Source of the DNA: Chryseobacterium sp. KLBC 52
GTDB lineage: Bacteria; Bacteroidota; Bacteroidia; Flavobacteriales; Weeksellaceae
Direction of reading: 5' to 3'
NCBI RefSeq assembly: GCF_003347605.1
Contig: NZ_QDFZ01000003.1
Location: 1 to 64,000, forward strand
DNA: 64,000 bases
Every line of letters begins with the position of its first letter. Position 1 is the stretch's first letter. A program made the translations under genes and the position numbers. The notes beneath the pieces were generated by a model, which had not been told where the DNA came from, made no database searches, and was given only the letters and a program-made list of their open reading frames with translations. Below are positions 1-64,000 of the stretch, in pieces.

Positions 1-858
1 GGGTGAAAAATTTTAAACATTTGTTTGGAGGGTTGGATGAGAGCGTGGGAGGGTTGGAGGGTTGGAGAGGGTGAGAGGGGATGATTCGGGATACGGGATA
101 CGGGATGCGGGGTTTAGGGTGATGATTGCCCACAGATCTCGCAGATTGACACAGAGAAGATGTTTGCTTTTATATTATATAGAATGGGAAGGATGGGAAA
201 TGCCAAAGAATATATTTATATATATAATATAGAGTGATAAGATTTAACTCGTATAAAGTAATTAATTAAAATGCTTCGACACAGCTCAGCATGACATTGC
301 TAATACTAAAGGCTAAAAGGTCTGAGACACTATACTGTTATTTTACTTTCTTTAAGACTCTCGTAAAGAAGTTGGGATTCCTCCGGAATGAAATGGAGGT
401 ATGTTCGTATATTAACCACTTTCTATAGAAATCAGAAATATTGAAAACACAATACTAATGTTACTGCTCTACCCGGAAACCCGAAACCCGAAACTCAATA
501 ACCCGAACCTCATCATTCATCATTTACAGCTCCTCTCCTAGCCCTGATAGTAATGGTTACCCCGCAGCTTGGGTTGGAGGGCGAATGGGTTTGGGAGACC
601 CTTCGGCTTCGCTCAGGGTGACAGCGTGGGAGGGCGATGGCGCGAGGAGTATGAATGGATAGCAGGATAAAGCTCCTGATTATTGGGCTGGATAGTCTGA
701 GAGTCAGAGGGTTGGAGACTTGGAGACTTGGAGAGTAATAAAGTTTGAGGGTGGGTGGGTAAAAGGGTTTGAGAGTGCGGGAAGAAGAATAAAGAGGTAA
801 ACTCTATTTTATGCTATATATATTATACTATATATATTATACTATATATAAAGTAAGC
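1..858. repeat. Gene-free, repeat-rich region
   Basis: No convincing gene is seen here. The stretch is made of short degenerate words: GGGTTGGAG runs at about 31-75 and 700-740, CGGGATA runs near 88-115, CCCGAAAC runs near 474-515, and an AT tract (TATACTATATATATTA) near 813-850. It also holds a GCTTCGACACAGCTCAGC element near 272-300 and a related CTTCGGCTTCGCTCAGGG element near 600-623. These belong to the same families as spacers at 25.5-25.8 kb and 43.3 kb. The function is unknown. Confidence 0.6.
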
Positions 859-1905
859 TTAATCAAATAACCGTAGCTGCTGATCGCGAGTTCCTGTAAA
901 ATTTGCTGCTGAAAGCTTTGGAAACTCTTTGCCTTCAAAAAACTTCTTTTTGCCGATCTTAAAGGTGGTGTGAATCATTTCTGCAATATTCCCCTCTCCC
1001 TGTTGTCTTTCAAAATATCTTTTATCACCCAGTTTTCCACCCCGCATGGAGCGGATAAGGTTTAAAACTTTTTGTGCCCTATCCGGAAAATGGGTTTCAA
1101 TCCAGTTCACAAAAACAGGTTCAACGGTATCATTTAACCGCACCAAGGTATATCCGAATCCTAAGGCTCCTGCATTGGAAATGGCTTTTAATATATTCAA
1201 TGGTTCATCACTGTTGAGCCCGGGAATAATGGGAGCTACCATTACATGCACAGGAATATTATTTTCTGAAAGAATTTCCACAGCTTTTAATTTATTTTTT
1301 GCGGAACTTGTTCTCGGCTCCATCCTGCGCCTCAATTCTTCATTGATTGTCGGAATACTTAGAGAGACTGACACCAGATTTTGTTCTGCCATGGGTTTTA
1401 AAATATCGAGATCTCTCAGCACCAATGCATTTTTTGTCAGTATATTGATAGGATGCCTGTAATCCAGACAGAGCTGCAGTAATTTTCTGGTAATTTCAAA
1501 TTGTCTTTCGGCCGGCTGATAGCAGTCGGTATTTCCGGACAATAGAATCGGGGCAGCTTTATAGCCTCTTTTTTGAAAAAATTTCTCCAGTAATTCGGGA
1601 GCATTTTTCTTTACCATGATTTTTCTTTCAAAGTCAATCCCGGCGCTATACCCCCAATACTCGTGGGTAGGTCTTGCAAAGCAGTAAGAGCAGCCATGTT
1701 CGCATCCCTGGTAGGGATTCATGGAATATTCCATTGGAAGATCTTCGCTTTTAACCTGATTGACAATGGTTTTGGGAAACACTTCTGTAAAAGAAGTCTT
1801 TACCGTTTCGAAATCTTCATCTTCAGGTTCATAGGTATACCTGTCGAAACGATTGACAACGTTCCGCTGAGCTCCCTGACCTTTTATGAAATTTTCGTTT
1901 TGCAT
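859..1905 (-). CDS. PA0069-type radical SAM protein
   Basis: This 348-residue protein is a radical S-adenosylmethionine enzyme. A CxxxCxxC cluster motif lies at C68, C72 and C75 (CEHGCSYC), which binds the 4Fe-4S cluster that cleaves SAM to a 5'-deoxyadenosyl radical. The following FARPTHEYWG segment is typical of the PA0069/SplB-like family. Members are usually annotated only by family and the substrate is not known, so a spore-photoproduct-lyase function should not be assumed. It is expected in the cytoplasm. The gene stands alone: gene-free repeat DNA lies downstream and a terminator of the next minus-strand gene lies upstream. The start is the ATG in an MQNENF context with no better alternative inside. 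Family assignment is firm; the reaction is unknown. Confidence 0.85.
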   Translation of the reverse strand: MQNENFIKGQGAQRNVVNRFDRYTYEPEDEDFETVKTSFTEVFPKTIVNQVKSEDLPMEYSMNPYQGCEHGCSYCFARPTHEYWGYSAGIDFERKIMVKKNAPELLEKFFQKRGYKAAPILLSGNTDCYQPAERQFEITRKLLQLCLDYRHPINILTKNALVLRDLDILKPMAEQNLVSVSLSIPTINEELRRRMEPRTSSAKNKLKAVEILSENNIPVHVMVAPIIPGLNSDEPLNILKAISNAGALGFGYTLVRLNDTVEPVFVNWIETHFPDRAQKVLNLIRSMRGGKLGDKRYFERQQGEGNIAEMIHTTFKIGKKKFFEGKEFPKLSAANFTGTRDQQLRLFD

Positions 1906-1965
1906 TCCGGTGTAAAATTAGAATGGAATTTTTATAAAATAATGAGTTTTAACATTAAAGTTTTC

Positions 1966-2002
1966 CACAAAAAAATCCAACACTTTCAAAAGCGTTGGAT
2001 TT
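1966..2002 (-). terminator. Intrinsic terminator after the 64-residue ORF
   Basis: The arms AAATCCAAC (1973-1981) and GTTGGATTT (1994-2002) form a 9-bp stem. Read on the minus strand it is followed by a run of seven T. It lies just past the stop of the minus-strand small gene and upstream of the radical SAM gene. Confidence 0.75.
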
Positions 2003-2027
2003 AAACATAATTAAATATATTTTTTTA

Positions 2028-2222
2028 CTACTTCAGTGCGAATAATTCTACTCCATGAGTTTCATCATCATTATTTTTTTCATCAAAGTGTCTGTGATAG
2101 TCCGAATAGGAATCACTATATTTTTTATCTTTTTTAGTCAAAATTTTTTTAATGCTAATTAAACTTAATACTGCCAAAAGACCAACTCCCCCTGCCAGTA
2201 AAACTCCAACTTCTTTTTTCAT
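2028..2222 (-). CDS. Small single-pass membrane protein, function unknown
   Basis: I do not recognise a family. The frame is open from 2300, but the best start is the ATG at 2222, giving 64 residues. The upstream part is an AT-rich, unlikely coding extension. The shorter form begins MKKEVGVLLAGGVGLLAVLSL, a clear transmembrane or uncleaved signal helix. A basic stretch (KKILTKKDKK) follows, then a Tyr/Ser/Asp/His-rich tail. The positive charges after the helix suggest an N-out orientation with a cytoplasmic tail. It has its own terminator downstream. Small proteins like this are common and mostly unstudied in the group. Confidence 0.5.
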   Translation of the reverse strand: MKKEVGVLLAGGVGLLAVLSLISIKKILTKKDKKYSDSYSDYHRHFDEKNNDDETHGVELFALK

Positions 2223-2396
2223 ATTTCTCTGATTTATTATTGATACCATTGCAAAAAGCATACCTATTTTATTTTTTTTAATTATAAATTTTGTTAACAT
2301 TAAACTTTATTTTTAGGAAAATTGCAATCCGCTATTTTTCTTATATTTAAAGTCTGCAATGGTTTAATTATTGTACTTAAAAATAAAAATATTATT

Positions 2397-2747
2397 ATGG
2401 AAAATCCAGAAAACATAGACAGAATGACGACCTTGAGCCAAGTGATGAAAACACTCTCTGAAAGAGGAATACACAGGGAGTTCAGAATGAATGAAAAATG
2501 TGAAATGAAGTTTGAAAATTCTGACAAGGTGTATCAACCCTCTGAACTGGTGATTTTAAAAACCTATCGTTTCGAAGGAGACAGCAATCCTGATGATAAT
2601 GCAGTGCTTTACGTAATCAAGGATAATGCAGGAAATCGTGGAATGATTATAGATTCTTACGGAGCGGACAGCAATTATCCGGGAGAAGAGTTCGATAAAT
2701 TTTTAAGGGATATTCCTATTTTGGAAAGTGATGAATTCAATTTCTAG
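2397..2747 (+). CDS. Conserved hypothetical protein, 116 residues
   Basis: No family is recognised. The frame opens at 2322, but the ATG at 2397 (MENPENIDRM) follows an AT-rich leader and begins the protein-like composition. The product is acidic, soluble and has no signal peptide. It reads as a small alpha/beta domain: helix at 8-25, strands near 45-60 and 75-95, ending in an acidic tail. The segment EKCEMKFENSDKVYQPSELV and the closing FDKFLRDIPILE block are useful for homology searches. It is convergent with the AsmA-like gene and has no operon partner. Confidence 0.65.
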   Translation: MENPENIDRMTTLSQVMKTLSERGIHREFRMNEKCEMKFENSDKVYQPSELVILKTYRFEGDSNPDDNAVLYVIKDNAGNRGMIIDSYGADSNYPGEEFDKFLRDIPILESDEFNF

Positions 2748-2856
2748 AAAATTCATCTTTTGTATATTGATTTTTTAAACCATTAAGTTCGTTTTATTAC
2801 AATATTGCTTCTTCTTTTAATGGGCAATGGATAAGCAGACGTAATGGTTTAAAGAA

Positions 2857-5508
2857 TTATTCTTCAGCCTTTTCCTTTTTCTTGAAAATATTATTCAGGA
2901 AACCTTTCTTTTCTTTTTTCTCTACTACCGGTTGGGGAGTTTCTTTTTTATTTTTTATTTCCTGTTTTATTTCTTTTACCGACTGCTTCATATCTTTCAC
3001 GGAAGAAACCGCCTCTTTCACCTTTTTCTCTGTCTTTTCTACATTTTTACCAATCAGGGTTTTCTTTAATCCCTGTTCTATTCCTCTCCAGAAGAGATTA
3101 AAGAAAGACTTTGTAGGATCACGTTCCACATTTTCCACCGTAACAGCTTCCGGAAAGCTTCCTGAGTCTGATTTCAGAAAAATATTGGCAACTGCAGTCA
3201 GAAACCCTTTTTTCTCATGGTTATTCTTATTTAATACGGCAATTTTTAAGTCTTTATGTTTAAGATTAAAGGTGCCATGTAATCCGGCAGGGTTTCCTTT
3301 AAAGCTAAAAAGCATTTCCTGAATAGTTCCTGCAGTAGCTGTCACATGAAGGTAAGGTCTGATAAAGGGATTGATTCCGCTTGCGGGAAGATTGGACGTT
3401 TTTCCGGAGATCGCAAATCTATCATTCTGATCGGCTACATCAAAGTTCCAGTTGACAGAAAGCGGTGAGAGGTTCATGAAAGAACAATTGATTTTAATGT
3501 CCACTTTTGTGGGTTTTCCTTTTATTTTGGCAGAGTTCAGATTTTTAACATTCATATTAAAATTACTGAAGGTCAGTTTTCCGGGGCCCATACTTTCCGG
3601 AGTATCTTCTTCGTATACCAGGACAGAATTTTTGAGATCAAGGTTGTGAACTGTCATTGGAATTTTAATAGACCGCAGCATTTTAGAATATAATGCTTTT
3701 ATTTTGGGGTCGTCTTTAGGAATTTTACTTCTGAAAATATTGGCATCTGCAGACTCAATGTCTACCTGCGAAGCGTTTACCATTTTGTTGTGAGAAAACA
3801 GATCCCACTCTCCTTCTGCGCTAATTTGTCCGGCTTTTAAATCGTAGAGATCTCTCTCAACAGGTATCATTTTGATAAATTGGGCTCTTGAAACGAGAGG
3901 TTTCATGGCGAAATTATTAATCTGCACTTTATTTTTATTTAGCTTCAGAAGTCCCAGACTCATGTTGTAAAATTCTGTTTTATACGCAAGGTTTCTGGTG
4001 GTAATATAATAATCTTTCACTTTGAAGGACAAGCCCGGCTGATTAGGCTTAGGTGATAATTCAATATTATTTACAGTGGCATTAAGATCATGGAATGTTA
4101 AAGGCTGTTTTCCTTTGTCATAAGTAATATTTGAATTTTTTAAGGATGTTTTTCTTATGATAACCGAATTAATAATATTCGGCTTTGCAGATTTATCGGT
4201 GCTTTTTTCACCCGCTTTAAAAGTTCCGTTTACATTTTCTACAAGAAGATCTTTAAGATCAAGATTTATTTTTTTATCAACGAATTCCAGTTTATTGATA
4301 TTAAAAGCAATATGGTTTGTTTTTAGCACCGCTGCAGCTTTTCCAGTTGCAGGATGCCCCGGCGTCAATACAACGTCCCATATTTCACCATTTGCAGGTT
4401 TCAATGCCAAGCTTCTTATTGTAATATTCTGGCTGTTGGAGTATTCAATATTCCTTCCTGCAATAGTAAAGTCTTTATATCCTATTGGAATAACCTGTTC
4501 AGATGTTTCTTTATTAAACATCAGCTGATTGATATTTACCGTAAGGCCCGCTACAGACAGAAGATTATTTCCATCCTGTTTTGTAACGTTTACTATGGCA
4601 TTATTCAGCTTTATATTTTTTAAATCTACCTCAAAATTTGATTTTTTTTCAGCCTTTTTAGCTTTTACACCCGTGTTATAAATTTTCAGAACAGGGTTTT
4701 GGAAGCCTGCATTGTTGAGTGAAACTTTATTTTGGTTTAAAATAACATCCGTAAAATCCATTTTAGGCACTGCAAATTCAAATAACTGAGTTTTTTCAGG
4801 ATAAAACTTTTTAAACTGAGCAAAAGAGAGCAGCGGAGTCAGTCTGAAATTCTCAACAGCCATCTGTCCATTACTTGTATTGATACTACTAATGGTAATG
4901 GCATATATTTTATCCGGACGGAAAAAGAACTTTTCTCCTTTGATGCTGTATTTGTCAAAAACAACGGGCAGTTTATTTTCTACAGACTCTTCTGTCATCT
5001 GCAAATTTTCTACAAACAGATCCAATTGCTGCACAGATAGAAATTTCTGTTTGGTATGTCTGAAAACAGAAATTTTACCTTCGTTGATCCTGATATTTTC
5101 AAATAAAACCGGATTTCTTTTCTTTCCGGTTTTTCGATCAATAGGCTTTGCCAGAATGACATTTAAAACAGGTTTTGCCAGCAACAAATCTGACGAGCTG
5201 ATTCTTTTATTAAAAACAGCATCATAAATTCCGAAACGGCTTATTTTCAAGGTATCAATGGTTCCCTGCAGCCCAATAACATCTGTATTTTGTGGATCTT
5301 TACTATTAACTGAGATTCCTGTTGCGAAGATATTCCCGGTTCCCAGATCCACATCAAGGGTTTTATAGGAAACTTTATAAGCAGTATTCTTTTTTATATA
5401 GTCCGGAAGCTGGGTCTTAAGCCAAATATTTAGCCCGAAATTCGCAGCTAGAAGAATTACTGCCAGAATTCCGCAAACCATAAGTAACTTTTTAATCCAT
5501 CTTTTCAT
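2857..5508 (-). CDS. AsmA-like (DUF748-type) envelope protein
   Basis: This 883-residue protein has one N-terminal membrane anchor (about residues 8-27, LLMVCGILAVILLAANFG). A very long periplasmic region of repeated beta-strand blocks follows, of the type ...NLKLNNAIVNV..., ...LLVENVNGTFKAG.... This is the pattern of AsmA/DUF748/TamB-like proteins, which form long hydrophobic grooves linked to lipid transport or outer-membrane homeostasis. The C-terminal 90 residues differ: Lys/Glu-rich and coiled-coil-like, starting EKTEKKVKEAV, with repeated KKEK motifs. The gene is alone, with about 200 bases of spacer upstream. Membership in the AsmA-like superfamily is inferred from architecture; the exact role is unknown. 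Confidence 0.7.
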   Translation of the reverse strand: MKRWIKKLLMVCGILAVILLAANFGLNIWLKTQLPDYIKKNTAYKVSYKTLDVDLGTGNIFATGISVNSKDPQNTDVIGLQGTIDTLKISRFGIYDAVFNKRISSSDLLLAKPVLNVILAKPIDRKTGKKRNPVLFENIRINEGKISVFRHTKQKFLSVQQLDLFVENLQMTEESVENKLPVVFDKYSIKGEKFFFRPDKIYAITISSINTSNGQMAVENFRLTPLLSFAQFKKFYPEKTQLFEFAVPKMDFTDVILNQNKVSLNNAGFQNPVLKIYNTGVKAKKAEKKSNFEVDLKNIKLNNAIVNVTKQDGNNLLSVAGLTVNINQLMFNKETSEQVIPIGYKDFTIAGRNIEYSNSQNITIRSLALKPANGEIWDVVLTPGHPATGKAAAVLKTNHIAFNINKLEFVDKKINLDLKDLLVENVNGTFKAGEKSTDKSAKPNIINSVIIRKTSLKNSNITYDKGKQPLTFHDLNATVNNIELSPKPNQPGLSFKVKDYYITTRNLAYKTEFYNMSLGLLKLNKNKVQINNFAMKPLVSRAQFIKMIPVERDLYDLKAGQISAEGEWDLFSHNKMVNASQVDIESADANIFRSKIPKDDPKIKALYSKMLRSIKIPMTVHNLDLKNSVLVYEEDTPESMGPGKLTFSNFNMNVKNLNSAKIKGKPTKVDIKINCSFMNLSPLSVNWNFDVADQNDRFAISGKTSNLPASGINPFIRPYLHVTATAGTIQEMLFSFKGNPAGLHGTFNLKHKDLKIAVLNKNNHEKKGFLTAVANIFLKSDSGSFPEAVTVENVERDPTKSFFNLFWRGIEQGLKKTLIGKNVEKTEKKVKEAVSSVKDMKQSVKEIKQEIKNKKETPQPVVEKKEKKGFLNNIFKKKEKAEE

Positions 5509-5645
5509 ATCGTGATTTTGCTAAATATAAGTTTAAATATAAGATTAATAAGTGTAAATTTTACTCTACTATATGTAGTAATATTAAAATCAATATAATC
5601 CATTACTTTTTTAAGATGAGCAGAATACGCCTGAATCTCAAAATA

Positions 5646-5680
5646 GCAAAAGACCGCCCCGTTGGAGACAGTCTTTTCCT
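5646..5680 (-). terminator. Probable terminator after T9SS protein
   Basis: The arms AAAAGAC (5648-5654) and GTCTTTT (5671-5677) form a stem around a GC-rich loop. It lies just downstream of the minus-strand gene ending at 5714. The trailing T run is short, so termination may be weak. Confidence 0.5.
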
Positions 5681-5713
5681 TATGAAAAAAAATTTTTATT
5701 TCAGATTATGATA

Positions 5714-6460
5714 TCATTCTTTGATTATTTTTTTCGAAAAGAGTTCTCCCTTATTATTTTTCAGGAAAACAACATAATTTCCAGACGCAAGTGAGGACAC
5801 CTCTATTGCACCTTTTCCCTTTGTGATGTATCCTTCAGAAGCAATCCTTCCCTCCATGGTGTACACAATATAAGATATATTCTCGCTGGAAATGATATGG
5901 ATTACAGATCTGACACGAGTGACAGGGATTTCAGCAAAAGATGCTGTATTTTTTTTCACATCCATTGCTGCCAATGTGGCATTTGGATTATACCTGTAAG
6001 TTAGTGTTACCGGCGTCCCGTATTCATTATTAAAGCCATCCACCAGATAATATTTTATCATATAGTCAATTGGGAATGTTCCGGAGCCGGTATCAGAATT
6101 CCACATCGTATACCCACTTGAAACTTCAGAATTTGCGGGAATACTGATTGCAGGTTTGGAATTTCCTGGATAAACTGCTCCTAAAATTATAAATGGCAGG
6201 CATGTATTCTGGTAACAGAATTGAAAACTACTTCCGTCGGCATTAATAATATTCATAACCTTTGCACGAACATTAATAGGAACAGCAGAGTTGTTTTTAA
6301 TTTTATAGTGTAAGGTTGCCAGATTTTCATCCACGCTGTTATAAGTAATAACGCTTCCGTCATTTATTGGTGTCCCGTCTTCTTTTGCCAAAGCAAGCTG
6401 CGCTTTCCCATAAAAAGAGATAAAAACAGACAGAAATATAATGTAATTAATATTTTTCAT
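5714..6460 (-). CDS. T9SS type A sorting-domain protein
   Basis: This 248-residue secreted protein has a signal peptide (MKNINYIIFLSVFISFYGKAQ). Residues about 22-160 form a beta-rich domain with two cysteines (CYQNTC) likely to pair outside the cytoplasm. The last 80 residues show the T9SS C-terminal sorting pattern: YVVFLKNNKGELFSKKIIKE, with SGNYVV before it. This sends the protein through the type IX secretion system to the surface or medium. It lies downstream of the two Omp28-like genes in the same direction, and a terminator in the 57-base gap before it suggests partly separate transcription. The domain function is not recognised. Confidence 0.8.
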   Translation of the reverse strand: MKNINYIIFLSVFISFYGKAQLALAKEDGTPINDGSVITYNSVDENLATLHYKIKNNSAVPINVRAKVMNIINADGSSFQFCYQNTCLPFIILGAVYPGNSKPAISIPANSEVSSGYTMWNSDTGSGTFPIDYMIKYYLVDGFNNEYGTPVTLTYRYNPNATLAAMDVKKNTASFAEIPVTRVRSVIHIISSENISYIVYTMEGRIASEGYITKGKGAIEVSSLASGNYVVFLKNNKGELFSKKIIKE

Positions 6461-6475
6461 AATTTTTAATTTATA

Positions 6476-6508
6476 AAACCGGGAAGCTATATCGCAAGCT
6501 TCCCGGAT
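6476..6508 (-). terminator. Terminator after secreted Omp28-like gene
   Basis: The arms CCGGGAAGCT (6479-6488) and AGCTTCCCGG (6497-6506) form a perfect 10-bp GC-rich stem. On the minus strand a TTTTATAAA run follows. It separates the gene ending at 6518 from the next T9SS gene. Confidence 0.8.
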
Positions 6509-6517
6509 TGTGAGAAA

Positions 6518-8392
6518 TTACTTAATAATTAACTTTTTAGTAACTGGTTCCGTATCTTTTTCTTTAATGGAAACCAGATAAGTTCCTTTTACTAAATCGT
6601 GTACAGAAATTGGAGTATTAGGCTCTACATCTTCTTTTTCAAGAATTATTCTTCCCGTAACATCAAGAATTTTAATGTTTACTTTTCCTTTTCCGTTAAT
6701 TTTAAAATAGTCTTTTGCAGGATTAGGGTATAAAGTATGTTCGTTATCTGTCTTTTCAGCAGCATGAACGCCTAATGTCCCGTTTATGGCAAATGGTCCT
6801 GCCGCATTCACTATTTCGCCGGTTATACCATCCAATAAAAGCAAAACAACTTTTATTTTATCCAGATTATAAGCGGTTGGAATATTTGCTGTAAATGTGT
6901 AGTTTACAACCTGTCCGTCAGTTATTGAAGCAGGTATAGATCCAGCTTGCCCGGCATATCCTCCCAACAGCATTCTGCCTACATGATCATACACCATATC
7001 GGCAGCTGGTATAGGATTAGGCTTACTTTCATATCCGTCCATAGGTCCGGCTCCTCCTCCGGCATAATAGTTTTTCTGATTGTATCCCGAAGTTGTTCCT
7101 TTTACTTCATTTTCTACAACTACTGCCGCTAATCTGAAGTTAGCATTTGTAAAATTGGTTCTGAAAACAGCAGATGCATTGAATGTTAAAGTTCTTCCTG
7201 CTAAAGAAGCTGTTGCATTTAATGCAGCCGGAACAATCATTGGTTTTCTGTCATTAATAAACTCAGAAAAATCAGGACCAACACTTTGTCTGAGAAGACT
7301 TCTGTCCACATTCATGCCAGGAAAGCTATTAAAGTTTGCTCCCGTATTATATTCAGCCAACATCATGGGATCGCTGTTGTGTACAGCAATTCCTATGAAA
7401 TCATTAGGAAAACTGGTTTCTGCATTATGCATTCCTACTGCTCCTCGCGGACACCAGCCACACCATGTTCCCGTACCTTCTTCAATTACTACTTTTTTAG
7501 GCGAATTCTGGCTGACACTATTAAATGGGACTGAAAGTGTATTGTCTGCAGGAGTAGCATCCGCTGCTCCGTTGACTCCGGTGATAGATACTGCTATATT
7601 TTTATTGACGACTGTAGGATAATTTACAGCAACCGAATGCGTAATTACTTTTTCCTGCCCTGCATCTAAAGGTGTTGCTAATGCTATTACTGCGGAATGA
7701 TCTGTCCCATCATTCCAGTTAAGGGTGACGTTATTAATACTTTGTAGTCCATTATTTTTTACAGTTGTTTTGATAAAATAATCCGTATTGATTACTCCAT
7801 ATCGATTTAAAGATAAATTTGTAAGGGCTACATCATAATCTGCAAGACTTTTGACTTTTATATTATCCAAAATGAGATAATATTGATCTGTACAGTCATA
7901 ATGTCTAAAAGAAATATAAACTTGCTGCCCAATAAAGGGACTTACATTGATCACTCTGCTTTGAAAGCCACCTGCTGCCACAGTTTCTGTATACACAGGG
8001 GTGGAAGCAGTAATAGCTCCTGAAACGTTGGTTGTCGTAACATATACAGAATATTTTTCGTTTGGATAATTAGAATGAGTTGCCAAATTATAAACCAGAT
8101 AAGCATTAGAAGCAGTAACAGAACTTAAGTCAATAATTGGTGAGGTAATCAAATTATTTGGAGTAAGAGCTATATTATTACTATCATCATAAGAATAAGA
8201 AACAAGAGATCCGTTTCCAAACCCTGCATTTATACTGGAAGCATTTGCATTAATCCATTGTTTCCCATCACCGTCAATATCAGTACTCACCCATCCGTTG
8301 AGCCCTGTAGTATTAAAATCCTGACTGTAATAAGTCTGTGAGTAGTGTATCCCGAATATCAGGATACACATCGTAAATAAAATCTTTTTCAT
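6518..8392 (-). CDS. Secreted Omp28-like protein with T9SS tail
   Basis: This 624-residue multidomain protein has a signal peptide (about 1-19). Residues about 20-180 resemble the choice-of-anchor J/cleaved adhesin beta-sandwich (YYSQDFNTTGLNGW start and LVYNLATHS.. YSVYVTTT). A CARDB-like linker spans about 185-290. An Omp28-related thioredoxin-like domain covers about 295-530, with the redox motif C311-G-W-C314 (TGTWCGWCPRG). A type A T9SS sorting domain ends it (LYPNPAKDYFKING ... GTYLVSIKEKD). It should be exported by T9SS and act at the surface or outside. It is a domain relative of the lipoprotein encoded just upstream. The CxxC suggests disulfide chemistry or a structural disulfide; activity is inferred. 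Confidence 0.85.
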   Translation of the reverse strand: MKKILFTMCILIFGIHYSQTYYSQDFNTTGLNGWVSTDIDGDGKQWINANASSINAGFGNGSLVSYSYDDSNNIALTPNNLITSPIIDLSSVTASNAYLVYNLATHSNYPNEKYSVYVTTTNVSGAITASTPVYTETVAAGGFQSRVINVSPFIGQQVYISFRHYDCTDQYYLILDNIKVKSLADYDVALTNLSLNRYGVINTDYFIKTTVKNNGLQSINNVTLNWNDGTDHSAVIALATPLDAGQEKVITHSVAVNYPTVVNKNIAVSITGVNGAADATPADNTLSVPFNSVSQNSPKKVVIEEGTGTWCGWCPRGAVGMHNAETSFPNDFIGIAVHNSDPMMLAEYNTGANFNSFPGMNVDRSLLRQSVGPDFSEFINDRKPMIVPAALNATASLAGRTLTFNASAVFRTNFTNANFRLAAVVVENEVKGTTSGYNQKNYYAGGGAGPMDGYESKPNPIPAADMVYDHVGRMLLGGYAGQAGSIPASITDGQVVNYTFTANIPTAYNLDKIKVVLLLLDGITGEIVNAAGPFAINGTLGVHAAEKTDNEHTLYPNPAKDYFKINGKGKVNIKILDVTGRIILEKEDVEPNTPISVHDLVKGTYLVSIKEKDTEPVTKKLIIK

Positions 8393-8427
8393 TTGTTTTA
8401 AAATTTAAGTTTAGTATATAATAAGTT

Positions 8428-9492
8428 TTATAAAAATTCATAGGTGTTGGTTATCCCTATCTTTTCTTCTCTCACATTCAGTACGGTTCCATTACCATCC
8501 ATTACCATCACAATAATTTTAAGATGATCACGGTTGTAATCTGAAGGAATAGAGTATTGAAATGTTCTTGAGTATTCGTTGGAAATTTCTGTCTGGGAGC
8601 CTGGAATATTTTCCCCTGCCACTGATGAGGTCAATTTATTCCGTAAAACATTGTGGTGTACATAATCATAAATGATAGGAGCTCCTAAAGCAGGAACATA
8701 GTTTTTCTGTTTACCTACCAGTTCATCCTCTACAATAAATGCGGCCATTTTAAGTCCTGAAAAACTTTGGGCAAACGAAATCCGGGCATCGATATTCAAC
8801 GTATTGCCCGAAACAGCAGAGCCTATTTTTATTCCTATTTTACTGAATGCTTTTAGCTGAGACAATGGCAATGACATATCTGTATAATTCTCAGTATCAT
8901 CCCACATCGTATTTCTGTTGATGAACATTGTGGGCCAGCCCAGATCTACCCCGGTTACATTTTTAAACTGCTCTACTTCAGTACTTACGGTATTCGACCA
9001 CGGATCCTGACCGCTCGGGCCATGAATCCCGATAAAGACGAAACCATCATCAGTCTGTAATTTCAGATTTTTTGCTCTGGCCCCTGCACGGGTACAGTTT
9101 CCACACCAGGTACCGGTAAAGTCTTCGTATAGAATTCTGTGCTTAAAATTAACCCCGTCATTGATAACAGCATTTACTGAAATAGGATTTACCGGAAGGT
9201 TTTTATAGGCAGCCCGGACGGTATAAACACCTTTCTCTGCAGGAGTATAGAGATTTCCATTGATCGGGTGGTCATTAACAAAAATCTCACTTTCTGCAGT
9301 AATGTCATTATTGAGATTATCTTTTACTTTGAAAGTAAAGGTTTTGCCCAACAATTTCTCGTTACCTCCTTCTGAAGAAACCGTAAGATAGGTAACTACA
9401 TTATCTCCTTCGTCACTCATAGATCCCTTACAGGAAGCCAGTAACAAAAAAAATAAAATCACACAATTTTGAAATAATAACTTTTTTTTCAT
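8428..9492 (-). CDS. Omp28-related lipoprotein with CxxC motif
   Basis: This 354-residue protein has a lipoprotein signal (ILFFLLLASC, lipid cysteine at about residue 21), so it is expected to be anchored in the outer membrane. A small Ig-like part covers about 30-110. An Omp28-related domain follows, starting at ILYEDFTGTWCGNCTRA with C130 and C133 in a thioredoxin-like CxxC. The rest (FIGIHGPSGQDPW ... DRDHLKIIVMVMDG) matches the family pattern also seen in the neighbour at 6518. There is no T9SS tail here, so the pair contains one anchored and one secreted version. It is transcribed away from the TlpA gene across about 200 bases. Confidence 0.85.
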   Translation of the reverse strand: MKKKLLFQNCVILFFLLLASCKGSMSDEGDNVVTYLTVSSEGGNEKLLGKTFTFKVKDNLNNDITAESEIFVNDHPINGNLYTPAEKGVYTVRAAYKNLPVNPISVNAVINDGVNFKHRILYEDFTGTWCGNCTRAGARAKNLKLQTDDGFVFIGIHGPSGQDPWSNTVSTEVEQFKNVTGVDLGWPTMFINRNTMWDDTENYTDMSLPLSQLKAFSKIGIKIGSAVSGNTLNIDARISFAQSFSGLKMAAFIVEDELVGKQKNYVPALGAPIIYDYVHHNVLRNKLTSSVAGENIPGSQTEISNEYSRTFQYSIPSDYNRDHLKIIVMVMDGNGTVLNVREEKIGITNTYEFL

Positions 9493-9693
9493 TTTAATTT
9501 GAATTTTTTAATGTGTTTTTTAAAAAAATGAGGCTTTACATATGTGATGTTAATAAATCAATTTAAAATTTCAACTTTTATATTTTGATAAAATCAATAT
9601 ATTAGATAAAACAATAAATAATTCGCATTGAAATTACACAATTTATTATATATTAGCAAATAAAATAGATGTTTAATTATTAAAAATAATATC

Positions 9694-10179
9694 ATGTTAA
9701 AAGTAATCTTATCTGGCTTTTTATTTCTTTATGTAAGTTTTTGTTACGCTCAGGATCTCCCCAATGTTTCAGTAAACACATTGTCCGGTGACAGAATTAA
9801 TTTTTCCAAAATAGATTCTTCCCATCCTGTTGTTGTTAGTTTTTGGGCTACCTGGTGCCTTCCGTGTATGGAGGAACTTACTGCCATTAATGACAAATAC
9901 GAGGATTGGCAGAAGGAAAGCCAATTTACCTTATTGGCAGCTGCTACAGATGATGCCCGTACAGTTTCAAAAGTAAAAACACTTGTTAAAAGCAAAGGAT
10001 GGCCATACACCGTATTGCTGGACTCTAATCAAACTCTTAAGAGAGCTTTAAATATCAATAGTATCCCCCACGTCATCATTATTCATAAGGGCAAGGTGGT
10101 ATATTCACACATAGGTTATTCTCCCGGGGATGAGGATGAACTGATAAAGAAGATTAAAGAATACAATACCGGCAATTAA
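9694..10179 (+). CDS. TlpA-like thioredoxin (thiol-disulfide reductase)
   Basis: This 161-residue exported thioredoxin-fold protein has a signal peptide (residues 1-19, ending FCYAQ). The active site is C55-L-P-C58 in SFWATWCLPCMEEL. The cis-proline loop is visible as NSIPHVII (about 125-132). Such TlpA/ResA-like proteins reduce or shuffle disulfides of exported proteins, using electrons passed from an inner-membrane CcdA/DsbD-type partner; no such partner is in this window. The gene ends 2 bases before the barrel-like gene, so the two are almost certainly co-transcribed. It is divergent from the Omp28 genes. Confidence 0.88.
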   Translation: MLKVILSGFLFLYVSFCYAQDLPNVSVNTLSGDRINFSKIDSSHPVVVSFWATWCLPCMEELTAINDKYEDWQKESQFTLLAAATDDARTVSKVKTLVKSKGWPYTVLLDSNQTLKRALNINSIPHVIIIHKGKVVYSHIGYSPGDEDELIKKIKEYNTGN

Positions 10180-10181
10180 TT

Positions 10182-11834
10182 ATGCAAAAGAAATTATTTT
10201 ATGGTGCTGCTTTACTGGCCAGTGTTAATCTTTTCAGCCAACTCTCTGTAAATCTGGAATCCAATTCGCAATACTATGTAGATGACAGTAAGGTTAAACT
10301 CTCTGAAACTGAAAAAGATCAAAGATTCAGATCAAACAATTATCTGAATGTCAGCTACAAACTGAACAAATTCACAGTCGGAGCGCAGCTTGAATCGTAT
10401 GAACCTAAGGCTTTGCTTAATTACTCTCCTGTGCTGAATAAAACCAATCTTGGAACTTACTTTATCAGCTACAATAATGAAAAAGCAGGAATTGATGCTA
10501 CGTTGGGGCATTTTTATGAGCAATTCGGAAGTGGTTTAGCTTTGCGTGTATGGGAAGATAAACAGCTAGGGATTGCTAATTCTTTGTTGGGAGGTAAAAT
10601 AAAATATACGGACCCCAGCCAAACCATCATTTTAAAAGCCCTATTAGGAAAGCAGAGATTAGGGTTTGATCTATCTAAAGGATTGATTATGGGACTGGAT
10701 GCAGAACTGAAACTGGATAATATGATAAAGGTAAAGGATCTTTCCACAAGTATAGGATTCAGCTATGTCAATAAATATGAAGACAATAAGGACAATACCA
10801 TATTCCCTAAAGATGTCAGTATTTATTCATCGAGAATTAAAATGGAATATTCGAAACTAGCAATGGAACTCGAATATCTTTATAAAACCAAAGACAACAT
10901 TAAGCAAATCAATGTACTGGATCCGAATAATATATTTTCCGGCAATGCTTTCCTGCTAAATCTTTCTTATGCCACAGACCGTTTTGGGATTATTGCGGGG
11001 CTAAGAAGGCTGGAAAATTTTAATTTTTATTCGCAACGGGATCAAATCGGAAATATTTACCATAATTCCGTCCTGAATTACATTCCTTCGCTCACCAAAC
11101 AATATGATTATAGCCTGGCCAATATTTATGTATATCAGGCACAGCCAAGGCTATCATTCCTTCCTCAAAAGAAGTCCGGAGAAATAGGTTCTCAATTTGA
11201 TATTTTCTATAAAATCAAAAAAGGAACATTACTGGGTGGAAAATACGGTACAGATCTCTCTCTGAATATTTCAAACTGGTATGGATTGAAAGGAACATAC
11301 AGATCGTACATCAATGATATTCGGGACTATAAAACTGATTTTCTTGCATTAGGAGAAAAGTATTATGCAGATCAAAGCCTTGATATCAGAACCAAACTGA
11401 AAGACAAATGGAAAATAGGATTGATACTTATCAATCAGTACTACAACACCCAAAGAGTTGAAGAAACAAGCGGTGAGGTAAAAGCACAAACCATCGTTCT
11501 GGATAATATTTACAGGTTTTCCAAAAGCTCCATGAAACTAGAACTGCAGCACCAGTGGGCAAACGGCTACCATGGAAATTGGGCAGCTGGTCTTTTTGAA
11601 TATAATTTCAACAAAAACTGGTCGGTTTTTGCAAACGATCTTTATAATTACGGAAATTCCGACAAGGAAAAACAAATGCATTATTATACCGGTGGGCTGG
11701 TATTTCGAAAAAATGCTACAAGAATTCAGGCTTCTTATGGCAGACAAAGAGGCGGGCTGCTTTGTGTTGGTGGCGTTTGCAGATTTGTTCCGGAAAGTGC
11801 CGGTTTTTCATTAGGAGTAAGCACCAGTTATTAA
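10182..11834 (+). CDS. Outer-membrane barrel-like protein (DUF6029-like)
   Basis: This 550-residue exported protein has a signal peptide (about 1-19, LLASVNLFSQ). Alternating amphipathic strands run through the whole length and the C-terminus is aromatic (SLGVSTSY), the pattern of an outer-membrane beta-barrel. A CVGGVC cysteine pair lies near residue 530. The overall make-up agrees with the DUF6029 family I remember from Bacteroidota, but I cannot run the search. There is no TonB box or plug, so it is not a TonB receptor. It is translated 2 bases after the TlpA gene, suggesting that the TlpA protein acts on it or with it. Confidence 0.65.
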   Translation: MQKKLFYGAALLASVNLFSQLSVNLESNSQYYVDDSKVKLSETEKDQRFRSNNYLNVSYKLNKFTVGAQLESYEPKALLNYSPVLNKTNLGTYFISYNNEKAGIDATLGHFYEQFGSGLALRVWEDKQLGIANSLLGGKIKYTDPSQTIILKALLGKQRLGFDLSKGLIMGLDAELKLDNMIKVKDLSTSIGFSYVNKYEDNKDNTIFPKDVSIYSSRIKMEYSKLAMELEYLYKTKDNIKQINVLDPNNIFSGNAFLLNLSYATDRFGIIAGLRRLENFNFYSQRDQIGNIYHNSVLNYIPSLTKQYDYSLANIYVYQAQPRLSFLPQKKSGEIGSQFDIFYKIKKGTLLGGKYGTDLSLNISNWYGLKGTYRSYINDIRDYKTDFLALGEKYYADQSLDIRTKLKDKWKIGLILINQYYNTQRVEETSGEVKAQTIVLDNIYRFSKSSMKLELQHQWANGYHGNWAAGLFEYNFNKNWSVFANDLYNYGNSDKEKQMHYYTGGLVFRKNATRIQASYGRQRGGLLCVGGVCRFVPESAGFSLGVSTSY

Positions 11835-11891
11835 AGTACAATGATGATATCCATTTAGCAAGACACAATACAGGGTTAATCATTATATCCG

Positions 11892-11940
11892 ATAAAATCT
11901 TAGCTTAGAACATCTGATGCTCTAAGCTAAGATTTATTTT
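11892..11940. terminator. Bidirectional terminator
   Basis: A perfect 15-bp stem is formed by 11895-11909 (AAATCTTAGCTTAGA) and 11921-11935 (TCTAAGCTAAGATTT), with an inner CAT/ATG extension. A-rich and T-rich flanks lie on either side. It sits between the convergent genes ending at 11834 and 11940, so it probably serves both. Confidence 0.88.
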
Positions 11941-12737
11941 TAACTTTTTATTCCTAGTTCTATTACATACCCTTCATGCCCTCTCACATTGATGAAATTC
12001 CCCCCATCGAACCCAAGATACTGACCTTTAATACCTGTAAGCCTTCCGGTAAATTCCGGTTTTTTATCTAATGTAAATGATGAAACTTTTTCCGGTTTTT
12101 CAAAAGGATAATCAAACATCCACAGTTCTTCACCTTCACTATAAAATTTCTGGAAGTCGTTTGGAAAATATTCTTTTATCTTTTGTCGGAAATCAGCGAG
12201 ATCTACTTCTCCTTCAAAATCATCCTGCAGCATCTTTCTCCAGTTGGTTTTATCCGCCAGATGTTCTTTCAATGCAACCTCTATCATTCCTGCTTCATAG
12301 CGGTTCTCTGTTCTTGCGATGGGCAATGCAAAAGTTGCCCCCTGATCAATCCATCGTGTAGGAATCTGTGTATTTCTGGTTACTCCTACTTTTACATCTC
12401 CGGTGTAAGCCAGATAAACAGTGTGTGGCTGCAGCTGAATTTGCTTTTCAACTTCAAGATCTCGCTCTGCAACTCCTAAATGTGCTGTAGAAAGTTCCGG
12501 GCGGATAATGGTATCACTTGCATAAGGGCTTTCAAAAAAACAGTTTTTGCAGAATCCCATTCTATAAATCGGTTTATTTTCACCACAATTTACACACTGA
12601 AAGCCTGTATGTTTTATACTTAACTCCTTTCCAAACAGCTCATTCATGTGGATCAGATCTCCGGAAAGATTGAGATAGTATTGGATTGGCTTAGCATCAT
12701 AGCTTGTCATCTTTAAAATTTGCCCTTGAAACTGCAT
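11940..12737 (-). CDS. DUF2797 zinc-ribbon protein
   Basis: This 265-residue cytoplasmic protein matches the DUF2797 family. A four-cysteine zinc-ribbon-like set lies near the N-terminus (CVNCGENKP ... GFCKNCFFES, residues about 48-71). A conserved block follows, HTVYLAYTGDVKVGVTR. ... RWIDQGATFALPIARTENRYEAGMIE. This last part resembles a GIY-YIG-type fold (Y..Y..G..KVGVT ... R .. E), which is inference. The molecular function is not established. It is transcribed divergently from the epimerase gene, with a probable TACTTTTG box on its strand at 12785-12792. Confidence 0.85.
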   Translation of the reverse strand: MQFQGQILKMTSYDAKPIQYYLNLSGDLIHMNELFGKELSIKHTGFQCVNCGENKPIYRMGFCKNCFFESPYASDTIIRPELSTAHLGVAERDLEVEKQIQLQPHTVYLAYTGDVKVGVTRNTQIPTRWIDQGATFALPIARTENRYEAGMIEVALKEHLADKTNWRKMLQDDFEGEVDLADFRQKIKEYFPNDFQKFYSEGEELWMFDYPFEKPEKVSSFTLDKKPEFTGRLTGIKGQYLGFDGGNFINVRGHEGYVIELGIKS

Positions 12738-12784
12738 ATTATATTTATATTACTTTTTTAAGTAAATTTAATGATTATATTTTT

Positions 12785-12807
12785 CAAAAGTAAAATTTAT
12801 ATTTTTG
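12785..12807. promoter_or_regulatory. Two divergent -7 boxes
   Basis: TATTTTTG at 12800-12807 (plus strand) precedes the epimerase ATG by 18 bases. TACTTTTG on the minus strand (12785-12792) precedes the DUF2797 start by about 48 bases. Both match the Bacteroidota -7 consensus TAnnTTTG. No clear -33 TTTG was found for either, so strength is uncertain. Confidence 0.5.
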
Positions 12808-12825
12808 TGCTAATAAAAAATACAA

Positions 12826-13854
12826 ATGGTTTATCTTGTAACAGGCGGTAGTGGGTTCATCGGTTCCCATTTAGTTGAACGATTATTAAGAAATGGACAT
12901 TCTGTCATAAACATTGACAATTTTGATGATTTCTATGACTATAAGGTAAAAATTAAAAATACTTTAGAGTCAATCGGTAAAAATTCGGATTTTGAATTCT
13001 CAGATAAAGAGACGGATATTCCGCGTTTGGCTTCCCTCACTCATTCTGACCAATATTCCCTCTATTGGCAGGATATCCGTGATAAAAATGGTCTTGAAAA
13101 CATCTTTAAGAATCATCATATTGATATGGTGATTCATCTGGCAGCACTTGCCGGTGTACGGCCCTCTATTGAACGTCCTCTGGAGTACGAAGAAGTAAAT
13201 GTACGCGGTACTATGAATCTTTGGGAACTGTGTAAGGATTTTACTATTAAAAAATTCATTTGTGCATCCTCTTCAAGTGTTTATGGAAATAATGAAAAAA
13301 TTCCTTTTGCTGAAACGGACAATGTAGACAATCCTATCTCACCTTATGCGGCAACCAAGAAAAGTGGAGAGGTTATAGGACACGTTTACCATAATCTCTA
13401 TCATATAGATATGATCCAGCTCAGGTTCTTTACAGTATATGGACCAAGACAGAGACCTGACCTTGCTATACACAAGTTTACGAAACTTATTTCGGAGAAT
13501 CAGGAAATTCCTTTCTATGGCGATGGGAACACAGCCAGAGACTATACTTATATAGATGATATTATAGATGGAATTACCAAGTCTATTCTTTATCTGGAGC
13601 ACCATTCCGGAGTTTATGAAATCGTGAATCTCGGTGAAAACCAGGTAATCACTTTATCTGAGATGGTGAAAACTATAGAAACAGCACTTGGACAAACTGC
13701 CATCAAAAAAATTCTGCCAATGCAGCCGGGAGATGTCACAAAAACAAATGCCGATATTACCAAAGCACAGGATTTAATAGGTTATAAACCGGCCACAAAC
13801 TTCCAAAATGGCATAAAAAAATTTGTGGAATGGTTTTTGAGAAAACGACAATAA
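12826..13854 (+). CDS. NAD-dependent sugar-nucleotide epimerase (UDP-glucuronate epimerase-like)
   Basis: This 342-residue extended short-chain dehydrogenase/reductase has an N-terminal Rossmann motif TGGSGFIGSHLVERL (GxxGxxG). The active-site triad is ASSSSVYG plus YAATK (Y...K). The region NIDNFDDFYD, the LAALAGVRPSIE block and the LRFFTVYGPRQRPDLA stretch are typical of UDP-glucuronate 4-epimerases. These enzymes interconvert UDP-GlcA and UDP-GalA for surface polysaccharides. No glycan gene lies next to it, so the substrate is inferred from sequence only. It starts at the first ATG, 18 bases after a -7 box. Confidence 0.8.
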   Translation: MVYLVTGGSGFIGSHLVERLLRNGHSVINIDNFDDFYDYKVKIKNTLESIGKNSDFEFSDKETDIPRLASLTHSDQYSLYWQDIRDKNGLENIFKNHHIDMVIHLAALAGVRPSIERPLEYEEVNVRGTMNLWELCKDFTIKKFICASSSSVYGNNEKIPFAETDNVDNPISPYAATKKSGEVIGHVYHNLYHIDMIQLRFFTVYGPRQRPDLAIHKFTKLISENQEIPFYGDGNTARDYTYIDDIIDGITKSILYLEHHSGVYEIVNLGENQVITLSEMVKTIETALGQTAIKKILPMQPGDVTKTNADITKAQDLIGYKPATNFQNGIKKFVEWFLRKRQ

Positions 13855-13965
13855 GTAAATTGCTGACACAGCTGCCAGTCGGTTTGTGACAGTCATTTAT
13901 TAGAAAAAATTATAAAAAGAATTGAAAATCAAGTATAAAAAAGTTTATTATACAACCTATTTTTA

Positions 13966-13973
13966 TACTTTTG
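13966..13973 (+). promoter_or_regulatory. -7 box of the DUF2795 gene
   Basis: TACTTTTG matches TAnnTTTG exactly and lies 17 bases before the ATG at 13991, leaving a very short leader. No clear TTTG is present at the -33 position. Confidence 0.55.
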
Positions 13974-13990
13974 CAAAAAATTAGAAAATT

Positions 13991-14212
13991 ATGTACTGGA
14001 CATTAGAATTAGCTTCATATTTAAGTGACGCACCTTGGCCAATGACAAAAGCAGAGCTTATCGACTACGCAATCAGAACTGGTGCACCTATGGAAGTAGT
14101 AGAAAACCTTCAGGCTATTGAAGATGAAGGAGAAATTTATGAATCTATCGAAGAGGTATGGAGTGACTATCCTACTGACGAGGATTTCCTTTGGAACGAG
14201 GACGAATATTAA
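13991..14212 (+). CDS. DUF2795 family protein
   Basis: This 73-residue acidic cytoplasmic protein starts MYWTLELASYLSDAPWPMTK. The DUF2795 helical module, with the pattern LxxxLxxxxWPxTKxELIxYAxxxGAP, covers residues 6-40. The tail is rich in Glu/Asp and Trp (EEVWSDYPTDEDFLWNEDEY). This small family is very strongly conserved in Flavobacteriia but its job is unknown. A strong leaderless-style promoter lies in front. SecA is the next gene after 123 bases; the gap has a repeat-like GCATAAAGC stretch, so the two need not be co-transcribed. Confidence 0.85.
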   Translation: MYWTLELASYLSDAPWPMTKAELIDYAIRTGAPMEVVENLQAIEDEGEIYESIEEVWSDYPTDEDFLWNEDEY

Positions 14213-14269
14213 TAAAGCGATAAGCTTTAGGCTGCGTGCTTAGAGCTTTTTTGCCCTTTTTATATATTA

Positions 14270-14333
14270 ATTTACACGATAAGTGTTATTTAAAACGCTT
14301 AAAGCATTTTGCATTAAGCATAAAGCAAAAAAT
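14270..14333. repeat. AGCATAAAGC-type spacer repeat before secA
   Basis: The spacer carries degenerate words such as CGCTTAAAGC, GCATTAAGC and ATAAAGC just before the secA ATG. The same word family reappears in the mraY-murD spacer at 39501-39555. Confidence 0.5.
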
Positions 14334-14335
14334 TT

Positions 14336-17300
14336 ATGAGTTTTTTAAACAAAGTTCTTAAAGGGTTTTTGGGAGACAAGAAAGCGCAGGACCTAAAAGA
14401 AGTAAAAAAAGTTGTAACAAAAATCAGAGCTGTAGAACCTAACATTCAACAATTGTCGGATGATGGGTTGAGACAAAAAACTGCTGAGTTTAAAGAGAAT
14501 ATAAAATCTGCAACCAGCAAGATCACAGCTCAAATAGAACAGATAAAAGAGCAGATAAAAAATTCAACCAATGTTGATGAAAAAGAAGCTCTTTTCTCAA
14601 AAATTGAGTCTTTAAAGAAAGAATCATACGAAATTGAAGAAAAAGTTCTGGTTCAGGTTCTTCCCGAAGCTTTTGCATTGATCAAAGAAACGGCAAGAAG
14701 ATGGGCTCAGAATGGAGAAATCCGAGTAACGGCAAGTGACTGGGACAGAGAGCTGGCTGCTGCAGGAAAAGATTTTGTTAGTATTCAGGGAGACACAGCT
14801 GTTTGGAAAAACTCATGGGACGCTGCCGGAACTCCTGTAGTTTGGGATATGGTCCACTATGATGTTCAGTTTATCGGAGGGGTTATTCTTCACAGTGGTA
14901 AAATTGCCGAGATGGCAACCGGTGAAGGTAAAACTTTGGTAGGAACATTACCTATTTATTTAAATTCACTTCCGGAAAGAGGAGTACACGTTGTAACCGT
15001 GAACGACTATCTTGCCAAAAGAGACTCCGCCTGGATGGGGCCTCTTTATCAGTTCCACGGAATGTCTATCGATTGTATCGATAACCACCAGCCGAACTCA
15101 GACGGAAGAAGAAAAGCATACAACTCAGATATTACTTACGGAACGAATAACGAATTCGGTTTCGATTATTTGAGAGACAACATGGTGACATCACCTTCAG
15201 AACTGGTACAAAGAGAACTGAACTTTGCTATCGTGGATGAGGTGGACTCTGTATTGGTAGATGACGCAAGAACACCATTGATCATTTCCGGGCCGGTTCC
15301 TCAGGGAGACAGACAGGAGTTTGATGTTCTTAAGCCTTCTATCGACAGAATTGTTGAAGTACAAAAGAAAACCGTTTCTACCATTTTCAACGAAGCGAAA
15401 AAATTAATCGCTGCAGGAAATACAAAAGAAGGAGGTTTCAAATTACTTCAGGCCTACAGAGGTCTTCCCAAAAACAGACAATTAATCAAATTCTTATCGG
15501 AAAGCGGAAACAGAGCATTGCTTCAGAAAGTTGAAGCGCAATACATGCAGGACAACAACCGTGATATGCCGATTGTAGATAAAGATCTTTACTTCGTTAT
15601 CGAAGAGAAAAACAATCAGGTAGACCTTACAGACAAAGGTGTTGAATACATGTCTCAGGGTAACTCTGATCCTAATTTCTTCGTACTTCCGGATATCGGA
15701 ACTGAGATTGCTGAAGTAGAAGCTAAAAACCTTTCTAAAGAAGAAGAGTTTGAAGCAAAAGAAAGACTTTTCTCTGATTTTGCTGAAAAATCTGAGCGTG
15801 TTCACACGATGAGCCAGCTATTGAAAGCATACACATTATTTGAAAAAGATGATGAGTATGTGGTGATTGACGGTGAAGTAAAAATCGTTGATGAGCAGAC
15901 AGGTCGTATCATGGAGGGACGTCGTTATTCTGATGGTCTTCACCAGGCGATCGAAGCGAAAGAGAATGTAAAAATTGAGGCAGCTACTCAAACTTTTGCA
16001 ACCATCACGCTTCAGAACTATTTCCGTATGTATAACAAGCTTGCGGGGATGACGGGTACTGCTGAAACCGAAGCTGGAGAGCTTTGGGAAATCTATAAAT
16101 TAGACGTTGTGGTAATTCCTACCAACCGTCCGATTTTAAGACATGACAAGCAGGACTTGGTTTTCAAAACCAACAGAGAAAAATATAATGCTGTAATTGA
16201 AGAAATTGAAAAATTAACAGCACAGAAAAGACCAGTATTGGTAGGTACTACTTCTGTTGAAATTTCTCAGTTGCTTTCTAAAGCACTTCAATTAAGAAAA
16301 ATTCCACACCAGGTATTGAATGCAAAGCTTCACAAGAAGGAAGCAGAAATTGTAGCTGGCGCAGGACAGCCGGGAGTTGTAACGATTGCAACCAACATGG
16401 CAGGTCGTGGTACCGATATTAAGCTTTCTAAAGAAGTAAAAGATGCAGGAGGTTTAGCGATCATCGGTACAGAAAGACACGACTCAAGACGTGTTGACAG
16501 ACAGTTAAGAGGTAGAGCGGGACGTCAGGGAGATCCGGGAAGTTCTCAGTTCTATGTATCTCTTGAAGATAACTTAATGCGTTTGTTCGGTTCTGAGAGA
16601 ATTGCTAAAATGATGGACAGAATGGGTCATAAAGAAGGAGAAGTAATTCAGCACTCTATGATCAGTAAGTCTATTGAAAGAGCTCAGAAAAAAGTGGAAG
16701 AAAATAACTTCGGAACAAGAAAGAGACTTCTTGAGTATGATGACGTAATGAACAAACAACGTGACGTAATCTATAAGAGAAGAAAGAATGCTCTATTCGG
16801 AGACCACTTGAAATATGATATCACGAATATGATTTTCGATGTTGCCAATTCTATCGTTGCGAAAGGAAAAGCTTCAGGAAATTATAAAGATTTTGAATAC
16901 GAAATCATTAAAACATTCACCATGGAATCTCCGGTTTCCCAAAGTGATTTTAATAATAAAAATGTTCAGGATCTGACGAATATCTTATTCAAAGCAGCTC
17001 AGGAAGACTACAAAATGAAGCTGAACCTGTTGAAAGAAAAATCATTCCCAATCATTGAGAATGTATACCAAAATCAGGGTTCAATGTTCAAAATGATCCA
17101 GGTTCCTTTCACAGACGGACATAAAACAATGACTATTGTAGCTGATCTTAAAGAAGCTTACGATACTCAGTGTGAAAGTTTAGTGAACGATTTTGAAAAG
17201 AACATCACTTTATCAATTATCGATGAAAACTGGAAGCTTCACCTTCGTGAGATGGACGACTTAAGAAGATCTTCACAAGGAGCTGTTTACGAGCAGAAAG

Positions 17301-17410
17301 ATCCATTGGTAATTTACAAGCAGGAATCTTTCCACTTATTCAGTGAAATGATCGATAAATTAAACAAAGAAATTATTTCTTTCTTATATAAAGGAGAAAT
17401 TCCGGCTTAA
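14336..17410 (+). CDS. secA: Preprotein translocase ATPase SecA
   Basis: This 1024-residue motor protein drives unfolded preproteins through SecYEG. The order is: N-terminal helix; Walker [12 protein letters not shown] (about residue 195); preprotein-binding domain; [16 protein letters not shown] (DEAD-like motif); a Bacteroidota-type insertion in the nucleotide-binding domain (about 335-420, with [17 protein letters not shown]); NBD2 motifs [13 protein letters not shown] and [11 protein letters not shown]; and a helical scaffold ending LYKGEIPA. The C-terminal CxCxxxxxxxCH zinc tail that binds SecB in many bacteria is absent. The ATG at 14336 is a good start and a terminator follows. Confidence 0.97.
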
Positions 17411-17431
17411 GAAAAATTTAATAAAATCATA

Positions 17432-17467
17432 CAAAAACCGCTCTGGCATTGGCCATAGCGGTTTTTT
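17432..17467 (+). terminator. secA terminator
   Basis: The arms AAAACCGCT and AGCGGTTTT enclose a palindromic loop (TGGCATTGGCCA), followed by a T run at 17461-17466. It ends the secA transcript ahead of the receptor gene. Confidence 0.88.
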
Positions 17468-17536
17468 GTTATTCAGTATATAATTATTTTATGATAAATA
17501 TCAATCACATTATTTATTTAGAACAGTTAAAAATAA

Positions 17537-17544
17537 TATATTTG
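17537..17544 (+). promoter_or_regulatory. -7 box of first TonB receptor
   Basis: TATATTTG matches the TAnnTTTG consensus and lies 17 bases before the receptor ATG at 17562. No clear -33 element or Fur-like site was recognised. Confidence 0.5.
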
Positions 17545-17561
17545 CAGAAAATTTGACTTTC

Positions 17562-19739
17562 ATGAAAAATGTACTGATCTGTGCTTCCGCACTGGCAACA
17601 ATGTTGGTTTCTGCGCAAAAAAAAGACACCATCAAATCCAATGATATTGAAGAAGTAATTGTTAACGGAAGATATTATCAGAAGTACAAACTGAATGAGG
17701 TTTCAGGTTCATTGAGAATCCAGACTCCGATTCTTGAGCTTCCTCAGAATGTGCAGTCTGTAAGTGCTCAGGTTCTTGCTGATCAAATAACACTGAATAT
17801 GTCAGAAGGAATTGTCCGCAACGTAAGCGGAGCAAGAAAAGTAGAACACTGGGATAATGTATATTCCAATGTATTCATGAGAGGTGCCAGTATTGCTACT
17901 TTTATGAACGGAATGAATGTTTCTTCTACCTGGGGACCCATCAATCCTGATGCGTCTATCATAGACAGAATAGAGTTCGTAAAAGGTCCTGCCGGATTTA
18001 TGGGTTCTATGGGAGATCCTGCCGGGTTTTATAATGTAGTAACTAAAAAACCTACAGGAAAGTTTGCCAACAGTGTGCGCTTCACAACGGGAAGCTATAA
18101 TCTTTTCAGAGGTGAAGCTGATCTTGACGGAGTTCTTGTAAAAGACGGGGTTTTAGACTACCGTATCAATTTGATGGGAAGCTCCAACAATTCATGGGTG
18201 GAAAATGATAAGACAAGTAAAATCATTGTTGCTCCTTCCATTACTTTCAGACCTACAAAGACGACTACATTTACGGCTCAGTATAACTATCAATACTTAA
18301 AATTTAATCAGCCTGGAGCTTATCTGATGTCTAACGACGGATACGCTTCACTGAATGTACATACCAATTTTAATGACCCGAACTTTAAGAAAACTGAAGT
18401 AAAGGATCAGAGTTTATTCTTAAGTTTAGACCAGAAGCTTTTCAAAGACTGGGTTTGGAGTACTCAATATGCTTATATGGACCTGAATTATGACGGAGGT
18501 TCATGGTGGGGAACTTTTGATTCAGCCAATAAAAATGTTTTAAACAGAACATTAAGCAACTGGCAGGCAAAAGGAAAAAATCATATTTTCCAGACCTATG
18601 TGAGAGGAACACTTAATACAGGGAATATTGTTCATAAAATAATCGCGGGATTTGATTACGGAGACAGAAAATACACTGCTGACTTTTCTTCTTATTCAAA
18701 AATTGTAGATGGCAAAGAAACCTTACTATTCCCAATTGACATTTATAATGTAAATTATGGAGTAGATCCTTCAAAACTTCCATCTTCTGATTTTTATACA
18801 TTAAACACTTCTGCTCCGTTTTATAACGATCAAGGCGTAAAATATACTTCTTATTACGCTCAGGATCAGATTGAAATGTTCAATAATAAATTGAGATTAA
18901 CATTAGCAGGAAGATATACAAGCGGTAAAACTTATTCCGCATATCCTAATCTAAGTCCAGGGACTCCTATTGTACCTGATACAGCTGGTGAGTTTACACC
19001 AAGAGTTGGAGTGAGTTATTCTATTAATGAAAATTTCTCTGCTTACGGTATCTATGATAAAACCTTCGTACCACAATCCGGAATAGGAATTAACAAAACC
19101 AAAATTACAGATCCTTTCAGAGGACAGAATATTGAATTCGGATTGAAAAAAGACTGGTTTGGAGGAAAATGGAACTCTACTTTCGCAGTATATGAAATCA
19201 GAAGACAAAATATTCTTGTTGCCGGACCTAAAGAACAAAATGAAGGACAGCCTTTCCAGGTTGCTACAGGTGAGCAGAGAGCAAGAGGTTTCGAAACCGA
19301 TATCAAAGGAGAAATCATCAAAGGGTTGAATATTATCATCAACTATGCTTATACAGACGCAAAAACCGTTAAAGACACAGATCCTACAAGAATTGGAATT
19401 CAGTCTCCGGGGAATGCAAAAAATGTTCAGAATACCTGGATCAACTATAGATTCCAAAATGGAGTTTTACATGGTTTCGGTATTTCAGCCGGTTATCAGT
19501 ATCAGGGAGGAAGACAATCATGGTATGGAGTAAGTGCTACAAAAGATCAGAGCCTTCCGGATTATTTTGATACCAACTTCGGGGTTTCCTATGTTGCTAA
19601 GAAATTTGATGTCAATCTAATGCTGAATAATGTCCTTAACAGAAAATTGTACAGTGGTTACAGAGGAGATGCCGGCGAATATGCATGGATCTATAATGCT
19701 CCGCGTAACTGGAGATTATCAATCGGATATAAATTTTAA
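17562..19739 (+). CDS. TonB-dependent siderophore receptor
   Basis: This 725-residue outer-membrane receptor begins at the ATG at 17562. A TTG nine bases upstream is in frame but less likely. A signal peptide spans about 1-19 (MKNVLICASALATMLVSAQ). A TonB-box-like segment (DIEEVIVNGR) follows, then a plug domain (about 45-155: ETPIL.. QNVQSVSAQVL ... RIEFVKGPAGFMGSMGDPAGFYNVVTKKP), and a 22-strand-type barrel ending in WRLSIGYKF. The plug signature matches siderophore receptors of the FhuE/FpvA type. It is followed by a PepSY protein after 40 bases containing a hairpin. The ligand is probably a ferric siderophore, but the type is not predictable here. Confidence 0.88.
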   Translation: MKNVLICASALATMLVSAQKKDTIKSNDIEEVIVNGRYYQKYKLNEVSGSLRIQTPILELPQNVQSVSAQVLADQITLNMSEGIVRNVSGARKVEHWDNVYSNVFMRGASIATFMNGMNVSSTWGPINPDASIIDRIEFVKGPAGFMGSMGDPAGFYNVVTKKPTGKFANSVRFTTGSYNLFRGEADLDGVLVKDGVLDYRINLMGSSNNSWVENDKTSKIIVAPSITFRPTKTTTFTAQYNYQYLKFNQPGAYLMSNDGYASLNVHTNFNDPNFKKTEVKDQSLFLSLDQKLFKDWVWSTQYAYMDLNYDGGSWWGTFDSANKNVLNRTLSNWQAKGKNHIFQTYVRGTLNTGNIVHKIIAGFDYGDRKYTADFSSYSKIVDGKETLLFPIDIYNVNYGVDPSKLPSSDFYTLNTSAPFYNDQGVKYTSYYAQDQIEMFNNKLRLTLAGRYTSGKTYSAYPNLSPGTPIVPDTAGEFTPRVGVSYSINENFSAYGIYDKTFVPQSGIGINKTKITDPFRGQNIEFGLKKDWFGGKWNSTFAVYEIRRQNILVAGPKEQNEGQPFQVATGEQRARGFETDIKGEIIKGLNIIINYAYTDAKTVKDTDPTRIGIQSPGNAKNVQNTWINYRFQNGVLHGFGISAGYQYQGGRQSWYGVSATKDQSLPDYFDTNFGVSYVAKKFDVNLMLNNVLNRKLYSGYRGDAGEYAWIYNAPRNWRLSIGYKF

Positions 19740-19748
19740 AAAATCAAA

Positions 19749-19777
19749 GGTTAGCCCCTCAGGGGGTTAACTTTTTG
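19749..19777 (+). terminator. Hairpin with T run before first PepSY gene
   Basis: GTTAGCCCCT (19750-19759) pairs imperfectly with AGGGGGTTAAC (19761-19771) and is followed by five T. It sits only three bases before the PepSY ATG. It could be a terminator that lowers downstream expression, or a structure that blocks translation start. Confidence 0.6.
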
Positions 19778-19779
19778 CT

Positions 19780-20979
19780 ATGAGAAAAAAGCATCACCAT
19801 AAAAAGAAAGCTCCTTCAAAAAAATGGTCTGCCAAGCTGCATTTGTGGTTTGGTTTGTCTGTTGGTTTCATTGTATTTATAGTCTCTCTTTCAGGGACTT
19901 TATATGTTTTTAAGGATGAAATACATAACAGTTTACGCAAAGAAGCCATTTATCTGAAAAAAGAGGATATCGGGACAAAGCCTTTACCTATTCATCTGCT
20001 TCGTGAAAAAGTATCACTGGTACTTAATGAAAAGTATCCTGTAAGTGCCGTAGAAATCCCTTTGGATAAAACCAAGTCTTATCAGTTTCAATATTATGAC
20101 AAAAGCAAAAAGGGATGGAACTATTTCCAGCAGGTACTCATCAATAAGCAGGTCTATATCAATCAATACAACGGGCAAATCCTTGCTGTTTACGATGAAA
20201 AATATGATGTATTCAATATTTTGAAATACATCCACTGGGGACTTTTGCTTAATTCAGAATGGGGACCGTATACTGTAGGAATTCCAACCGTTCTTTTTAT
20301 CGTTATGCTGATTACAGGAATTATTTTATGGTGGCCTAAAAATAAAAATGCCAGAAAAGGCCGTTTTTGGTTCAACTGGGAAAATGTAAAAAACTGGAAG
20401 CGTAAAAACTACGATCTTCATAATATCTTAGGATTCTATGCCTCATTTATTGCATTGCTGTTAAGTATTACAGGGCTTTATTTTGCTTATCCCTACGTAA
20501 AAAACACCTTTACTTTTGCCTTATCCGGTTCATGGGAACTTCCCAAAGAAAAAGAAAGAAAATCTCCGGACTCTCTCATGGCAAAGAATGAAGCAATTTT
20601 TGATCTTGCCGCTGCCCAGACTGAAAAACTGTACGCAAAATCATCCAGCTTCAGAATTACCCTAAACGGAAAGAATAAAAAAGGAAAAGAGCTTAAAAAT
20701 CTTCCCGTAACAGTGTACGGAATGGACGGAAGATACAGTGAAAGAAACATCCTTACCTTCGATAAATACTCTGGAAAGCTACTGGCCAACAAACCTCATC
20801 ACAAACTCAGTACCGCCGAGAAATATTCCAACGCCAATTATGACATCCATACCGGATCCTACTTCGGAATCATTGGAAAGATCATCTGGTTTATAGCCGG
20901 CCTCACATGTACATCACTCCCTGTAACCGGATTTCTGGTTTGGTGGGGAAAAAGAAAGAAAAAAGGAAAGAAAATATAA
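19780..20979 (+). CDS. PepSY-associated TM protein (PiuB-like reductase family), copy 1
   Basis: This 399-residue inner-membrane protein starts MRKKHHHKKKAPSKKWSAKL, with a very basic, His-rich head. Four membrane helices are visible at about 25-47, 165-185, 215-240 and 360-385. The PepSY_TM/PiuB signatures are KLHLWFGLSVGF, KYIHWGLLLNSEWG, GIILWWPKNK and NYDLHNILGFYAS, with conserved His residues in or near the helices. Known members next to siderophore receptors (FoxB-, PiuB- and FpvG-like) are thought to reduce ferric siderophores and release iron. The stop codon overlaps the next receptor's ATG (TAATG), showing translational coupling. Confidence 0.85.
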   Translation: MRKKHHHKKKAPSKKWSAKLHLWFGLSVGFIVFIVSLSGTLYVFKDEIHNSLRKEAIYLKKEDIGTKPLPIHLLREKVSLVLNEKYPVSAVEIPLDKTKSYQFQYYDKSKKGWNYFQQVLINKQVYINQYNGQILAVYDEKYDVFNILKYIHWGLLLNSEWGPYTVGIPTVLFIVMLITGIILWWPKNKNARKGRFWFNWENVKNWKRKNYDLHNILGFYASFIALLLSITGLYFAYPYVKNTFTFALSGSWELPKEKERKSPDSLMAKNEAIFDLAAAQTEKLYAKSSSFRITLNGKNKKGKELKNLPVTVYGMDGRYSERNILTFDKYSGKLLANKPHHKLSTAEKYSNANYDIHTGSYFGIIGKIIWFIAGLTCTSLPVTGFLVWWGKRKKKGKKI

Positions 20980-23093
20980 TGAAAAAAGCGCTTTTATCAG
21001 CTGCCTGCTTAGGAACTACTACCGTTTTTGCTCAGGTAAAAGATAGTTTACAAACTAAAAATGTAGACGAGGTAGTCATGACCGCCTCCAGAAAAAAGGA
21101 AAACATAAAAGAAGTTCCAAGCTCCATCACAATAGTAGGAGAAAAACAGATTCAGTCTCAGCTTACTGTGAACTCAGATATTACAAGCATTCTGCAATAC
21201 ACTGTTCCCAGTTTAGGAACCAATTCAGGGCAGACTTCCAATTCGGGACAAACGTTAAGAGGCCGTCAGGTTTTGGTCTTAATTGATGGTATTCCACAGT
21301 CTACCCCACTTCGTAACGGAGCAAGAGATTTAAGGACTATTGACCCATCAGCCATCGAAAGAATTGAGGTAATCAAAGGAGCTTCTTCCATCTATGGTAA
21401 CGGAGCAGACGGAGGGATCATTAATTATATTACAAAAAGAAATAAAACAGATAAAAAGATCTCCGGAATTTCACAGGTTGGTCTTACAGGACAGCCTTAC
21501 GGTGGTACTTTAGGAGTAAGGGCCAGCCAGCTTTTAACGGGAAAGATCAAGAAGTTTGATTATACCCTTTCATTAGCTTACGAAAGAACAGGATATACAA
21601 AAGACGGAGACGGTGTTTTAATAAGCCCTACCTACAGCATTGCCAAGATGGACAACTACAACGGATTGCTGAAAATAGGATATGACATCAACGAAAATCA
21701 AAGAATTGAAGCCTCTTATATTGGTTATTCTTCAAGATCAGACCTGAATGTAGGATTAAAAACCGGAAAATACGGCATTACGCCAACCATTGGTGAAGGA
21801 ATTGGAAAAGGGTTGGAAACCACTCCTCAGGGAACTCCAAAAAACCACAATATCCGGGTGAGCTATGACAATAAGAACCTGTTTGCAGGAACTTCTTTGA
21901 ATATCAACCTTTACTATCAGGATTTTAAAACCGTTTACGGATACAGCGATACCTTTTTCAATGGCGGACAGTCTAATGTAATTTCAAAAAAAGCAGGAGC
22001 AAGATTTAATTTTGATACTCAACTTTGGAATTCAGCTAACTCTCAGGGAGAAATTATCTACGGAGCTGATATTCTGAATGATGAAACGGTACAAAAACTT
22101 GAAGACGGACGTTTCTGGACTCCGAATATGAACATGACCAATATTGCGCCTTTCGTATTGGCAAAAATTGATCTGTTTAAAAAATTAACCATCAAAGGAG
22201 GACTTCGTTACGAAAACATCAAAGTAAATGTAGACGATTTCAATACGCTTTCTACCCTTAAAAGTGACGGAACTTTCACGAAAAGCATTCCAGTAGCGGG
22301 TGGAAAACTTAATTATAATGCACTGGTAGGAAATATTGGTATCCGTTATAATATTGAACCTTATATCAATCTTTTCGGAAGCTTTTCTCAGGCCTACTCT
22401 ATCAATGAATTAGGAAGAATTTTAAGGAACTCAACATCCGAAACGATCAAAAGCCTGGAGACAAAACCAATCATCGTCAATAACTACGAATTGGGAGCAA
22501 CAGGACAACTTTCCAGCTGGTTAAACTATGAATTAACTTCTTATGTGAGTACCTCTAAACTGGGAGCATCATTCGTACAAAGCCCGGACAGAGCATTAAT
22601 GATTCAGAGATCTCCCGAAATTGTATACGGAGTAGAAGGATTTTTACACTTTAGCCCTGCAAAATGGATTCAGTTTGGTGGAAGCTACAGCTGGATGGAA
22701 GGAATTACTTCGGTAAAAGACGATGGTGATTATTCTACTAAGATCAACAACAGCAGAATTTCTGCACCTAAAGTATTGGCATATGTTCAGGCAAGACCTG
22801 TTCCTGCTCTATCCGTTGGTCTTGATATGCTTCACTCTTTCCAGCAAAACAGATTTGAGCCTAACGCTAAAACAGGATTGTATGCTTATGGTGAGGGATA
22901 TGTACCGGAATATACTGTCTTTAACTTTAAATCAAGTTATGAAGTTAACAACAACTGGAGATTGTCATTAGGTGTTGAAAACATTTTTAACAAAGTATAT
23001 CAACCCGCTATTTCATGGTGGACTGCAAGAGACAGTGACTTCACAAATGCTCTTGGATTAAGAGGGACATTCATGATCGAATACAAATTTTAA
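20979..23093 (+). CDS. TonB-dependent receptor, second
   Basis: The in-frame ORF opens at 20907 inside the PepSY gene, but the real start is the ATG at 20979, which shares one base with the previous stop. The product is 704 residues. Its signal peptide is MKKALLSAACLGTTTVFAQ. The TonB box is VDEVVMTA. The plug domain spans about 40-150 (VPSSITIVGEKQIQ ... GRQVLVLIDGIP ... RIEVIKGASSIYGNGADGGIINYITKR). The barrel ends in TFMIEYKF. The plug belongs to the FecA/iron-siderophore class. It forms the second receptor-PepSY pair of the block; the ligand is unknown. Confidence 0.88.
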   Translation: MKKALLSAACLGTTTVFAQVKDSLQTKNVDEVVMTASRKKENIKEVPSSITIVGEKQIQSQLTVNSDITSILQYTVPSLGTNSGQTSNSGQTLRGRQVLVLIDGIPQSTPLRNGARDLRTIDPSAIERIEVIKGASSIYGNGADGGIINYITKRNKTDKKISGISQVGLTGQPYGGTLGVRASQLLTGKIKKFDYTLSLAYERTGYTKDGDGVLISPTYSIAKMDNYNGLLKIGYDINENQRIEASYIGYSSRSDLNVGLKTGKYGITPTIGEGIGKGLETTPQGTPKNHNIRVSYDNKNLFAGTSLNINLYYQDFKTVYGYSDTFFNGGQSNVISKKAGARFNFDTQLWNSANSQGEIIYGADILNDETVQKLEDGRFWTPNMNMTNIAPFVLAKIDLFKKLTIKGGLRYENIKVNVDDFNTLSTLKSDGTFTKSIPVAGGKLNYNALVGNIGIRYNIEPYINLFGSFSQAYSINELGRILRNSTSETIKSLETKPIIVNNYELGATGQLSSWLNYELTSYVSTSKLGASFVQSPDRALMIQRSPEIVYGVEGFLHFSPAKWIQFGGSYSWMEGITSVKDDGDYSTKINNSRISAPKVLAYVQARPVPALSVGLDMLHSFQQNRFEPNAKTGLYAYGEGYVPEYTVFNFKSSYEVNNNWRLSLGVENIFNKVYQPAISWWTARDSDFTNALGLRGTFMIEYKF

Positions 23094-23104
23094 TTAATCT
23101 AAAT

Positions 23105-23138
23105 AAAAAGTAAAACATATCTTTGCTTTACTTTTTAC
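23105..23138 (+). promoter_or_regulatory. -7 box inside a hairpin before second PepSY gene
   Basis: A 10-bp stem is formed by AAAAAGTAAA (23105-23114) and TTTACTTTTT (23127-23136). Inside its loop is TATCTTTG (23118-23125), an exact TAnnTTTG box, 19 bases before the ATG at 23145. The site may act as a weak terminator, a promoter, or both. Confidence 0.45.
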
Positions 23139-23144
23139 TGTTAT

Positions 23145-24356
23145 ATGAAGAAAAAGCATCATCATAAAAAGAAACCGGGCTTCATCAAAAAATGGTCGGC
23201 TAAGCTTCACCTTTGGTTTGGTTTGGGAATAGGTTTTCTGATCTTTATTATCTCCATTACCGGAGCATTGTACGTATTTAAGGATGAGGTGGAAAACATC
23301 ACCCGAAAAGATGTCATCTACCATCATGAACAAAATATTGAGCAGAAACAGGTTCTTCCTATCAGAGTAATGGAAAAGGCTGTTGCGCAACAGGTCAAAG
23401 AGAAATATCCTATCCACTGGGTAAATGTTCCTATTGACAAAAAAATGTCCTATATGTTCTTCTGGTATGAACATAATACGGATGCCTGGAATTATTTTGA
23501 TGAATTTCCCATCTACAAACAGGCCTACGTAAATCCATACACAGGAAAAGTATTGAGAGTCTATGATGAAAAAAACGGATTCTTCAATATTGTAAAAATG
23601 ATCCACTGGAGCTACCTTCTGAAACAGGACTGGGGAACGTATGTCGTGGGAATTCCTGTTATCATTTTTATCATTATGCTGATCTCCGGGATTATTCTAT
23701 GGTGGCCAAAGAACAAAGCAGCAAGAAAACAACGTTTTGCCTTCAAATGGAAAAACATAAAAAGCTGGAAGCGAAAGAACTACGACCTTCATAATGTCTT
23801 AGGATTTTATGCATCAATATTTGCTTTAATCTTCTCAATTACAGGCCTTTTCTATGCGTTTTTTGTAGTGCAGGCAATGATCTATGTGATATTTTCCGGT
23901 GGAGAAACCAAGTATCCCGACTTCTCACACATTAAAACAAAAGCTCCTATTGAGCTGAGAACGGAAGGGACACTGGACAAAATTATCAATACTGTACAGG
24001 CAAAATATCCGGATTCCTATGGTTTCGCCATAGATTTAGGGCACCCTCACATGGATGACCACGAACACCCTAACTTTGAAGTGTACGTGAAACATCTTTC
24101 TTATTCATACCATAAAAGCAGCAGCTTAATCTTTGATGAAAACTCCGGGGAATTGCTGCACACTCATGATCCTAAGGATAAAAACTTTGGAGAAAAGGTT
24201 GTGAACGCCAATTATGATATTCATGTAGGAGCTATTTTAGGACTTCCTACCAAGATTATTGCTTTTATTGTAAGTATTATCTGCGCTTCTCTTCCGGTTA
24301 CCGGATTTATGATCTGGTGGGGAAGAAAAAAGAAAAAACCAATAAAAACTGCTTAA
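23145..24356 (+). CDS. PepSY-associated TM protein, copy 2
   Basis: This 403-residue inner-membrane protein is clearly a paralog of the gene at 19780. Shared parts are the start MKKKHHHKKKPGFIKKWSAK, KLHLWFGLGIGF, MIHWSYLLKQDWG, GIILWWPKNK and NYDLHNVLGFYASI. The periplasmic middle has an extra His-rich stretch near residue 305 (GHPHMDDHEHPN) that copy 1 lacks. This could bind metal, but that is inference. Four membrane helices are visible. Together with the two receptors it probably forms a ferric-siderophore uptake and reduction unit. Spacing to the receptor is 51 bases. Confidence 0.85.
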   Translation: MKKKHHHKKKPGFIKKWSAKLHLWFGLGIGFLIFIISITGALYVFKDEVENITRKDVIYHHEQNIEQKQVLPIRVMEKAVAQQVKEKYPIHWVNVPIDKKMSYMFFWYEHNTDAWNYFDEFPIYKQAYVNPYTGKVLRVYDEKNGFFNIVKMIHWSYLLKQDWGTYVVGIPVIIFIIMLISGIILWWPKNKAARKQRFAFKWKNIKSWKRKNYDLHNVLGFYASIFALIFSITGLFYAFFVVQAMIYVIFSGGETKYPDFSHIKTKAPIELRTEGTLDKIINTVQAKYPDSYGFAIDLGHPHMDDHEHPNFEVYVKHLSYSYHKSSSLIFDENSGELLHTHDPKDKNFGEKVVNANYDIHVGAILGLPTKIIAFIVSIICASLPVTGFMIWWGRKKKKPIKTA

Positions 24357-24435
24357 AGTATTAAATAAAACCTACTTAATAATCCATTAATACAATCTTT
24401 TTTATAATTTTAGCCTTTAGAATTTAATAATAGAA

Positions 24436-25404
24436 ATGTCATTAATAGATTTATCAAAACAAGTTGCCCTTGGAGTTGACATCGGCGGAACCAATACTAA
24501 ATTCGGAATCGTAAATCACCGCGGTGAAGTTCTGGATAAAGGAAATCTGAGAACTGATGCCTATGACAAAGTGGAAGATTTCATCGATGCTTTATATGAA
24601 CATGTTCGTCCCATGATGGAAAAGTATGGTACTGAAGCACATTTTGACGGAATCGGAGTAGGCGCACCAAACGCCAACTATTACAAAGGAACCATAGAAC
24701 TTGCCCCTAATCTTCCATGGAAAGGTGTTATTCCTTTCGCTGAGCTGATGACGGCAAAATTCAATCTCCCTTGTACCGTAACCAATGATGCCAATGCTGC
24801 AGCACTGGGAGAAATGCTTTTCGGAGCTGCAAGAGGAATGAAAGATTTCATCATGATTACCCTGGGAACAGGTGTAGGAAGCGGAATCATTGCTAACGGA
24901 GGCTTAATCTATGGACATGACGGGTTTGCCGGAGAATTGGGACATACGATTGTAAAACCAGGCGGTAGAAAACACTGGAGCACAGGATCTGAAGGAAGTC
25001 TGGAAGCGTATGCTTCTGCTACAGGAATTACTATCACAGCAAAGAAAATGAGAGCAGAGTTCCCGGAATCTATGCTGAACCAATATCCTGAAGACGAAAT
25101 CAATTCTAAAACAGTATACGAATGTGCTATCAAGGAAGATCCGATTGCGATTGAGGTTTTCAGATATACAGGCCAGAAACTGGGGGAAGCATTAGCTAAT
25201 TTTGTAATGTTCTCTTCCCCTGAAGCTATTCTTCTTTTCGGAGGAGTAATTAAAGCTGGAGATTTTATTTTAAAGCCTGCCAAGCTTCACATGGAAAGAA
25301 ACCTTCTTCCTATTTTCAGAAATAAAGTGAAACTGGTATTCAGTGAGCTTGACGAAGCTGATGCTGCCATTCTTGGAGCAAGTGCTTTGGTTTGGGAAAA
25401 ATAA
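24436..25404 (+). CDS. ROK family sugar kinase-like protein
   Basis: This 322-residue cytoplasmic protein has the ROK fold. The N-terminal phosphate loop is LGVDIGGTNTKFGIV. Other motifs are NDANAAALGEMLFGAARG, TLGTGVGSGIIANG and GELGHTIVKPGG. ROK kinases phosphorylate glucose, N-acetylglucosamine or related sugars; the sugar here cannot be fixed. Unusually, the zinc motif CxCGxxGCxE is replaced by WSTGSEGSLE (about residues 182-191), so the structural zinc is probably not bound. The gene stands alone with its own terminator. There is no DNA-binding domain, so it is not a repressor. Confidence 0.82.
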   Translation: MSLIDLSKQVALGVDIGGTNTKFGIVNHRGEVLDKGNLRTDAYDKVEDFIDALYEHVRPMMEKYGTEAHFDGIGVGAPNANYYKGTIELAPNLPWKGVIPFAELMTAKFNLPCTVTNDANAAALGEMLFGAARGMKDFIMITLGTGVGSGIIANGGLIYGHDGFAGELGHTIVKPGGRKHWSTGSEGSLEAYASATGITITAKKMRAEFPESMLNQYPEDEINSKTVYECAIKEDPIAIEVFRYTGQKLGEALANFVMFSSPEAILLFGGVIKAGDFILKPAKLHMERNLLPIFRNKVKLVFSELDEADAAILGASALVWEK

Positions 25405-25426
25405 CTGAAAGACTTTTACATAATAT

Positions 25427-25458
25427 AGAGCATCCTTTTTAGGGTGCTTTCTTTTTTT
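25427..25458 (+). terminator. Terminator after ROK gene
   Basis: AGCATCCT (25429-25436) pairs with AGGGTGCT (25441-25448), including one G-U pair. A T run follows (25450-25457). It lies 24 bases past the ROK stop. Confidence 0.7.
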
Positions 25459-25996
25459 CCACAGACTGCATAGATCTTCGCAGATGATTATGTCGTATTT
25501 TCTTTGTGTTTATTTGTGTTTAAAATTAAATTAGCATAATTAAGATGCTTCGACAAAGATCAGCATGACAGCGCTAATACCAAAATGTTTTAAACTACCT
25601 CAGACAACAACCATTCCATTTGTATTGAATCTATTTTGACCACAGATCGCACAGATTTTCACAGATGATTATCCTATATTTTCTTTGTGTTATTTGTGAA
25701 AGCATTGGTGTTATTCGTGTTAAAATGAAAATGCTTCGACTAAGCTCAGCATGACAACGTTAATACTAACTGCTTTAAAATACTTTGTGGTGATTAAATG
25801 CAAGAAATTGTCTTCCATTTTTCTTGTGTTATTTGTGAAAGCATTAGTGTTATTTGTGTTTAAAATAATTTGTCACATCTATCATTGTAATTTAAGTTTA
25901 CTACGTAAAAGCCTGTTCAAATGAAAAAGTTTTTCATATTTTTGATTGGTCTTTTCCGGATCGGGAAAGGATTATAAAACAATATAATTACCAATA
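25459..25996. repeat. Repeat-rich spacer between ROK gene and msrA
   Basis: No gene is seen. The spacer contains near-copies of several words. CCACAGAN-type blocks lie near 25459 and 25640. TTTTCTTTGTGTTTATTTGTG-like blocks lie near 25500, 25680 and 25815. ATGCTTCGAC...GATCAGCATGACA blocks lie near 25545 and 25732. AGCATTAGTGTTATTTGTG lies near 25840. The ATGCTTCGAC element is also found near 272. A TATTTTTG box near 25935 may be the msrA promoter. The long, partly duplicated layout suggests repeated insertion or slippage. Confidence 0.6.
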
Positions 25997-26551
25997 ATGG
26001 ACAACAATATTTTAGAACAGATTACTTTCGGTGGCGGATGTTTCTGGTGTGTGGAAAGCTGTTTCAATATGCTTAAAGGAGTACAATCTGCTATTTCAGG
26101 ATATTCTGGTGGACATAAAGATAACCCTACTTATCAGGAAGTTTGCACTGGAGAGACAGGACATGCAGAAGTGGTTCAGATTACTTATGATCCTGCTGTC
26201 ATTTCGTATGAACAACTGATGGATGTATTTTTCTTTTTACATGATCCTACACAATTAAACAGACAGGGAAATGATATAGGGACTCAGTACCGTTCTGTTA
26301 TCTATTTTAAAGATGATGCTGAGAAAGCAAAGGCTGAAGAAGCGATCAAAGTATCTCAGGAATCGGGAAGATGGGCTGGTACTTATGTAACGGAATTAAC
26401 GAAATTCGACAAATTCTGGCCGGCAGAACAATATCATCAGGGATATTATAATGAAAATCCTACACAGCCTTATTGCAGCGCTGTAGTGGGGCCAAAAATC
26501 CAAAAGTTTAAAAAGCATTACGCAGAACTGGGAATGCTGAACGCGGAATAA
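25997..26551 (+). CDS. msrA: Peptide-methionine (S)-S-oxide reductase MsrA
   Basis: This 184-residue cytoplasmic enzyme reduces methionine-S-sulfoxide in proteins and repairs oxidative damage. The catalytic motif is GGCFWCVE (residues 13-20, catalytic Cys 15, with a second Cys at 18). Family blocks are SGYSGGHKDNPTYQEVCTGETGHAEVVQ, FFFLHDPTQLNRQGNDIGTQYRSVIY and EQYHQGYYNENP. A late cysteine (QPYCSAVVGPKI) may act in recycling. It has no signal peptide. MsrB is not fused and is not in the window. The start ATG is the first in frame. Confidence 0.95.
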   Translation: MDNNILEQITFGGGCFWCVESCFNMLKGVQSAISGYSGGHKDNPTYQEVCTGETGHAEVVQITYDPAVISYEQLMDVFFFLHDPTQLNRQGNDIGTQYRSVIYFKDDAEKAKAEEAIKVSQESGRWAGTYVTELTKFDKFWPAEQYHQGYYNENPTQPYCSAVVGPKIQKFKKHYAELGMLNAE

Positions 26552-26566
26552 AACCTTATATTCTAA

Positions 26567-26645
26567 GTTTTGGCTAAAGCCGGATTGATAATGTATTTGG
26601 GGTTAAACGGACTAAAGTCCGTTCCTATTGATGTCAACTGAATAG
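26567..26645. repeat. Repeat with CTAAAGCC and ACGGACTAAAGTCCGT words
   Basis: The segment holds CTAAAGCC and the palindrome ACGGACTAAAGTCCGT (near 26608-26623), followed by TCCTATTGA. I recall similar words as a common intergenic repeat in this group; that link is from memory and unsearched. It lies between the msrA stop and its terminator. Confidence 0.5.
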
Positions 26646-26668
26646 CTACAAACCGATACAAAATAACG

Positions 26669-26700
26669 GAAGCGAAGGGAAAATCTCTTCGCTTCTTATT
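26669..26700 (+). terminator. Terminator after msrA
   Basis: GAAGCGAAGGGA (26669-26680) pairs with TCTCTTCGCTTC (26684-26695), with one mismatch and a three-base loop. A TTATTTG run follows. Confidence 0.7.
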
Positions 26701-26761
26701 TGATGCAAAGTGAATATGTCTGGAAATATTCCAATTGAATTTTCACTCTTGTAAAGGAAGT

Positions 26762-27598
26762 CTATTCTGCCTGTATCATTTCACTTGTTCCTGAGTATTT
26801 TCTAATGATATATGCAGTGGCCGGCTTTAATTCTTTTTTATTTTCCGGATCAACCCCATCCATGGTAAAAAACTCAACTTCCCCATTGACTTTTGAATAC
26901 CATATTTTCCCCAGGGCATTCTCTACGGTAAGAGTATCCTTCCTTGTGATACGTTTAAAATATTTAATCCGGATTATATCTTTAGGAATAACATTTAGTA
27001 TGGGATTCTCTTCCTTACAGTCCGCCAACTTATATTCATTTTGATCCCAATACATACAATTCTTTTCAAGGGAAGGCAGGTTCAAAAAATGGAGAGATTC
27101 GTATGCATTTCTATTTCCAGATGAACAATAATAATTTCCAATCAAAAACCCGCCAAGCATTAATATTCCTACAAGGCCAAAACTATTGTGTCTGACAAAC
27201 TCCGGCATTTTGAAGTGTTGCTCATTAATGATATTAATATTGATCTTCGACAGCCTTTCTGATATAATTTCTTCATCCTGATCTACACTTATCTTAACTG
27301 TAGTTAGATTTTTTTTTTCATCATTTCTGATAAAAGACCTTGAAAACTCAGTGAAATCTTTATAGCCAATATACTGGCTCATTTTATTCAGTCTCTCAGT
27401 TTCAATATTCCTGCTGCTATTGCCTTCTACAAAGTCTTCATAATATCGTATGAATGTTTTCTCTGAAATTTCATAAAATTTCAGATTATCAATAAAACAA
27501 AGATGCAGATAGGAGGCTAATCCACTTTTTGTGGTTTTCTCTGACTCTCTTCTTGCCTGCTCAAATACCTCATTAATCAGTAGTTTTTTCTTGGACAT
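26762..27598 (-). CDS. Single-pass membrane protein, function unknown
   Basis: This 278-residue protein is not recognised with certainty. Residues 1-110 are helical and charged, containing EKTFIRYYEDFVEG and YIGYKDFTEFSRSF, a pattern I recall from several unnamed flavobacterial proteins. A transmembrane helix follows at about 145-165 (SFGLVGILMLGGFLIGNYYC). The rest is a soluble domain of about 110 residues, probably outside the cytoplasm, with ENALGKIWYSKVNGEVEFF. The layout of cytoplasmic helices, TM and external domain would suit a signalling or anti-sigma-like role, but this is inference. It is transcribed away from the TPR kinase cassette. Confidence 0.6.
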   Translation of the reverse strand: MSKKKLLINEVFEQARRESEKTTKSGLASYLHLCFIDNLKFYEISEKTFIRYYEDFVEGNSSRNIETERLNKMSQYIGYKDFTEFSRSFIRNDEKKNLTTVKISVDQDEEIISERLSKININIINEQHFKMPEFVRHNSFGLVGILMLGGFLIGNYYCSSGNRNAYESLHFLNLPSLEKNCMYWDQNEYKLADCKEENPILNVIPKDIIRIKYFKRITRKDTLTVENALGKIWYSKVNGEVEFFTMDGVDPENKKELKPATAYIIRKYSGTSEMIQAE

Positions 27599-27647
27599 AA
27601 ACAGTGTTTTCGGGCATTACAAAGTAGATGATTTTCAATCATACGGC

Positions 27648-27665
27648 ATTACGGATTTCCGTAAT
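27648..27665. promoter_or_regulatory. Palindrome ATTACGG-N4-CCGTAAT, copy 1
   Basis: The 18-base sequence ATTACGGATTTCCGTAAT is a perfect 7-bp inverted repeat with a four-base centre. It sits about 50 bases upstream of the membrane-protein gene start at 27598, in the divergent spacer facing the peptide-kinase cassette. A near-identical copy lies at 30559-30576. This is the pattern expected for a dimeric regulator's site; binding is unproven. Confidence 0.6.
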
Positions 27666-27960
27666 AACTCACACTTAACAAATGTCTGTTGATGTCTATA
27701 TTTTGTCTAACATCCCTTTTATTTTTTACTGCAAATTTGCCTTAGAAATCAACAAAACATTACTAAAAACTGATTTCAAAAAAAACCAGAGAAAACAGAG
27801 ATTAAACTCCGGATTGGGAAGCAGATGTTTCGCCTCCGTTTTTAAAGGTTCACTTCCCTGAAAAATTAAGAAGCGCTTCGAAATTTTAATAGTGTACAGC
27901 TTGCGAAAAATACTTCGTGAGAGGAAGAAATACGATTTCAACTTCGAAAATTTTAAGGAA

Positions 27961-28122
27961 ATGATCCAAATTATAATGATGCTATTAGGATTAGCATTTT
28001 CAGATAATAATGCCAATACGTCAGCAACTGATACCAATTACCAACCTACTACAATGAACCTTTCCATAGAAAGTGGTAATGATACCAGCGGAGATAACGG
28101 ACAACTCCCTCCAAAAAAATAA
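27961..28122 (+). CDS. Small secreted-peptide-like ORF, 53 residues
   Basis: This is a possible small gene. The frame can also be opened from a GTG at 27892, but the ATG at 27961 gives a clean hydrophobic leader: MIQIIMMLLGLAFS. The rest is Asn/Thr/Ser/Gly-rich with no hydrophobic core (TMNLSIESGNDTSGDNGQLP), ending PPKK. It reads like a leader plus a short export product. It sits directly upstream of a TPR-bearing sensor kinase, with a terminator after it. Whether it is translated cannot be told from sequence alone. Confidence 0.5.
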   Translation: MIQIIMMLLGLAFSDNNANTSATDTNYQPTTMNLSIESGNDTSGDNGQLPPKK

Positions 28123-28139
28123 AAAGACACACCTAAATT

Positions 28140-28172
28140 CAGCGAAAGAGAAATCTTTCGCTGTTTTTTTTT
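28140..28172 (+). terminator. Terminator between peptide ORF and kinase gene
   Basis: AGCGAAAGA (28141-28149) pairs perfectly with TCTTTCGCT (28154-28162) around a four-base loop, followed by nine T. It lies 17 bases past the small ORF and would limit read-through into the kinase gene. Confidence 0.85.
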
Positions 28173-28194
28173 AAATTCGACAAAACAAATAATT

Positions 28195-29877
28195 TTGAAG
28201 TTTTATTTTATTCTATTTTGTCTGATTATTCTATCGTGCTCTAAGAATAAACCTCCGGTTGTTAAACATAATTTAACCAATCCTTTCTATGATAAAGCCT
28301 TTGAATATAGAGAAAATAAACAGCCTGACAGCGCATATTTCTATTTCGACAAAGCTCGTGATTTATTCCTGCAAAGACAGGATAGTTTAGGTGCCGGAAA
28401 GTGTCTAAACAATATGGCAATTATTCAAGAACAATTCGGTGATAACTATGGGAGCCGGGAGACTTCATTAGAAGCAACTAAATATTTAAATGAAGGTAAT
28501 ACAGCCAATTATGAATATGTAAAGTCAAACTATAATAATCTCGGAATAACCAGTTATAATCTAAAGGAGAGTGACAATGCGATACGATTTTACAACCTTG
28601 CCATAAAATTCTCACCAAGCCCTGAGGAAAAAAAAACATTCATTAATAATAAAGGAAATGCATACCGTCAAAAGAAAGACTATAAAAATGCATTACAAAT
28701 GTATGCTTCAATTTTACAAGATTCTCCAAAAAGTAAAAAACTATTGGCAATGGTTATTACGAATCAAGCCAGGACGAAATGGCTTCAGAATCCGTCATAT
28801 GATCCAATCCGAGAATTTAATAAGGGATTAGATATTAGAATTGAAGAACATGATATTTACGGACAGGTGTCCAGCCATTCTCATTTAGCAGATACCTATC
28901 AGGAAAAAGATACTCAAAAGGCTTTATTTCATGCCAAAAAAATGTATGAACTTGCCAGAGAAATAAAAAACCCAAATGATGAAGTTGAAGCTTTACAAAA
29001 AATAATCCTTTTAGAGTCACCAGAAAGAAGTAAATTCTTTTTTAAAATTTATCAAAAACGAAATGACAGCATTGATGTGGCAAGAAAAAAAGCTAAAAAT
29101 CAATTTGCATTAATCCGTTATGAAACAGAAAAAAATAAAGCAGAGAACCTCTCACTTCAAAAGGGAATTGCTCAGAAGGAATATCAAATCACCAAGAAAA
29201 ATATTTTAATTATAAGCATAAGTTTGGGAACGCTTGCTCTTATAATTGGTGCTTTCTTTTGGTATAAAAAACGTAAGCAGACCCTGCTTCTAGAATCCGA
29301 CAACAAGTTAAAAGAACAGCAGCTAAAAGTTTCCAAGAAAATTCACGATGTGGTCGCCAACGGTATTTATCAGGTAATGACCAAGATCGAAAACCAGGAA
29401 GATTTTGATAAAGAAAAAGTATTGGATGAACTGGAATTTGTCTACGAAAAGTCCAGGGACATTTCCTATGAGAAGACCGCTTCTGAAAACAAGCCGGAAT
29501 TCAGTAAAAGAGTATCTACCCTTATTGCTTCGTTTAATAATGAAAATGTGAAAACTTATCTTGCCGGAAATGATGAAAATGTATGGAAGTCCTTGAATGA
29601 ATTTACCCGGGAAGAAATCTATCAGGTCATGCGGGAACTTCTTATCAACATGAAAAAACACAGCCATGCCACCCTCGTTGCCTTTAAATTTGAAAGAAAA
29701 AACAATAGTATACAAATTCAGTATACAGACAATGGAATCGGTATCCCCGGAGGAATTATCTATAAAAATGGTTTAACAAATACGGATTCCCGTATTGAAA
29801 CTATTCATGGAGAAATTATTTTTGACACTGAAACCGAAAAAGGGTTGAAAATTTATATTTCATTTCCTGCTTCTTAA
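28195..29877 (+). CDS. TPR-containing sensor histidine kinase with lipoprotein signal
   Basis: This 560-residue protein uses a TTG start at 28195. No upstream ATG exists and the N-terminus is a clear lipoprotein signal (FYFILFCLIILSC, lipid Cys at about residue 15). Tetratricopeptide repeats fill about 30-290 and face the periplasm (DKAFEYRENKQPDSAYFYFDKA, NNKGNAYRQKKDYKNALQMYA). A TM helix lies at about 335-355. The dimerisation/phosphoacceptor region has His384 (KKIHDVVANGIYQ). A HATPase domain follows, with ELLINMKKHSHATL and DNGIGIPGG. It resembles NarX/LytS-like kinases of the HisKA_3-type class. It is followed by its response regulator after 12 bases. Confidence 0.85.
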   Translation: MKFYFILFCLIILSCSKNKPPVVKHNLTNPFYDKAFEYRENKQPDSAYFYFDKARDLFLQRQDSLGAGKCLNNMAIIQEQFGDNYGSRETSLEATKYLNEGNTANYEYVKSNYNNLGITSYNLKESDNAIRFYNLAIKFSPSPEEKKTFINNKGNAYRQKKDYKNALQMYASILQDSPKSKKLLAMVITNQARTKWLQNPSYDPIREFNKGLDIRIEEHDIYGQVSSHSHLADTYQEKDTQKALFHAKKMYELAREIKNPNDEVEALQKIILLESPERSKFFFKIYQKRNDSIDVARKKAKNQFALIRYETEKNKAENLSLQKGIAQKEYQITKKNILIISISLGTLALIIGAFFWYKKRKQTLLLESDNKLKEQQLKVSKKIHDVVANGIYQVMTKIENQEDFDKEKVLDELEFVYEKSRDISYEKTASENKPEFSKRVSTLIASFNNENVKTYLAGNDENVWKSLNEFTREEIYQVMRELLINMKKHSHATLVAFKFERKNNSIQIQYTDNGIGIPGGIIYKNGLTNTDSRIETIHGEIIFDTETEKGLKIYISFPAS

Positions 29878-29889
29878 AAAAGAAAAAGA

Positions 29890-30555
29890 ATGTTCAAAAA
29901 AATTTTAATCGCTGAAGATCACGAAAGCAGCAGTATTTCTGTACAGAAAACATTAGAAGACCTTACTATTTCCAACACAGATTATGTTTATTATTGTGAT
30001 GATGCATTAGCTAAAATTCAAAAATCCATTCGTGAAAATGATCTTTATGATTTGTTAATTACAGATCTTTCTTTTGAAGAAGACCATAATATACAAAATA
30101 TTAAAGATGGAAAAGAGCTGATAAAAACCATCAGAGAACTTCATCCTTCACTGAAAATTATTGTTTTTTCCGCTGAGCATAAATCTGGGATTATAGACAG
30201 CCTTTTTAACGAATATGGAATTAATGGTTTTGTTCGTAAGGCAAGAAATGATTCAAAAGAGTTGAAAAAAGCAATTGCTTCCACGTATGTGAATGAAAAT
30301 TATCTTTCTCTTGATCTTAAACAGGAAGTAAAGAAACTCAACAATTATGAATTCTCTACGTATGATATTACTTTAGTCTCTCTTTTGTCTCAGGGCGTTT
30401 TACAGAAAAATATCCCTGTTTATCTTCAGAATAACGATATTAAACCCAATAGCTTAAGCAGTGTAGAGAAAAAACTGAACAGCATGAAAGAAGATCTGCA
30501 GATAACAAGCAATGAACAGCTTGTGGCTTTCTGCAAAGATTTGGGAATTATTTAA
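29890..30555 (+). CDS. Response regulator with LuxR-like output domain
   Basis: This 221-residue cytoplasmic protein is the likely partner of the TPR kinase 12 bases upstream. The receiver domain (1-125) keeps the acidic pair E9-D10, the phosphoacceptor D59 (LLITDLSF), S94 and K117 (FVRKARND). The C-terminal helices (about 155-221: DITLVSLLSQGVLQKNIPVYLQ ... SSVEKKLNSMKEDLQ) look like the LuxR/FixJ-type four-helix DNA-binding domain, though divergent. Promoter targets are unknown. An ATTACGG-type palindrome lies four bases past its stop and another lies upstream of the cassette. Confidence 0.85.
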   Translation: MFKKILIAEDHESSSISVQKTLEDLTISNTDYVYYCDDALAKIQKSIRENDLYDLLITDLSFEEDHNIQNIKDGKELIKTIRELHPSLKIIVFSAEHKSGIIDSLFNEYGINGFVRKARNDSKELKKAIASTYVNENYLSLDLKQEVKKLNNYEFSTYDITLVSLLSQGVLQKNIPVYLQNNDIKPNSLSSVEKKLNSMKEDLQITSNEQLVAFCKDLGII

Positions 30556-30558
30556 CCC

Positions 30559-30576
30559 ATTACGGTTTTCCGTAAG
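30559..30576. promoter_or_regulatory. Palindrome ATTACGG-N4-CCGTAAG, copy 2
   Basis: ATTACGGTTTTCCGTAAG has the same arms as the element at 27648-27665, with one end base and one centre base changed. It lies just after the response regulator stop and is followed by a CTTAC...GTAAG hairpin near 30596-30612. It may be an operator copy or the end of a small repeat element. Confidence 0.5.
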
Positions 30577-30660
30577 GTTAGTTTTCATAATTGCCTTACT
30601 TTTGAAGTAAGAAATGATGAAAAAAACTAATAACACCCAATATAATTTTATACAGTTCGA

Positions 30661-30690
30661 AAAAAGGTATCTCGTTTGGGATACCTTTTT
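30661..30690. terminator. Bidirectional terminator
   Basis: AAAAGGTATC (30662-30671) pairs with GATACCTTTT (30680-30689). The A-rich arm start and T-rich arm end allow use in both directions, for the response regulator (plus) and the ElaA-like gene (minus). Confidence 0.8.
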
Positions 30691-31138
30691 ACTTTCTGAT
30701 CATTTCCGTGTGCGGAATATCATCTTCCAGATATTTTTTCCCCGTATCTGCAAATCCGAATCCACCGTAAAATCTTAAAAGATAATCCTGAGCCGATATT
30801 TTGATTTCAGAAGTATGAAAACGGTTTTCTATAGTTTCCACAGCATATTGTATCAGCTGTTTTCCCAGGCTTTTTCCTCTAGCCTGCTCTGTTGTCAGAA
30901 CTCTCCCAAATGAAGTTTCATCATACTTGATGCCCTTGTCAAATACACGGCAATAAGCCAGCACCTGCCCATCTTCTTCCGCCCAGATATGAATTCCTTT
31001 CTGATCATAATTATCCAGATCAGGATAAGGACAGTTCTGTTCAATTACGAAAACATCAATACGGGCTTTCAGTACGGCGTATAACTCCGGAACAGTAAAC
31101 TCATCAAATGTTTTGATTTTCCAGACAATATTACTCAT
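30689..31138 (-). CDS. ElaA-like GNAT acetyltransferase
   Basis: This 149-residue protein of the GNAT family (ElaA branch) transfers an acetyl group from acetyl-CoA to an amine. The family start MSNIVWKIKTFDEFTVPELYAVLKAR, the block DVFVIEQNCPYPDLD and the acetyl-CoA loop TEQARGKSLGKQLI (residues about 82-96, R/Q-x-x-G-x-G/A-like) are visible. The substrate is unknown. It overlaps the 3' end of engB by 8 bases on the same strand, so it is translationally coupled to it. Confidence 0.88.
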   Translation of the reverse strand: MSNIVWKIKTFDEFTVPELYAVLKARIDVFVIEQNCPYPDLDNYDQKGIHIWAEEDGQVLAYCRVFDKGIKYDETSFGRVLTTEQARGKSLGKQLIQYAVETIENRFHTSEIKISAQDYLLRFYGGFGFADTGKKYLEDDIPHTEMIRK

Positions 31139-31754
31139 CGAAACTTATATTATTATGGGTTAAAAAATCATTGGTCTTCTGTATAAAATTAAGAATATTA
31201 TCTCCTCCTTCCTTCTTTTCCGCTGAGGTAATATATAATTCAGGAAGATCTTCCCATGTTTTATGAAGTTCCGCCTTATAGTCTTCAACGTTTTTAACTA
31301 CTGCGTTTGGCTTTAATTTGTCTGCCTTGGTAAAGACAATGGAAAACGGAATTCCACTTTCCCCACACCATTGGATGAATTCCAGATCAATCTTTTGCGG
31401 AGTATGCCTTACATCTACCAATACAAAAAGGTTAACCAGATTCCTTCTGTTCAGAATATAATTGGTGATCAGCTTTTCAAAATCCTTTCGCTGAACTTTG
31501 GAAACTTTTGCATAACCATATCCGGGTAAATCGGTAAGGTACCAGTTTTCATTCACCAAAAAATGATTGATCAGCTGGGTTTTTCCCGGGGTTTGTGATG
31601 TCTTGGCAAGATCTTTATGATTCATCATGGCATTGATCAGTGATGATTTACCTACGTTCGATCTTCCGATAAAAGCATATTCCGGAATATTGGGTTCAGG
31701 ACATTCCTGCCATTTTCCGCTACTCTTTACAAACTCTGCTGTCTTGATAATCAT
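31131..31754 (-). CDS. engB: Ribosome biogenesis GTPase EngB (YihA/YsxC)
   Basis: This 207-residue GTPase is needed for large ribosomal subunit assembly. The ORF opens at 31784, but the family N-terminus MIIKTAEFVKSSGKWQECPEP starts at 31754. G1 is GRSNVGKSSL, G3 is DLPGYGYAKV, G4 is TKAD, and G5 is near SAEKKEGG. Domain order and length match the family. It overlaps the ElaA gene. Upstream lies the hydrolase gene with a terminator hairpin in between, so it likely has its own promoter. Confidence 0.96.
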   Translation of the reverse strand: MIIKTAEFVKSSGKWQECPEPNIPEYAFIGRSNVGKSSLINAMMNHKDLAKTSQTPGKTQLINHFLVNENWYLTDLPGYGYAKVSKVQRKDFEKLITNYILNRRNLVNLFVLVDVRHTPQKIDLEFIQWCGESGIPFSIVFTKADKLKPNAVVKNVEDYKAELHKTWEDLPELYITSAEKKEGGDNILNFIQKTNDFLTHNNISFDE

Positions 31755-31769
31755 TTTTGAATGTATTTT

Positions 31770-31804
31770 AGAAAAATAAACCATTAAGAAAAGCTCTTAA
31801 TGGT
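31770..31804 (-). terminator. Terminator after the hydrolase gene
   Basis: CCATTAAGA (31781-31789) pairs with TCTTAATGG (31795-31803). On the minus strand a TTTATTTTT run follows. It lies just past the hydrolase stop and before engB. Confidence 0.75.
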
Positions 31805-31816
31805 CATTTATATGTT

Positions 31817-32578
31817 TTAAACTTTATCTTTTATCCAGTTATACAGGATTTCATTGAATTCATCTGGTTTTTCCATCATGGCTGCATGGCCGCATTTATC
31901 AATCCAGAATAAGTCCGAATTAGGAATAAACTTGTGCATATCTTCTGCCACTTCAGGAGGAGTAACATTATCCTGTTTACCCCAGATCAGGCAGGTAGGT
32001 GTCACAATCTTCGGAAGATCATTCAACATATTGTGTTTGATGGCACTTCTTGCCAGCATCACTGTTTTTATTCCTTTCATTCTGTCATTAACAACTGCAA
32101 AAACTTCATCTACAAGATCTTCTGTTGCCACCTTTGGATCATAGAAAACCTCTTCCGTTTTCTTTCTGATATAAGAACGGTCATTTTTTCTTGGGAAGCT
32201 GTCTCCGAAAGTTCTTTCATAAAGACCGGAACTTCCTGTAAGAACAAGATTCTTTACCAGATCAGGTCTTGCTAAAGTCAATATAAGTCCTACATGACCT
32301 CCCATTGAGTTTCCTACAATGGTTACCGGACCGGAAATATGACTTTCTATAAACTTGATAATATATTTTGCAATCGTGGTAAGATTCGTATTGAGTACCG
32401 GCAGATCATAGATCGGCAACTGAGGAACATATACTTTGAAGCCTCTATCCGAAAAAAAATCTACCATTTTATCGAAATTACTCAAACCACCCATTAACCC
32501 GTGCAACAGCACTAATGGATGTCCTTCTCCCGCTTCTACATAGGAATATTTCTTTTCTTTTTTTGTACTAAATATCAT
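31817..32578 (-). CDS. Alpha/beta hydrolase
   Basis: This 253-residue alpha/beta-hydrolase-fold protein has its start at the ATG at 32578 (MIFSTKKEKKYSYVEAGEGHPLVLLHG), which fits the family better than the ORF start at 32623. The oxyanion-hole region is HGLMGGLSNFDKM. The nucleophile elbow is GNSMGGHVGL with the catalytic Ser. The acid is likely in WGKQDNVTPPEVAEDM and the catalytic His is in DKCGHAAMMEKPDEF. No signal peptide is seen. Similar proteins are esterases, C-C hydrolases or haloperoxidase-like; the substrate is unknown. A CAAAAATA box (minus -7) lies at 32601-32608, just upstream. Confidence 0.85.
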   Translation of the reverse strand: MIFSTKKEKKYSYVEAGEGHPLVLLHGLMGGLSNFDKMVDFFSDRGFKVYVPQLPIYDLPVLNTNLTTIAKYIIKFIESHISGPVTIVGNSMGGHVGLILTLARPDLVKNLVLTGSSGLYERTFGDSFPRKNDRSYIRKKTEEVFYDPKVATEDLVDEVFAVVNDRMKGIKTVMLARSAIKHNMLNDLPKIVTPTCLIWGKQDNVTPPEVAEDMHKFIPNSDLFWIDKCGHAAMMEKPDEFNEILYNWIKDKV

Positions 32579-32600
32579 AAAACGCCTTAATAAAGCCCTG

Positions 32601-32608
32601 CAAAAATA
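32601..32608 (-). promoter_or_regulatory. -7 box of the hydrolase gene
   Basis: CAAAAATA on the plus strand reads TATTTTTG on the minus strand, an exact TAnnTTTG match, 23 bases upstream of the ATG at 32578. Confidence 0.55.
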
Positions 32609-32802
32609 CAAATTAAACCTCAAAAAAATTTTGATTATCCTAATTTAAGATAAAAATAATATAATATTCTGCTTTTTAACTTTTTTTTTCAAAACGGCTT
32701 TACTATGGCTTAAATAGCACTTTCAACAAGTCTCTTCATATCAGCATTTTACATTATTGAAATTCAATCTTTAATAAAACTTATTAACATTGAGTCAAAA
32801 AG

Positions 32803-32844
32803 TGGGAAAAAGTGGGAAATTTTGGAAATTATTATATAAATTTG
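32803..32844 (+). promoter_or_regulatory. MraZ-type operator and mraZ promoter
   Basis: Three direct repeats lie 10 bases apart: TGGG at 32803-32806, TGGG at 32813-32816, and TGGA at 32823-32826. This is the spacing of the MraZ operator known from E. coli and Mycoplasma (TGGGN repeats with 5-base spacers, one helical turn apart). A TAAATTTG -7 box (32837-32844) follows and ends six bases before the mraZ ATG at 32851. MraZ therefore probably controls its own gene and the downstream cluster. Confidence 0.8.
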
Positions 32845-32850
32845 TCCCAA

Positions 32851-33309
32851 ATGAAAAATTTCATTGGGACATATGAGTGTAAAATTGACGACAAAGGCCG
32901 CTTAAAAGTTCCTTCATCTTTAATCAAACAGATGGAAAACTTCGACGATAAGGCGTTTGTAGTCAAAAGATCTGTGTTCCAACCTTGTCTGGAAGTTTAT
33001 CCTATGAATGCATGGGACAAACTGATGGGTAAAATTAATAAACTGAACAGGTTCATAAAAAAGAATGCTGATTTCATACGAATGTTTACGGCAGGAGTAA
33101 AAACAGTAGAGCTGGATAATGCAGGAAGACTGCAGATCTCTAAAGACCTTACGGTTTTCGCAAATCTTCAGAAAGATATTGTGATCACCAGTGCAGGAGA
33201 ACTCTTTGAGATTTGGGATAAAGATGCCTATGAAAAGGTAATTGCCACCAACGAAGCTGATTTTGCAAGCCTGGCCGAAGATGTGATGGGCTCTTTCGAT
33301 GAAGAATAA
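32851..33309 (+). CDS. mraZ: Division/cell wall cluster regulator MraZ
   Basis: This 152-residue protein is the first gene of the dcw cluster. It starts at the ATG at 32851 (MKNFIGTYECKIDDKGRLKVPSS); a GTG at 32812 lies inside the operator and is rejected. Two AbrB-like swapped-hairpin repeats, each with a DxxGR motif, are visible (DDKGRLKVP near residue 13 and DNAGRLQIS near residue 90). MraZ forms ring-shaped oligomers and represses the cluster by binding TGGG repeats, which are present just upstream. The next gene, rsmH, starts 50 bases downstream. Confidence 0.96.
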   Translation: MKNFIGTYECKIDDKGRLKVPSSLIKQMENFDDKAFVVKRSVFQPCLEVYPMNAWDKLMGKINKLNRFIKKNADFIRMFTAGVKTVELDNAGRLQISKDLTVFANLQKDIVITSAGELFEIWDKDAYEKVIATNEADFASLAEDVMGSFDEE

Positions 33310-33359
33310 CTGTAGAGGTTATTAATTGATTATATAGTAAATAAAAAACACAATTAAGC

Positions 33360-34253
33360 ATGTATCATAACCCCGTTTTGTTGAAGCAGAGTGTTGATGA
33401 TTTGGTGACGAATCCTGACGGAATATATGTGGACTGCACCTTTGGAGGCGGAGGCCATTCAAGAGAAATCTTGAGCAGACTTTCCGACAAAGGGAGATTG
33501 TTCAGTTTTGATCAGGACCTGGATGCACTTAAAAATACAATTGATGATCCCAGGTTTACATTAGTTAATCAGAATTTCAGATTCCTGGAAAACTCATTGC
33601 TGATGTATGGCATTTCACAGGTAGATGGTGTTTTGGCAGACTTAGGCGTGTCTTCTCACCAGTTTGATGAAGCAGACAGAGGTTTCTCCACAAGAAGCAA
33701 TGCTCCTTTGGATATGAGAATGAATGTAATGCAGAATCTGGATGCCAAAAGAGTGATTAATGAATATGAAGAAAGTGAGCTTGCAGACCTTTTCTACCAC
33801 TATGGAGAATTAAGAGAAGCAAGAAAGCTGGCGAGAGAAATTGTGCACCACAGAAAAACTAAAAGTATAGATACTACGGAAGATCTGAAAAAATTGTTCA
33901 GCTATATTCCACCTCACAAAGTGAATAAGTTCTATGCTCAGCTTTTTCAGGCGATAAGAATTGAAGTAAACCAGGAACTTGAAGTATTGAAAGAAATGCT
34001 GGTTCAGGCTTACAATGTTTTAAAACCGGAAGGAAGATTAGTCGTTATTTCTTACCACTCTCTAGAAGACCGTTTGGTAAAAAGATTCCTGAAAAACGGA
34101 ATGTTCGAAGGAGAACCGGAAAGAGATATCTACGGAAATTATAAAAAGGCATTCGAATTGATCAAGAGTAAAGCCATCATTCCTGATGATCAGGAAATCG
34201 AAGAAAACTCAAGAGCAAGAAGTGCCAAGATGAGAACAGGAATAAAGGTATAA
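33360..34253 (+). CDS. rsmH: 16S rRNA (cytosine-1402-N4) methyltransferase RsmH
   Basis: This 297-residue SAM-dependent enzyme, formerly MraW, methylates N4 of C1402 in 16S rRNA. The opening MYHNPVLLKQSVDDLV, the SAM site VDCTFGGGGHSREIL, the block ADLGVSSHQFDEADRGFSTR and the late segment VVISYHSLEDRLVKRF are family signatures. The length is usual. It lies in its conserved place between mraZ and ftsL. The spacer to ftsL contains degenerate ATGATAAATCATAAG-type repeats. Confidence 0.97.
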   Translation: MYHNPVLLKQSVDDLVTNPDGIYVDCTFGGGGHSREILSRLSDKGRLFSFDQDLDALKNTIDDPRFTLVNQNFRFLENSLLMYGISQVDGVLADLGVSSHQFDEADRGFSTRSNAPLDMRMNVMQNLDAKRVINEYEESELADLFYHYGELREARKLAREIVHHRKTKSIDTTEDLKKLFSYIPPHKVNKFYAQLFQAIRIEVNQELEVLKEMLVQAYNVLKPEGRLVVISYHSLEDRLVKRFLKNGMFEGEPERDIYGNYKKAFELIKSKAIIPDDQEIEENSRARSAKMRTGIKV

Positions 34254-34318
34254 ATGATAAATCATAAGTGATAAACGATATCAATTATCTTTTATCATTA
34301 ATCAATTATAAAAAAAGC
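34254..34318. repeat. ATGATAAAT/ATCAATTATC spacer repeat
   Basis: The spacer before ftsL is built of degenerate words: ATGATAAATCATAAGTG, ATAAACGATATCAATTATC and CATTAATCAATTATAA. The same word family fills the murE-mraY (38179-38250) and ftsA-ftsZ (47944-48058) spacers. Confidence 0.55.
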
Positions 34319-34319
34319 T

Positions 34320-34685
34320 TTGGCTAAAAGAACAACAAATCGCCCCCAGAAAAGACTCACTTTTATAGACATTATAAAAGGAAACTTTCTGAATCGTGAT
34401 GAGATCAAAATACATTACAAGTACTTTCTCCTCTTATTTGTTCTGATGATGGCCATGATTTATACCAACCATCTCGTCAATAAAAAAATAAAAATTGTAA
34501 ACGCCTTAAAGGAAGAAACAGAAGAATATAAATCACGAAACGCTTACGCCCAGAGTAAGCTGATCAAAGTAAAAATGGAATCAGAGCTGGGGAAAGAGGT
34601 TGCCCGGGATTCATTGATGACCCTGGAAAACCACCCTCACAAATTGCTAATAAAACTGGACAGTACAGATGCAAAAGCAAAATGA
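34320..34685 (+). CDS. ftsL: FtsL-like division protein
   Basis: This 121-residue bitopic membrane protein has a TTG start (TTGGCTAAAAG at 34320), since no ATG lies in frame upstream. A basic cytoplasmic head, a TM helix (about 38-58, YFLLLFVLMMAMIYTNHLV) and a periplasmic helix suited to coiled-coil formation (IVNALKEETEEYKSRNAYAQSKLI) match FtsL-type proteins. FtsL links FtsQ and the FtsWI complex. Sequence conservation is low in this group, so the call rests on topology and position between rsmH and ftsI. It overlaps ftsI by 17 bases. Confidence 0.8.
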   Translation: MAKRTTNRPQKRLTFIDIIKGNFLNRDEIKIHYKYFLLLFVLMMAMIYTNHLVNKKIKIVNALKEETEEYKSRNAYAQSKLIKVKMESELGKEVARDSLMTLENHPHKLLIKLDSTDAKAK

Positions 34686-36660
34686 ATACGACAATAAACG
34701 TAAGAAAACGTTACGATGGGGCTACCTCTTTGCAGTGGTAGCTTTGTGCGTGTTTGTCATGTTCCTGGCAAGAATTGTCATCCTGCAGAATACCAATGTC
34801 CAGGAGATAAAAGACGATTACATTAATAAAAATTATCGTGAAGCCACTTTAAAAGCGGCACGAGGAAATCTTTTTGCTTCCGACGGATCTATCCTTGCCA
34901 CAACGGTGATGCGATATGACATCTATCTTGATTTCAAAACAATGAAAGATACGGTGTACTCCAACAACATCGGAGCACTCACTGATTCTCTGAGCAAAAT
35001 GTTCGGAAAATCCAGAGGAGAATTCAGACAGAAGTTTGATGAACAGAAGAAAAAGAAAAACCAGTACTATACTTTGGTAAAAGGACTGGATTTCGATCAA
35101 TACGACAGAATCCGAAAATTCCCGATCTTCAAAAGAGGGAAGAATAAAGGAGGTTTTATCGTTGACCGAAACTATAAAAGAGAATTGGCCACCTCAGAAA
35201 TCGGAGCCGGAACCATCGGAATGGATAACGGCGAGCTTAAATCCGGACTGGAAGGAGCTTTCTCAAAATATTTAACAGGAACAGACGGTAAAAGGCTGGA
35301 ACAGAGAATCAACTCTTCCCAATGGAAACCGATCGACTTCTGGAAAGTTCAGGAACCGGTAGACGGAGAAGATGTTTATACGACTTTAGATCTTAGAATT
35401 CAGGACATTGCGCACTCCGCCCTTGAGAAGCAATTGGTTAATTTCGAAGCCAAACACGGAACCGTCATTGTGATGGAAGTGGAAACCGGAAAAGTACGTG
35501 CTCTTGTTAATTTAAGAAGAACAGAAGAAGGAGAATACGAAGACTCTTACAACTACGCGCTGAAAGATAATATCGAGCCCGGATCTACTTTTAAAACCAT
35601 TTCGCTTCTGGCAGCAATGGACGATGGATTTATCGATGAAAACACAACGGTAAACGTAGGAAACGGAGTCTGGGTCTATGCAAAACAGAGAATCTCTGAC
35701 GGCCACGGAGGAGGAACATATGATATCAGTGATGTATTGGCGAAATCCAGTAACGTAGGAACTTCAAAGCTCATCACAAAGTATTATGCAGAAAAGCCTC
35801 AGATCTTCCTTGACCACCTGAAACGTTGGAAATTATTCGACAAAATGGATATCGAACTTCCGGGAATCACAAAACCGAAGATCGTAACCCCACAAAATAA
35901 AAGATGGAATGCCGCAACACTGGCTTCTATCTCTTACGGATACTCTTCCAACATCAACTTGTTGCAATTGACAACCTTCTATAATGGAGTTGCTAATGGA
36001 GGAAAAATGCTTAAGCCTTTATTCATTGATAAAATCATGAAAGACGGGAAAGTGATGTACAACGCAAAACCTGAAGTAATGGTGAATAAAATGGCATCTG
36101 AAAAAGCCATTAAAATGATGACCAGCGCTTTAACTAAAGCGGTAGAAAAAGGAACAGGACGAAGCATCTTTACTCCCAACCTGAAAATGGCAGGAAAAAC
36201 AGGTACCGCAAGATTTGAATACTGGCTGCCCGGCCCAATGAAATATCGTGCATCGTTTGCAGGATTCTATCCGGCTGATGCTCCAAAATATACATGCTAT
36301 GTGATGATTAGTGAACCCAATACCGCAAAAGGATTTTATGGAGGTTCCGTTTCAGCACCGGTGTTTAAAGAAATTGCAGGAAAAACATTCCTGAAAACAC
36401 CGCAGAATATTGAAAAAGAAATGCTGGTAGACAAAAAGGTAAACCTGAGCAAAATGGTTGAACCTAATGTTAAAGTAGCAGTCAATGATAAACAAATGCC
36501 TAATGTAGTGGGGCTAATCGGGAAAAATGTAATCCCGCAGCTGGAAAACTTAGGCTATCGTGTCGATTATAAAGGAGTAGGAAGAATTAAAGAACAATTC
36601 CCTCTGGAAGGCACAACGATTAGTAAAAACCAGAGAATTTATTTGTCTCTGCAAAATTAA
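34669..36660 (+). CDS. ftsI: Penicillin-binding protein, FtsI/PBP3 (septal transpeptidase)
   Basis: This 663-residue class B penicillin-binding protein has a basic N-terminus, a TM helix (about 17-37), a dimerisation domain, a transpeptidase domain, and a C-terminal PASTA-like domain (about 605-663: KQMPNVVGLIGKNVIPQLE). The active-site serine is S306 in PGSTFKT (SxxK); SxN is SSN in AKSSNVGTSK; KTG is in AGKTGTARFE. It cross-links peptidoglycan at the septum with FtsW. The PASTA end is typical of Bacteroidota FtsI. Its start overlaps ftsL, implying coupled translation. Confidence 0.95.
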   Translation: MQKQNEYDNKRKKTLRWGYLFAVVALCVFVMFLARIVILQNTNVQEIKDDYINKNYREATLKAARGNLFASDGSILATTVMRYDIYLDFKTMKDTVYSNNIGALTDSLSKMFGKSRGEFRQKFDEQKKKKNQYYTLVKGLDFDQYDRIRKFPIFKRGKNKGGFIVDRNYKRELATSEIGAGTIGMDNGELKSGLEGAFSKYLTGTDGKRLEQRINSSQWKPIDFWKVQEPVDGEDVYTTLDLRIQDIAHSALEKQLVNFEAKHGTVIVMEVETGKVRALVNLRRTEEGEYEDSYNYALKDNIEPGSTFKTISLLAAMDDGFIDENTTVNVGNGVWVYAKQRISDGHGGGTYDISDVLAKSSNVGTSKLITKYYAEKPQIFLDHLKRWKLFDKMDIELPGITKPKIVTPQNKRWNAATLASISYGYSSNINLLQLTTFYNGVANGGKMLKPLFIDKIMKDGKVMYNAKPEVMVNKMASEKAIKMMTSALTKAVEKGTGRSIFTPNLKMAGKTGTARFEYWLPGPMKYRASFAGFYPADAPKYTCYVMISEPNTAKGFYGGSVSAPVFKEIAGKTFLKTPQNIEKEMLVDKKVNLSKMVEPNVKVAVNDKQMPNVVGLIGKNVIPQLENLGYRVDYKGVGRIKEQFPLEGTTISKNQRIYLSLQN

Positions 36661-36717
36661 AACAAGGTTTCGGAAGGAACATTTAAACCAAAATAAGGCA
36701 AAGCCTTATTGATAAAG

Positions 36718-38178
36718 ATGATAATAACAGAATTAGTAAACAGAATCCCAGTATTGGAAATCCACGGTGATAATAACCGTGAGGTTACCGAATTGGTGAT
36801 CGACAGCAGAAAAGTTACAGAAAACTCTCTTTACATTGCCATGAGAGGAACCGTGGTGGATGGTCATTCATTCATTGCATCTGCTATTGAAAAAGGAGCT
36901 GCCGCAATTGTTTGCGAAGAATTCCCTGAAACATTGGTGGAAAACGTAACCTATGTTCAGGTAAAAGATTCATCTAAAGCCTTAGGTCATCTTGCCTCTA
37001 ACTTCTACGGAAATCCTTCTCAGAAATTAAAACTGATTGGAGTTACAGGAACTAACGGAAAAACATCTGTTTCTACCCTTCTTTTTGATGTATTCAAAAA
37101 TCTTGGGTACTCTGCGGCTTTACTTTCTACTGTAGAAATCAGAATTGGTGAAGAAATTATTCCGGCTACCCACACCACTCCTGATGTGATTACCATCAAC
37201 AGGATTTTAGCGGAAGCTGTAGAAAAAGGATGTGAATTTGCTTTCATGGAAGTAAGCTCACACGGAATTGCCCAAAACAGAATTGAAGGACTACACTTCA
37301 AGATAGCAGGCTTCACCAATCTTACTCATGATCATTTAGATTATCATAAAACCTTCGAAGAATATTTAAAAACAAAGAAAAGATTCTTCGACCAGTTAGA
37401 AGATACAGCCATTGCCATCACCAATGTAGATGACAAAAATGGAAACGTCATGCTTCAGAACACGAAGGCTAAAAAGAAGTCTTATGCTTTGAAATCCATG
37501 GCAGACTATCACGGGAAATTATTGGAAGTAGATTTCAACGGAATGCTGTTGAATTTCAATGGAAAAGAATTCTGGACGACATTAACCGGAAAATTCAATG
37601 TATACAACTTGCTGCTTGTATTCGGAATTGCTGAAGAACTAGGTTTCGGGCAGGATGAAATTCTTCAGGCTATCAGCAAATTAAAAAGAGTTTCCGGAAG
37701 ATTTGAAACCTTCAAATCCGATGGTGGAATTTTCTTTATCGTAGACTATGCACACACTCCGGATGCTTTGGAAAATATCCTGGACAGCATCAACGATATC
37801 AGAACCAAAAACGAAAGATTAATCACCGTATTCGGTTGTGGAGGAGACAGAGATCACTCCAAAAGACCTGAAATGGGAAATATTGCCACCAAAAAATCGA
37901 CCTTGGCAATCATCACTTCAGATAATCCGAGAACAGAAGATCCGGCACAGATCATCAAAGAAATTGAAGCGGGCGTTGAACCTCAGAACTTCAGCAAATA
38001 CACTTCAATTCCGGACAGAAAAGAAGCCATAAAAATGGCGATAAAGTTTTCAGAACCCAAAGATATCGTTTTAGTTGCCGGAAAAGGGCACGAAACCTAT
38101 CAGGAGATCAATGGTGTGAAACATCATTTTGACGACAAAGAAGTAATTAATGAGCTCTGGAAATTAATGAGCAAATAA
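36718..38178 (+). CDS. murE: UDP-MurNAc-tripeptide synthetase MurE (meso-DAP adding)
   Basis: This 486-residue Mur ligase starts at the ATG at 36718; a TTG nine bases earlier is less likely. It adds the third residue to UDP-MurNAc-L-Ala-D-Glu. The ATP loop is GVTGTNGKTSVSTL and a central block is TNLTHDHLDYHKT. The signature DNPRTEDP (DNPR motif) indicates meso-diaminopimelate as substrate, not lysine. A late VAGKGHETYQEI segment also fits. It follows ftsI after 57 bases that include an AAGGCAAAGCCTT palindrome. Confidence 0.96.
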   Translation: MIITELVNRIPVLEIHGDNNREVTELVIDSRKVTENSLYIAMRGTVVDGHSFIASAIEKGAAAIVCEEFPETLVENVTYVQVKDSSKALGHLASNFYGNPSQKLKLIGVTGTNGKTSVSTLLFDVFKNLGYSAALLSTVEIRIGEEIIPATHTTPDVITINRILAEAVEKGCEFAFMEVSSHGIAQNRIEGLHFKIAGFTNLTHDHLDYHKTFEEYLKTKKRFFDQLEDTAIAITNVDDKNGNVMLQNTKAKKKSYALKSMADYHGKLLEVDFNGMLLNFNGKEFWTTLTGKFNVYNLLLVFGIAEELGFGQDEILQAISKLKRVSGRFETFKSDGGIFFIVDYAHTPDALENILDSINDIRTKNERLITVFGCGGDRDHSKRPEMGNIATKKSTLAIITSDNPRTEDPAQIIKEIEAGVEPQNFSKYTSIPDRKEAIKMAIKFSEPKDIVLVAGKGHETYQEINGVKHHFDDKEVINELWKLMSK

Positions 38179-38250
38179 ATTACAAGTGATAACTGAAAGA
38201 ATAATTGTTCAATCATTCATCAATTATCAATGATCATTTATTAACAATTG
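38179..38250. repeat. ATCAATTATC-type repeat in murE-mraY spacer
   Basis: The spacer includes CAATCATTCATCAATTATC and TGATCATTTATTAACAATT. It is the same word family as in the rsmH-ftsL and ftsA-ftsZ gaps. Confidence 0.5.
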
Positions 38251-38255
38251 AAACT

Positions 38256-39497
38256 ATGCTATACTATCTATACGAATATCTAACCAACCATGGAATTCAC
38301 GTTCCGGGATTAGGAATGTTAAAATACATTTCCTTCCGTGCCGGAATGGCTGTACTATTCTCATTGATTATTGCTCTTGTCTACGGAAAAAGAGTAATCA
38401 ATTACCTGAGAACAAAACAGATGGGCGAATTGGTACGTGATCTGGGATTGGATGGCCAAAAACAAAAAGAAGGAACTCCTACCATGGGAGGGCTTATCAT
38501 TATTCTGGCAACCATTATTCCGGTATTGCTGTTTACAAGAATCACCAATGTGTACATTGTGTTGCTGCTGGTTTCTATGTTCTGGATGGGTGCTATTGGT
38601 TTCCTTGACGATTATTTAAAGAAAATCAAAAAAAATAAAGACGGTTTAAGTGGTAAATTTAAAATTGTAGGACAGGTTGGTTTAGGGCTAATTGTCGGAA
38701 TTACAATGTATTTCCACCCGGACATTACGGTTAAAAGAAAATATGCAGATGCTAAAGTGGTAAACAGAAACAATGTAGAGCAAAACTTTATGCCTACTGA
38801 AAAAATTACAGTTTCCACTGTTCCTTTTGCCAAAAATAATGAATTCGATTACAGTGGAATTTTATTCTGGATGAATGATAAAGATGCCCATGAGTGGGCA
38901 TGGATTGTCTTTATTCCGATCGTGATCTTCATTGTAACAGCCGTTTCAAACGGAGCCAATATCACAGATGGGATTGATGGTCTGGCAGCAGGAACAAGTG
39001 CCATTATACTCCTCACGCTGGCTCTTTTCGCTTATCTTTCAGGGAACATCATCTTTGCAGATTATCTCAATATCATGTTCCTTCCGAATATGGGAGAAAC
39101 CACCATTTTTGCCGTGGCAATGGTAGGCGCCGTGATTGGATTCTTCTGGTACAATACCTATCCTGCACAGGTTTTCATGGGAGATACCGGAAGTTTGATG
39201 CTGGGAGGAGTAATTGCCGTTTTGGCCATCATTTTAAGAAAAGAATTGCTGATTCCTGTATTATGCGGAATCTTCTTAATTGAAAACCTGTCTGTAATGC
39301 TTCAGGTAGTTGTTTTCAAATACAGAAAAAGAAAATACGGGTTGGAATATGCCCAAAACAACAGACTATTCAAAATGTCACCATTACACCATCATTATCA
39401 GAAAGAAGGATTCCACGAAAGTAAAATCGTGAACAGAATGATCATCATCGGGGTAATATTGGCTATTGTATGTCTGATCACACTAAAAATGAGATAA
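38256..39497 (+). CDS. mraY: Phospho-MurNAc-pentapeptide translocase MraY
   Basis: This 413-residue polytopic membrane enzyme starts at the ATG at 38256 (MLYYLYEYL). It transfers phospho-MurNAc-pentapeptide to undecaprenyl phosphate, making lipid I. Signatures are [27 protein letters not shown] and [13 protein letters not shown], with HHHYQKEGF near the end. About ten helices are predicted. It is longer than E. coli MraY by about 50 residues, because of an extra loop at about 165-215 ([17 protein letters not shown]...). I take this loop to be a Bacteroidota feature. Confidence 0.96.
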
Positions 39498-39500
39498 AAA

Positions 39501-39555
39501 TTAAAAGCTGTAAGCAATAAGCATAAAGCTTAAAGCCTATAGCATAAAGCTTTTA
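39501..39555. repeat. GCATAAAGC-type repeat in mraY-murD spacer
   Basis: The words AAGCTGTAAGCAATAAGC, ATAAAGCTTAAAGCC and AGCATAAAGC directly precede the murD ATG. A related set precedes secA (14270-14333). Confidence 0.5.
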
Positions 39556-39559
39556 TAAT

Positions 39560-40897
39560 ATGAAAATAGTTGTTTTAGGAGGTGGAGAAAGCGGATGCGG
39601 AGCTGCTTATTTGGCCAAAAAGAAAGGTCTGGAAGTATTTCTTTCAGATAAAGGAGCCATTAAGGATAACTATAAGCAGTTTCTTACCGATAATGAAATT
39701 GAATTTGAAGAAGGAAACCACGATGAAGAAAGGATTTTAAATGCTGACTGGATCGTAAAAAGCCCGGGAATTCCGAAAAAGGCTGATATCATCAGTAAAA
39801 TTCATGAAAAAGGAATCAGACTTTCCTCTGAAATTGAATTTGCTTCTGAATTTACAGACGCAAAGATCATCGCCATTACCGGAAGCAACGGAAAAACAAC
39901 CACTACTTCCCTGATCTATTATATCCTGAAAAATGACGGATTGAATGTAGGTTTAGGAGGAAATATCGGATACAGCTTTGCCAAGCAGGTTGCAGATGAA
40001 AACCATGAATATTATGTACTGGAAGTAAGCTCTTTCCAGCTGGATGATATTCAGAATTTCAGACCTTATATCTCTTTATTGTTGAATCTGTCTCAGGATC
40101 ACCTGGATCAGTACAACTACAATTATGAAGAATATGCATTGGCCAAATTCCGAATCACAGAAAATCAGGAGAATGATAACTTCTTCATCTACAACAAAGA
40201 TGATGAAATGAGTAAGAATCTTCTTGAAAAGCTTGAAATAAAGGCTAAAATGATTCCTTTCTCAACCAAAGAGAAGTTACCTGAAGGAGGTTTTGTCAGT
40301 GATGATGAAATTGTGGTAAAAATGAAAGACGAATTCGCAATGAAAGTTGAAGAATTATCTCTCCTAGGAAATCACAATGTAGCCAACAGTCTGGCGGCTT
40401 CTATTGCCGGTAAGATCTTAAAAATCAACAATGAAAGCATCAGACATTCATTGATGACATTCCAGGCCGTAGAACACAGATTGGAATTTGTAACTGAAAT
40501 TGATAGTGTAAAATACATCAACGACAGCAAGGCAACCAATGTAAATGCTACTTACTACGCTTTAGAAAGTATGAAAACACCAACCGTATGGATTGTTGGT
40601 GGATTAGATAAAGGAAACGACTATACCGAAATTGAAGATTTAGTCAAAAGAAAAGTAAAGGCAATCGTTTGCCTTGGAATAGACAACAAGAAGATCATCG
40701 ATTTCTTTAAAGACAAAAAAGAAATTATTTATGATACTTCAAGCATGGAAGAAGCAGTGAGAATTTCAAAATCACTGGCTAAAAAAGGCGATACCGTCTT
40801 ATTATCTCCATGCTGCGCAAGCTTTGACTTGTTCAAAAGCTATGAAGACAGAGGACGCCAGTTTAAAGAACAGGTATTAAATGCCAATGGCCACTAG
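39560..40897 (+). CDS. murD: UDP-MurNAc-L-Ala-D-glutamate ligase MurD
   Basis: This 445-residue cytoplasmic Mur ligase adds D-Glu to UDP-MurNAc-L-Ala using ATP. The N-terminal Rossmann region is VVLGGGESGCGAAYLAKK. The ATP loop is TGSNGKTTTTSL. Later blocks are LEVSSFQLDDIQ, NLSQDHLDQYNYN and YINDSKATNVNATYYALESM. The C-terminus has LLSPCCASFDLFKSYEDRG, a known MurD end. Length is normal. FtsW follows 22 bases later across a GCCATTAGCCAATAGC-type spacer. Confidence 0.96.
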   Translation: MKIVVLGGGESGCGAAYLAKKKGLEVFLSDKGAIKDNYKQFLTDNEIEFEEGNHDEERILNADWIVKSPGIPKKADIISKIHEKGIRLSSEIEFASEFTDAKIIAITGSNGKTTTTSLIYYILKNDGLNVGLGGNIGYSFAKQVADENHEYYVLEVSSFQLDDIQNFRPYISLLLNLSQDHLDQYNYNYEEYALAKFRITENQENDNFFIYNKDDEMSKNLLEKLEIKAKMIPFSTKEKLPEGGFVSDDEIVVKMKDEFAMKVEELSLLGNHNVANSLAASIAGKILKINNESIRHSLMTFQAVEHRLEFVTEIDSVKYINDSKATNVNATYYALESMKTPTVWIVGGLDKGNDYTEIEDLVKRKVKAIVCLGIDNKKIIDFFKDKKEIIYDTSSMEEAVRISKSLAKKGDTVLLSPCCASFDLFKSYEDRGRQFKEQVLNANGH

Positions 40898-40918
40898 CCA
40901 TTAGCCAATAGCATTAAA
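40883..40918. repeat. GCCATTAGCCAATAGC-type repeat
   Basis: The murD tail and the spacer before ftsW contain AATGGCCACTAGCCATTAGC and CCAATAGCATT. A very similar stretch lies between ftsZ and the YqeY gene (49983-50062). Confidence 0.5.
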
Positions 40919-40919
40919 T

Positions 40920-42158
40920 ATGGACGAACAGAACACAGAAAGCAGATTTGAATTTCTAAAGGGCGATAAAGTACTTTGGATGGTCATCCTTGTGATCTCC
41001 ATTTTCTCTATTTTCCCGGTATACTCTGCAAGTTCAAATCTCGAATACATTGTTAATAACGGGACCACAACAGGCCACGTTATCAAACATATGTTCTTTG
41101 TAGTCTTAGGATTAGCCATTATGAGACTGGTAGGAACCATAAAATATGAATACATCGGAAAGCTCAGCAGTATCCTGCTCGGCCTGATGATTGTTCTGTT
41201 GATTGTTACCATGTTTACCGGACAAACCATTGATGGAGCCAGTGCTTCCAGATGGCTGAAAATTCCGGGAACACCGATCTCGTTCCAGCCTTCATCATTT
41301 GCCTTTTTAATGCTCATCATTTATCTGTGCAGATATCTGACCAAGAAGATCACCAGAGAAAGGCTTCCGATAGAGAATATCATGTATATTTTCGGACCTA
41401 TCCTGCTTGTTTTTGTATTGGTAGCGAAAGATAACGGTTCAACGGCATTGATGATTTTAATGGTTTCCGTGGTGGTTCTTATCATAGGACAGCTTCACTG
41501 GAAATACATTGCAGGATTTATCTCCGCATCATTTGTAGCCATTGTATTCTTTTTATTGATTGCTTTAAATACCAATATGATTGGTGGAAACCGTGTTCAT
41601 ACATGGATGAGCCGTATAGAAACCTTTACCTCAAGTAAGGCCAAAACAGCCGATGTAGATGATGAAAGCGTAAAAGCAAAAAATTATCAGGTAATGCAGG
41701 CCAAAGCAGCCATAGTGCACGGCGGGATTACCGGAATGGGGCCTGGAAAAAGTGCACTGAAACAAATGCTTCCGCAATCCGCCTCCGACTTTATTTTTGC
41801 GGTTATCGTAGAAGAATACGGGGTGATAGGAGCCGCTTTTCTGATCAGTTTATATCTGATCATGATGATAAGGATTGTAATGATCGCCAGTAAAATGCCG
41901 GCCTTTTTCGGATCGTTGCTCGTGCTCAGTCTTGGGGTAATGATCTTTATCCAGCTTTCGGTAAACATAGCCGTTGCTGTGAATCTGATCCCGGTGACGG
42001 GACAGCCGCTGCCTTTGATCAGTTACGGAGGAACTTCAATGCTGGTGACCTATCTCCAGTTAGGTATTATTTTAAATATAAGCTCGAGGATTCAGATTTA
42101 TGATGAAGAAGGAATGGGCAAAAAACAAAGTATAGCAGAAATAAACGATATCGCTTAA
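40920..42158 (+). CDS. ftsW: Septal peptidoglycan polymerase FtsW
   Basis: This 412-residue SEDS-family membrane protein has about ten helices. It polymerises lipid II at the division site together with FtsI. Key features are the loop with WLKIPGTPISFQPSSFAFLMLIIYLCRYLTK, AKDNGSTALMILMV, the GITGMGPGKSALKQMLPQSASDFIFAVIVEEYG block (with the catalytic-type acidic residue near the end), and NLIPVTGQPLPLISYGGTSMLVTYLQLGI. Its stop is followed by the murG ATG after one base, so coupling is likely. Confidence 0.95.
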   Translation: MDEQNTESRFEFLKGDKVLWMVILVISIFSIFPVYSASSNLEYIVNNGTTTGHVIKHMFFVVLGLAIMRLVGTIKYEYIGKLSSILLGLMIVLLIVTMFTGQTIDGASASRWLKIPGTPISFQPSSFAFLMLIIYLCRYLTKKITRERLPIENIMYIFGPILLVFVLVAKDNGSTALMILMVSVVVLIIGQLHWKYIAGFISASFVAIVFFLLIALNTNMIGGNRVHTWMSRIETFTSSKAKTADVDDESVKAKNYQVMQAKAAIVHGGITGMGPGKSALKQMLPQSASDFIFAVIVEEYGVIGAAFLISLYLIMMIRIVMIASKMPAFFGSLLVLSLGVMIFIQLSVNIAVAVNLIPVTGQPLPLISYGGTSMLVTYLQLGIILNISSRIQIYDEEGMGKKQSIAEINDIA

Positions 42159-42159
42159 C

Positions 42160-43260
42160 ATGAACAAAAAATTAAAAATACTATTATCAGGCGGAGGAAC
42201 CGGAGGACATATCTTCCCGGCCATTGCCATTGCTGATGAGATCAGAAAAAGGTTTCCTGATGCAGAATTTTTGTTCATTGGTGCCAACGGGAAAATGGAA
42301 ATGGAAAAAGTTCCTCAGGCAGGCTATAAAATTGAAGGAATTGATATCGCAGGAATCGACAGAGGAAACTTGTTATCCAACCTGGGACTTCCTTTCAAGA
42401 TTCTGAAAAGTTTATCAAAATCTAAAAGGATTATCAAAGACTTCGCTCCTGATTTTGCAGTAGGAACCGGAGGATTTGCCAGCGGGCCCGCTCTTTATGA
42501 AGCAAGCAAAATGGGAATTCCGATTTTCATCCAGGAACAGAATGCTCATGCGGGAGTCACCAATAAGATTTTAAGCAAGAAAGCTAAAGCCGTTTTCACA
42601 GCGTACCCAAAAGTAGAAGGCTTCCCGGCAGAGAAAATAAAATTCCTGGGAAATCCGATTCGTGAAAACATTGTTTCAGGAATGCAGGAAACTGCTCAGG
42701 CAAAAGAGAAAATGGGTTTGAATAAAGACAAACTTACAATCCTTTCTGTAGGAGGTTCATTAGGTTCCAGAACATTGAATAATGCCTGGAAATCTCATTT
42801 GAAACAAATTGTAGATAAAGATTATCAGCTGATCTGGCAGACAGGAAAGCTTGATTATAAAGATATTTTAGAAGAGACAAAAGATACAGACACCAGAAAT
42901 ATTCAGATCCTTGAATTTATCAAAGACATGGAACTGGCGTATTCTGCAGCTGATATTATTGTTTCCAGAGCCGGAGCTATTGCCATTTCAGAGTTGGCTG
43001 TAGCACAGAAACCGGTGCTTTTGGTGCCTTTCCCTTTTGCAGCGGAAGACCATCAAACCAAAAATGCCATGAACCTGGTTGAAAAAAATGCAGCCAGAAT
43101 GGTGAAAGACTCTGAAATGCAGGAAAAATTCTGGAATACATTATCAGAAATCTGCGAGAATGAAAGCGTAAGAAAAGAAATGTCCGACAATCTGAAATAT
43201 TTTGCCAAGCCAAATGCTGGAAAAGAGATTGTAGACGAGATTTTTAACATAATAAAATAG
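42160..43260 (+). CDS. murG: Lipid II synthase MurG (GlcNAc transferase)
   Basis: This 366-residue peripheral membrane GT-B glycosyltransferase adds GlcNAc to lipid I. The N-terminal motif is GGGTGGHIFPAIAIADE, and a central one is VGTGGFASGPALYEASKMGIPIFIQEQNAHAGVTNK. The C-terminal UDP-binding block is SVGGSLGSRTLN plus VSRAGAIAISELAVAQKPVLLVPFPFAAEDHQTKNA. Length is normal. The gene is next to ftsW (one-base gap); 203 bases of repeat-bearing spacer separate it from murC. Confidence 0.97.
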   Translation: MNKKLKILLSGGGTGGHIFPAIAIADEIRKRFPDAEFLFIGANGKMEMEKVPQAGYKIEGIDIAGIDRGNLLSNLGLPFKILKSLSKSKRIIKDFAPDFAVGTGGFASGPALYEASKMGIPIFIQEQNAHAGVTNKILSKKAKAVFTAYPKVEGFPAEKIKFLGNPIRENIVSGMQETAQAKEKMGLNKDKLTILSVGGSLGSRTLNNAWKSHLKQIVDKDYQLIWQTGKLDYKDILEETKDTDTRNIQILEFIKDMELAYSAADIIVSRAGAIAISELAVAQKPVLLVPFPFAAEDHQTKNAMNLVEKNAARMVKDSEMQEKFWNTLSEICENESVRKEMSDNLKYFAKPNAGKEIVDEIFNIIK

Positions 43261-43268
43261 TTAGGAAA

Positions 43269-43341
43269 GGCTTCGACAAGCTCAGCCTGACATAAATAAA
43301 TCAGTTAGTATTAGAGCTGTCACCCTGAGCTTGTCGAAGGG
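43269..43341. repeat. Palindromic repeat (CTTCGACAAGCTCAG family) between murG and murC
   Basis: The left arm GCTTCGACAAGCTCAG (43270-43285, extending to CCTGACA) and the right arm CTGAGCTTGTCGAAG (43325-43339, with TGTCACC before it) form an inverted repeat around an AT-rich centre with AGTATTAGAGC. Degenerate members of the family are near 272, 600, 25545 and 25732. It looks like a REP-type element. It lies in a 203-base gap in the dcw cluster. Confidence 0.7.
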
Positions 43342-43463
43342 TCACACCGCTAAAATATAATTTATGAAAGGGGCATGAATGTTAGTTGATCAAAGCCTTA
43401 TAATACAAAATATAGTAATACAACTCTGAACTGGTTCAAGAGTGGTTAAAGATTAAAATATAA

Positions 43464-44822
43464 ATGAACATTTTACAAACATATCAGACTTTTTACTTCG
43501 TCGGAATCGGAGGTATCGGAATGAGCGCATTGGCACGCTATTTCAATGCATCCGGAAAAAAAGTATTGGGATACGACAAAACCAATACAAAGCTTACTCA
43601 GAATCTGATGAATGAAGGCATTGATATTGTTTTTGAAGACCTTATTGATGAAAGGATTACTTCCCTTCAGAAAGAAGATACTTTGGTAATCTATACTCCG
43701 GCTATCAAAACGTTGGGAATACTGGATTATTTCAACCAAAATCAGTTTGAAGTTTTAAAACGTGCTAAAGTTTTAGGATTAATTACTGAAAATACAGACT
43801 GTATCGCTATTGCAGGAACCCATGGAAAGACCACCACGTCTACCCTTGTGGCTCATTTGTGTAAAGAGGTGGATCTTCCTTTCTCATGCTTTCTGGGAGG
43901 AATTTCTGAAAACTTTAAATCCAACTTCCTGTATAACGGTTCTACCTATTCTGTTGTAGAAGCAGATGAATATGACAGAAGCTTCCTGAACCTGTCTCCG
44001 GACTGGGCAGTAGTAACTTCTACCGATGCAGATCACTTGGACATTTATGGAGACGTCAACCATATTGAAGAAGGATTCAGACAGTTTGCAGCTTTGGTTC
44101 CTCAAGACAAACAACTTTTTGTAAGAAAAGGGTTGGAAATTGGCAGAGGCCATCAAACCTATGCAGTGAATGAGCCGGCAGATTATTATTCAGACAACCT
44201 GCGTATGGAACATGATAAAATTTATTTTGACTTCCATACCCCATCTGAAACAATAAAAGATTTTGTCTGGGAAATTCCGGGAATTCATAATGTGGAAAAC
44301 GCCACTGCAGCACTGGCTATTCTGCATAATTTAGGCGCAGATTTTGATACGCTGAAAAAGGCCATTGCCAATTTTAAGGGAATTAAAAGAAGATATACCA
44401 AACATATTTATCAGAACGGTAAAATTTACATTGATGATTATGCTCACCACCCTACAGAAATCAATGCTGTAGTGAGCTCAATCAGAACATTTTACCCTGA
44501 TAAAAAGCTATTGGTAGCTTTCCAGCCTCACCTTTTCAGCAGAACAAGAGATTTCGCAGATGGGTTTGCTGAAAGTTTGAGCAAAGCGGATGAGCTTATT
44601 CTTCTCGATATTTACCCTGCGAGAGAGCTTCAGGAAAATTTTGAAGGAATTACTTCAAGCTGGCTGTTGGACAAAGTAACATTAGATAAAAAAGAAGTAT
44701 CGGCTTTATCCGATGCTTTTGAAAAAATAAAAGAAAAAGATTTTGATATCCTCCTTACTGTAGGTGCAGGAAATATAGATACCCTGTATGACCCTATCTG
44801 TGAGTGGATTGAGAAAATTTGA
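43464..44822 (+). CDS. murC: UDP-MurNAc-L-alanine ligase MurC
   Basis: This 452-residue Mur ligase adds L-Ala to UDP-MurNAc, the first amino acid of the stem. Motifs are the N-terminal GIGGIGMSALARYFNASGKKV, the ATP loop AGTHGKTTTSTLVAHL, SVVEADEYDRSFLNLSP, a central STDADHLDIYGD, and YIDDYAHHPTEINAVVSSI with AFQPHLFSRTRDF. Length and order are normal. Its stop (TGA at 44820-44822) lies four bases before an inverted repeat copy of the accessory insertion. Confidence 0.96.
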   Translation: MNILQTYQTFYFVGIGGIGMSALARYFNASGKKVLGYDKTNTKLTQNLMNEGIDIVFEDLIDERITSLQKEDTLVIYTPAIKTLGILDYFNQNQFEVLKRAKVLGLITENTDCIAIAGTHGKTTTSTLVAHLCKEVDLPFSCFLGGISENFKSNFLYNGSTYSVVEADEYDRSFLNLSPDWAVVTSTDADHLDIYGDVNHIEEGFRQFAALVPQDKQLFVRKGLEIGRGHQTYAVNEPADYYSDNLRMEHDKIYFDFHTPSETIKDFVWEIPGIHNVENATAALAILHNLGADFDTLKKAIANFKGIKRRYTKHIYQNGKIYIDDYAHHPTEINAVVSSIRTFYPDKKLLVAFQPHLFSRTRDFADGFAESLSKADELILLDIYPARELQENFEGITSSWLLDKVTLDKKEVSALSDAFEKIKEKDFDILLTVGAGNIDTLYDPICEWIEKI

Positions 44823-44825
44823 ATA

Positions 44826-44883
44826 TAAACGCAATGCTCGCGAAGAAAAATATAAAATAGTTCGCAAAGGCGTTTCACTCAGC
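44826..44883 (-). repeat. Insertion repeat, copy 1 (inverted)
   Basis: Read on the minus strand this is GCTGAGTGAAACGCCTTTGC..., with GCGAGCATTGCGTTTA at its far end. It matches the direct copies at 44960-45025 and 45433-45503 in both end segments. It begins four bases after the murC stop. Confidence 0.75.
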
Positions 44884-44959
44884 AAATGAGAAAAATAACT
44901 GATTTATGTTAAAAAAATAATTTACTTATTAAAAATAAATTATTCAAATGATAGCCGTA

Positions 44960-45025
44960 GCTGAGTGAAACGCCCTCGCGAACGGAAAGAAATAAAAAGG
45001 TTGCTTTGCGATCATAGCGTTAAAA
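44960..45025 (+). repeat. Insertion repeat, copy 2 (direct)
   Basis: It begins GCTGAGTGAAACGCCCTCGC and ends near GCGATCATAGCGTTAAAAC, with an A-rich middle. It lies just ahead of the GxxExxY pseudogene start. With copy 1 it forms a long inverted repeat with a loop of about 76 bases. Confidence 0.75.
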
Positions 45026-45042
45026 CAAAAAACACAAAATGT

Positions 45043-45419
45043 ATGATAGAAAATGAAATTTCAGAGATTGTTTTCGATTCTGGAATGAAAATACATCGTA
45101 CCCTTGGAATTGGACTTTATGAGAATGTATATGAAGAATGCTTAGTTTATGAACTGAAAAATAGAGGATTGAATGTAGAACGTCAAAAAAATATTGACAT
45201 AAACTATGAGGAATTAAAATTTTTAAGGCGTTCAGAGTAGATTTATTAATTGAAAACAAAGTAATAATTGAAATAAAAGCAGTTCAGGAAATTAATGATT
45301 ATCATTTTTTCCAGCTTTTAAATTATTTAAGAATAACAAATATAAAACTTGGAATGATTTTGAATTTCCATTCAATCTTATTCAAAAATGGAGTAAAACG
45401 AGTTGTAAATAAATTATAA
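45043..45419 (+). pseudogene. GxxExxY family gene, frameshifted
   Basis: The start is ATG at 45043 (MIENEISEIVFDSGMKIHRTLG). The family motif GxxExxY is GLYENVY, followed by EECLVYELKNRGL. The frame is open to the TAG at 45238-45240, but the homologous continuation is in another frame from about 45226: KAFRVDLLIENKVIIEIKAVQEINDYHFFQLLNYLR, ending VKRVVNKL at the TAA at 45417-45419. The RVD...EIK pattern is the PD-(D/E)xK nuclease-like core. One missing base in the AAAATTTTTAA stretch at 45217-45226 would explain the shift. The restored length of about 126 residues is normal. This could be a real mutation or a sequencing error. The repeats at both sides point to a mobile unit. Confidence 0.8.
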
Positions 45420-45432
45420 AATTTAAACACTT

Positions 45433-45503
45433 GCTAAGTGAAACGCCCTTGCGAACTAAATAATAAAAACAAAATAAACTCTTTGTGAGCATTGCGTTAA
45501 AAT
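45433..45503 (+). repeat. Insertion repeat, copy 3 (direct)
   Basis: It begins GCTAAGTGAAACGCCCTTGC and ends with GTGAGCATTGCGTTAAAA, with an AT-rich middle. It ends seven bases before the ftsQ ATG at 45510. Confidence 0.75.
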
Positions 45504-45509
45504 AAAAAT

Positions 45510-46478
45510 ATGAAAAATAAATACAGAATATTAAAAATTGTTGTCACTGTAATTATCCTGGGATTGTTACTGAGCTTCTCATTGAGGAGATTCAGCCGTG
45601 AGCAGATTACAGACAATAAGATTTCTGTAAAAATGAGCGAGAAAACTCCGGTATACTTTGTTGATGAAAAAGACATCAGGGAAATTGTAAAAAAAGAAAA
45701 TCCTTCAGGAAAAGTGGGAGATCTCAATATTCCTTCTTTGGAAAAAAAGATCAATTCACTACCGGCCGTAGACAGCGCCAATGTTTATCTGAACCTGAAC
45801 GGAAAACTCAATCTGGATATCAAGCAGAGAGTTCCTGTGTTCAGATTAAATAAAGACGGAAAAGACTTTTATGTGGATGAAAAAGGAGTTGAATTCCCGA
45901 TTTCAAGAACCTATTCACACCCATGTATGCTGGTAACCGGAAACGTGCATCCGGAAGAATATGAAAAGCTGGCAGAACTGGTAGAAAAGATAGATAAAGA
46001 TGATTTCAGTAAAAAATACTTTATCGGAATCTCAAAAAGTAAAGACAGCTATAATCTTCTGACAAGCGAAGGAAATTATAAAGTGGAAATTGGAGACCTT
46101 GATAATATTGATTTTAAAGTAAAAGGATTTAAAACGTTTGTGGAAAAATATCTGGTGTATCAGGATCCTCAGAAATACAGCATGGTTTCTGTGAAATATC
46201 AGAATCAGATTGTCACTACTTTAAACCCTTATTTTAAAGAGAATGACAGTATTTTAAAGGCAGGAAAGATGGAATTGGCAAAAGTTCCTTCCCCAACAGC
46301 CGCTAAAAAGACGGAAGCTAAACCCAACATAGCAGAGGTAAAAAAAAGCAGCTCTACTTCGGTAAAACCGAAAGAGAGTACCAAACCGAAAGGAGCAACA
46401 AAAGAAGCCAAAAAAGCGGAGAAAAAGCCACCCGTCAAGGCGCAGTCCAAGCCTAAGGCAAAAGTAAAAATAGAATAA
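45510..46478 (+). CDS. ftsQ: Division protein FtsQ
   Basis: This 322-residue bitopic membrane protein has a short cytoplasmic head, a TM helix at about 8-27 (IVVTVIILGLLLSFSL), and a POTRA-like domain (about 40-115: VYFVDEKDIREIVKKENPSGK ... VDSANVYLNLNGKLNLDIKQRVPVF). A beta domain follows up to about 245. FtsQ connects early and late division proteins. The last 60-70 residues are an unusual Lys/Ala/Pro/Ser-rich tail (VKPKESTKPKGATKEAKKAEK, and more), low-complexity and strongly basic; by topology it should be periplasmic. FtsA follows after 79 bases. Confidence 0.9.
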   Translation: MKNKYRILKIVVTVIILGLLLSFSLRRFSREQITDNKISVKMSEKTPVYFVDEKDIREIVKKENPSGKVGDLNIPSLEKKINSLPAVDSANVYLNLNGKLNLDIKQRVPVFRLNKDGKDFYVDEKGVEFPISRTYSHPCMLVTGNVHPEEYEKLAELVEKIDKDDFSKKYFIGISKSKDSYNLLTSEGNYKVEIGDLDNIDFKVKGFKTFVEKYLVYQDPQKYSMVSVKYQNQIVTTLNPYFKENDSILKAGKMELAKVPSPTAAKKTEAKPNIAEVKKSSSTSVKPKESTKPKGATKEAKKAEKKPPVKAQSKPKAKVKIE

Positions 46479-46557
46479 GTCCCTCAGGGCATGTAATACA
46501 CAAATAGGAGCCTATCCATATAGATAAAAAAGTAGAAAAAAATCAAATCGATATAAA

Positions 46558-47943
46558 ATGGAAAATCAAGAGTATTCAGTAGGTCTGGACATCGGGACAA
46601 CGAAGATAGTCGCGATTGTCGGAAGAAGGAATGCACACGGGAAAATAGAAGTTCTCGGTGTAGGAAAAGCTAAAAGTCTTGGTGTTCATAAAGGTATTGT
46701 GAATAATATTTCACAAACTATTAATTCAATCAAGGCTGCAGTATCCGAAGCACAATCCAGTGCCGGTGTTCCTATCCGCAAAGTTACGGTAGGTATTGCA
46801 GGAAAACACATCCGTTCTCTGCAGCACTCCGATTATATTATGCGTGAACATCCTGATAAATTTATTACAGACGATGACATCGAAGCATTAAAAGATCAGG
46901 TAAAAAAGCTGGTTATGCTTCCTGGAGAAGAAATTATCCACGTACTTCCTCAAGAATATAAAGTGGATTCCGAGGGGGAAATTCAGGAACCTGTCGGAAT
47001 GCACGGAAAACGTTTAGAAGCCAACTTCCACGTTGTAGTAGGGCAAATGGGCAGCATCAGAAATATTGCAAGATGCGTTCGTGAAGCCGGATTAGAAATG
47101 GAAGCCCTTACTTTAGAACCATTGGCATCTTCAGAAGCTGTCCTTACAAAAGAAGAAAAAGAAGCCGGTGTAGCCATTGTTGACATTGGTGGTGGTACAA
47201 CAGATATTGCGATCTTTAAAGACAATATCATCCGTCATACCTGTGTGATTCCATACGGAGGCGGAATTATTACCGAAGATATCAAAGAAGGTTGTTCCAT
47301 CATAGAGAAACATGCAGAACAACTGAAAGTAAAGTTTGGTTCGGCTGTTCCCGAATTAGAAAAAGACAGTACTTTTGTAACCATTCCCGGGCTTCACGGA
47401 AGACCGGACAAAGAGATTTCTTTAAAAACTTTAGCGCAGATCATCAATGCAAGAGTAGAAGAAGTTTTGGAAATGGTGAATACAGAACTGAAGGCTTATG
47501 GTGCTTTTGAACAAAAGAAAAAACTGATTGCAGGAATCGTTCTTACGGGCGGTGGTTCAAACCTGAAACACCTTCGTCAGCTGGCGAATTATACGACAGG
47601 TTTTGACAGCAGAATCGGTTTTGCGAATGAATATATCGCCAACGATAAAAATCAATATCTGAAAGGCCCTGAATTTGCTACCTCTATCGGGTTACTGATG
47701 GAGAGTTTGAAAATCAGGGATAAAAAGCAGACTATTGACGAAGTTGTAGAAGTTGTTGCAGAGCAGCCAAAACCGGAAGTTACTGCAGCACAGACAGAAA
47801 CTGTTCAACCCGTTCAGCAGGCAGCACCTGTTCAGGAACAACAGTCTTTTGAGAATGAAAGACAGGAGAACAGAAAGGCGAAGTTGACCTTTGGGCAGTC
47901 GCTTATGGAAAAAGTAAAAAAATTCTTTGAAGAAGTAGAGTAA
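46558..47943 (+). CDS. ftsA: Division protein FtsA
   Basis: This 461-residue actin-like protein tethers FtsZ to the membrane. Motifs are the phosphate-1 loop VGLDIGTTKIVAIVG, VDIGGGTTDIAIFKDN (phosphate 2) and LTGGGSNLKHLRQLA (adenosine). An SHS2-type 1C domain is in the middle. The C-terminus has a Pro/Gln-rich linker (about 405-435: EQPKPEVTAAQTETVQPVQQ) and then an amphipathic membrane helix (FGQSLMEKVKKFFEEVE). The linker is longer than in E. coli. FtsZ follows after a repeat-rich spacer of 125 bases. Confidence 0.96.
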   Translation: MENQEYSVGLDIGTTKIVAIVGRRNAHGKIEVLGVGKAKSLGVHKGIVNNISQTINSIKAAVSEAQSSAGVPIRKVTVGIAGKHIRSLQHSDYIMREHPDKFITDDDIEALKDQVKKLVMLPGEEIIHVLPQEYKVDSEGEIQEPVGMHGKRLEANFHVVVGQMGSIRNIARCVREAGLEMEALTLEPLASSEAVLTKEEKEAGVAIVDIGGGTTDIAIFKDNIIRHTCVIPYGGGIITEDIKEGCSIIEKHAEQLKVKFGSAVPELEKDSTFVTIPGLHGRPDKEISLKTLAQIINARVEEVLEMVNTELKAYGAFEQKKKLIAGIVLTGGGSNLKHLRQLANYTTGFDSRIGFANEYIANDKNQYLKGPEFATSIGLLMESLKIRDKKQTIDEVVEVVAEQPKPEVTAAQTETVQPVQQAAPVQEQQSFENERQENRKAKLTFGQSLMEKVKKFFEEVE

Positions 47944-48058
47944 ATAAATATAAATGATAAAAGATTAATGATCAATGATACCTGAAATAGATTAATATTT
48001 ATTAAATTAAAGACGAATATCATTCATCAATTATCATCTATCACTTATCAATTATTAA
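47944..48058. repeat. ATGATAAA/ATCAATTATC repeat in ftsA-ftsZ spacer
   Basis: Contains ATAAATGATAAAAGATTAATG, AATGATACC and TTCATCAATTATCATCTATC, then ACTTATCAATTATTAAAAG ahead of the ftsZ ATG. The same family is found in two other dcw spacers. Confidence 0.55.
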
Positions 48059-48068
48059 AAGTATAGTT

Positions 48069-49982
48069 ATGGAAAATATAGGTACACAAGGATTTTCATT
48101 TGATTTGCCAAAAGGAAATTCATCCATCATAAAAGTAATCGGTGTAGGGGGCGGTGGAAACAACGCTCTGAAGCACATGTACGAGAAAGGAATCCACGGA
48201 GTTGATTTCGTGATTTGTAATACAGATGCTCAGACTTTAGATAATAACCCGGTAGCCAATAAAGTTCAGTTGGGAACTTCTATCACAGAAGGTCTTGGAG
48301 CTGGTGCCGACCCTGAAGTTGGTGAGAAATCAGCCATCGAAAGTATTGAAGATATCAAGGCTGCCATGGGCCAAAACACCAAGATGGTGTTCATCACTGC
48401 CGGAATGGGCGGTGGTACAGGTACCGGAGCCGCTCCTGTCATTGCTAAAGTAGCGAAAGACATGGGAATTCTTACTGTAGGTATTGTTACCGTTCCTTTC
48501 AGCTTTGAAGGGAAAAGAAGGTTGGAACAGGCAGAAAACGGTCTGGATAAATTAAGAAATAATGTTGACTCGCTTATTGTGATCAACAATGATAAACTAA
48601 GACAGCAATTCGGAAACCTTGGATTCAAGCAGGGATTCTCAAAAGCCGATGAAGTGTTAACCAATGCTGCAAAAGGGATGGCAGAAGTTATTACAGGTTA
48701 CTTTGATGTAAACATTGACTTTAGAGATGCTAAATCTGTACTTCAGAATTCCGGTACAGCATTGATGTCTACAGGAACGGCTTCAGGTGAAAATAAAGCT
48801 GAAGAAGCGGTAAGAAAAGCCCTTGATTCCCCGTTATTGAATGATAACAAGATTACTGGTGCTAAAAACGTATTGTTATTGATCAGAAGTGGTGCTGAAG
48901 AAGTTACCATGGATGAAATCGGTATCATCATGGACCACATCCAGAAAGAAGCAGGAAATACTGCGGATATCATTTTCGGGGTGGGTGCAGATGAAGAATT
49001 AGGAGATGCAGTAAGCGTTCTTGTGATTGCAACAGGATTCTCTAATGATAATAAGAAGTTTGCAGGGCCTACTGAGAAAATCAGAATCAGTCTTAACGAC
49101 AGTTTTGAAGCTCCTAAAAACTCTCCTTTCAAAACAAGAGAAGAAAGAGAATCGGCGCCGGAAGTAACCCATGATTTTGGAGGAAAAAACCTTTTCAGAC
49201 TAGATGACGAAGACCACGAAACTTCGTTCAATGTGACGTCTGTTGAAAAAAAAATGATTATTGAAGAAGAACAGCCAAGAACTGAAATAAAATTCTTTGA
49301 TAAAGAGGAAGATACGGTAAATACTCCGGAACAAAGCTGGAGAAATGAAGAAGAAGGAGAAGAAGAATATAGCTTATTAGCTATTGATGAAGAACATGAT
49401 GATCCTAACGATCTTGAAATCCAGTCTTTCTCATTTGATTTTGAAAATAAAAAAGAGGAGCCACAATCCGGAACTCCATTCAACAATTCGTTTTCTAATG
49501 AAAAACCTGTTGAATTCAGTTTCTTTGTAAACGAGCCGATCAGAAACGAGCCTAATACGGATTTCGGACAGCCAAAAGCAGAATTTAACACGCCTACCAA
49601 TGCTGCGGTAGCCGAACCTGCTCAAAAGATTGAAACGTTCTACCAGAAGCAGGAAGAGCCAAAGGCTGAAACAAGATCAACTTTTGAAAACAGAACAGAA
49701 ATTGAAACTCCGAAAACTGAAGAATCAGAATTCACTTTCGTGAATAAAACGATTGATCAGGACAGAGTAATTGAAAGAAGAAATAAATTAAAAGAATTCA
49801 ACTCCCGTTACCAGAATTTTGACAGCACAAGTGAATTCGAATCTATTCCTGCTTTTAAAAGAAAAAATATTTCGATCGACGGAAACAATGCATCAGACCA
49901 GAATATCAACACTTACCTGTCTGATAACAATGGATCCATGCAGATCAGAGAAAACAGATTTTTAAATAAAGACGTAGATTAA
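48069..49982 (+). CDS. ftsZ: Cell division GTPase FtsZ
   Basis: This 637-residue tubulin homolog forms the Z ring. The GTPase domain (about 1-330) has IGVGGGGNNALKHM, the tubulin signature GGGTGTGAAPVIA, VNIDFRDAKSVL (T7 loop), and DEELGDAVSVLVIATGF. A very long acidic linker (about 335-590) follows, rich in Glu, Asn, Phe and Pro. A conserved C-terminal-peptide-like segment ESIPAFKRKN (I593-K599 core) resembles the FtsA-binding IPAFLRKQ of E. coli FtsZ. A further 38-residue tail ends in NKDVD. The protein is about 250 residues longer than E. coli FtsZ. Confidence 0.97.
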   Translation: MENIGTQGFSFDLPKGNSSIIKVIGVGGGGNNALKHMYEKGIHGVDFVICNTDAQTLDNNPVANKVQLGTSITEGLGAGADPEVGEKSAIESIEDIKAAMGQNTKMVFITAGMGGGTGTGAAPVIAKVAKDMGILTVGIVTVPFSFEGKRRLEQAENGLDKLRNNVDSLIVINNDKLRQQFGNLGFKQGFSKADEVLTNAAKGMAEVITGYFDVNIDFRDAKSVLQNSGTALMSTGTASGENKAEEAVRKALDSPLLNDNKITGAKNVLLLIRSGAEEVTMDEIGIIMDHIQKEAGNTADIIFGVGADEELGDAVSVLVIATGFSNDNKKFAGPTEKIRISLNDSFEAPKNSPFKTREERESAPEVTHDFGGKNLFRLDDEDHETSFNVTSVEKKMIIEEEQPRTEIKFFDKEEDTVNTPEQSWRNEEEGEEEYSLLAIDEEHDDPNDLEIQSFSFDFENKKEEPQSGTPFNNSFSNEKPVEFSFFVNEPIRNEPNTDFGQPKAEFNTPTNAAVAEPAQKIETFYQKQEEPKAETRSTFENRTEIETPKTEESEFTFVNKTIDQDRVIERRNKLKEFNSRYQNFDSTSEFESIPAFKRKNISIDGNNASDQNINTYLSDNNGSMQIRENRFLNKDVD

Positions 49983-50062
49983 ATGCTATTGGCAATTGGC
50001 TATTAGCAAATGGCTCTCGGGCCCTATTAAAGCTATTAGCCAACTGCCAGAAGCCAAAAGCA
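49983..50062. repeat. GCTATTGGCAATTGGC repeat in ftsZ-yqeY spacer
   Basis: The spacer consists of near-repeats (GCTATTGGCAATTGGC, CTATTAGCAAATGGC, GCTATTAGCCAACTGCC). They are of the same family as 40883-40918 before ftsW. Confidence 0.5.
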
Positions 50063-50069
50063 TATAAAC

Positions 50070-50516
50070 ATGAGTTTAGAAAATACCATAAACGAAGCTA
50101 TAAAAACAGCAATGAGAGCCAAAGACAAAGTGGCTTTGGATTCTCTGCGTGCTGTAAAATCTCAGATATTACTGCTTAAAACGGAAGCCATCGGAGCTGA
50201 AGTAACGGCAGAACAGGAAATTGCTATTCTTCAGAGAATGGTAAAACAACGTAAGGATTCTTACGACCAGTTTACTGCACAGGGAAGAAATGATCTTGCA
50301 GAAGTAGAAGACGCTCAAATGAAAGTTATTGAGCAGTTTTTACCTAAACAGCTTTCTGCTGAAGAATTAGAAACAGAAATTAAAAATATTATTTCTGAAA
50401 CCGGAGCTGAATCTGTTAAAGATTTAGGGAAGGTAATGGGAGTGGCATCAAAAGCATTAGCCGGAAAATCAGACGGAAAAAGTATTTCCGAGATGGCTAA
50501 AAAGCTCCTTTCTTAA
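50070..50516 (+). CDS. GatB/YqeY domain protein
   Basis: This 148-residue cytoplasmic protein is all helical and matches the stand-alone YqeY family, related to the tail domain of GatB (tRNA amidotransferase). Typical stretches are AIKTAMRAKDKVALDSLRAVKSQI, AILQRMVKQRKDSYDQF and GVASKALAGKSDGKSISEMAKKLL. The family may bind tRNA but its exact function is not known. It lies after ftsZ and closes the cluster, with a terminator about 100 bases past its stop. Confidence 0.9.
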   Translation: MSLENTINEAIKTAMRAKDKVALDSLRAVKSQILLLKTEAIGAEVTAEQEIAILQRMVKQRKDSYDQFTAQGRNDLAEVEDAQMKVIEQFLPKQLSAEELETEIKNIISETGAESVKDLGKVMGVASKALAGKSDGKSISEMAKKLLS

Positions 50517-50614
50517 TGGTGATATGCGTTTAAACTTATATTTATTTCAAAGTTTAAAAACGCTTCTCACTCCATAACTATAGGATATACAACCTTTGCA
50601 TATCGATTTGATTA

Positions 50615-50653
50615 GAAGCCCGGAACTGTTCAGTTCCGGGCTTCACTTTCTTT
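50615..50653 (+). terminator. Terminator after the YqeY gene
   Basis: GAAGCCCGGAACTG (50615-50628) pairs perfectly with CAGTTCCGGGCTTC (50631-50644), a 14-bp stem with a very short loop, followed by ACTTTCTTT. The rest of the 452-base spacer (50517-50968) shows nothing gene-like apart from the promoter at 50917-50947. Confidence 0.82.
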
Positions 50654-50916
50654 GGATATTAAAGTTTGTTAATCAGTTTGATTCTAAACTGAAAAAGAAT
50701 TAAGCTACTACCATATTTCAGAGAGTATTTAAGTGATTGATTGCTTGAGGGAAAGCTTCAAATGTTTTTTTCACGGTCGTTTGTTTTTCAGAATCATTTC
50801 AAATTTAATAATAATATTTCATTATTCCTAGTGTTAATTCACTTTTTTTAGAATATTATTACAATATTAATACTTGGTTAATTTTATATGACTAATCAAT
50901 TGATAGTTTTTATATA

Positions 50917-50947
50917 TTGAACAAACGCAAAGAATTGCTTAACTTTG
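50917..50947 (+). promoter_or_regulatory. Promoter of the bacilliredoxin gene
   Basis: TTG (50917-50919) and TAACTTTG (50940-50947) match the Bacteroidota -33/-7 consensus with a 20-base spacer. The ATG follows at 50969. Confidence 0.7.
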
Positions 50948-50968
50948 TAGGGATAAAAAACAAAATAT

Positions 50969-51379
50969 ATGTATCCAACAGATTTAGTAATGCCAATGAA
51001 GGCAGAGCTTACAGATAAAGGTTTCCAGGATTTAACAACTCCTACTCAGGTAGAAGATGCTTTGAAGCAGTCCGGAACTACATTATTGGTCATCAACTCT
51101 GTATGTGGTTGTGCTGCAGGTGCTGCAAGACCAGGAGTAGTATACTCTTTGACAGGAGACAAAAAACCAGATCATTTAACAACTGTATTTGCAGGATTTG
51201 ATACTGAGGCAGTGGTAGAAGCAAGAAAACACCTTGCTCCATTCCCTCCAAGTTCTCCATGTGTAGCACTTTTCAAAGATGGTGAATTGGTTCACATGCT
51301 GGAAAGACACCACATCGAAGGAAACCCTGCAGGAGCTATCGCAGCCAACCTTCAGGCAGCATACGACGAATATTGCTAA
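50969..51379 (+). CDS. BrxA/BrxB (YphP) family bacilliredoxin
   Basis: This 136-residue cytoplasmic thioredoxin-fold protein has the active-site motif C-G-C in NSVCGCAAGAARPG (about residues 47-49). A later block is FPPSSPCVALFKDGELVHMLERHHIEG. Family members remove bacillithiol from S-bacillithiolated proteins, reversing the modification under oxidative stress. Whether this organism makes bacillithiol is not visible here. The gene is single, with its own promoter and a strong terminator. Confidence 0.93.
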   Translation: MYPTDLVMPMKAELTDKGFQDLTTPTQVEDALKQSGTTLLVINSVCGCAAGAARPGVVYSLTGDKKPDHLTTVFAGFDTEAVVEARKHLAPFPPSSPCVALFKDGELVHMLERHHIEGNPAGAIAANLQAAYDEYC

Positions 51380-51399
51380 GAAGCAATCAGATAAATATC

Positions 51400-51430
51400 A
51401 AACCGTTACAAATTTTGTAACGGTTTTTTT
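51400..51430 (+). terminator. Terminator after bacilliredoxin gene
   Basis: AAACCGTTACAAA (51400-51412) and TTTGTAACGGTTT (51414-51426) form a 13-bp stem, and a T run follows (51424-51430). Confidence 0.9.
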
Positions 51431-51471
51431 ATTTATTCACGTAAAAAATTTTCTGAAAATTCAAATATCAT

Positions 51472-51479
51472 TATATTTG
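51472..51479 (+). promoter_or_regulatory. -7 box of the GH3 gene
   Basis: TATATTTG is an exact TAnnTTTG match, ending six bases before the GH3 ATG at 51485, so transcription may begin at or near the start codon (leaderless). A -33 TTTG is not clear. Confidence 0.5.
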
Positions 51480-51484
51480 TTGAA

Positions 51485-52999
51485 ATGGCAACCAAAGCAC
51501 TTTTCAATACCGTAGTCAACTGGTTTATCCGTCAAAGGATTGACCAGATACAGAATTTTATGGACCATCCTATTGAAACCCAGAAAGGTATACTCTTTTC
51601 TCAGCTGTTTCATGCGGAGGACACAGAATATGGCAAACTATACGGATTCAATTCTATTTCGAGTTATCAGGATTTTAAAAACAAAGTTCCTATTGTTACC
51701 TATGAAGAAATGGAACCTTTTATTGAAAAAGCAAGACAGGGATACAAAGATGTAAGCTGGCCGGGCCTTATTAAACATTTTGCCAAATCATCGGGTACCA
51801 CGAATGCTAAAAGCAAATTCATTCCGATCTCTGCCGAAAGCCTTGAATACTGCCATATGAAAGCCGGAAAAGACATGGTTTCCATTTATGCCAACAACCA
51901 TCCCGAAAATCAGCTTTTTAATTATAAAAATCTACGCCTAGGCGGCAGTTCTGAGCTTTATGCTGATTTTAATACAAAATTTGGCGATTTATCTGCTATT
52001 TTAATAGATAACCTTCCTTTTTGGGTAGAAATTACCACCACTCCGAGTAAGAAAGTTTCTTTGATGGGAGAATGGGAAAGTAAGCTGAAAGCAATCACCT
52101 CCGAAGTAAAAAACGAAGATGTAGGAAGTATCCTTGGAGTACCAAGCTGGATGATGGTTCTTCTTCAAAGGGTGTTAAAGGAAACTCATGTAGAAAGTAT
52201 TTCTGAGCTGTGGCCTAATTTAGAGGTGTTTTTTCATGGTGGAATCAGCTTTAAGCCCTACAGGGAGCAATTCAGACAGATCATCGGAAAAAACATCAAT
52301 TACTACGAAATTTACAATGCTTCTGAAGGCTTCTTCGGTATTCAGGACAGATCAGACAGTGATGAGATGCTGCTGATGCTGGATTATGGAATATTTTATG
52401 AGTTTATCCCTATGGATCAGTTCCATTTTTCAAATCCTAAAGTCGTCAGTCTGGAAGATGTGGAAGTAGGGAAAAACTACGCAATGGTGATCACCACCAA
52501 TGGAGGCCTTTGGAGATACCTGATTGGCGATACCGTTGTCTTTACTTCGATCAATCCTTTCAGAATAAAAATAACCGGAAGAACAAAGCATTATATCAAT
52601 GCTTTTGGGGAAGAACTCATGATCACCAATGTTGAATCTGCGCTCTCAAAAGCTTGTGAAGCCACCGGTGCACACATCACGGATTTTACAGGAGCTCCTG
52701 TATTTATGAAGGGAAATGAAGGAGGTGCCCACGAATGGATCTTTGAATTCAGTCAGCATCCCGATAATCTGGATCACTTTATTGATGCTTTTGATACGCA
52801 TTTAAAGACCATCAATTCGGACTATGAGGCGAAAAGATACAATAATATGACTCTTAAAAGACCAATTGTACATATTGCCAAAGAAAATCTGTTCTATCAC
52901 TGGCTGGAAGCTAAAGGAAAGCTAGGCGGACAAAATAAAGTACCAAGGTTAAGCAATGACAGAGAATATATTGATCCATTGCTGGAAATGAATAAATAA
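51485..52999 (+). CDS. GH3-family acyl-adenylating protein
   Basis: This 504-residue protein matches the GH3 (auxin-responsive-promoter) family. In plants it forms acyl-adenylates and amide conjugates of hormones. Bacterial members, common in Bacteroidota, have no settled function. Signatures are the early KVPIVTYEEMEPFIEK and FAKSSGTTNAKSKFIP (phosphate-binding loop of ANL-type enzymes), YNASEGFFGIQD, LWRYLIGDTV and KITGRTKHYINAFGEELMI. It is cytoplasmic. It is not in an operon and no amino-acid or hormone gene is nearby. Family certain, substrate unknown. Confidence 0.88.
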   Translation: MATKALFNTVVNWFIRQRIDQIQNFMDHPIETQKGILFSQLFHAEDTEYGKLYGFNSISSYQDFKNKVPIVTYEEMEPFIEKARQGYKDVSWPGLIKHFAKSSGTTNAKSKFIPISAESLEYCHMKAGKDMVSIYANNHPENQLFNYKNLRLGGSSELYADFNTKFGDLSAILIDNLPFWVEITTTPSKKVSLMGEWESKLKAITSEVKNEDVGSILGVPSWMMVLLQRVLKETHVESISELWPNLEVFFHGGISFKPYREQFRQIIGKNINYYEIYNASEGFFGIQDRSDSDEMLLMLDYGIFYEFIPMDQFHFSNPKVVSLEDVEVGKNYAMVITTNGGLWRYLIGDTVVFTSINPFRIKITGRTKHYINAFGEELMITNVESALSKACEATGAHITDFTGAPVFMKGNEGGAHEWIFEFSQHPDNLDHFIDAFDTHLKTINSDYEAKRYNNMTLKRPIVHIAKENLFYHWLEAKGKLGGQNKVPRLSNDREYIDPLLEMNK

Positions 53000-53008
53000 A
53001 GCTTTTTT

Positions 53009-53178
53009 AAACGCAAAGAATTAGTAACTCGAATGTTTATTTAAGGAGCCCAAAAATATGGCAGCTTCGCCGCTTATGAAGCGTAATGGCTATGCATACG
53101 CTTCCTTAGAACTAATCTATTGATTCAAGCTTTGCTCCCTCGAATGATTACGGTATCAAAATAGAAACTTTGCGTTAA
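53009..53178. repeat. Inverted-repeat-ended intergenic element
   Basis: The ends AAACGCAAAG (53009-53018) and CTTTGCGTTAA (53168-53178) are inverted copies. Inside is a hairpin GAAGCGTA...TACGCTTC (about 53079-53106). The end words match the insertion repeats in the dcw cluster (GCATTGCGTTAAA) and the edge words at 63427-63657. No open reading frame fills it. Confidence 0.55.
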
Positions 53179-53199
53179 AAAAATCTATTCACTGATAAT

Positions 53200-53240
53200 A
53201 AATAAAAAAGCCGCAATTCTATAGAACTACGGCTTTTCTT
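53200..53240 (-). terminator. Terminator of the Lys-rich lipoprotein gene
   Basis: AAAAGCCG (53206-53213) and CGGCTTTT (53230-53237) pair around a weakly self-complementary loop. On the minus strand a TTTTTTATTTATT run follows. Confidence 0.8.
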
Positions 53241-53242
53241 AT

Positions 53243-53653
53243 TTATTTGCTTAAATCTTCTTTTACTTTTTTCGCGGCTTCTTCTACTTTAGAAGCTCCT
53301 TTTTTCGCGGCTTCTTTTGCATCCTGCCCTACTTTGTTGGCTTCAGTTTTGATATCCTGTCCTGCTTTGTTAAGATCTTGTTTTGTCTTATCTGCAGTGG
53401 CATCAATTTTATCTTTTGCCTTCTGAGCAGCGGCATCAATCTTATTGCCTGCCTCATCTACTTTAGCCTTAACGTCTTCTTTTGCATTGTTGATTTTTGC
53501 AGTATCCACAACGTTCGGTGTTTCGGTAGTGGTAGTTGTGGTAGTGGTAGTAGACCCGTCAGGATTTTCTACCTGTTCTGTTTTGGTGGTTGATTTTGTA
53601 CATGCTACCGTGAATACTGAGATCACCAGTGCAGCTAAAATTTGTTTTTTCAT
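53243..53653 (-). CDS. LEA-like Lys/Ala-rich lipoprotein
   Basis: This 136-residue lipoprotein has a lipobox FTVAC (Cys about 18). A run of nine consecutive threonines follows (about residues 35-43), encoded by ACC/ACT triplets, and then a long stretch of heptad/undecad-like amphipathic helices: KAKVDEAGNKIDAAAQKAKDK and similar. This resembles LEA-type or apolipoprotein-like helical proteins that coat membranes or protect against stress; that is an inference. It is expected on the periplasmic or outer-membrane face. It lies at the end of the mutL-rhomboid-EEP run, 28 bases after the upstream lipoprotein. Confidence 0.7.
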   Translation of the reverse strand: MKKQILAALVISVFTVACTKSTTKTEQVENPDGSTTTTTTTTTETPNVVDTAKINNAKEDVKAKVDEAGNKIDAAAQKAKDKIDATADKTKQDLNKAGQDIKTEANKVGQDAKEAAKKGASKVEEAAKKVKEDLSK

Positions 53654-53681
53654 ATTGTTTATTTTTTAATGGAATTTGGAT

Positions 53682-54044
53682 TTATTCTGTTTTGGTTTCC
53701 GGTGTTGCCGGCTTTTCTGTTGCCTTCAGTTTCTTTTCAGCTTCTGCTTTTCTCTTTTCCTCTTCCTGTTTTGCTTTACTTTCCTTTTCAAGCTCTGCTT
53801 TAATCTTGCTTTCTTCCTCCTGCAGCTTTTTAGCCTGTTTTACAGAATCAAGATACTGAGGAGAAGACATTCTTATTTTACGAGCGATATCCACTGAAAC
53901 AGCACCTGTAGAAAAGGAGTCGACAGCCGTTGTATCATAACGTACTCTCACTTCCTGTTCAGCCCCAAAACCAGGAGATTCTTTCTTGGAACAAGCCATA
54001 AAAAGAATGGTAAAAATAAAAGTTGCAGCCAGTAAATTTTTCAT
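53682..54044 (-). CDS. Small coiled-coil lipoprotein
   Basis: This 120-residue protein has a lipobox (FILFMAC, wording FTILFMACSKK, Cys about 18). The body is highly charged, with a likely coiled coil (QAKKLQEEESKIKAELEKES and following Glu/Lys repeats) and a Pro/Thr tail. No domain is recognised. It begins four bases after the EEP protein stop, so it is co-transcribed with it. It pairs with the Lys-rich lipoprotein downstream. Confidence 0.65.
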   Translation of the reverse strand: MKNLLAATFIFTILFMACSKKESPGFGAEQEVRVRYDTTAVDSFSTGAVSVDIARKIRMSSPQYLDSVKQAKKLQEEESKIKAELEKESKAKQEEEKRKAEAEKKLKATEKPATPETKTE

Positions 54045-54048
54045 GGAA

Positions 54049-55020
54049 CTAATTTAGCAGAAATTCTGCAATTACAGGATAATGATCCGATAATTTCACA
54101 GACTGGTCTACCTTATAGCTTAAAGGGATGATTGATTTTGAAGTGAAGATATAATCAATCCTTAAAGGCACTTTATAATCATGAAAACTGCTTGCACTGC
54201 CCTTTCCTGCTACCAGAAAGGCATCCTGAAGATCTTTTCCAAGATTATAATACTCATATGAATTGGGAACAGAATTAAAATCTCCTGCCAGAATTACAGG
54301 GTAAGGAGATAAATCGATCATTTTTCTGATTCTTTTTACCTGATCTTCATGAGCCTGAAAGGTCGGTGTCATATGAGAAAGCAATGTCGAAACATTTCCC
54401 AAGCCTAATTTATCAAGTTTCGTAAACATCGATTTATGAAGCCTGAAGGGTTCCAGATACACATTAATAATTCTGATTACTTTTCCATTAATGTCTATAT
54501 CTGCGTAGAATGAATTCCCACGGGCTTTCTCATCAATAAGTTCCGCTTGTCTTACAATTTTATGCTTCGTTTTAAGAATAACTGACGGATATTTTATAAG
54601 ATCACGTTGTATAACGCGGTTCGTATCTTTTTCCTGTACCAGAATAATATCAGCATCTTGTGCTTTAATGTAGTCCTTTACTTTATCCCAGCCATATTCT
54701 CCGTATTTTACATTAAAAGTCAATACTTTAATATCCCGTATTGTTTTTAAGTTTTCTGTTTTGGGAGAAAAGTTGATCCATCGTCTGATTGGATTATAGA
54801 AAATAAATGTACCTAAGACAAAAGCAATTGCAATTTTTTCTTTTTTGAAAATCCAGATCAGCGTTAAAATTACGTGTGACAGGATCAGATAAGGAAAACC
54901 AAGGGACAGAAGATTCAGGTTGCCTAAAATGTTCGGTGGAATCCATGCATTCCCCAATGTGCATAACAGCAATACAGCAACAACGATATGTATAAATAGT
55001 AATATCTGGTTCGACTTCAT
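54049..55020 (-). CDS. Endonuclease/exonuclease/phosphatase (EEP) family protein, copy 2
   Basis: This 323-residue protein has N-terminal hydrophobic helices (about 7-30 and 38-58, plus a shorter one near 65-80) and a cytoplasm- or periplasm-facing EEP catalytic domain from about 95. Motifs are FNVKYGEYGWD, ILVQEKDT (the metal-binding Glu), AGDFNSVPNSYEYYNLG and a late KLSDHYPVIAEF (D-H pair). It could be a nuclease, phosphodiesterase or phosphatase on an unknown substrate. It is a clear tandem paralog of the next gene upstream, 73 bases away. Confidence 0.87.
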   Translation of the reverse strand: MKSNQILLFIHIVVAVLLLCTLGNAWIPPNILGNLNLLSLGFPYLILSHVILTLIWIFKKEKIAIAFVLGTFIFYNPIRRWINFSPKTENLKTIRDIKVLTFNVKYGEYGWDKVKDYIKAQDADIILVQEKDTNRVIQRDLIKYPSVILKTKHKIVRQAELIDEKARGNSFYADIDINGKVIRIINVYLEPFRLHKSMFTKLDKLGLGNVSTLLSHMTPTFQAHEDQVKRIRKMIDLSPYPVILAGDFNSVPNSYEYYNLGKDLQDAFLVAGKGSASSFHDYKVPLRIDYIFTSKSIIPLSYKVDQSVKLSDHYPVIAEFLLN

Positions 55021-55093
55021 GAAAAAACGGTCTTGGTACGGTTTTCTTTCAACAAAAATCCTACCAAGCAGATAATTTTAACTATTTTTATGA

Positions 55094-56083
55094 TTATTTG
55101 CCTTCCGTAGAAAACTTAACTGTGACAGGATAATGATCTGAAATACTTACAGAACGGTCAACTTTATAAGATATTGCCTTTAAAGCTTTAGAAGAGAAAA
55201 TATAATCTATTCTAATGGGAAATTTATAATCGTGAAAACTGGTTGCACTCCCTCTTCCTGCCTCCACAAATGCATCTTCAAGCCCATCTGATAAATGATA
55301 ATATTCGTAAGAATTGGGTACAGAATTAAAATCTCCAGCCAGAATTACAGGATAAGGAGAATTGTCAATGGCTTCACGAATAAGCGCTACCTGGTCCTGG
55401 TGTTTTTTAAAGGTAGGAATCAACCTTTTAACAACATCTTTTATTTTTTGTTCATCAGTATCGGTATTTCCATTAAGTCTTACCATATCTTTTTGAAAAC
55501 GAAAAGGATTGAGATAGACATCAATGAACCTGTAGGTTTTTCCTTTAATTTCTATATCAGCCAGCAAACCAGGAATTCTTAATTCTCCATCTTGTGGCTC
55601 TATAATCTGCTGCTTCAGGATTTTGTGCCTGGTCAGAATTGTTAAGCCTCCTCCGGGATTTGCTATTTGATAGCCTTCCAATTGATATTTGATACCCGCA
55701 TCCTCCTGTAAAAGAAGAACATCTGCATTCTGAGACTTCAGGTAGGGTTCGAGCTCTTCGTTTCCTACTCTTCCAGCTCTTGTATTGAAAGAAACCACTT
55801 TTATTTCGGAACCTCCTTTCTTATCAGAATAGTTAACCCAACGTTTTACAGGATTTATAAATGCTAACCCTGCAAACATAAACACAAATGCCCTTTTCTT
55901 CCAGCTGAATACCCAGAAAATTGTTAGAATTACATAAAGTATAATAAGCACAGGAAAGCCTAAGGAAAGCAGATTAAACCAAGGAAAAATCTTTGGCGGA
56001 ACATAAGCGTTCAATAAAGTACCCAACAGCAGAAATAAAATTCCCAGGTGGACAATCAATACTATAAGTCGGAAAATCTTCAC
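55094..56083 (-). CDS. EEP family protein, copy 1
   Basis: This 329-residue paralog of the neighbour has the same three-helix N-terminus (VPPKIFPWFNLLSLGFPVLII) and EEP motifs: FNTRAGRVGNEE, LLLQEDAG, AGDFNSVPNSYEYYHLSDG and SISDHYPVTVKFS. It begins nine bases after the rhomboid gene's stop. The membrane-anchored layout suggests a lipid- or envelope-linked substrate, but that is inference. Confidence 0.87.
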   Translation of the reverse strand: MKIFRLIVLIVHLGILFLLLGTLLNAYVPPKIFPWFNLLSLGFPVLIILYVILTIFWVFSWKKRAFVFMFAGLAFINPVKRWVNYSDKKGGSEIKVVSFNTRAGRVGNEELEPYLKSQNADVLLLQEDAGIKYQLEGYQIANPGGGLTILTRHKILKQQIIEPQDGELRIPGLLADIEIKGKTYRFIDVYLNPFRFQKDMVRLNGNTDTDEQKIKDVVKRLIPTFKKHQDQVALIREAIDNSPYPVILAGDFNSVPNSYEYYHLSDGLEDAFVEAGRGSATSFHDYKFPIRIDYIFSSKALKAISYKVDRSVSISDHYPVTVKFSTEGK

Positions 56084-56092
56084 AAAATTATT

Positions 56093-56821
56093 TTAGTTGA
56101 ATCTGTACAAATGTTTCTTCCAAATTCTTGCCAAAAGCCATCCAACCAAAGCACCGCCAACGTGGGCAAGGTGAGCAATACCCCCTCCGTTTCCGGAAAC
56201 ACCAAGATATACAGAAACCACCACAATGATGGGCAAAAGATATTTTACTTTAATCGGAACAGGAATAAACATAATTCCGATTTTAGCATCGGGATATAAT
56301 GTGGCAAAAGCAGCTACTACACCGAAAATAGCTCCTGAAGCTCCTACCATTGGAGTAGCAACAATCGCTTTTAAACTTTCCAGTAATTCTTTCTGTTTAA
56401 GAACAGCACCCGTATTTCCAGCAAATTCAACACTTGCCCCTGACAAATAAGCATTTACATTAAATCCAAGCTGTTCTAATTCACGTGAAAGTTGTTGAAC
56501 TTCCACAAAATTCCAGGCATTAAAAAGGAAAAATGCTCCCAAACCACTTGCAAAATATAAAATCAAATACTTTTTGTCGCCTAATGTCTGCTCCAGAATA
56601 GGACCAAAACTAAAGAGCGTCATCATATTAAATAAAATATGCATAATACTTCCATGCATAAACATATGGGTAATAACCTGCCATGAATGGAAAAAGGGAG
56701 AAAACGGATAAAAGCCCGCAAGATAACCTATCATCTGGTTTCCCATGAAGTAAGTAACAATAAATACTATAACATTGATGATAATGATATTCCTTGTAAT
56801 GGGCGGTATATTGTTAAACAT
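56093..56821 (-). CDS. Rhomboid-family intramembrane serine protease
   Basis: This 242-residue six-helix membrane protein has the Ser active site in GASGAIFGV (about residue 160) and the partner His in AHLAHVGGALVGWLLA (about 222). The loop-1 HMFMHGSIMHILFNMM block is also present. Rhomboids cut membrane proteins within or near the helix. It has a longer loop between helices 3 and 4 than minimal rhomboids (AWNFVEVQQLSREL...). It is six bases after mutL and likely co-transcribed. The substrate is unknown. Confidence 0.92.
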   Translation of the reverse strand: MFNNIPPITRNIIIINVIVFIVTYFMGNQMIGYLAGFYPFSPFFHSWQVITHMFMHGSIMHILFNMMTLFSFGPILEQTLGDKKYLILYFASGLGAFFLFNAWNFVEVQQLSRELEQLGFNVNAYLSGASVEFAGNTGAVLKQKELLESLKAIVATPMVGASGAIFGVVAAFATLYPDAKIGIMFIPVPIKVKYLLPIIVVVSVYLGVSGNGGGIAHLAHVGGALVGWLLARIWKKHLYRFN

Positions 56822-56827
56822 AATTTT

Positions 56828-58624
56828 TTAAAATTTGTTTTTAAAGTCGTTAAACGGAACTTCATAAAAACATCGTTTGCCGTCCGGTAAAAATTCCGGG
56901 AAGCCTAATGCTGTAAAGTCTTTAATCAGTTGTTCCGCATCTTTTTTATAAATAAAGTCAAATCTTGACTTCGACTGCATTTTATTCCATTGGTTATGGT
57001 AATACTGCAAAAACTCTTCTTCCGTCTTGTAGTCCAGGATCTCAAAAAGGTTTTCCAGGAACTTCATGGCCTGGGTTTCTTTCAGCCCTTCCGGAAGAGA
57101 ATCTATTCGAAGTACACTTTCATGAGCAATTTTCATGTCAAACCCTAATTCCGGCAGATATTTTTTGATCGAATTGTATTTTGCCTTTTCGATTTCATTC
57201 ATATGATACTCCAGAGAGAAAAGAAGAGCATGACTATTTGTATTTGATTTTCTGGTGGATTTATTCCCTTCAGAAACCAACAGTCTGTGCATTCTTCCCA
57301 AATCCAGCATCAAAGTGACATCTCCTTTGTTGAAAAGCCAGTATCCATTGGGAAGTCTCATCAGATCTTCGTCAAAATCTTCATCTTCAAAGAGGTTAAT
57401 CTTTGAAGGTTCTGCTGTAATATTCTGATGATACATTTCCGTTAGGTTCTGAATTTCCTCCGGATGTACTACATTTTTTTCTTCCAGAAACGGATTATAA
57501 TCTTTGTCTACAATAATTTCCGGCATTTTGAAAACACCTCCGCCGGGTCCTCCTCCATTTCCTTTGCTCGGAATCGGTTTATTCATCATTTCATCCAGTT
57601 CCGGATCTCTGTCGAAATCAAGACTTGGAGAAACATTATAAATTCCTAAAGATCTTTTAATCGTTGAACGAAGCAGAGCAAAAATAAGATGCTCGTCCTC
57701 AAATTTCACTTCTGTTTTCTGTGGATGGATGTTGACATCTATTTTCTCCGGATCAAGCTCCAGGAACAGGAAAAACGAAGGAACATATCCAGGTTGAAGA
57801 AGTCCTTCAAAGGCTTCCTGTACTGCTTTATTGAAGTATGGACTTCTGAAATATCTTCCGTTAACAAAAAGGAACTGTTCCCCTCTTGCTTTTTTAGCGC
57901 CTTCAGGCTTGGCAACAAAACCATGAAGTTTACACCAGATAATATCTTCTTTAATGGGAATTAAAAGCGGCTGTAATTTTCTTCCGAAAACATCCACAAT
58001 ACGCTGCATCTGACTTCCTTTTCTCAGTCTGAAAACAGCTTCATCATCATGGAACAGTGAAAACTCAAGGTTCTCATGAGCGAGTGCAACGCGCTGAAAT
58101 TCATCAATTACGTGTCTGAATTCAATATTATTATTTTTCAAAAACTTCCTTCTTGCAGGAACGTTATAGAAAAGGTTTTTTACCAAAAAGTTTGATCCGT
58201 CTGCTGTCTGAACCGGGTCCTGAAACTGGAAAACACCTCCTTCAATATAGATATTAGTCCCGATGGAAGTATCTTTCTGTTTCGTTCTCAGTTCAACCTG
58301 GGAAACCGCTGCGATAGAAGCCAGTGCTTCACCGCGGAAGCCTTTTGTGGCAATCTTAAAGATATCTTCTGTTCCTTTGATTTTGGAGGTAGCATGTCTT
58401 TCAAAAGCCATGCGGGCATCTGTTTCAGACATTCCTTTTCCGTCGTCCACCACCTGAATAAGGTTTTTTCCGGCATCTCTGATGATCAATTCAATTTTCG
58501 TTGCATCGGCATCAATAGCATTTTCCAAAAGTTCTTTCACGATGGATGCAGGCCGCTGCACCACCTCTCCTGCTGCAATTTGGTTGGCTACATGATCCGG
58601 TAAAAGCTGAATAATATCTGACAT
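56828..58624 (-). CDS. mutL: DNA mismatch repair protein MutL
   Basis: This 598-residue protein starts at the ATG at 58624 (MSDIIQLLPDHVANQIAAGEVV). The GHKL ATPase domain (about 1-330) has ELLENAIDADATKI, VDDGKGM and KGFRGEALASI. The dimerisation domain lies at about 420-590. The endonuclease motif DQHA(x)2E(x)4E of MutL endonucleases is not seen; the matching place reads DLGRMHRLLVSEG. A non-nuclease MutL like that of E. coli is suggested. A CAAAAATA box (minus -7) is at 58644-58651. It heads a minus-strand run with the rhomboid gene. Confidence 0.95.
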   Translation of the reverse strand: MSDIIQLLPDHVANQIAAGEVVQRPASIVKELLENAIDADATKIELIIRDAGKNLIQVVDDGKGMSETDARMAFERHATSKIKGTEDIFKIATKGFRGEALASIAAVSQVELRTKQKDTSIGTNIYIEGGVFQFQDPVQTADGSNFLVKNLFYNVPARRKFLKNNNIEFRHVIDEFQRVALAHENLEFSLFHDDEAVFRLRKGSQMQRIVDVFGRKLQPLLIPIKEDIIWCKLHGFVAKPEGAKKARGEQFLFVNGRYFRSPYFNKAVQEAFEGLLQPGYVPSFFLFLELDPEKIDVNIHPQKTEVKFEDEHLIFALLRSTIKRSLGIYNVSPSLDFDRDPELDEMMNKPIPSKGNGGGPGGGVFKMPEIIVDKDYNPFLEEKNVVHPEEIQNLTEMYHQNITAEPSKINLFEDEDFDEDLMRLPNGYWLFNKGDVTLMLDLGRMHRLLVSEGNKSTRKSNTNSHALLFSLEYHMNEIEKAKYNSIKKYLPELGFDMKIAHESVLRIDSLPEGLKETQAMKFLENLFEILDYKTEEEFLQYYHNQWNKMQSKSRFDFIYKKDAEQLIKDFTALGFPEFLPDGKRCFYEVPFNDFKNKF

Positions 58625-58643
58625 AAAAACGTAAATCAACTTA

Positions 58644-58651
58644 CAAAAATA
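58644..58651 (-). promoter_or_regulatory. -7 box of mutL
   Basis: CAAAAATA on the plus strand is TATTTTTG on the minus strand, 20 bases before the mutL ATG. This is likely the promoter for the mutL-rhomboid-EEP group. The rest of the 58652-58860 spacer shows nothing recognisable. Confidence 0.5.
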
Positions 58652-58861
58652 GTTAATGGAAACGGGAATTAAAATACTAAAATCGTGATTTAATATTTAA
58701 TTATCAACATTTTTACCTATTTATCCCCAACCGATTTTTTTAATGTTTGTAATGAAGGACGTTAGCTAGTTGATCCGTCTCACCCTGAAACTTTCATTTT
58801 AACAGTCATCAAAATATGATTAAAAATAACAGAAATACTGACCCAGAAGTTGATTTTTCAG

Positions 58862-58894
58862 AAAAACACCCTTATTTCATAATAAAATAAGGGC
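58862..58894 (-). terminator. Terminator after the YoaK-like gene
   Basis: CCCTTATTT (58869-58877) and AATAAGGG arms (with AAATAAGGG at the right) enclose a six-base loop. On the minus strand a GTGTTTTTC run follows. Confidence 0.7.
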
Positions 58895-58939
58895 ATTTAC
58901 AGCTAGTTTATACAAAAAATTAATAGTGTGTTTTCTATT

Positions 58940-59767
58940 TTAATCCTCAAAGACAAGCTTTCTTTTCTTCTCTCTTTTTGGAATACCATGGATTTTCTCA
59001 TACAGGTAAGCAAAAATATTAGGCTTTCTGTAAATCCTGTTGTATCTGTACTTCGTGTTGAAGTGACGGATATGAATTTTATAAGCATCGTAACCGATAA
59101 CAATCAGAAGACATATACTGATGACATAGAAGACTCTGAATTCCAGATAATAATATGTTAACCCTGAGAATACCGCTCCCATCACATAGGCAAGCATGAT
59201 ACTCATCAATAGTTTTGCTCTGCCAATCAGTTCACCGTTTCTCCTGTATTTTTTTTGGGTAAACATGGATACCAGAATTCCCAGGTCGGTCGTTGTTCCC
59301 GTAAGGTGGGTCGTTTTTACAGAGAAATTGGAGATACTTGCCGTTAACCCATTTTGAAGTCCGGTCGCGAAAAGCATTAATGCTACTAAGTATTCTGTTT
59401 CTTCTAATGTTTTCTGATAGTAAAACTGCCCGTATATTCCTACAAAAAGCAAACATATAATTTCCAGCACAATGGGCATAGAATGGGCAAAATATTTACT
59501 TTTCTTATTAAAATTGATGACAATAAAGTTGGACAGAAAGCTTCCGAAGAAGAACAAAAAGATCCATCCTCCCACAACTCCCACCTGCGTCCAGTTTCCT
59601 TTACTGATTTCTGCAGCCAAAATAGCGTAGTGTCCCGTTACATTCGATGTAAAAGAGAGGAATATCAATAGGGATGCGATATTTATAGTACCTGCCGTAA
59701 AGGCAGTCAGCGTCCCCAACCTGATATTGTCTCCCAGTGTCCTGCTGTTACTATAATTTCTTAACAT
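58940..59767 (-). CDS. YoaK/DUF1275 family membrane protein
   Basis: This 275-residue protein has six or seven helices and the DUF1275 pattern: AGTINIASLLIFLSFTSNVTGHYAILAAE, then ATGLQNGLTASISNFSVKTTHLTGTTTDLGILVSMF. The last 45 residues are cytoplasmic and basic (RKPNIFAYLYEKIHGIPKREKKRK). Its function is unknown. It is transcribed from the minus strand, right after the Usp-like gene (30-base gap), so the two are probably in one operon. Confidence 0.87.
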   Translation of the reverse strand: MLRNYSNSRTLGDNIRLGTLTAFTAGTINIASLLIFLSFTSNVTGHYAILAAEISKGNWTQVGVVGGWIFLFFFGSFLSNFIVINFNKKSKYFAHSMPIVLEIICLLFVGIYGQFYYQKTLEETEYLVALMLFATGLQNGLTASISNFSVKTTHLTGTTTDLGILVSMFTQKKYRRNGELIGRAKLLMSIMLAYVMGAVFSGLTYYYLEFRVFYVISICLLIVIGYDAYKIHIRHFNTKYRYNRIYRKPNIFAYLYEKIHGIPKREKKRKLVFED

Positions 59768-59797
59768 TTTTAATCGTTTTTAAATTGTGTTTAATTG

Positions 59798-60292
59798 TTA
59801 GACCTCTACAAAGATCTCTGCCAGTCTTCCTCTTTCCGGAAGTTTTTCTCTTACTTCAACAGTAATTTCATGAGATTTCAGCTCTTTGCATTTTTTGATA
59901 TAAGGAATCAGATCGAATTTGCCTTTTCCTTTGCTTTTGATAGATGAAGCATAGTAAGCTTCCTCAATATTTTCCGCCTTTACATACTGGTTGAATGTTC
60001 TTTGGAAACTTCCTGTAAAGACATCACAGATGATTTTATTAACCAGATGAGGATATTTATTACTGATAATTCCAAAGGCATCGCAGAATTCTGCAGGCCT
60101 GATTTTATTGAATACAGATGTTTTGGTGCTGAACAAAAGGTCTCTGATAGAATCTCCGGAATCATACCCGGAAGTCAGGAGGATATTATATTGGTTTTGA
60201 TCTTCAGCGGCATCTTTCTCTTTAAGTACTTTTTTCAATATATTCAATGACTCAAGAGAGTAATCTGTTGCAATTAAAATTGTTTTAGTCAT
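59798..60292 (-). CDS. Usp-like small protein
   Basis: This 164-residue protein begins MTKTILIATDYSLESLNILKK, the beta-strand/helix start of a universal-stress-protein-like Rossmann fold, and it has no signal peptide. The rest (FDLIPYIKKCKELKSHEITV and others) does not show the ATP-binding G-2x-G-9x-G(S/T) motif, so it should not be called a true UspA. It is co-directional with and 30 bases from the YoaK gene. A TAG-type -7 box (CAAAACTA at 60333-60340, minus TAGTTTTG) lies upstream. Confidence 0.55.
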   Translation of the reverse strand: MTKTILIATDYSLESLNILKKVLKEKDAAEDQNQYNILLTSGYDSGDSIRDLLFSTKTSVFNKIRPAEFCDAFGIISNKYPHLVNKIICDVFTGSFQRTFNQYVKAENIEEAYYASSIKSKGKGKFDLIPYIKKCKELKSHEITVEVREKLPERGRLAEIFVEV

Positions 60293-60332
60293 GTTCTTAT
60301 TATTTTGTATTGTGTTTATCTTTTTTGATGAT

Positions 60333-60340
60333 ACAAAACT
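60333..60340 (-). promoter_or_regulatory. -7 box of Usp-like gene
   Basis: CAAAACTA on the plus strand reads TAGTTTTG on the minus strand, fitting TAnnTTTG, 41 bases upstream of the start at 60292. No clear -33. Confidence 0.5.
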
Positions 60341-60527
60341 AGAACGACCAAATTAGAAGATCTTTGGAACGGAATTAAAATGTGATTAAAGAGATTAAAA
60401 TGAGATTAGAAAATTGTTAAGGGGATTTAATATTGGAAAAAATAAAAATCAAAAAACGGAAATAACAGCCTGTTTTTCAGAACCAAACAGACTAAAACAG
60501 GTAGAAAAAATGCTGAAATAGCAGTTC

Positions 60528-61943
60528 TTACTTATCTGTCACTTCGCCTTTCTGCATCATGCTATAGAAGTTCGGGAACTTCATCTGTACCGTTGTTCCC
60601 TGGTTTTCGTGCGAACTTACGATCAGTTCACCGTGGTGCATTCTTACGATGTTTCTCGCCAATGGAAGCCCGATTCCGTAGCCTTCGTAATTATTGGTAT
60701 TAGAAGCTCTGAAGAAAGGATCATAGATTTTGTTCATTTCCACTTCCGGAATTCCGATACCATTATCTTTTACAATGATGTACACATCCGAATTGGTAGC
60801 TCCCAGAGAGACTTTAACCTGCTGGAAATTAGAATATTTACAGCCATTACTGATGATATTGGCCACCGCAAGATGCAATAGCTGCTCATTCCCCTGTACC
60901 TTTAATTTCTTCGGATTATCGGGAAGCATACTGATATCCAGATAGATATTATTTCGGGAATCAATTCTTCTGAGGGTTTCAATAACGTCCCAAAGCAGCT
61001 GATCAATTCTTACTTTATCCATTTTCTGGATTTTCCCATCAAATCCGGTTTGGGCAATCATTAATAAAGCTTTGATCTTTTTATCCAATTTTTCGGCTTC
61101 ATCCAGAATGATTCCTAGGGTCTCTTTGTATTCATCTGCCGTTCTGCTGATAGAAAGGGCAACATCAGCTTCGCCCATAATAGAGGTAAGCGGAGTTCTT
61201 AACTCGTGAGAAACATTTCCGATCAGGTGATTCTGGGTTTCGAAAGAAGTTTCAATGCGGTTGAGCATATCGTTGAAAGTATCCACAAGTTCGTTAAGTT
61301 CTTTATTATCAGGCTGAGACTCCAGTCTTAAGTGAAGGTTTTCAGAACTGATCTCTTTTACCTTTCCAGTGATTTTTAAAATGGGTCTGAATAAAGTTTT
61401 AGATAAATAAAAAGAGAAAATCATACTAAAGAACAGAGACAGCACAATACAGGTAAGCAGCGTTCGCTTTAAAAAACCCAGATAATAAACGACATAATGG
61501 TTTTTCGCAGAGGCGATTGCAATATAATCTTTATCATCATATTTGAAGCTCTGTCCTATATAATAGAATTCTTCATCATTATAATTGGACTCTCCTTCTT
61601 TGATAATATTTTTAAAGAAATAGGCAGGAATATGAACTTCCTGAGATATTTTTTTGAAATTGGAGTCTGTAGGAACGGCAAAAACATAGTCTTTTTCCAT
61701 GGGAAGTTCCTCATCATTCAGGCTGCTGAGAACATAGTTTTCCGGAAGGTCGAGATGATCTTTGCTTTTTTCGATCTGAACAATCGTTGCCGTCCTGATC
61801 TTCAGCAGTTCATAAAATCTCTGGTGTGAAAAATTAACGATAGAAAAATACACCAAACCACTGAACAGCAAAATGATGGCGGTAAAAACCAACATCAAAA
61901 GTACCATCGTTTTGGTTTGATTTGTAATGACTCTATTAAACAT
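60528..61943 (-). CDS. HAMP-containing sensor histidine kinase
   Basis: This 471-residue membrane kinase has TM1 at about 12-35, a periplasmic domain to about 155, and TM2 at about 160-185. HAMP lies at about 185-235 (FRPILKITGKVKEISSENLHLRL). HisKA has His246 (NVSHELRTPLTSIMGEADV). HATPase blocks are ANIISNGCKYSNF, KDNGIGIPEVEMNKIYDPF and GYGIGLPLARNIVRMHHG. It passes phosphate to the response regulator encoded four bases upstream. The stimulus is unknown; the periplasmic domain shows no family I recognise. Confidence 0.93.
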   Translation of the reverse strand: MFNRVITNQTKTMVLLMLVFTAIILLFSGLVYFSIVNFSHQRFYELLKIRTATIVQIEKSKDHLDLPENYVLSSLNDEELPMEKDYVFAVPTDSNFKKISQEVHIPAYFFKNIIKEGESNYNDEEFYYIGQSFKYDDKDYIAIASAKNHYVVYYLGFLKRTLLTCIVLSLFFSMIFSFYLSKTLFRPILKITGKVKEISSENLHLRLESQPDNKELNELVDTFNDMLNRIETSFETQNHLIGNVSHELRTPLTSIMGEADVALSISRTADEYKETLGIILDEAEKLDKKIKALLMIAQTGFDGKIQKMDKVRIDQLLWDVIETLRRIDSRNNIYLDISMLPDNPKKLKVQGNEQLLHLAVANIISNGCKYSNFQQVKVSLGATNSDVYIIVKDNGIGIPEVEMNKIYDPFFRASNTNNYEGYGIGLPLARNIVRMHHGELIVSSHENQGTTVQMKFPNFYSMMQKGEVTDK

Positions 61944-61946
61944 TCA

Positions 61947-62654
61947 TTATGTTTTTTTCAATACATACCCCATTCCTATGACGGTATGAATCAATTTATT
62001 ATCATCCTGGCTATCCAGTTTCTTTCTTAAATAATTTACATAAACATCTACCACATTGGTTCCCAGCTCGTAATTTACGCCCCAGACGGCATCCAGAATT
62101 TCTGCTCTTGAAATTACTTTTTCAGGATTATTCAGGAAATACAGTAGTAATTTATATTCTGTGGAAGTAAGGGAAATATCTTCCCCTGCACGGGTTACTT
62201 TCTTGGTATAATCATTCACCATCAGATCCGAAAACTGAAAGACATGTTCATTATCCGGCTCCGGTTCAGCAATTTCCAGTGGACCGTTGTTATTGCTTCT
62301 CCTTAGTAAAGACTTTACACGGGCTACGAGTTCAATGAATTTAAAAGGTTTCACCAGATAATCATCTCCACCACTTTCCAATCCGAGAACAATGTTTTCA
62401 GAAGTTCCCAAAGCAGTCAGAAATAAAATCGGAACACTTTGATTGGTTTTTCTTATTTCTTTACATACGTCCAGCCCATTCATTTCCGGAAGCATAATGT
62501 CTAAAATTACCAGATCGAAATCATTAGCCTGCACCAGCTGCACTCCTGTACGACCGTCAAAGGCAACAGAAATTTCATATCCATTTTCCTGAAGTCCCTT
62601 TTTAATAAAGGACACCACACTGGTTTCGTCTTCGATAAGAATAATTTTTTTCAT
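61947..62654 (-). CDS. OmpR-type response regulator
   Basis: This 235-residue protein starts at the ATG at 62654 (MKKIILIEDETSVVSFI); the longer in-frame start at 62735 is rejected because the family start is at residue 28 there. The receiver domain has E8-D9, phosphoacceptor D52 (LVILDIMLPEMNG) and a conserved K in YLVKPFKF. The winged-helix DNA-binding domain (about 135-232) has YKLLLYFLNNPEKVISRAEIL and TNVVDVYVNYLRKKLD. It is the partner of the kinase just downstream and probably autoregulates the operon. Confidence 0.94.
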   Translation of the reverse strand: MKKIILIEDETSVVSFIKKGLQENGYEISVAFDGRTGVQLVQANDFDLVILDIMLPEMNGLDVCKEIRKTNQSVPILFLTALGTSENIVLGLESGGDDYLVKPFKFIELVARVKSLLRRSNNNGPLEIAEPEPDNEHVFQFSDLMVNDYTKKVTRAGEDISLTSTEYKLLLYFLNNPEKVISRAEILDAVWGVNYELGTNVVDVYVNYLRKKLDSQDDNKLIHTVIGMGYVLKKT

Positions 62655-62674
62655 AGATGAAATAAGGAGTTTTA

Positions 62675-62682
62675 CAAAAATA
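62675..62682 (-). promoter_or_regulatory. -7 box of the two-component operon
   Basis: CAAAAATA (plus) gives TATTTTTG on the minus strand, 20 bases before the response regulator ATG at 62654. Confidence 0.55.
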
Positions 62683-62791
62683 GGGAAATTTTCCGGGGGA
62701 GAAAAAGTGAAAGAATCTGAGGAAGCGAGAAACAAATAATAATTTTCAATGAATTGATTCCCTCCTGTATCAAAACTCTATGGAATAATAT

Positions 62792-62799
62792 TACCTTTG
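62792..62799 (+). promoter_or_regulatory. -7 box of the XRE-cupin gene
   Basis: TACCTTTG matches TAnnTTTG, 47 bases before the ATG at 62847. The divergent spacer (62655-62846) therefore serves two promoters, this one and that of the two-component operon. Confidence 0.55.
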
Positions 62800-62846
62800 T
62801 TTTTAATATAACGGTGAAAAAATAATCAGGTTAAATTGCACACAGT

Positions 62847-63416
62847 ATGAATGACTTTTTAATAGGTATCGGTAAGAGATTAAAGGATATTAGAAAAAAG
62901 AATAATTTAACTATTAATGAACTGGCTTTCAAAGCCAATGTGAGCAACGGTCTTGTTTCCAGGATTGAAAATGGAAGAACGATTCCTTCTCTTCCTGTTT
63001 TATTGGATCTGATTCAGTCGCTTGAGATTGATGCCAGTTATTTTTTTGAAGGGGTTGAGAAAAAATCCAACGCCAAATTCATCTATGTTCCCAAGGAAAG
63101 CCAGCAAGTCATTGAAAAAGAAGTAGAAGCTGAGGGATTCAAGTATATGCATATCTTCAGCAAGAGTCTTCATTCTTTAGGTTTTGAAGCCGTGTTACTA
63201 ACTCTCGAACCCAATTCTAAAAGAGAAAAGGTCATTACGGATGCCTGGGAATTCAAATATATTCTGAAAGGAGAAGTGAAATACGTAATTGATAATGAAG
63301 AAATTATCCTTAAAGAAGGGGATTCACTTTATTTCAACGGTAAGTTTCCTCACGTTCCGGTAAGCATCAGTGATGAAAGCTGTGTGATGCTTGTTCTTTA
63401 TTTTTATACTGCTTAG
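62847..63416 (+). CDS. XRE-type regulator with cupin domain
   Basis: This 189-residue cytoplasmic regulator has an N-terminal XRE helix-turn-helix (about 7-62: LKDIRKKNNLTINELAFKANVSNGLVSRIENGRTIPSL). A C-terminal cupin (about 110-185: DAWEFKYILKGEVKYVIDNEEIILKEGDSLYFNGKFPHVPVSI) has the HxH-like / G-rich pattern of small-molecule-binding cupins. Such proteins often control polyamine, amino-acid or stress genes; targets here are unknown. It is divergent from the two-component operon, so it may control it or itself. Confidence 0.92.
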   Translation: MNDFLIGIGKRLKDIRKKNNLTINELAFKANVSNGLVSRIENGRTIPSLPVLLDLIQSLEIDASYFFEGVEKKSNAKFIYVPKESQQVIEKEVEAEGFKYMHIFSKSLHSLGFEAVLLTLEPNSKREKVITDAWEFKYILKGEVKYVIDNEEIILKEGDSLYFNGKFPHVPVSISDESCVMLVLYFYTA

Positions 63417-64000
63417 CTGCATTCTTTTTTAACGCAAAGCTTTTTATTATTTTGCTTTTGTCATTCTGACGAAGGAAGAATCTCTTATTTGCATTCAATA
63501 ACGCGAGATTCTTCATTACATTTCATTTCATTCAGAATGACAATTGTAGTGCAGATTCCTTACAAATACACCTATAATAATGAAGCTTCATCAACGATAA
63601 CGCCATAACCTTTGCACACTTATAATGTGGTATTATAATTATTAAACTTTGCGTTTAAATCTTATTCCAATTTTTACATCATTCTTCAGTTTTGGATTTC
63701 CGAAACACACAAAAGTTTACAAATATGCAACTTTTGTTTTTCTGTTTTCTTCCAAGATGAACGAAATATGAACTAAAACAGACCAATTTTCAACTGATTT
63801 GAGTTCCTTTTATTATTAGGAAATATTTACTAAAAACGTTGAAACAGTCACTTTAAAGCTTGTTTTATCGAATTCTCAAAGGTTAACTTCTATTGGTTTT
63901 AAAGTAAAAAAAGCGTAACAAACATGGTTTATTTGTTAAACAATACTTAATACAAAATATTTATATATATTAAAATTATTAGCGTGATTTGCATAAAAAA
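63417..64000. repeat. Gene-free tail with palindromic repeat
   Basis: No gene is supported. An outer pair of words, AACGCAAAG (63431-63439) and CTTTGCGTT (63647-63655), frames a palindrome: left GTCATTCTGAC and GAAGAATCTC (63460-63484), right GAGATTCTTC (63505-63514) and CAGAATGAC (63533-63541). This is the same end-word family as 53009-53178. Beyond 63660 the DNA is AT-rich with nothing recognised, except a possible promoter-like AT run at the very end. Confidence 0.55.

Follow-up and report, generated by a model that had tools for sequence, protein, structure and literature searches.

A frameshifted GxxExxY gene between murC and ftsQ of a Chryseobacterium genome points to a possible RAYT/REP-like pairing of GxxExxY nuclease-family genes with dispersed palindromes

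The stretch of DNA analysed here (the window) comprises 64,000 nucleotides of a contig of Chryseobacterium sp. KLBC 52. The original prediction concerned the short interval between murC and ftsQ, where three copies of a repeat were said to surround a gene of the GxxExxY family. The features of this interval and of its two neighbours are the following:

43464..44822, plus strand: murC, the upstream neighbour (ORF of 452 aa, matched at 1e-100 in 37 of the 39 genomes searched)
44826..44883, plus strand: first arm of the repeat (family A), inverted relative to the second and third arms
44884..44959, no strand: loop of the upstream palindrome, from first to second arm (76 nt)
44960..45025, minus strand: second family-A arm, forming a whole palindrome with the first; related copies occur elsewhere in the genome
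45043..45240, plus strand: first part of the GxxExxY gene, with the GxxExxY motif; the frame stops at 45240
45210..45419, plus strand: second part of the GxxExxY gene, with the D..ExK motif, in a different open frame
45433..45503, minus strand: third family-A arm, which together with the first brackets the gene
45510..46478, plus strand: ftsQ, the downstream neighbour (ORF of 322 aa), on the same strand as the GxxExxY gene

The three copies have the positions and orientations that had been proposed (one inverted at 44826-44883, two direct at 44960-45025 and 45433-45503), and the spacing to murC and ftsQ is also correct, the last base of murC being 44822 and the first of ftsQ 45510. Over their inner 24 bp the first and second copies are 92% complementary, while the second and third show 71-78% identity across two halves (blastn E about 1e-7 to 1e-8). 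The first two copies constitute the upstream palindrome and the third is a lone downstream arm, so that an inverted pair brackets the gene as well. The gene belongs to the GxxExxY family: its first 65 residues match TIGR04256 with an E-value of 2.1e-16, PF13366 is also matched, the two fragments score 57.7 and 73.1 bits against a curated cut-off of 35, and both the GxxExxY motif and the D..ExK residues are present in them. The predicted family and position of the gene stand, but the gene is not intact: the window copy is a frameshifted pseudogene. In this genome, then, the gene is broken yet the repeats persist; family-A orthologues of it are intact in four other genomes (G009, G010, G016 and G018).

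Comparison of the murC-ftsQ spacer in 24 genomes of the genus, the states being sorted by eye, revealed that a family-A unit with a GxxExxY gene is found in five of them (broken in the source genome, G000, and intact in the four just named). Two others have a different GxxExxY gene with different arms, frameshifted in G014 and with a large internal deletion in G019; four have arms or arm remnants without the gene (G005, G006, G013 and G021), 12 another repeat-like spacer without the gene, and one (G011) another gene. Five further genes were assigned to the same context by their neighbours, four of them family A (G040, G048, G051 and G052) and the fifth, L121 in G047, of a second type. The spacer was also read on the plus strand in three genomes from other families, where it measures 1, 7 and 2 bp (L053, L055 and L058). 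Since the spacers vary in this way, the site is a repeat hot spot whose arrangement differs among relatives, and the alternative that every relative has the same arrangement by descent is false for the 24 genomes compared. At three sites of the genus, differing gene-and-arm pairs occur in differing species, the gene and the arms changing together.

Clean empty sites were sought in the 24 genomes at murC-ftsQ and, in three relatives, at the places of six family-A copies that lack a gene; at one of the gene-less sites the copy is absent from G002 and G020. No target-site duplication was read at murC-ftsQ or at the six gene-less sites, divergence limiting the reading. At another place (L013, with its orthologues L335, L336 and L339) there is a family-A palindrome in three genomes and a palindrome of another family in G002, as if in-place replacement had occurred: palindrome families seem to replace one another there. 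In G010 and G016 (L031, L033), the last codons of the GxxExxY gene and the next palindrome closely match the murC end and palindrome of G002, G007, G015 and G020 (L030, L032, L034, L035), which looks as if short homology had served a join or a deletion at murC-ftsQ. For the genus as a whole, the 91 intact genes fall into 13 contexts, each clade having mostly one context and mostly one copy per genome; the GxxExxY gene is here a mostly vertically inherited resident of fixed sites that is frequently lost. On plasmids or second replicons it was found in eight records, with spanning arms in three of the five read. On a replicon of Sphingomonas parapaucimobilis (L350) it sits in a tight space between fabD and fabG; an array of words is present upstream only and there are no spanning arms, possibly a lineage in which one arm was lost. 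A search of phage records with one query protein gave no match at E 1e-8.

The source genome (4.86 Mb) has four intact, two broken and one fragmentary GxxExxY genes. An 88-base query found family A at 20 listed places (40 of 58 candidates scored), none of which lies at another GxxExxY gene of the genome; the copies inspected are mostly palindromic, some of them in tandem arrays. Each of the other GxxExxY genes of the genome lies, as judged by eye, within or adjoining its own distinct palindrome family, and the window repeat was therefore rejected as a mark of all GxxExxY genes. The refuting condition that the repeat be unlinked to GxxExxY elsewhere is true of most of its copies within the genome, but the intact orthologues of relatives carry the window repeat, and other GxxExxY genes have palindrome families of their own. 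Elsewhere in the window, at 25440-25860, arm words from a pair of GxxExxY-type families (ACCACAGATCGCACAGATTTTCACAGATG and TTTGTGTTATTTGTG) are mixed in one array, where no GxxExxY gene is matched. Six loci compared with Rfam matched no family at gathering thresholds.

How general is the bracketing of the gene by inverted arms? For each gene, the preceding 300 bp were compared with the following 300 bp and the best inverted match was scored; a score of at least 16 counts as a pass. The genus set consisted of 96 loci from 40 genomes, reduced to 91 by leaving out five without an intact ORF of at least 105 aa, and the named set of the best 80 of 574 relatives (593 stretches), reduced to 79 because one flank was too short (L204). 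One place belongs to both sets (L214 is L098), and Chryseobacterium contributes 11 of the 79 named loci; of the matches, 30 + 60 loci were read, plus 40 stretches, some overlapping these, for classifying clades. Spanning arms were found for 47/91 GxxExxY genes of the genus, versus 2/194 of the remaining genes at these loci, and for 53/79 named GxxExxY genes (44/68 if the Chryseobacterium loci are removed), versus 5/271 other genes. Outside the Bacteroidota the proportion is 15/22, these loci coming from Ignavibacteria, Chlorobiota, Verrucomicrobiota, Acidobacteriota, Chloroflexota, Omnitrophota, Cloacimonadota, Planctomycetota, Proteobacteria, Sumerlaeota, Deferrisomatales and one archaeon; the archaeal locus (L222) does not pass. 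At least one gene with a spanning pair exists in 11 of the 13 genus contexts. By the same test, 44/91 genus genes and 26/79 named ones have no spanning arms; in the largest clade of the genus the palindrome sits upstream, so that 0/16 genes pass. When partners were swapped, only 44/910 (genus) and 37/790 (named) combinations passed, as did 2/27 and 1/52 isolated genes flanked on each side by 80 bp or more of free sequence, and 5/28 genes of the S23 family (PF05635) used as a control (29 of 30 S23 loci were measured for flanks and 28 of 30 for spanning arms). RAYT-type transposases of the genus passed in 20/29 cases (29 of 30 loci measured), with REP-like arms. The enclosure of a nuclease-type gene by repeats of one family, as noticed first at murC-ftsQ, is a pairing that recurs widely, in the genus and in the named loci.

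The arms often start at their outer end with (TTT)AACCAC, followed by two or three near-identical words, for instance ACCACAGAGACACAGAGAACACAGAG, ACCACATAGGCACATAGGACACATAG, ACCATTAAGGCATTAAG or ACCACAAAAGTCACAAAAG; in the window family the words are AACGC..TCGCAAAG. Word spacing, measured on 112 arms, is 8-9 bp (z 7.1 and 9.6), with a weaker signal at 17-18 bp, and a helical phasing of 10-11 bp was dropped in view of this spacing. The gene may be located between two arms, between two whole palindromes (L165, L191, L351) or beside a whole palindrome. Arms could be defined, at a score of at least 14, in 117 of 170 loci, and keeping one per context and subclade left 63 units from 53 contexts. 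Across unrelated loci, the similarity of the arms tracks the identity of the proteins (Spearman 0.37 over the 63 units, 0/2000 permutations); the value is 0.366 once GC content is removed (0/2000 permutations) and 0.05 with reversed arms. For the 866 cross-phylum pairs rho is 0.39 (0/2000 within-phylum permutations), the mean arm similarity being 0.60 where protein identity is 60% or more (29 pairs) and 0.31 where it is below 45% (387 pairs). Within the genus alone the coupling is weaker (15 units, rho 0.25, 59/2000 permutations). Each nuclease lineage tends to pair with its own repeat wording, and this suggests that the nuclease recognises the repeats and perhaps spreads or maintains them; arm recognition by the protein is strongly implied, as the economical reading of the coupling, and the earlier proposal that the nuclease might act on the repeats is plausible.

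For the 40 genomes of the genus set, copies of three repeats (A, B and C) were tallied. Between genomes with and without the matching gene, in a candidate-limited search in which both arms of one palindrome may count separately and with the kinship of the genomes ignored, the median copy numbers are 31 versus 8 for A (p 0.0008), 31 versus 8 for B (p 0.0012) and 47 versus 32 for C (p 0.013). Among the genes tried, the lowest p in the column belongs for A and for B to the matched gene; for C the lowest value (0.009) is that of the matched gene plus a related clade, and an unmatched gene, ISEND4, gives 0.012. Off-diagonal links between genes and repeats do exist. Four genomes have no classified GxxExxY gene, and their counts of A/B/C are none in G043, 7/20/10 in G019, 15/2/1 in G023 and 41/17/15 in G054; G010 has a family-A gene, yet only three copies of A. 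That repeat abundance follows the presence of the gene is therefore best taken as suggestive.

The median dN/dS of the gene is 0.04-0.10 in six clades (10-51 pairs each), i.e. purifying selection, which means that intact copies are maintained. When its neighbours are co-directional, the gene lies in sense with them in 85/88 cases in the genus (12/13 at one per context) and in 46/49 named cases. Its neighbours are more often co-directional than other pairs in the genus (88/90 versus 238/324) but not in the named set (49/70 versus 246/359). An alignment of 38 diverse sequences has H22, G26, G28, L29, E31, D71, E81, K83, Y99, N112 and F113 (L149 numbering) as invariant residues; the catalytic D71, E81 and K83 are conserved in 38/38, and there is no invariant or near-invariant cysteine. 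The AlphaFold model (mean pLDDT 96.7) has as its best structural neighbour SSO0001 (4ic1; Z 9.3, rmsd 3.2, 99 residues aligned), which we take to be Cas4-like. Among lower neighbours are BglII and the Holliday resolvase Hjc, the latter with a Z of 6.4, and values below 8 are frequent by chance according to the note of the tool. Foldseek gave a match at E 0.018 and nothing at E 0.001 or below, and a profile search of PDB sequences found no match up to E 1. The predicted fold is thus a Cas4-like PD-(D/E)xK one, not HUH.

The explanation that we favour, with moderate confidence, is that GxxExxY genes and dispersed palindromes are paired in the manner of RAYT and REP, but with an unrelated nuclease as the enzyme, the window unit being a decayed member. 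The system would have two parts, a small Cas4-like PD-(D/E)xK nuclease and a family of imperfect palindromes, dispersed in the genome, that belongs to it. The gene sits in sense at a fixed place among host genes, between two inverted arms or beside a whole palindrome, and is probably read from the host transcript. Its product would read the words of the arms, most likely on a palindrome extruded as a hairpin or cruciform, and would cut there; repair or copying of the cut palindrome would then seed or maintain gene-less copies elsewhere, as proposed for RAYT on REPs. A more general claim, on which we are evenly divided, is that GxxExxY proteins constitute a second, HUH-independent class of repeat-propagating enzymes, which would read tandem 8-9 bp words and create and maintain intergenic palindromes of the ACCACAGAGACACAGAG type, with vocabularies owned by lineages.

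The main rival is that the arms are a control region, which the protein would bind or process in DNA or mRNA to regulate itself, the gene-less copies being remnants or other regulated sites. We regard it as unlikely, although it deserves some weight: the coupling of arms and protein predicts recognition only, and the placement of the gene in sense among host genes means that the arms lie in the likely transcript. But autoregulation alone leaves unexplained the tens of gene-less copies per genome, some of them in tandem arrays. Another possibility, which we find less probable still, is that the gene is a passenger: a RAYT or some other enzyme would spread the palindromes, and the gene would merely settle or survive within them. 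It is true that Y1 transposases are present in 35/40 genomes of the genus and that the GxxExxY gene is often broken or lost where the repeats stay. However, it is the GxxExxY sequence that the arm wording tracks across phyla, RAYT genes have other, REP-like arms, and passengers do not need a dN/dS as low as that measured. Of the RAYT flanks, 2/29 contained arms of GxxExxY type, a weak test since even GxxExxY flanks themselves match arms of other contexts in only 6/91 cases.

The original prediction was of a small mobile unit. In a self-mobile unit of the usual kind the gene and its arms would move together and the arms would act as terminal inverted repeats. The position of the gene between inverted arms, the gain, loss or replacement seen at murC-ftsQ and the few plasmid or second-replicon records, some with spanning arms, would fit with it. 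The genus clades, however, have mostly one context and one copy per genome, and no duplicated target was read at murC-ftsQ or at the six gene-less sites. With the gene mostly vertical, often lost and confined to about 13 contexts, it is the gene-less repeats that are the dispersed part, and self-mobility of gene and arms as one piece seems very unlikely. That AT-rich or roomy intergenic DNA simply collects repeats and that small genes are there by chance is the least credible explanation of all: the gene-less repeat-like spacers seen by eye in 12 of the 24 genomes would agree with it, but it is largely excluded by the isolated-gene, swapped-partner and S23 controls.

With a RAYT/REP-like pairing, a large family that has only a motif for its name would gain a function that can be tested, and a class of dispersed palindromes a candidate enzyme. 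If this is true, then two or more unrelated nucleases have given rise to the RAYT/REP lifestyle, in which a domesticated nuclease keeps a population of short palindromes in the genome, and the protein lineages whose repeat words are known offer a ready panel for work on DNA reading by a small nuclease. As intact pairs exist in ordinary soil and water bacteria, the role of dispersed palindromes could be approached by simple gene deletion.

Comparison with known systems has to start from the protein itself, which belongs to the GxxExxY/PDDEXK_3 family (TIGR04256, PF13366); the family models cover the protein only, and the pairing with repeats is the new point. The open-access PMC papers searched for the family names (e.g. 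PMC8934634) gave no link to repeats, and six repeat strings were found in no open-access PMC paper. With SSO0001 and other PD-(D/E)xK proteins GxxExxY shares the predicted core fold and the D..E-x-K residues. Cas4 has four cysteines for an iron-sulphur cluster and CRISPR neighbours; GxxExxY differs by its much smaller size (about 125-135 aa), by the lack of an invariant cysteine and by its repeat flanks, and the genes read next to it, murC and ftsQ among them, belong to the host. Insertion sequences are typically present in a genome as multiple copies of a gene with its ends and have target-site duplications; GxxExxY is mostly found once per clade and context, and divergence limits the reading of duplications. 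The four-helix S23 genes of 23S rRNA intervening sequences are likewise small, occur several per genome in the genus and have in some cases inverted, word-like flanks, but both the protein fold family and the words are others. Some S23 genes of the same genus (L229-L258) have inverted flanks of another vocabulary, e.g. TTAGAAGTTAGATATTAGAGGTTAG and TTGGCTTTTGGCT, perhaps a further gene-repeat pairing. CGTC-tagged palindromic repeats, which according to their description seem to be without a dedicated transposase (PMC3733652), are also short dispersed palindromes; their sequences differ, and the GxxExxY repeats have a candidate partner enzyme.

The closest likeness is to RAYT/REP systems (REPIN, REPtron), for which Nunvar et al. 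2010 (PMC2817692) give as hallmarks flanking inverted repeats, co-evolution and a gene presence related to repeat abundance, and for which vertical inheritance of a mostly single-copy gene is described in PMC8049555. The GxxExxY gene, too, lies between inverted copies of a dispersed palindrome, co-varies with its repeat (weakly inside the genus alone) and is, in the genus, mostly single-copy and vertical. In contrast, RAYT is an HUH/Y1 transposase (PF01797) and GxxExxY a predicted PD-(D/E)xK nuclease, and REPs are GC-rich hairpins headed by GTAG whereas GxxExxY arms consist of tandem 8-9 bp words; inspection of the arms by eye showed no GTAG head, and they start mostly with AACCAC-type words. 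RAYT-type transposases of the same genus (L299-L328) have classical REP-like flanks, TTGGCTTTAGCCAAAAC and AGAACCCGAAGGGTTC. With flanks and co-variation as in RAYT/REP, suggestive abundance, an unrelated enzyme and different repeats, the GxxExxY pairing would thus work like a RAYT/REP system without being a member of it.
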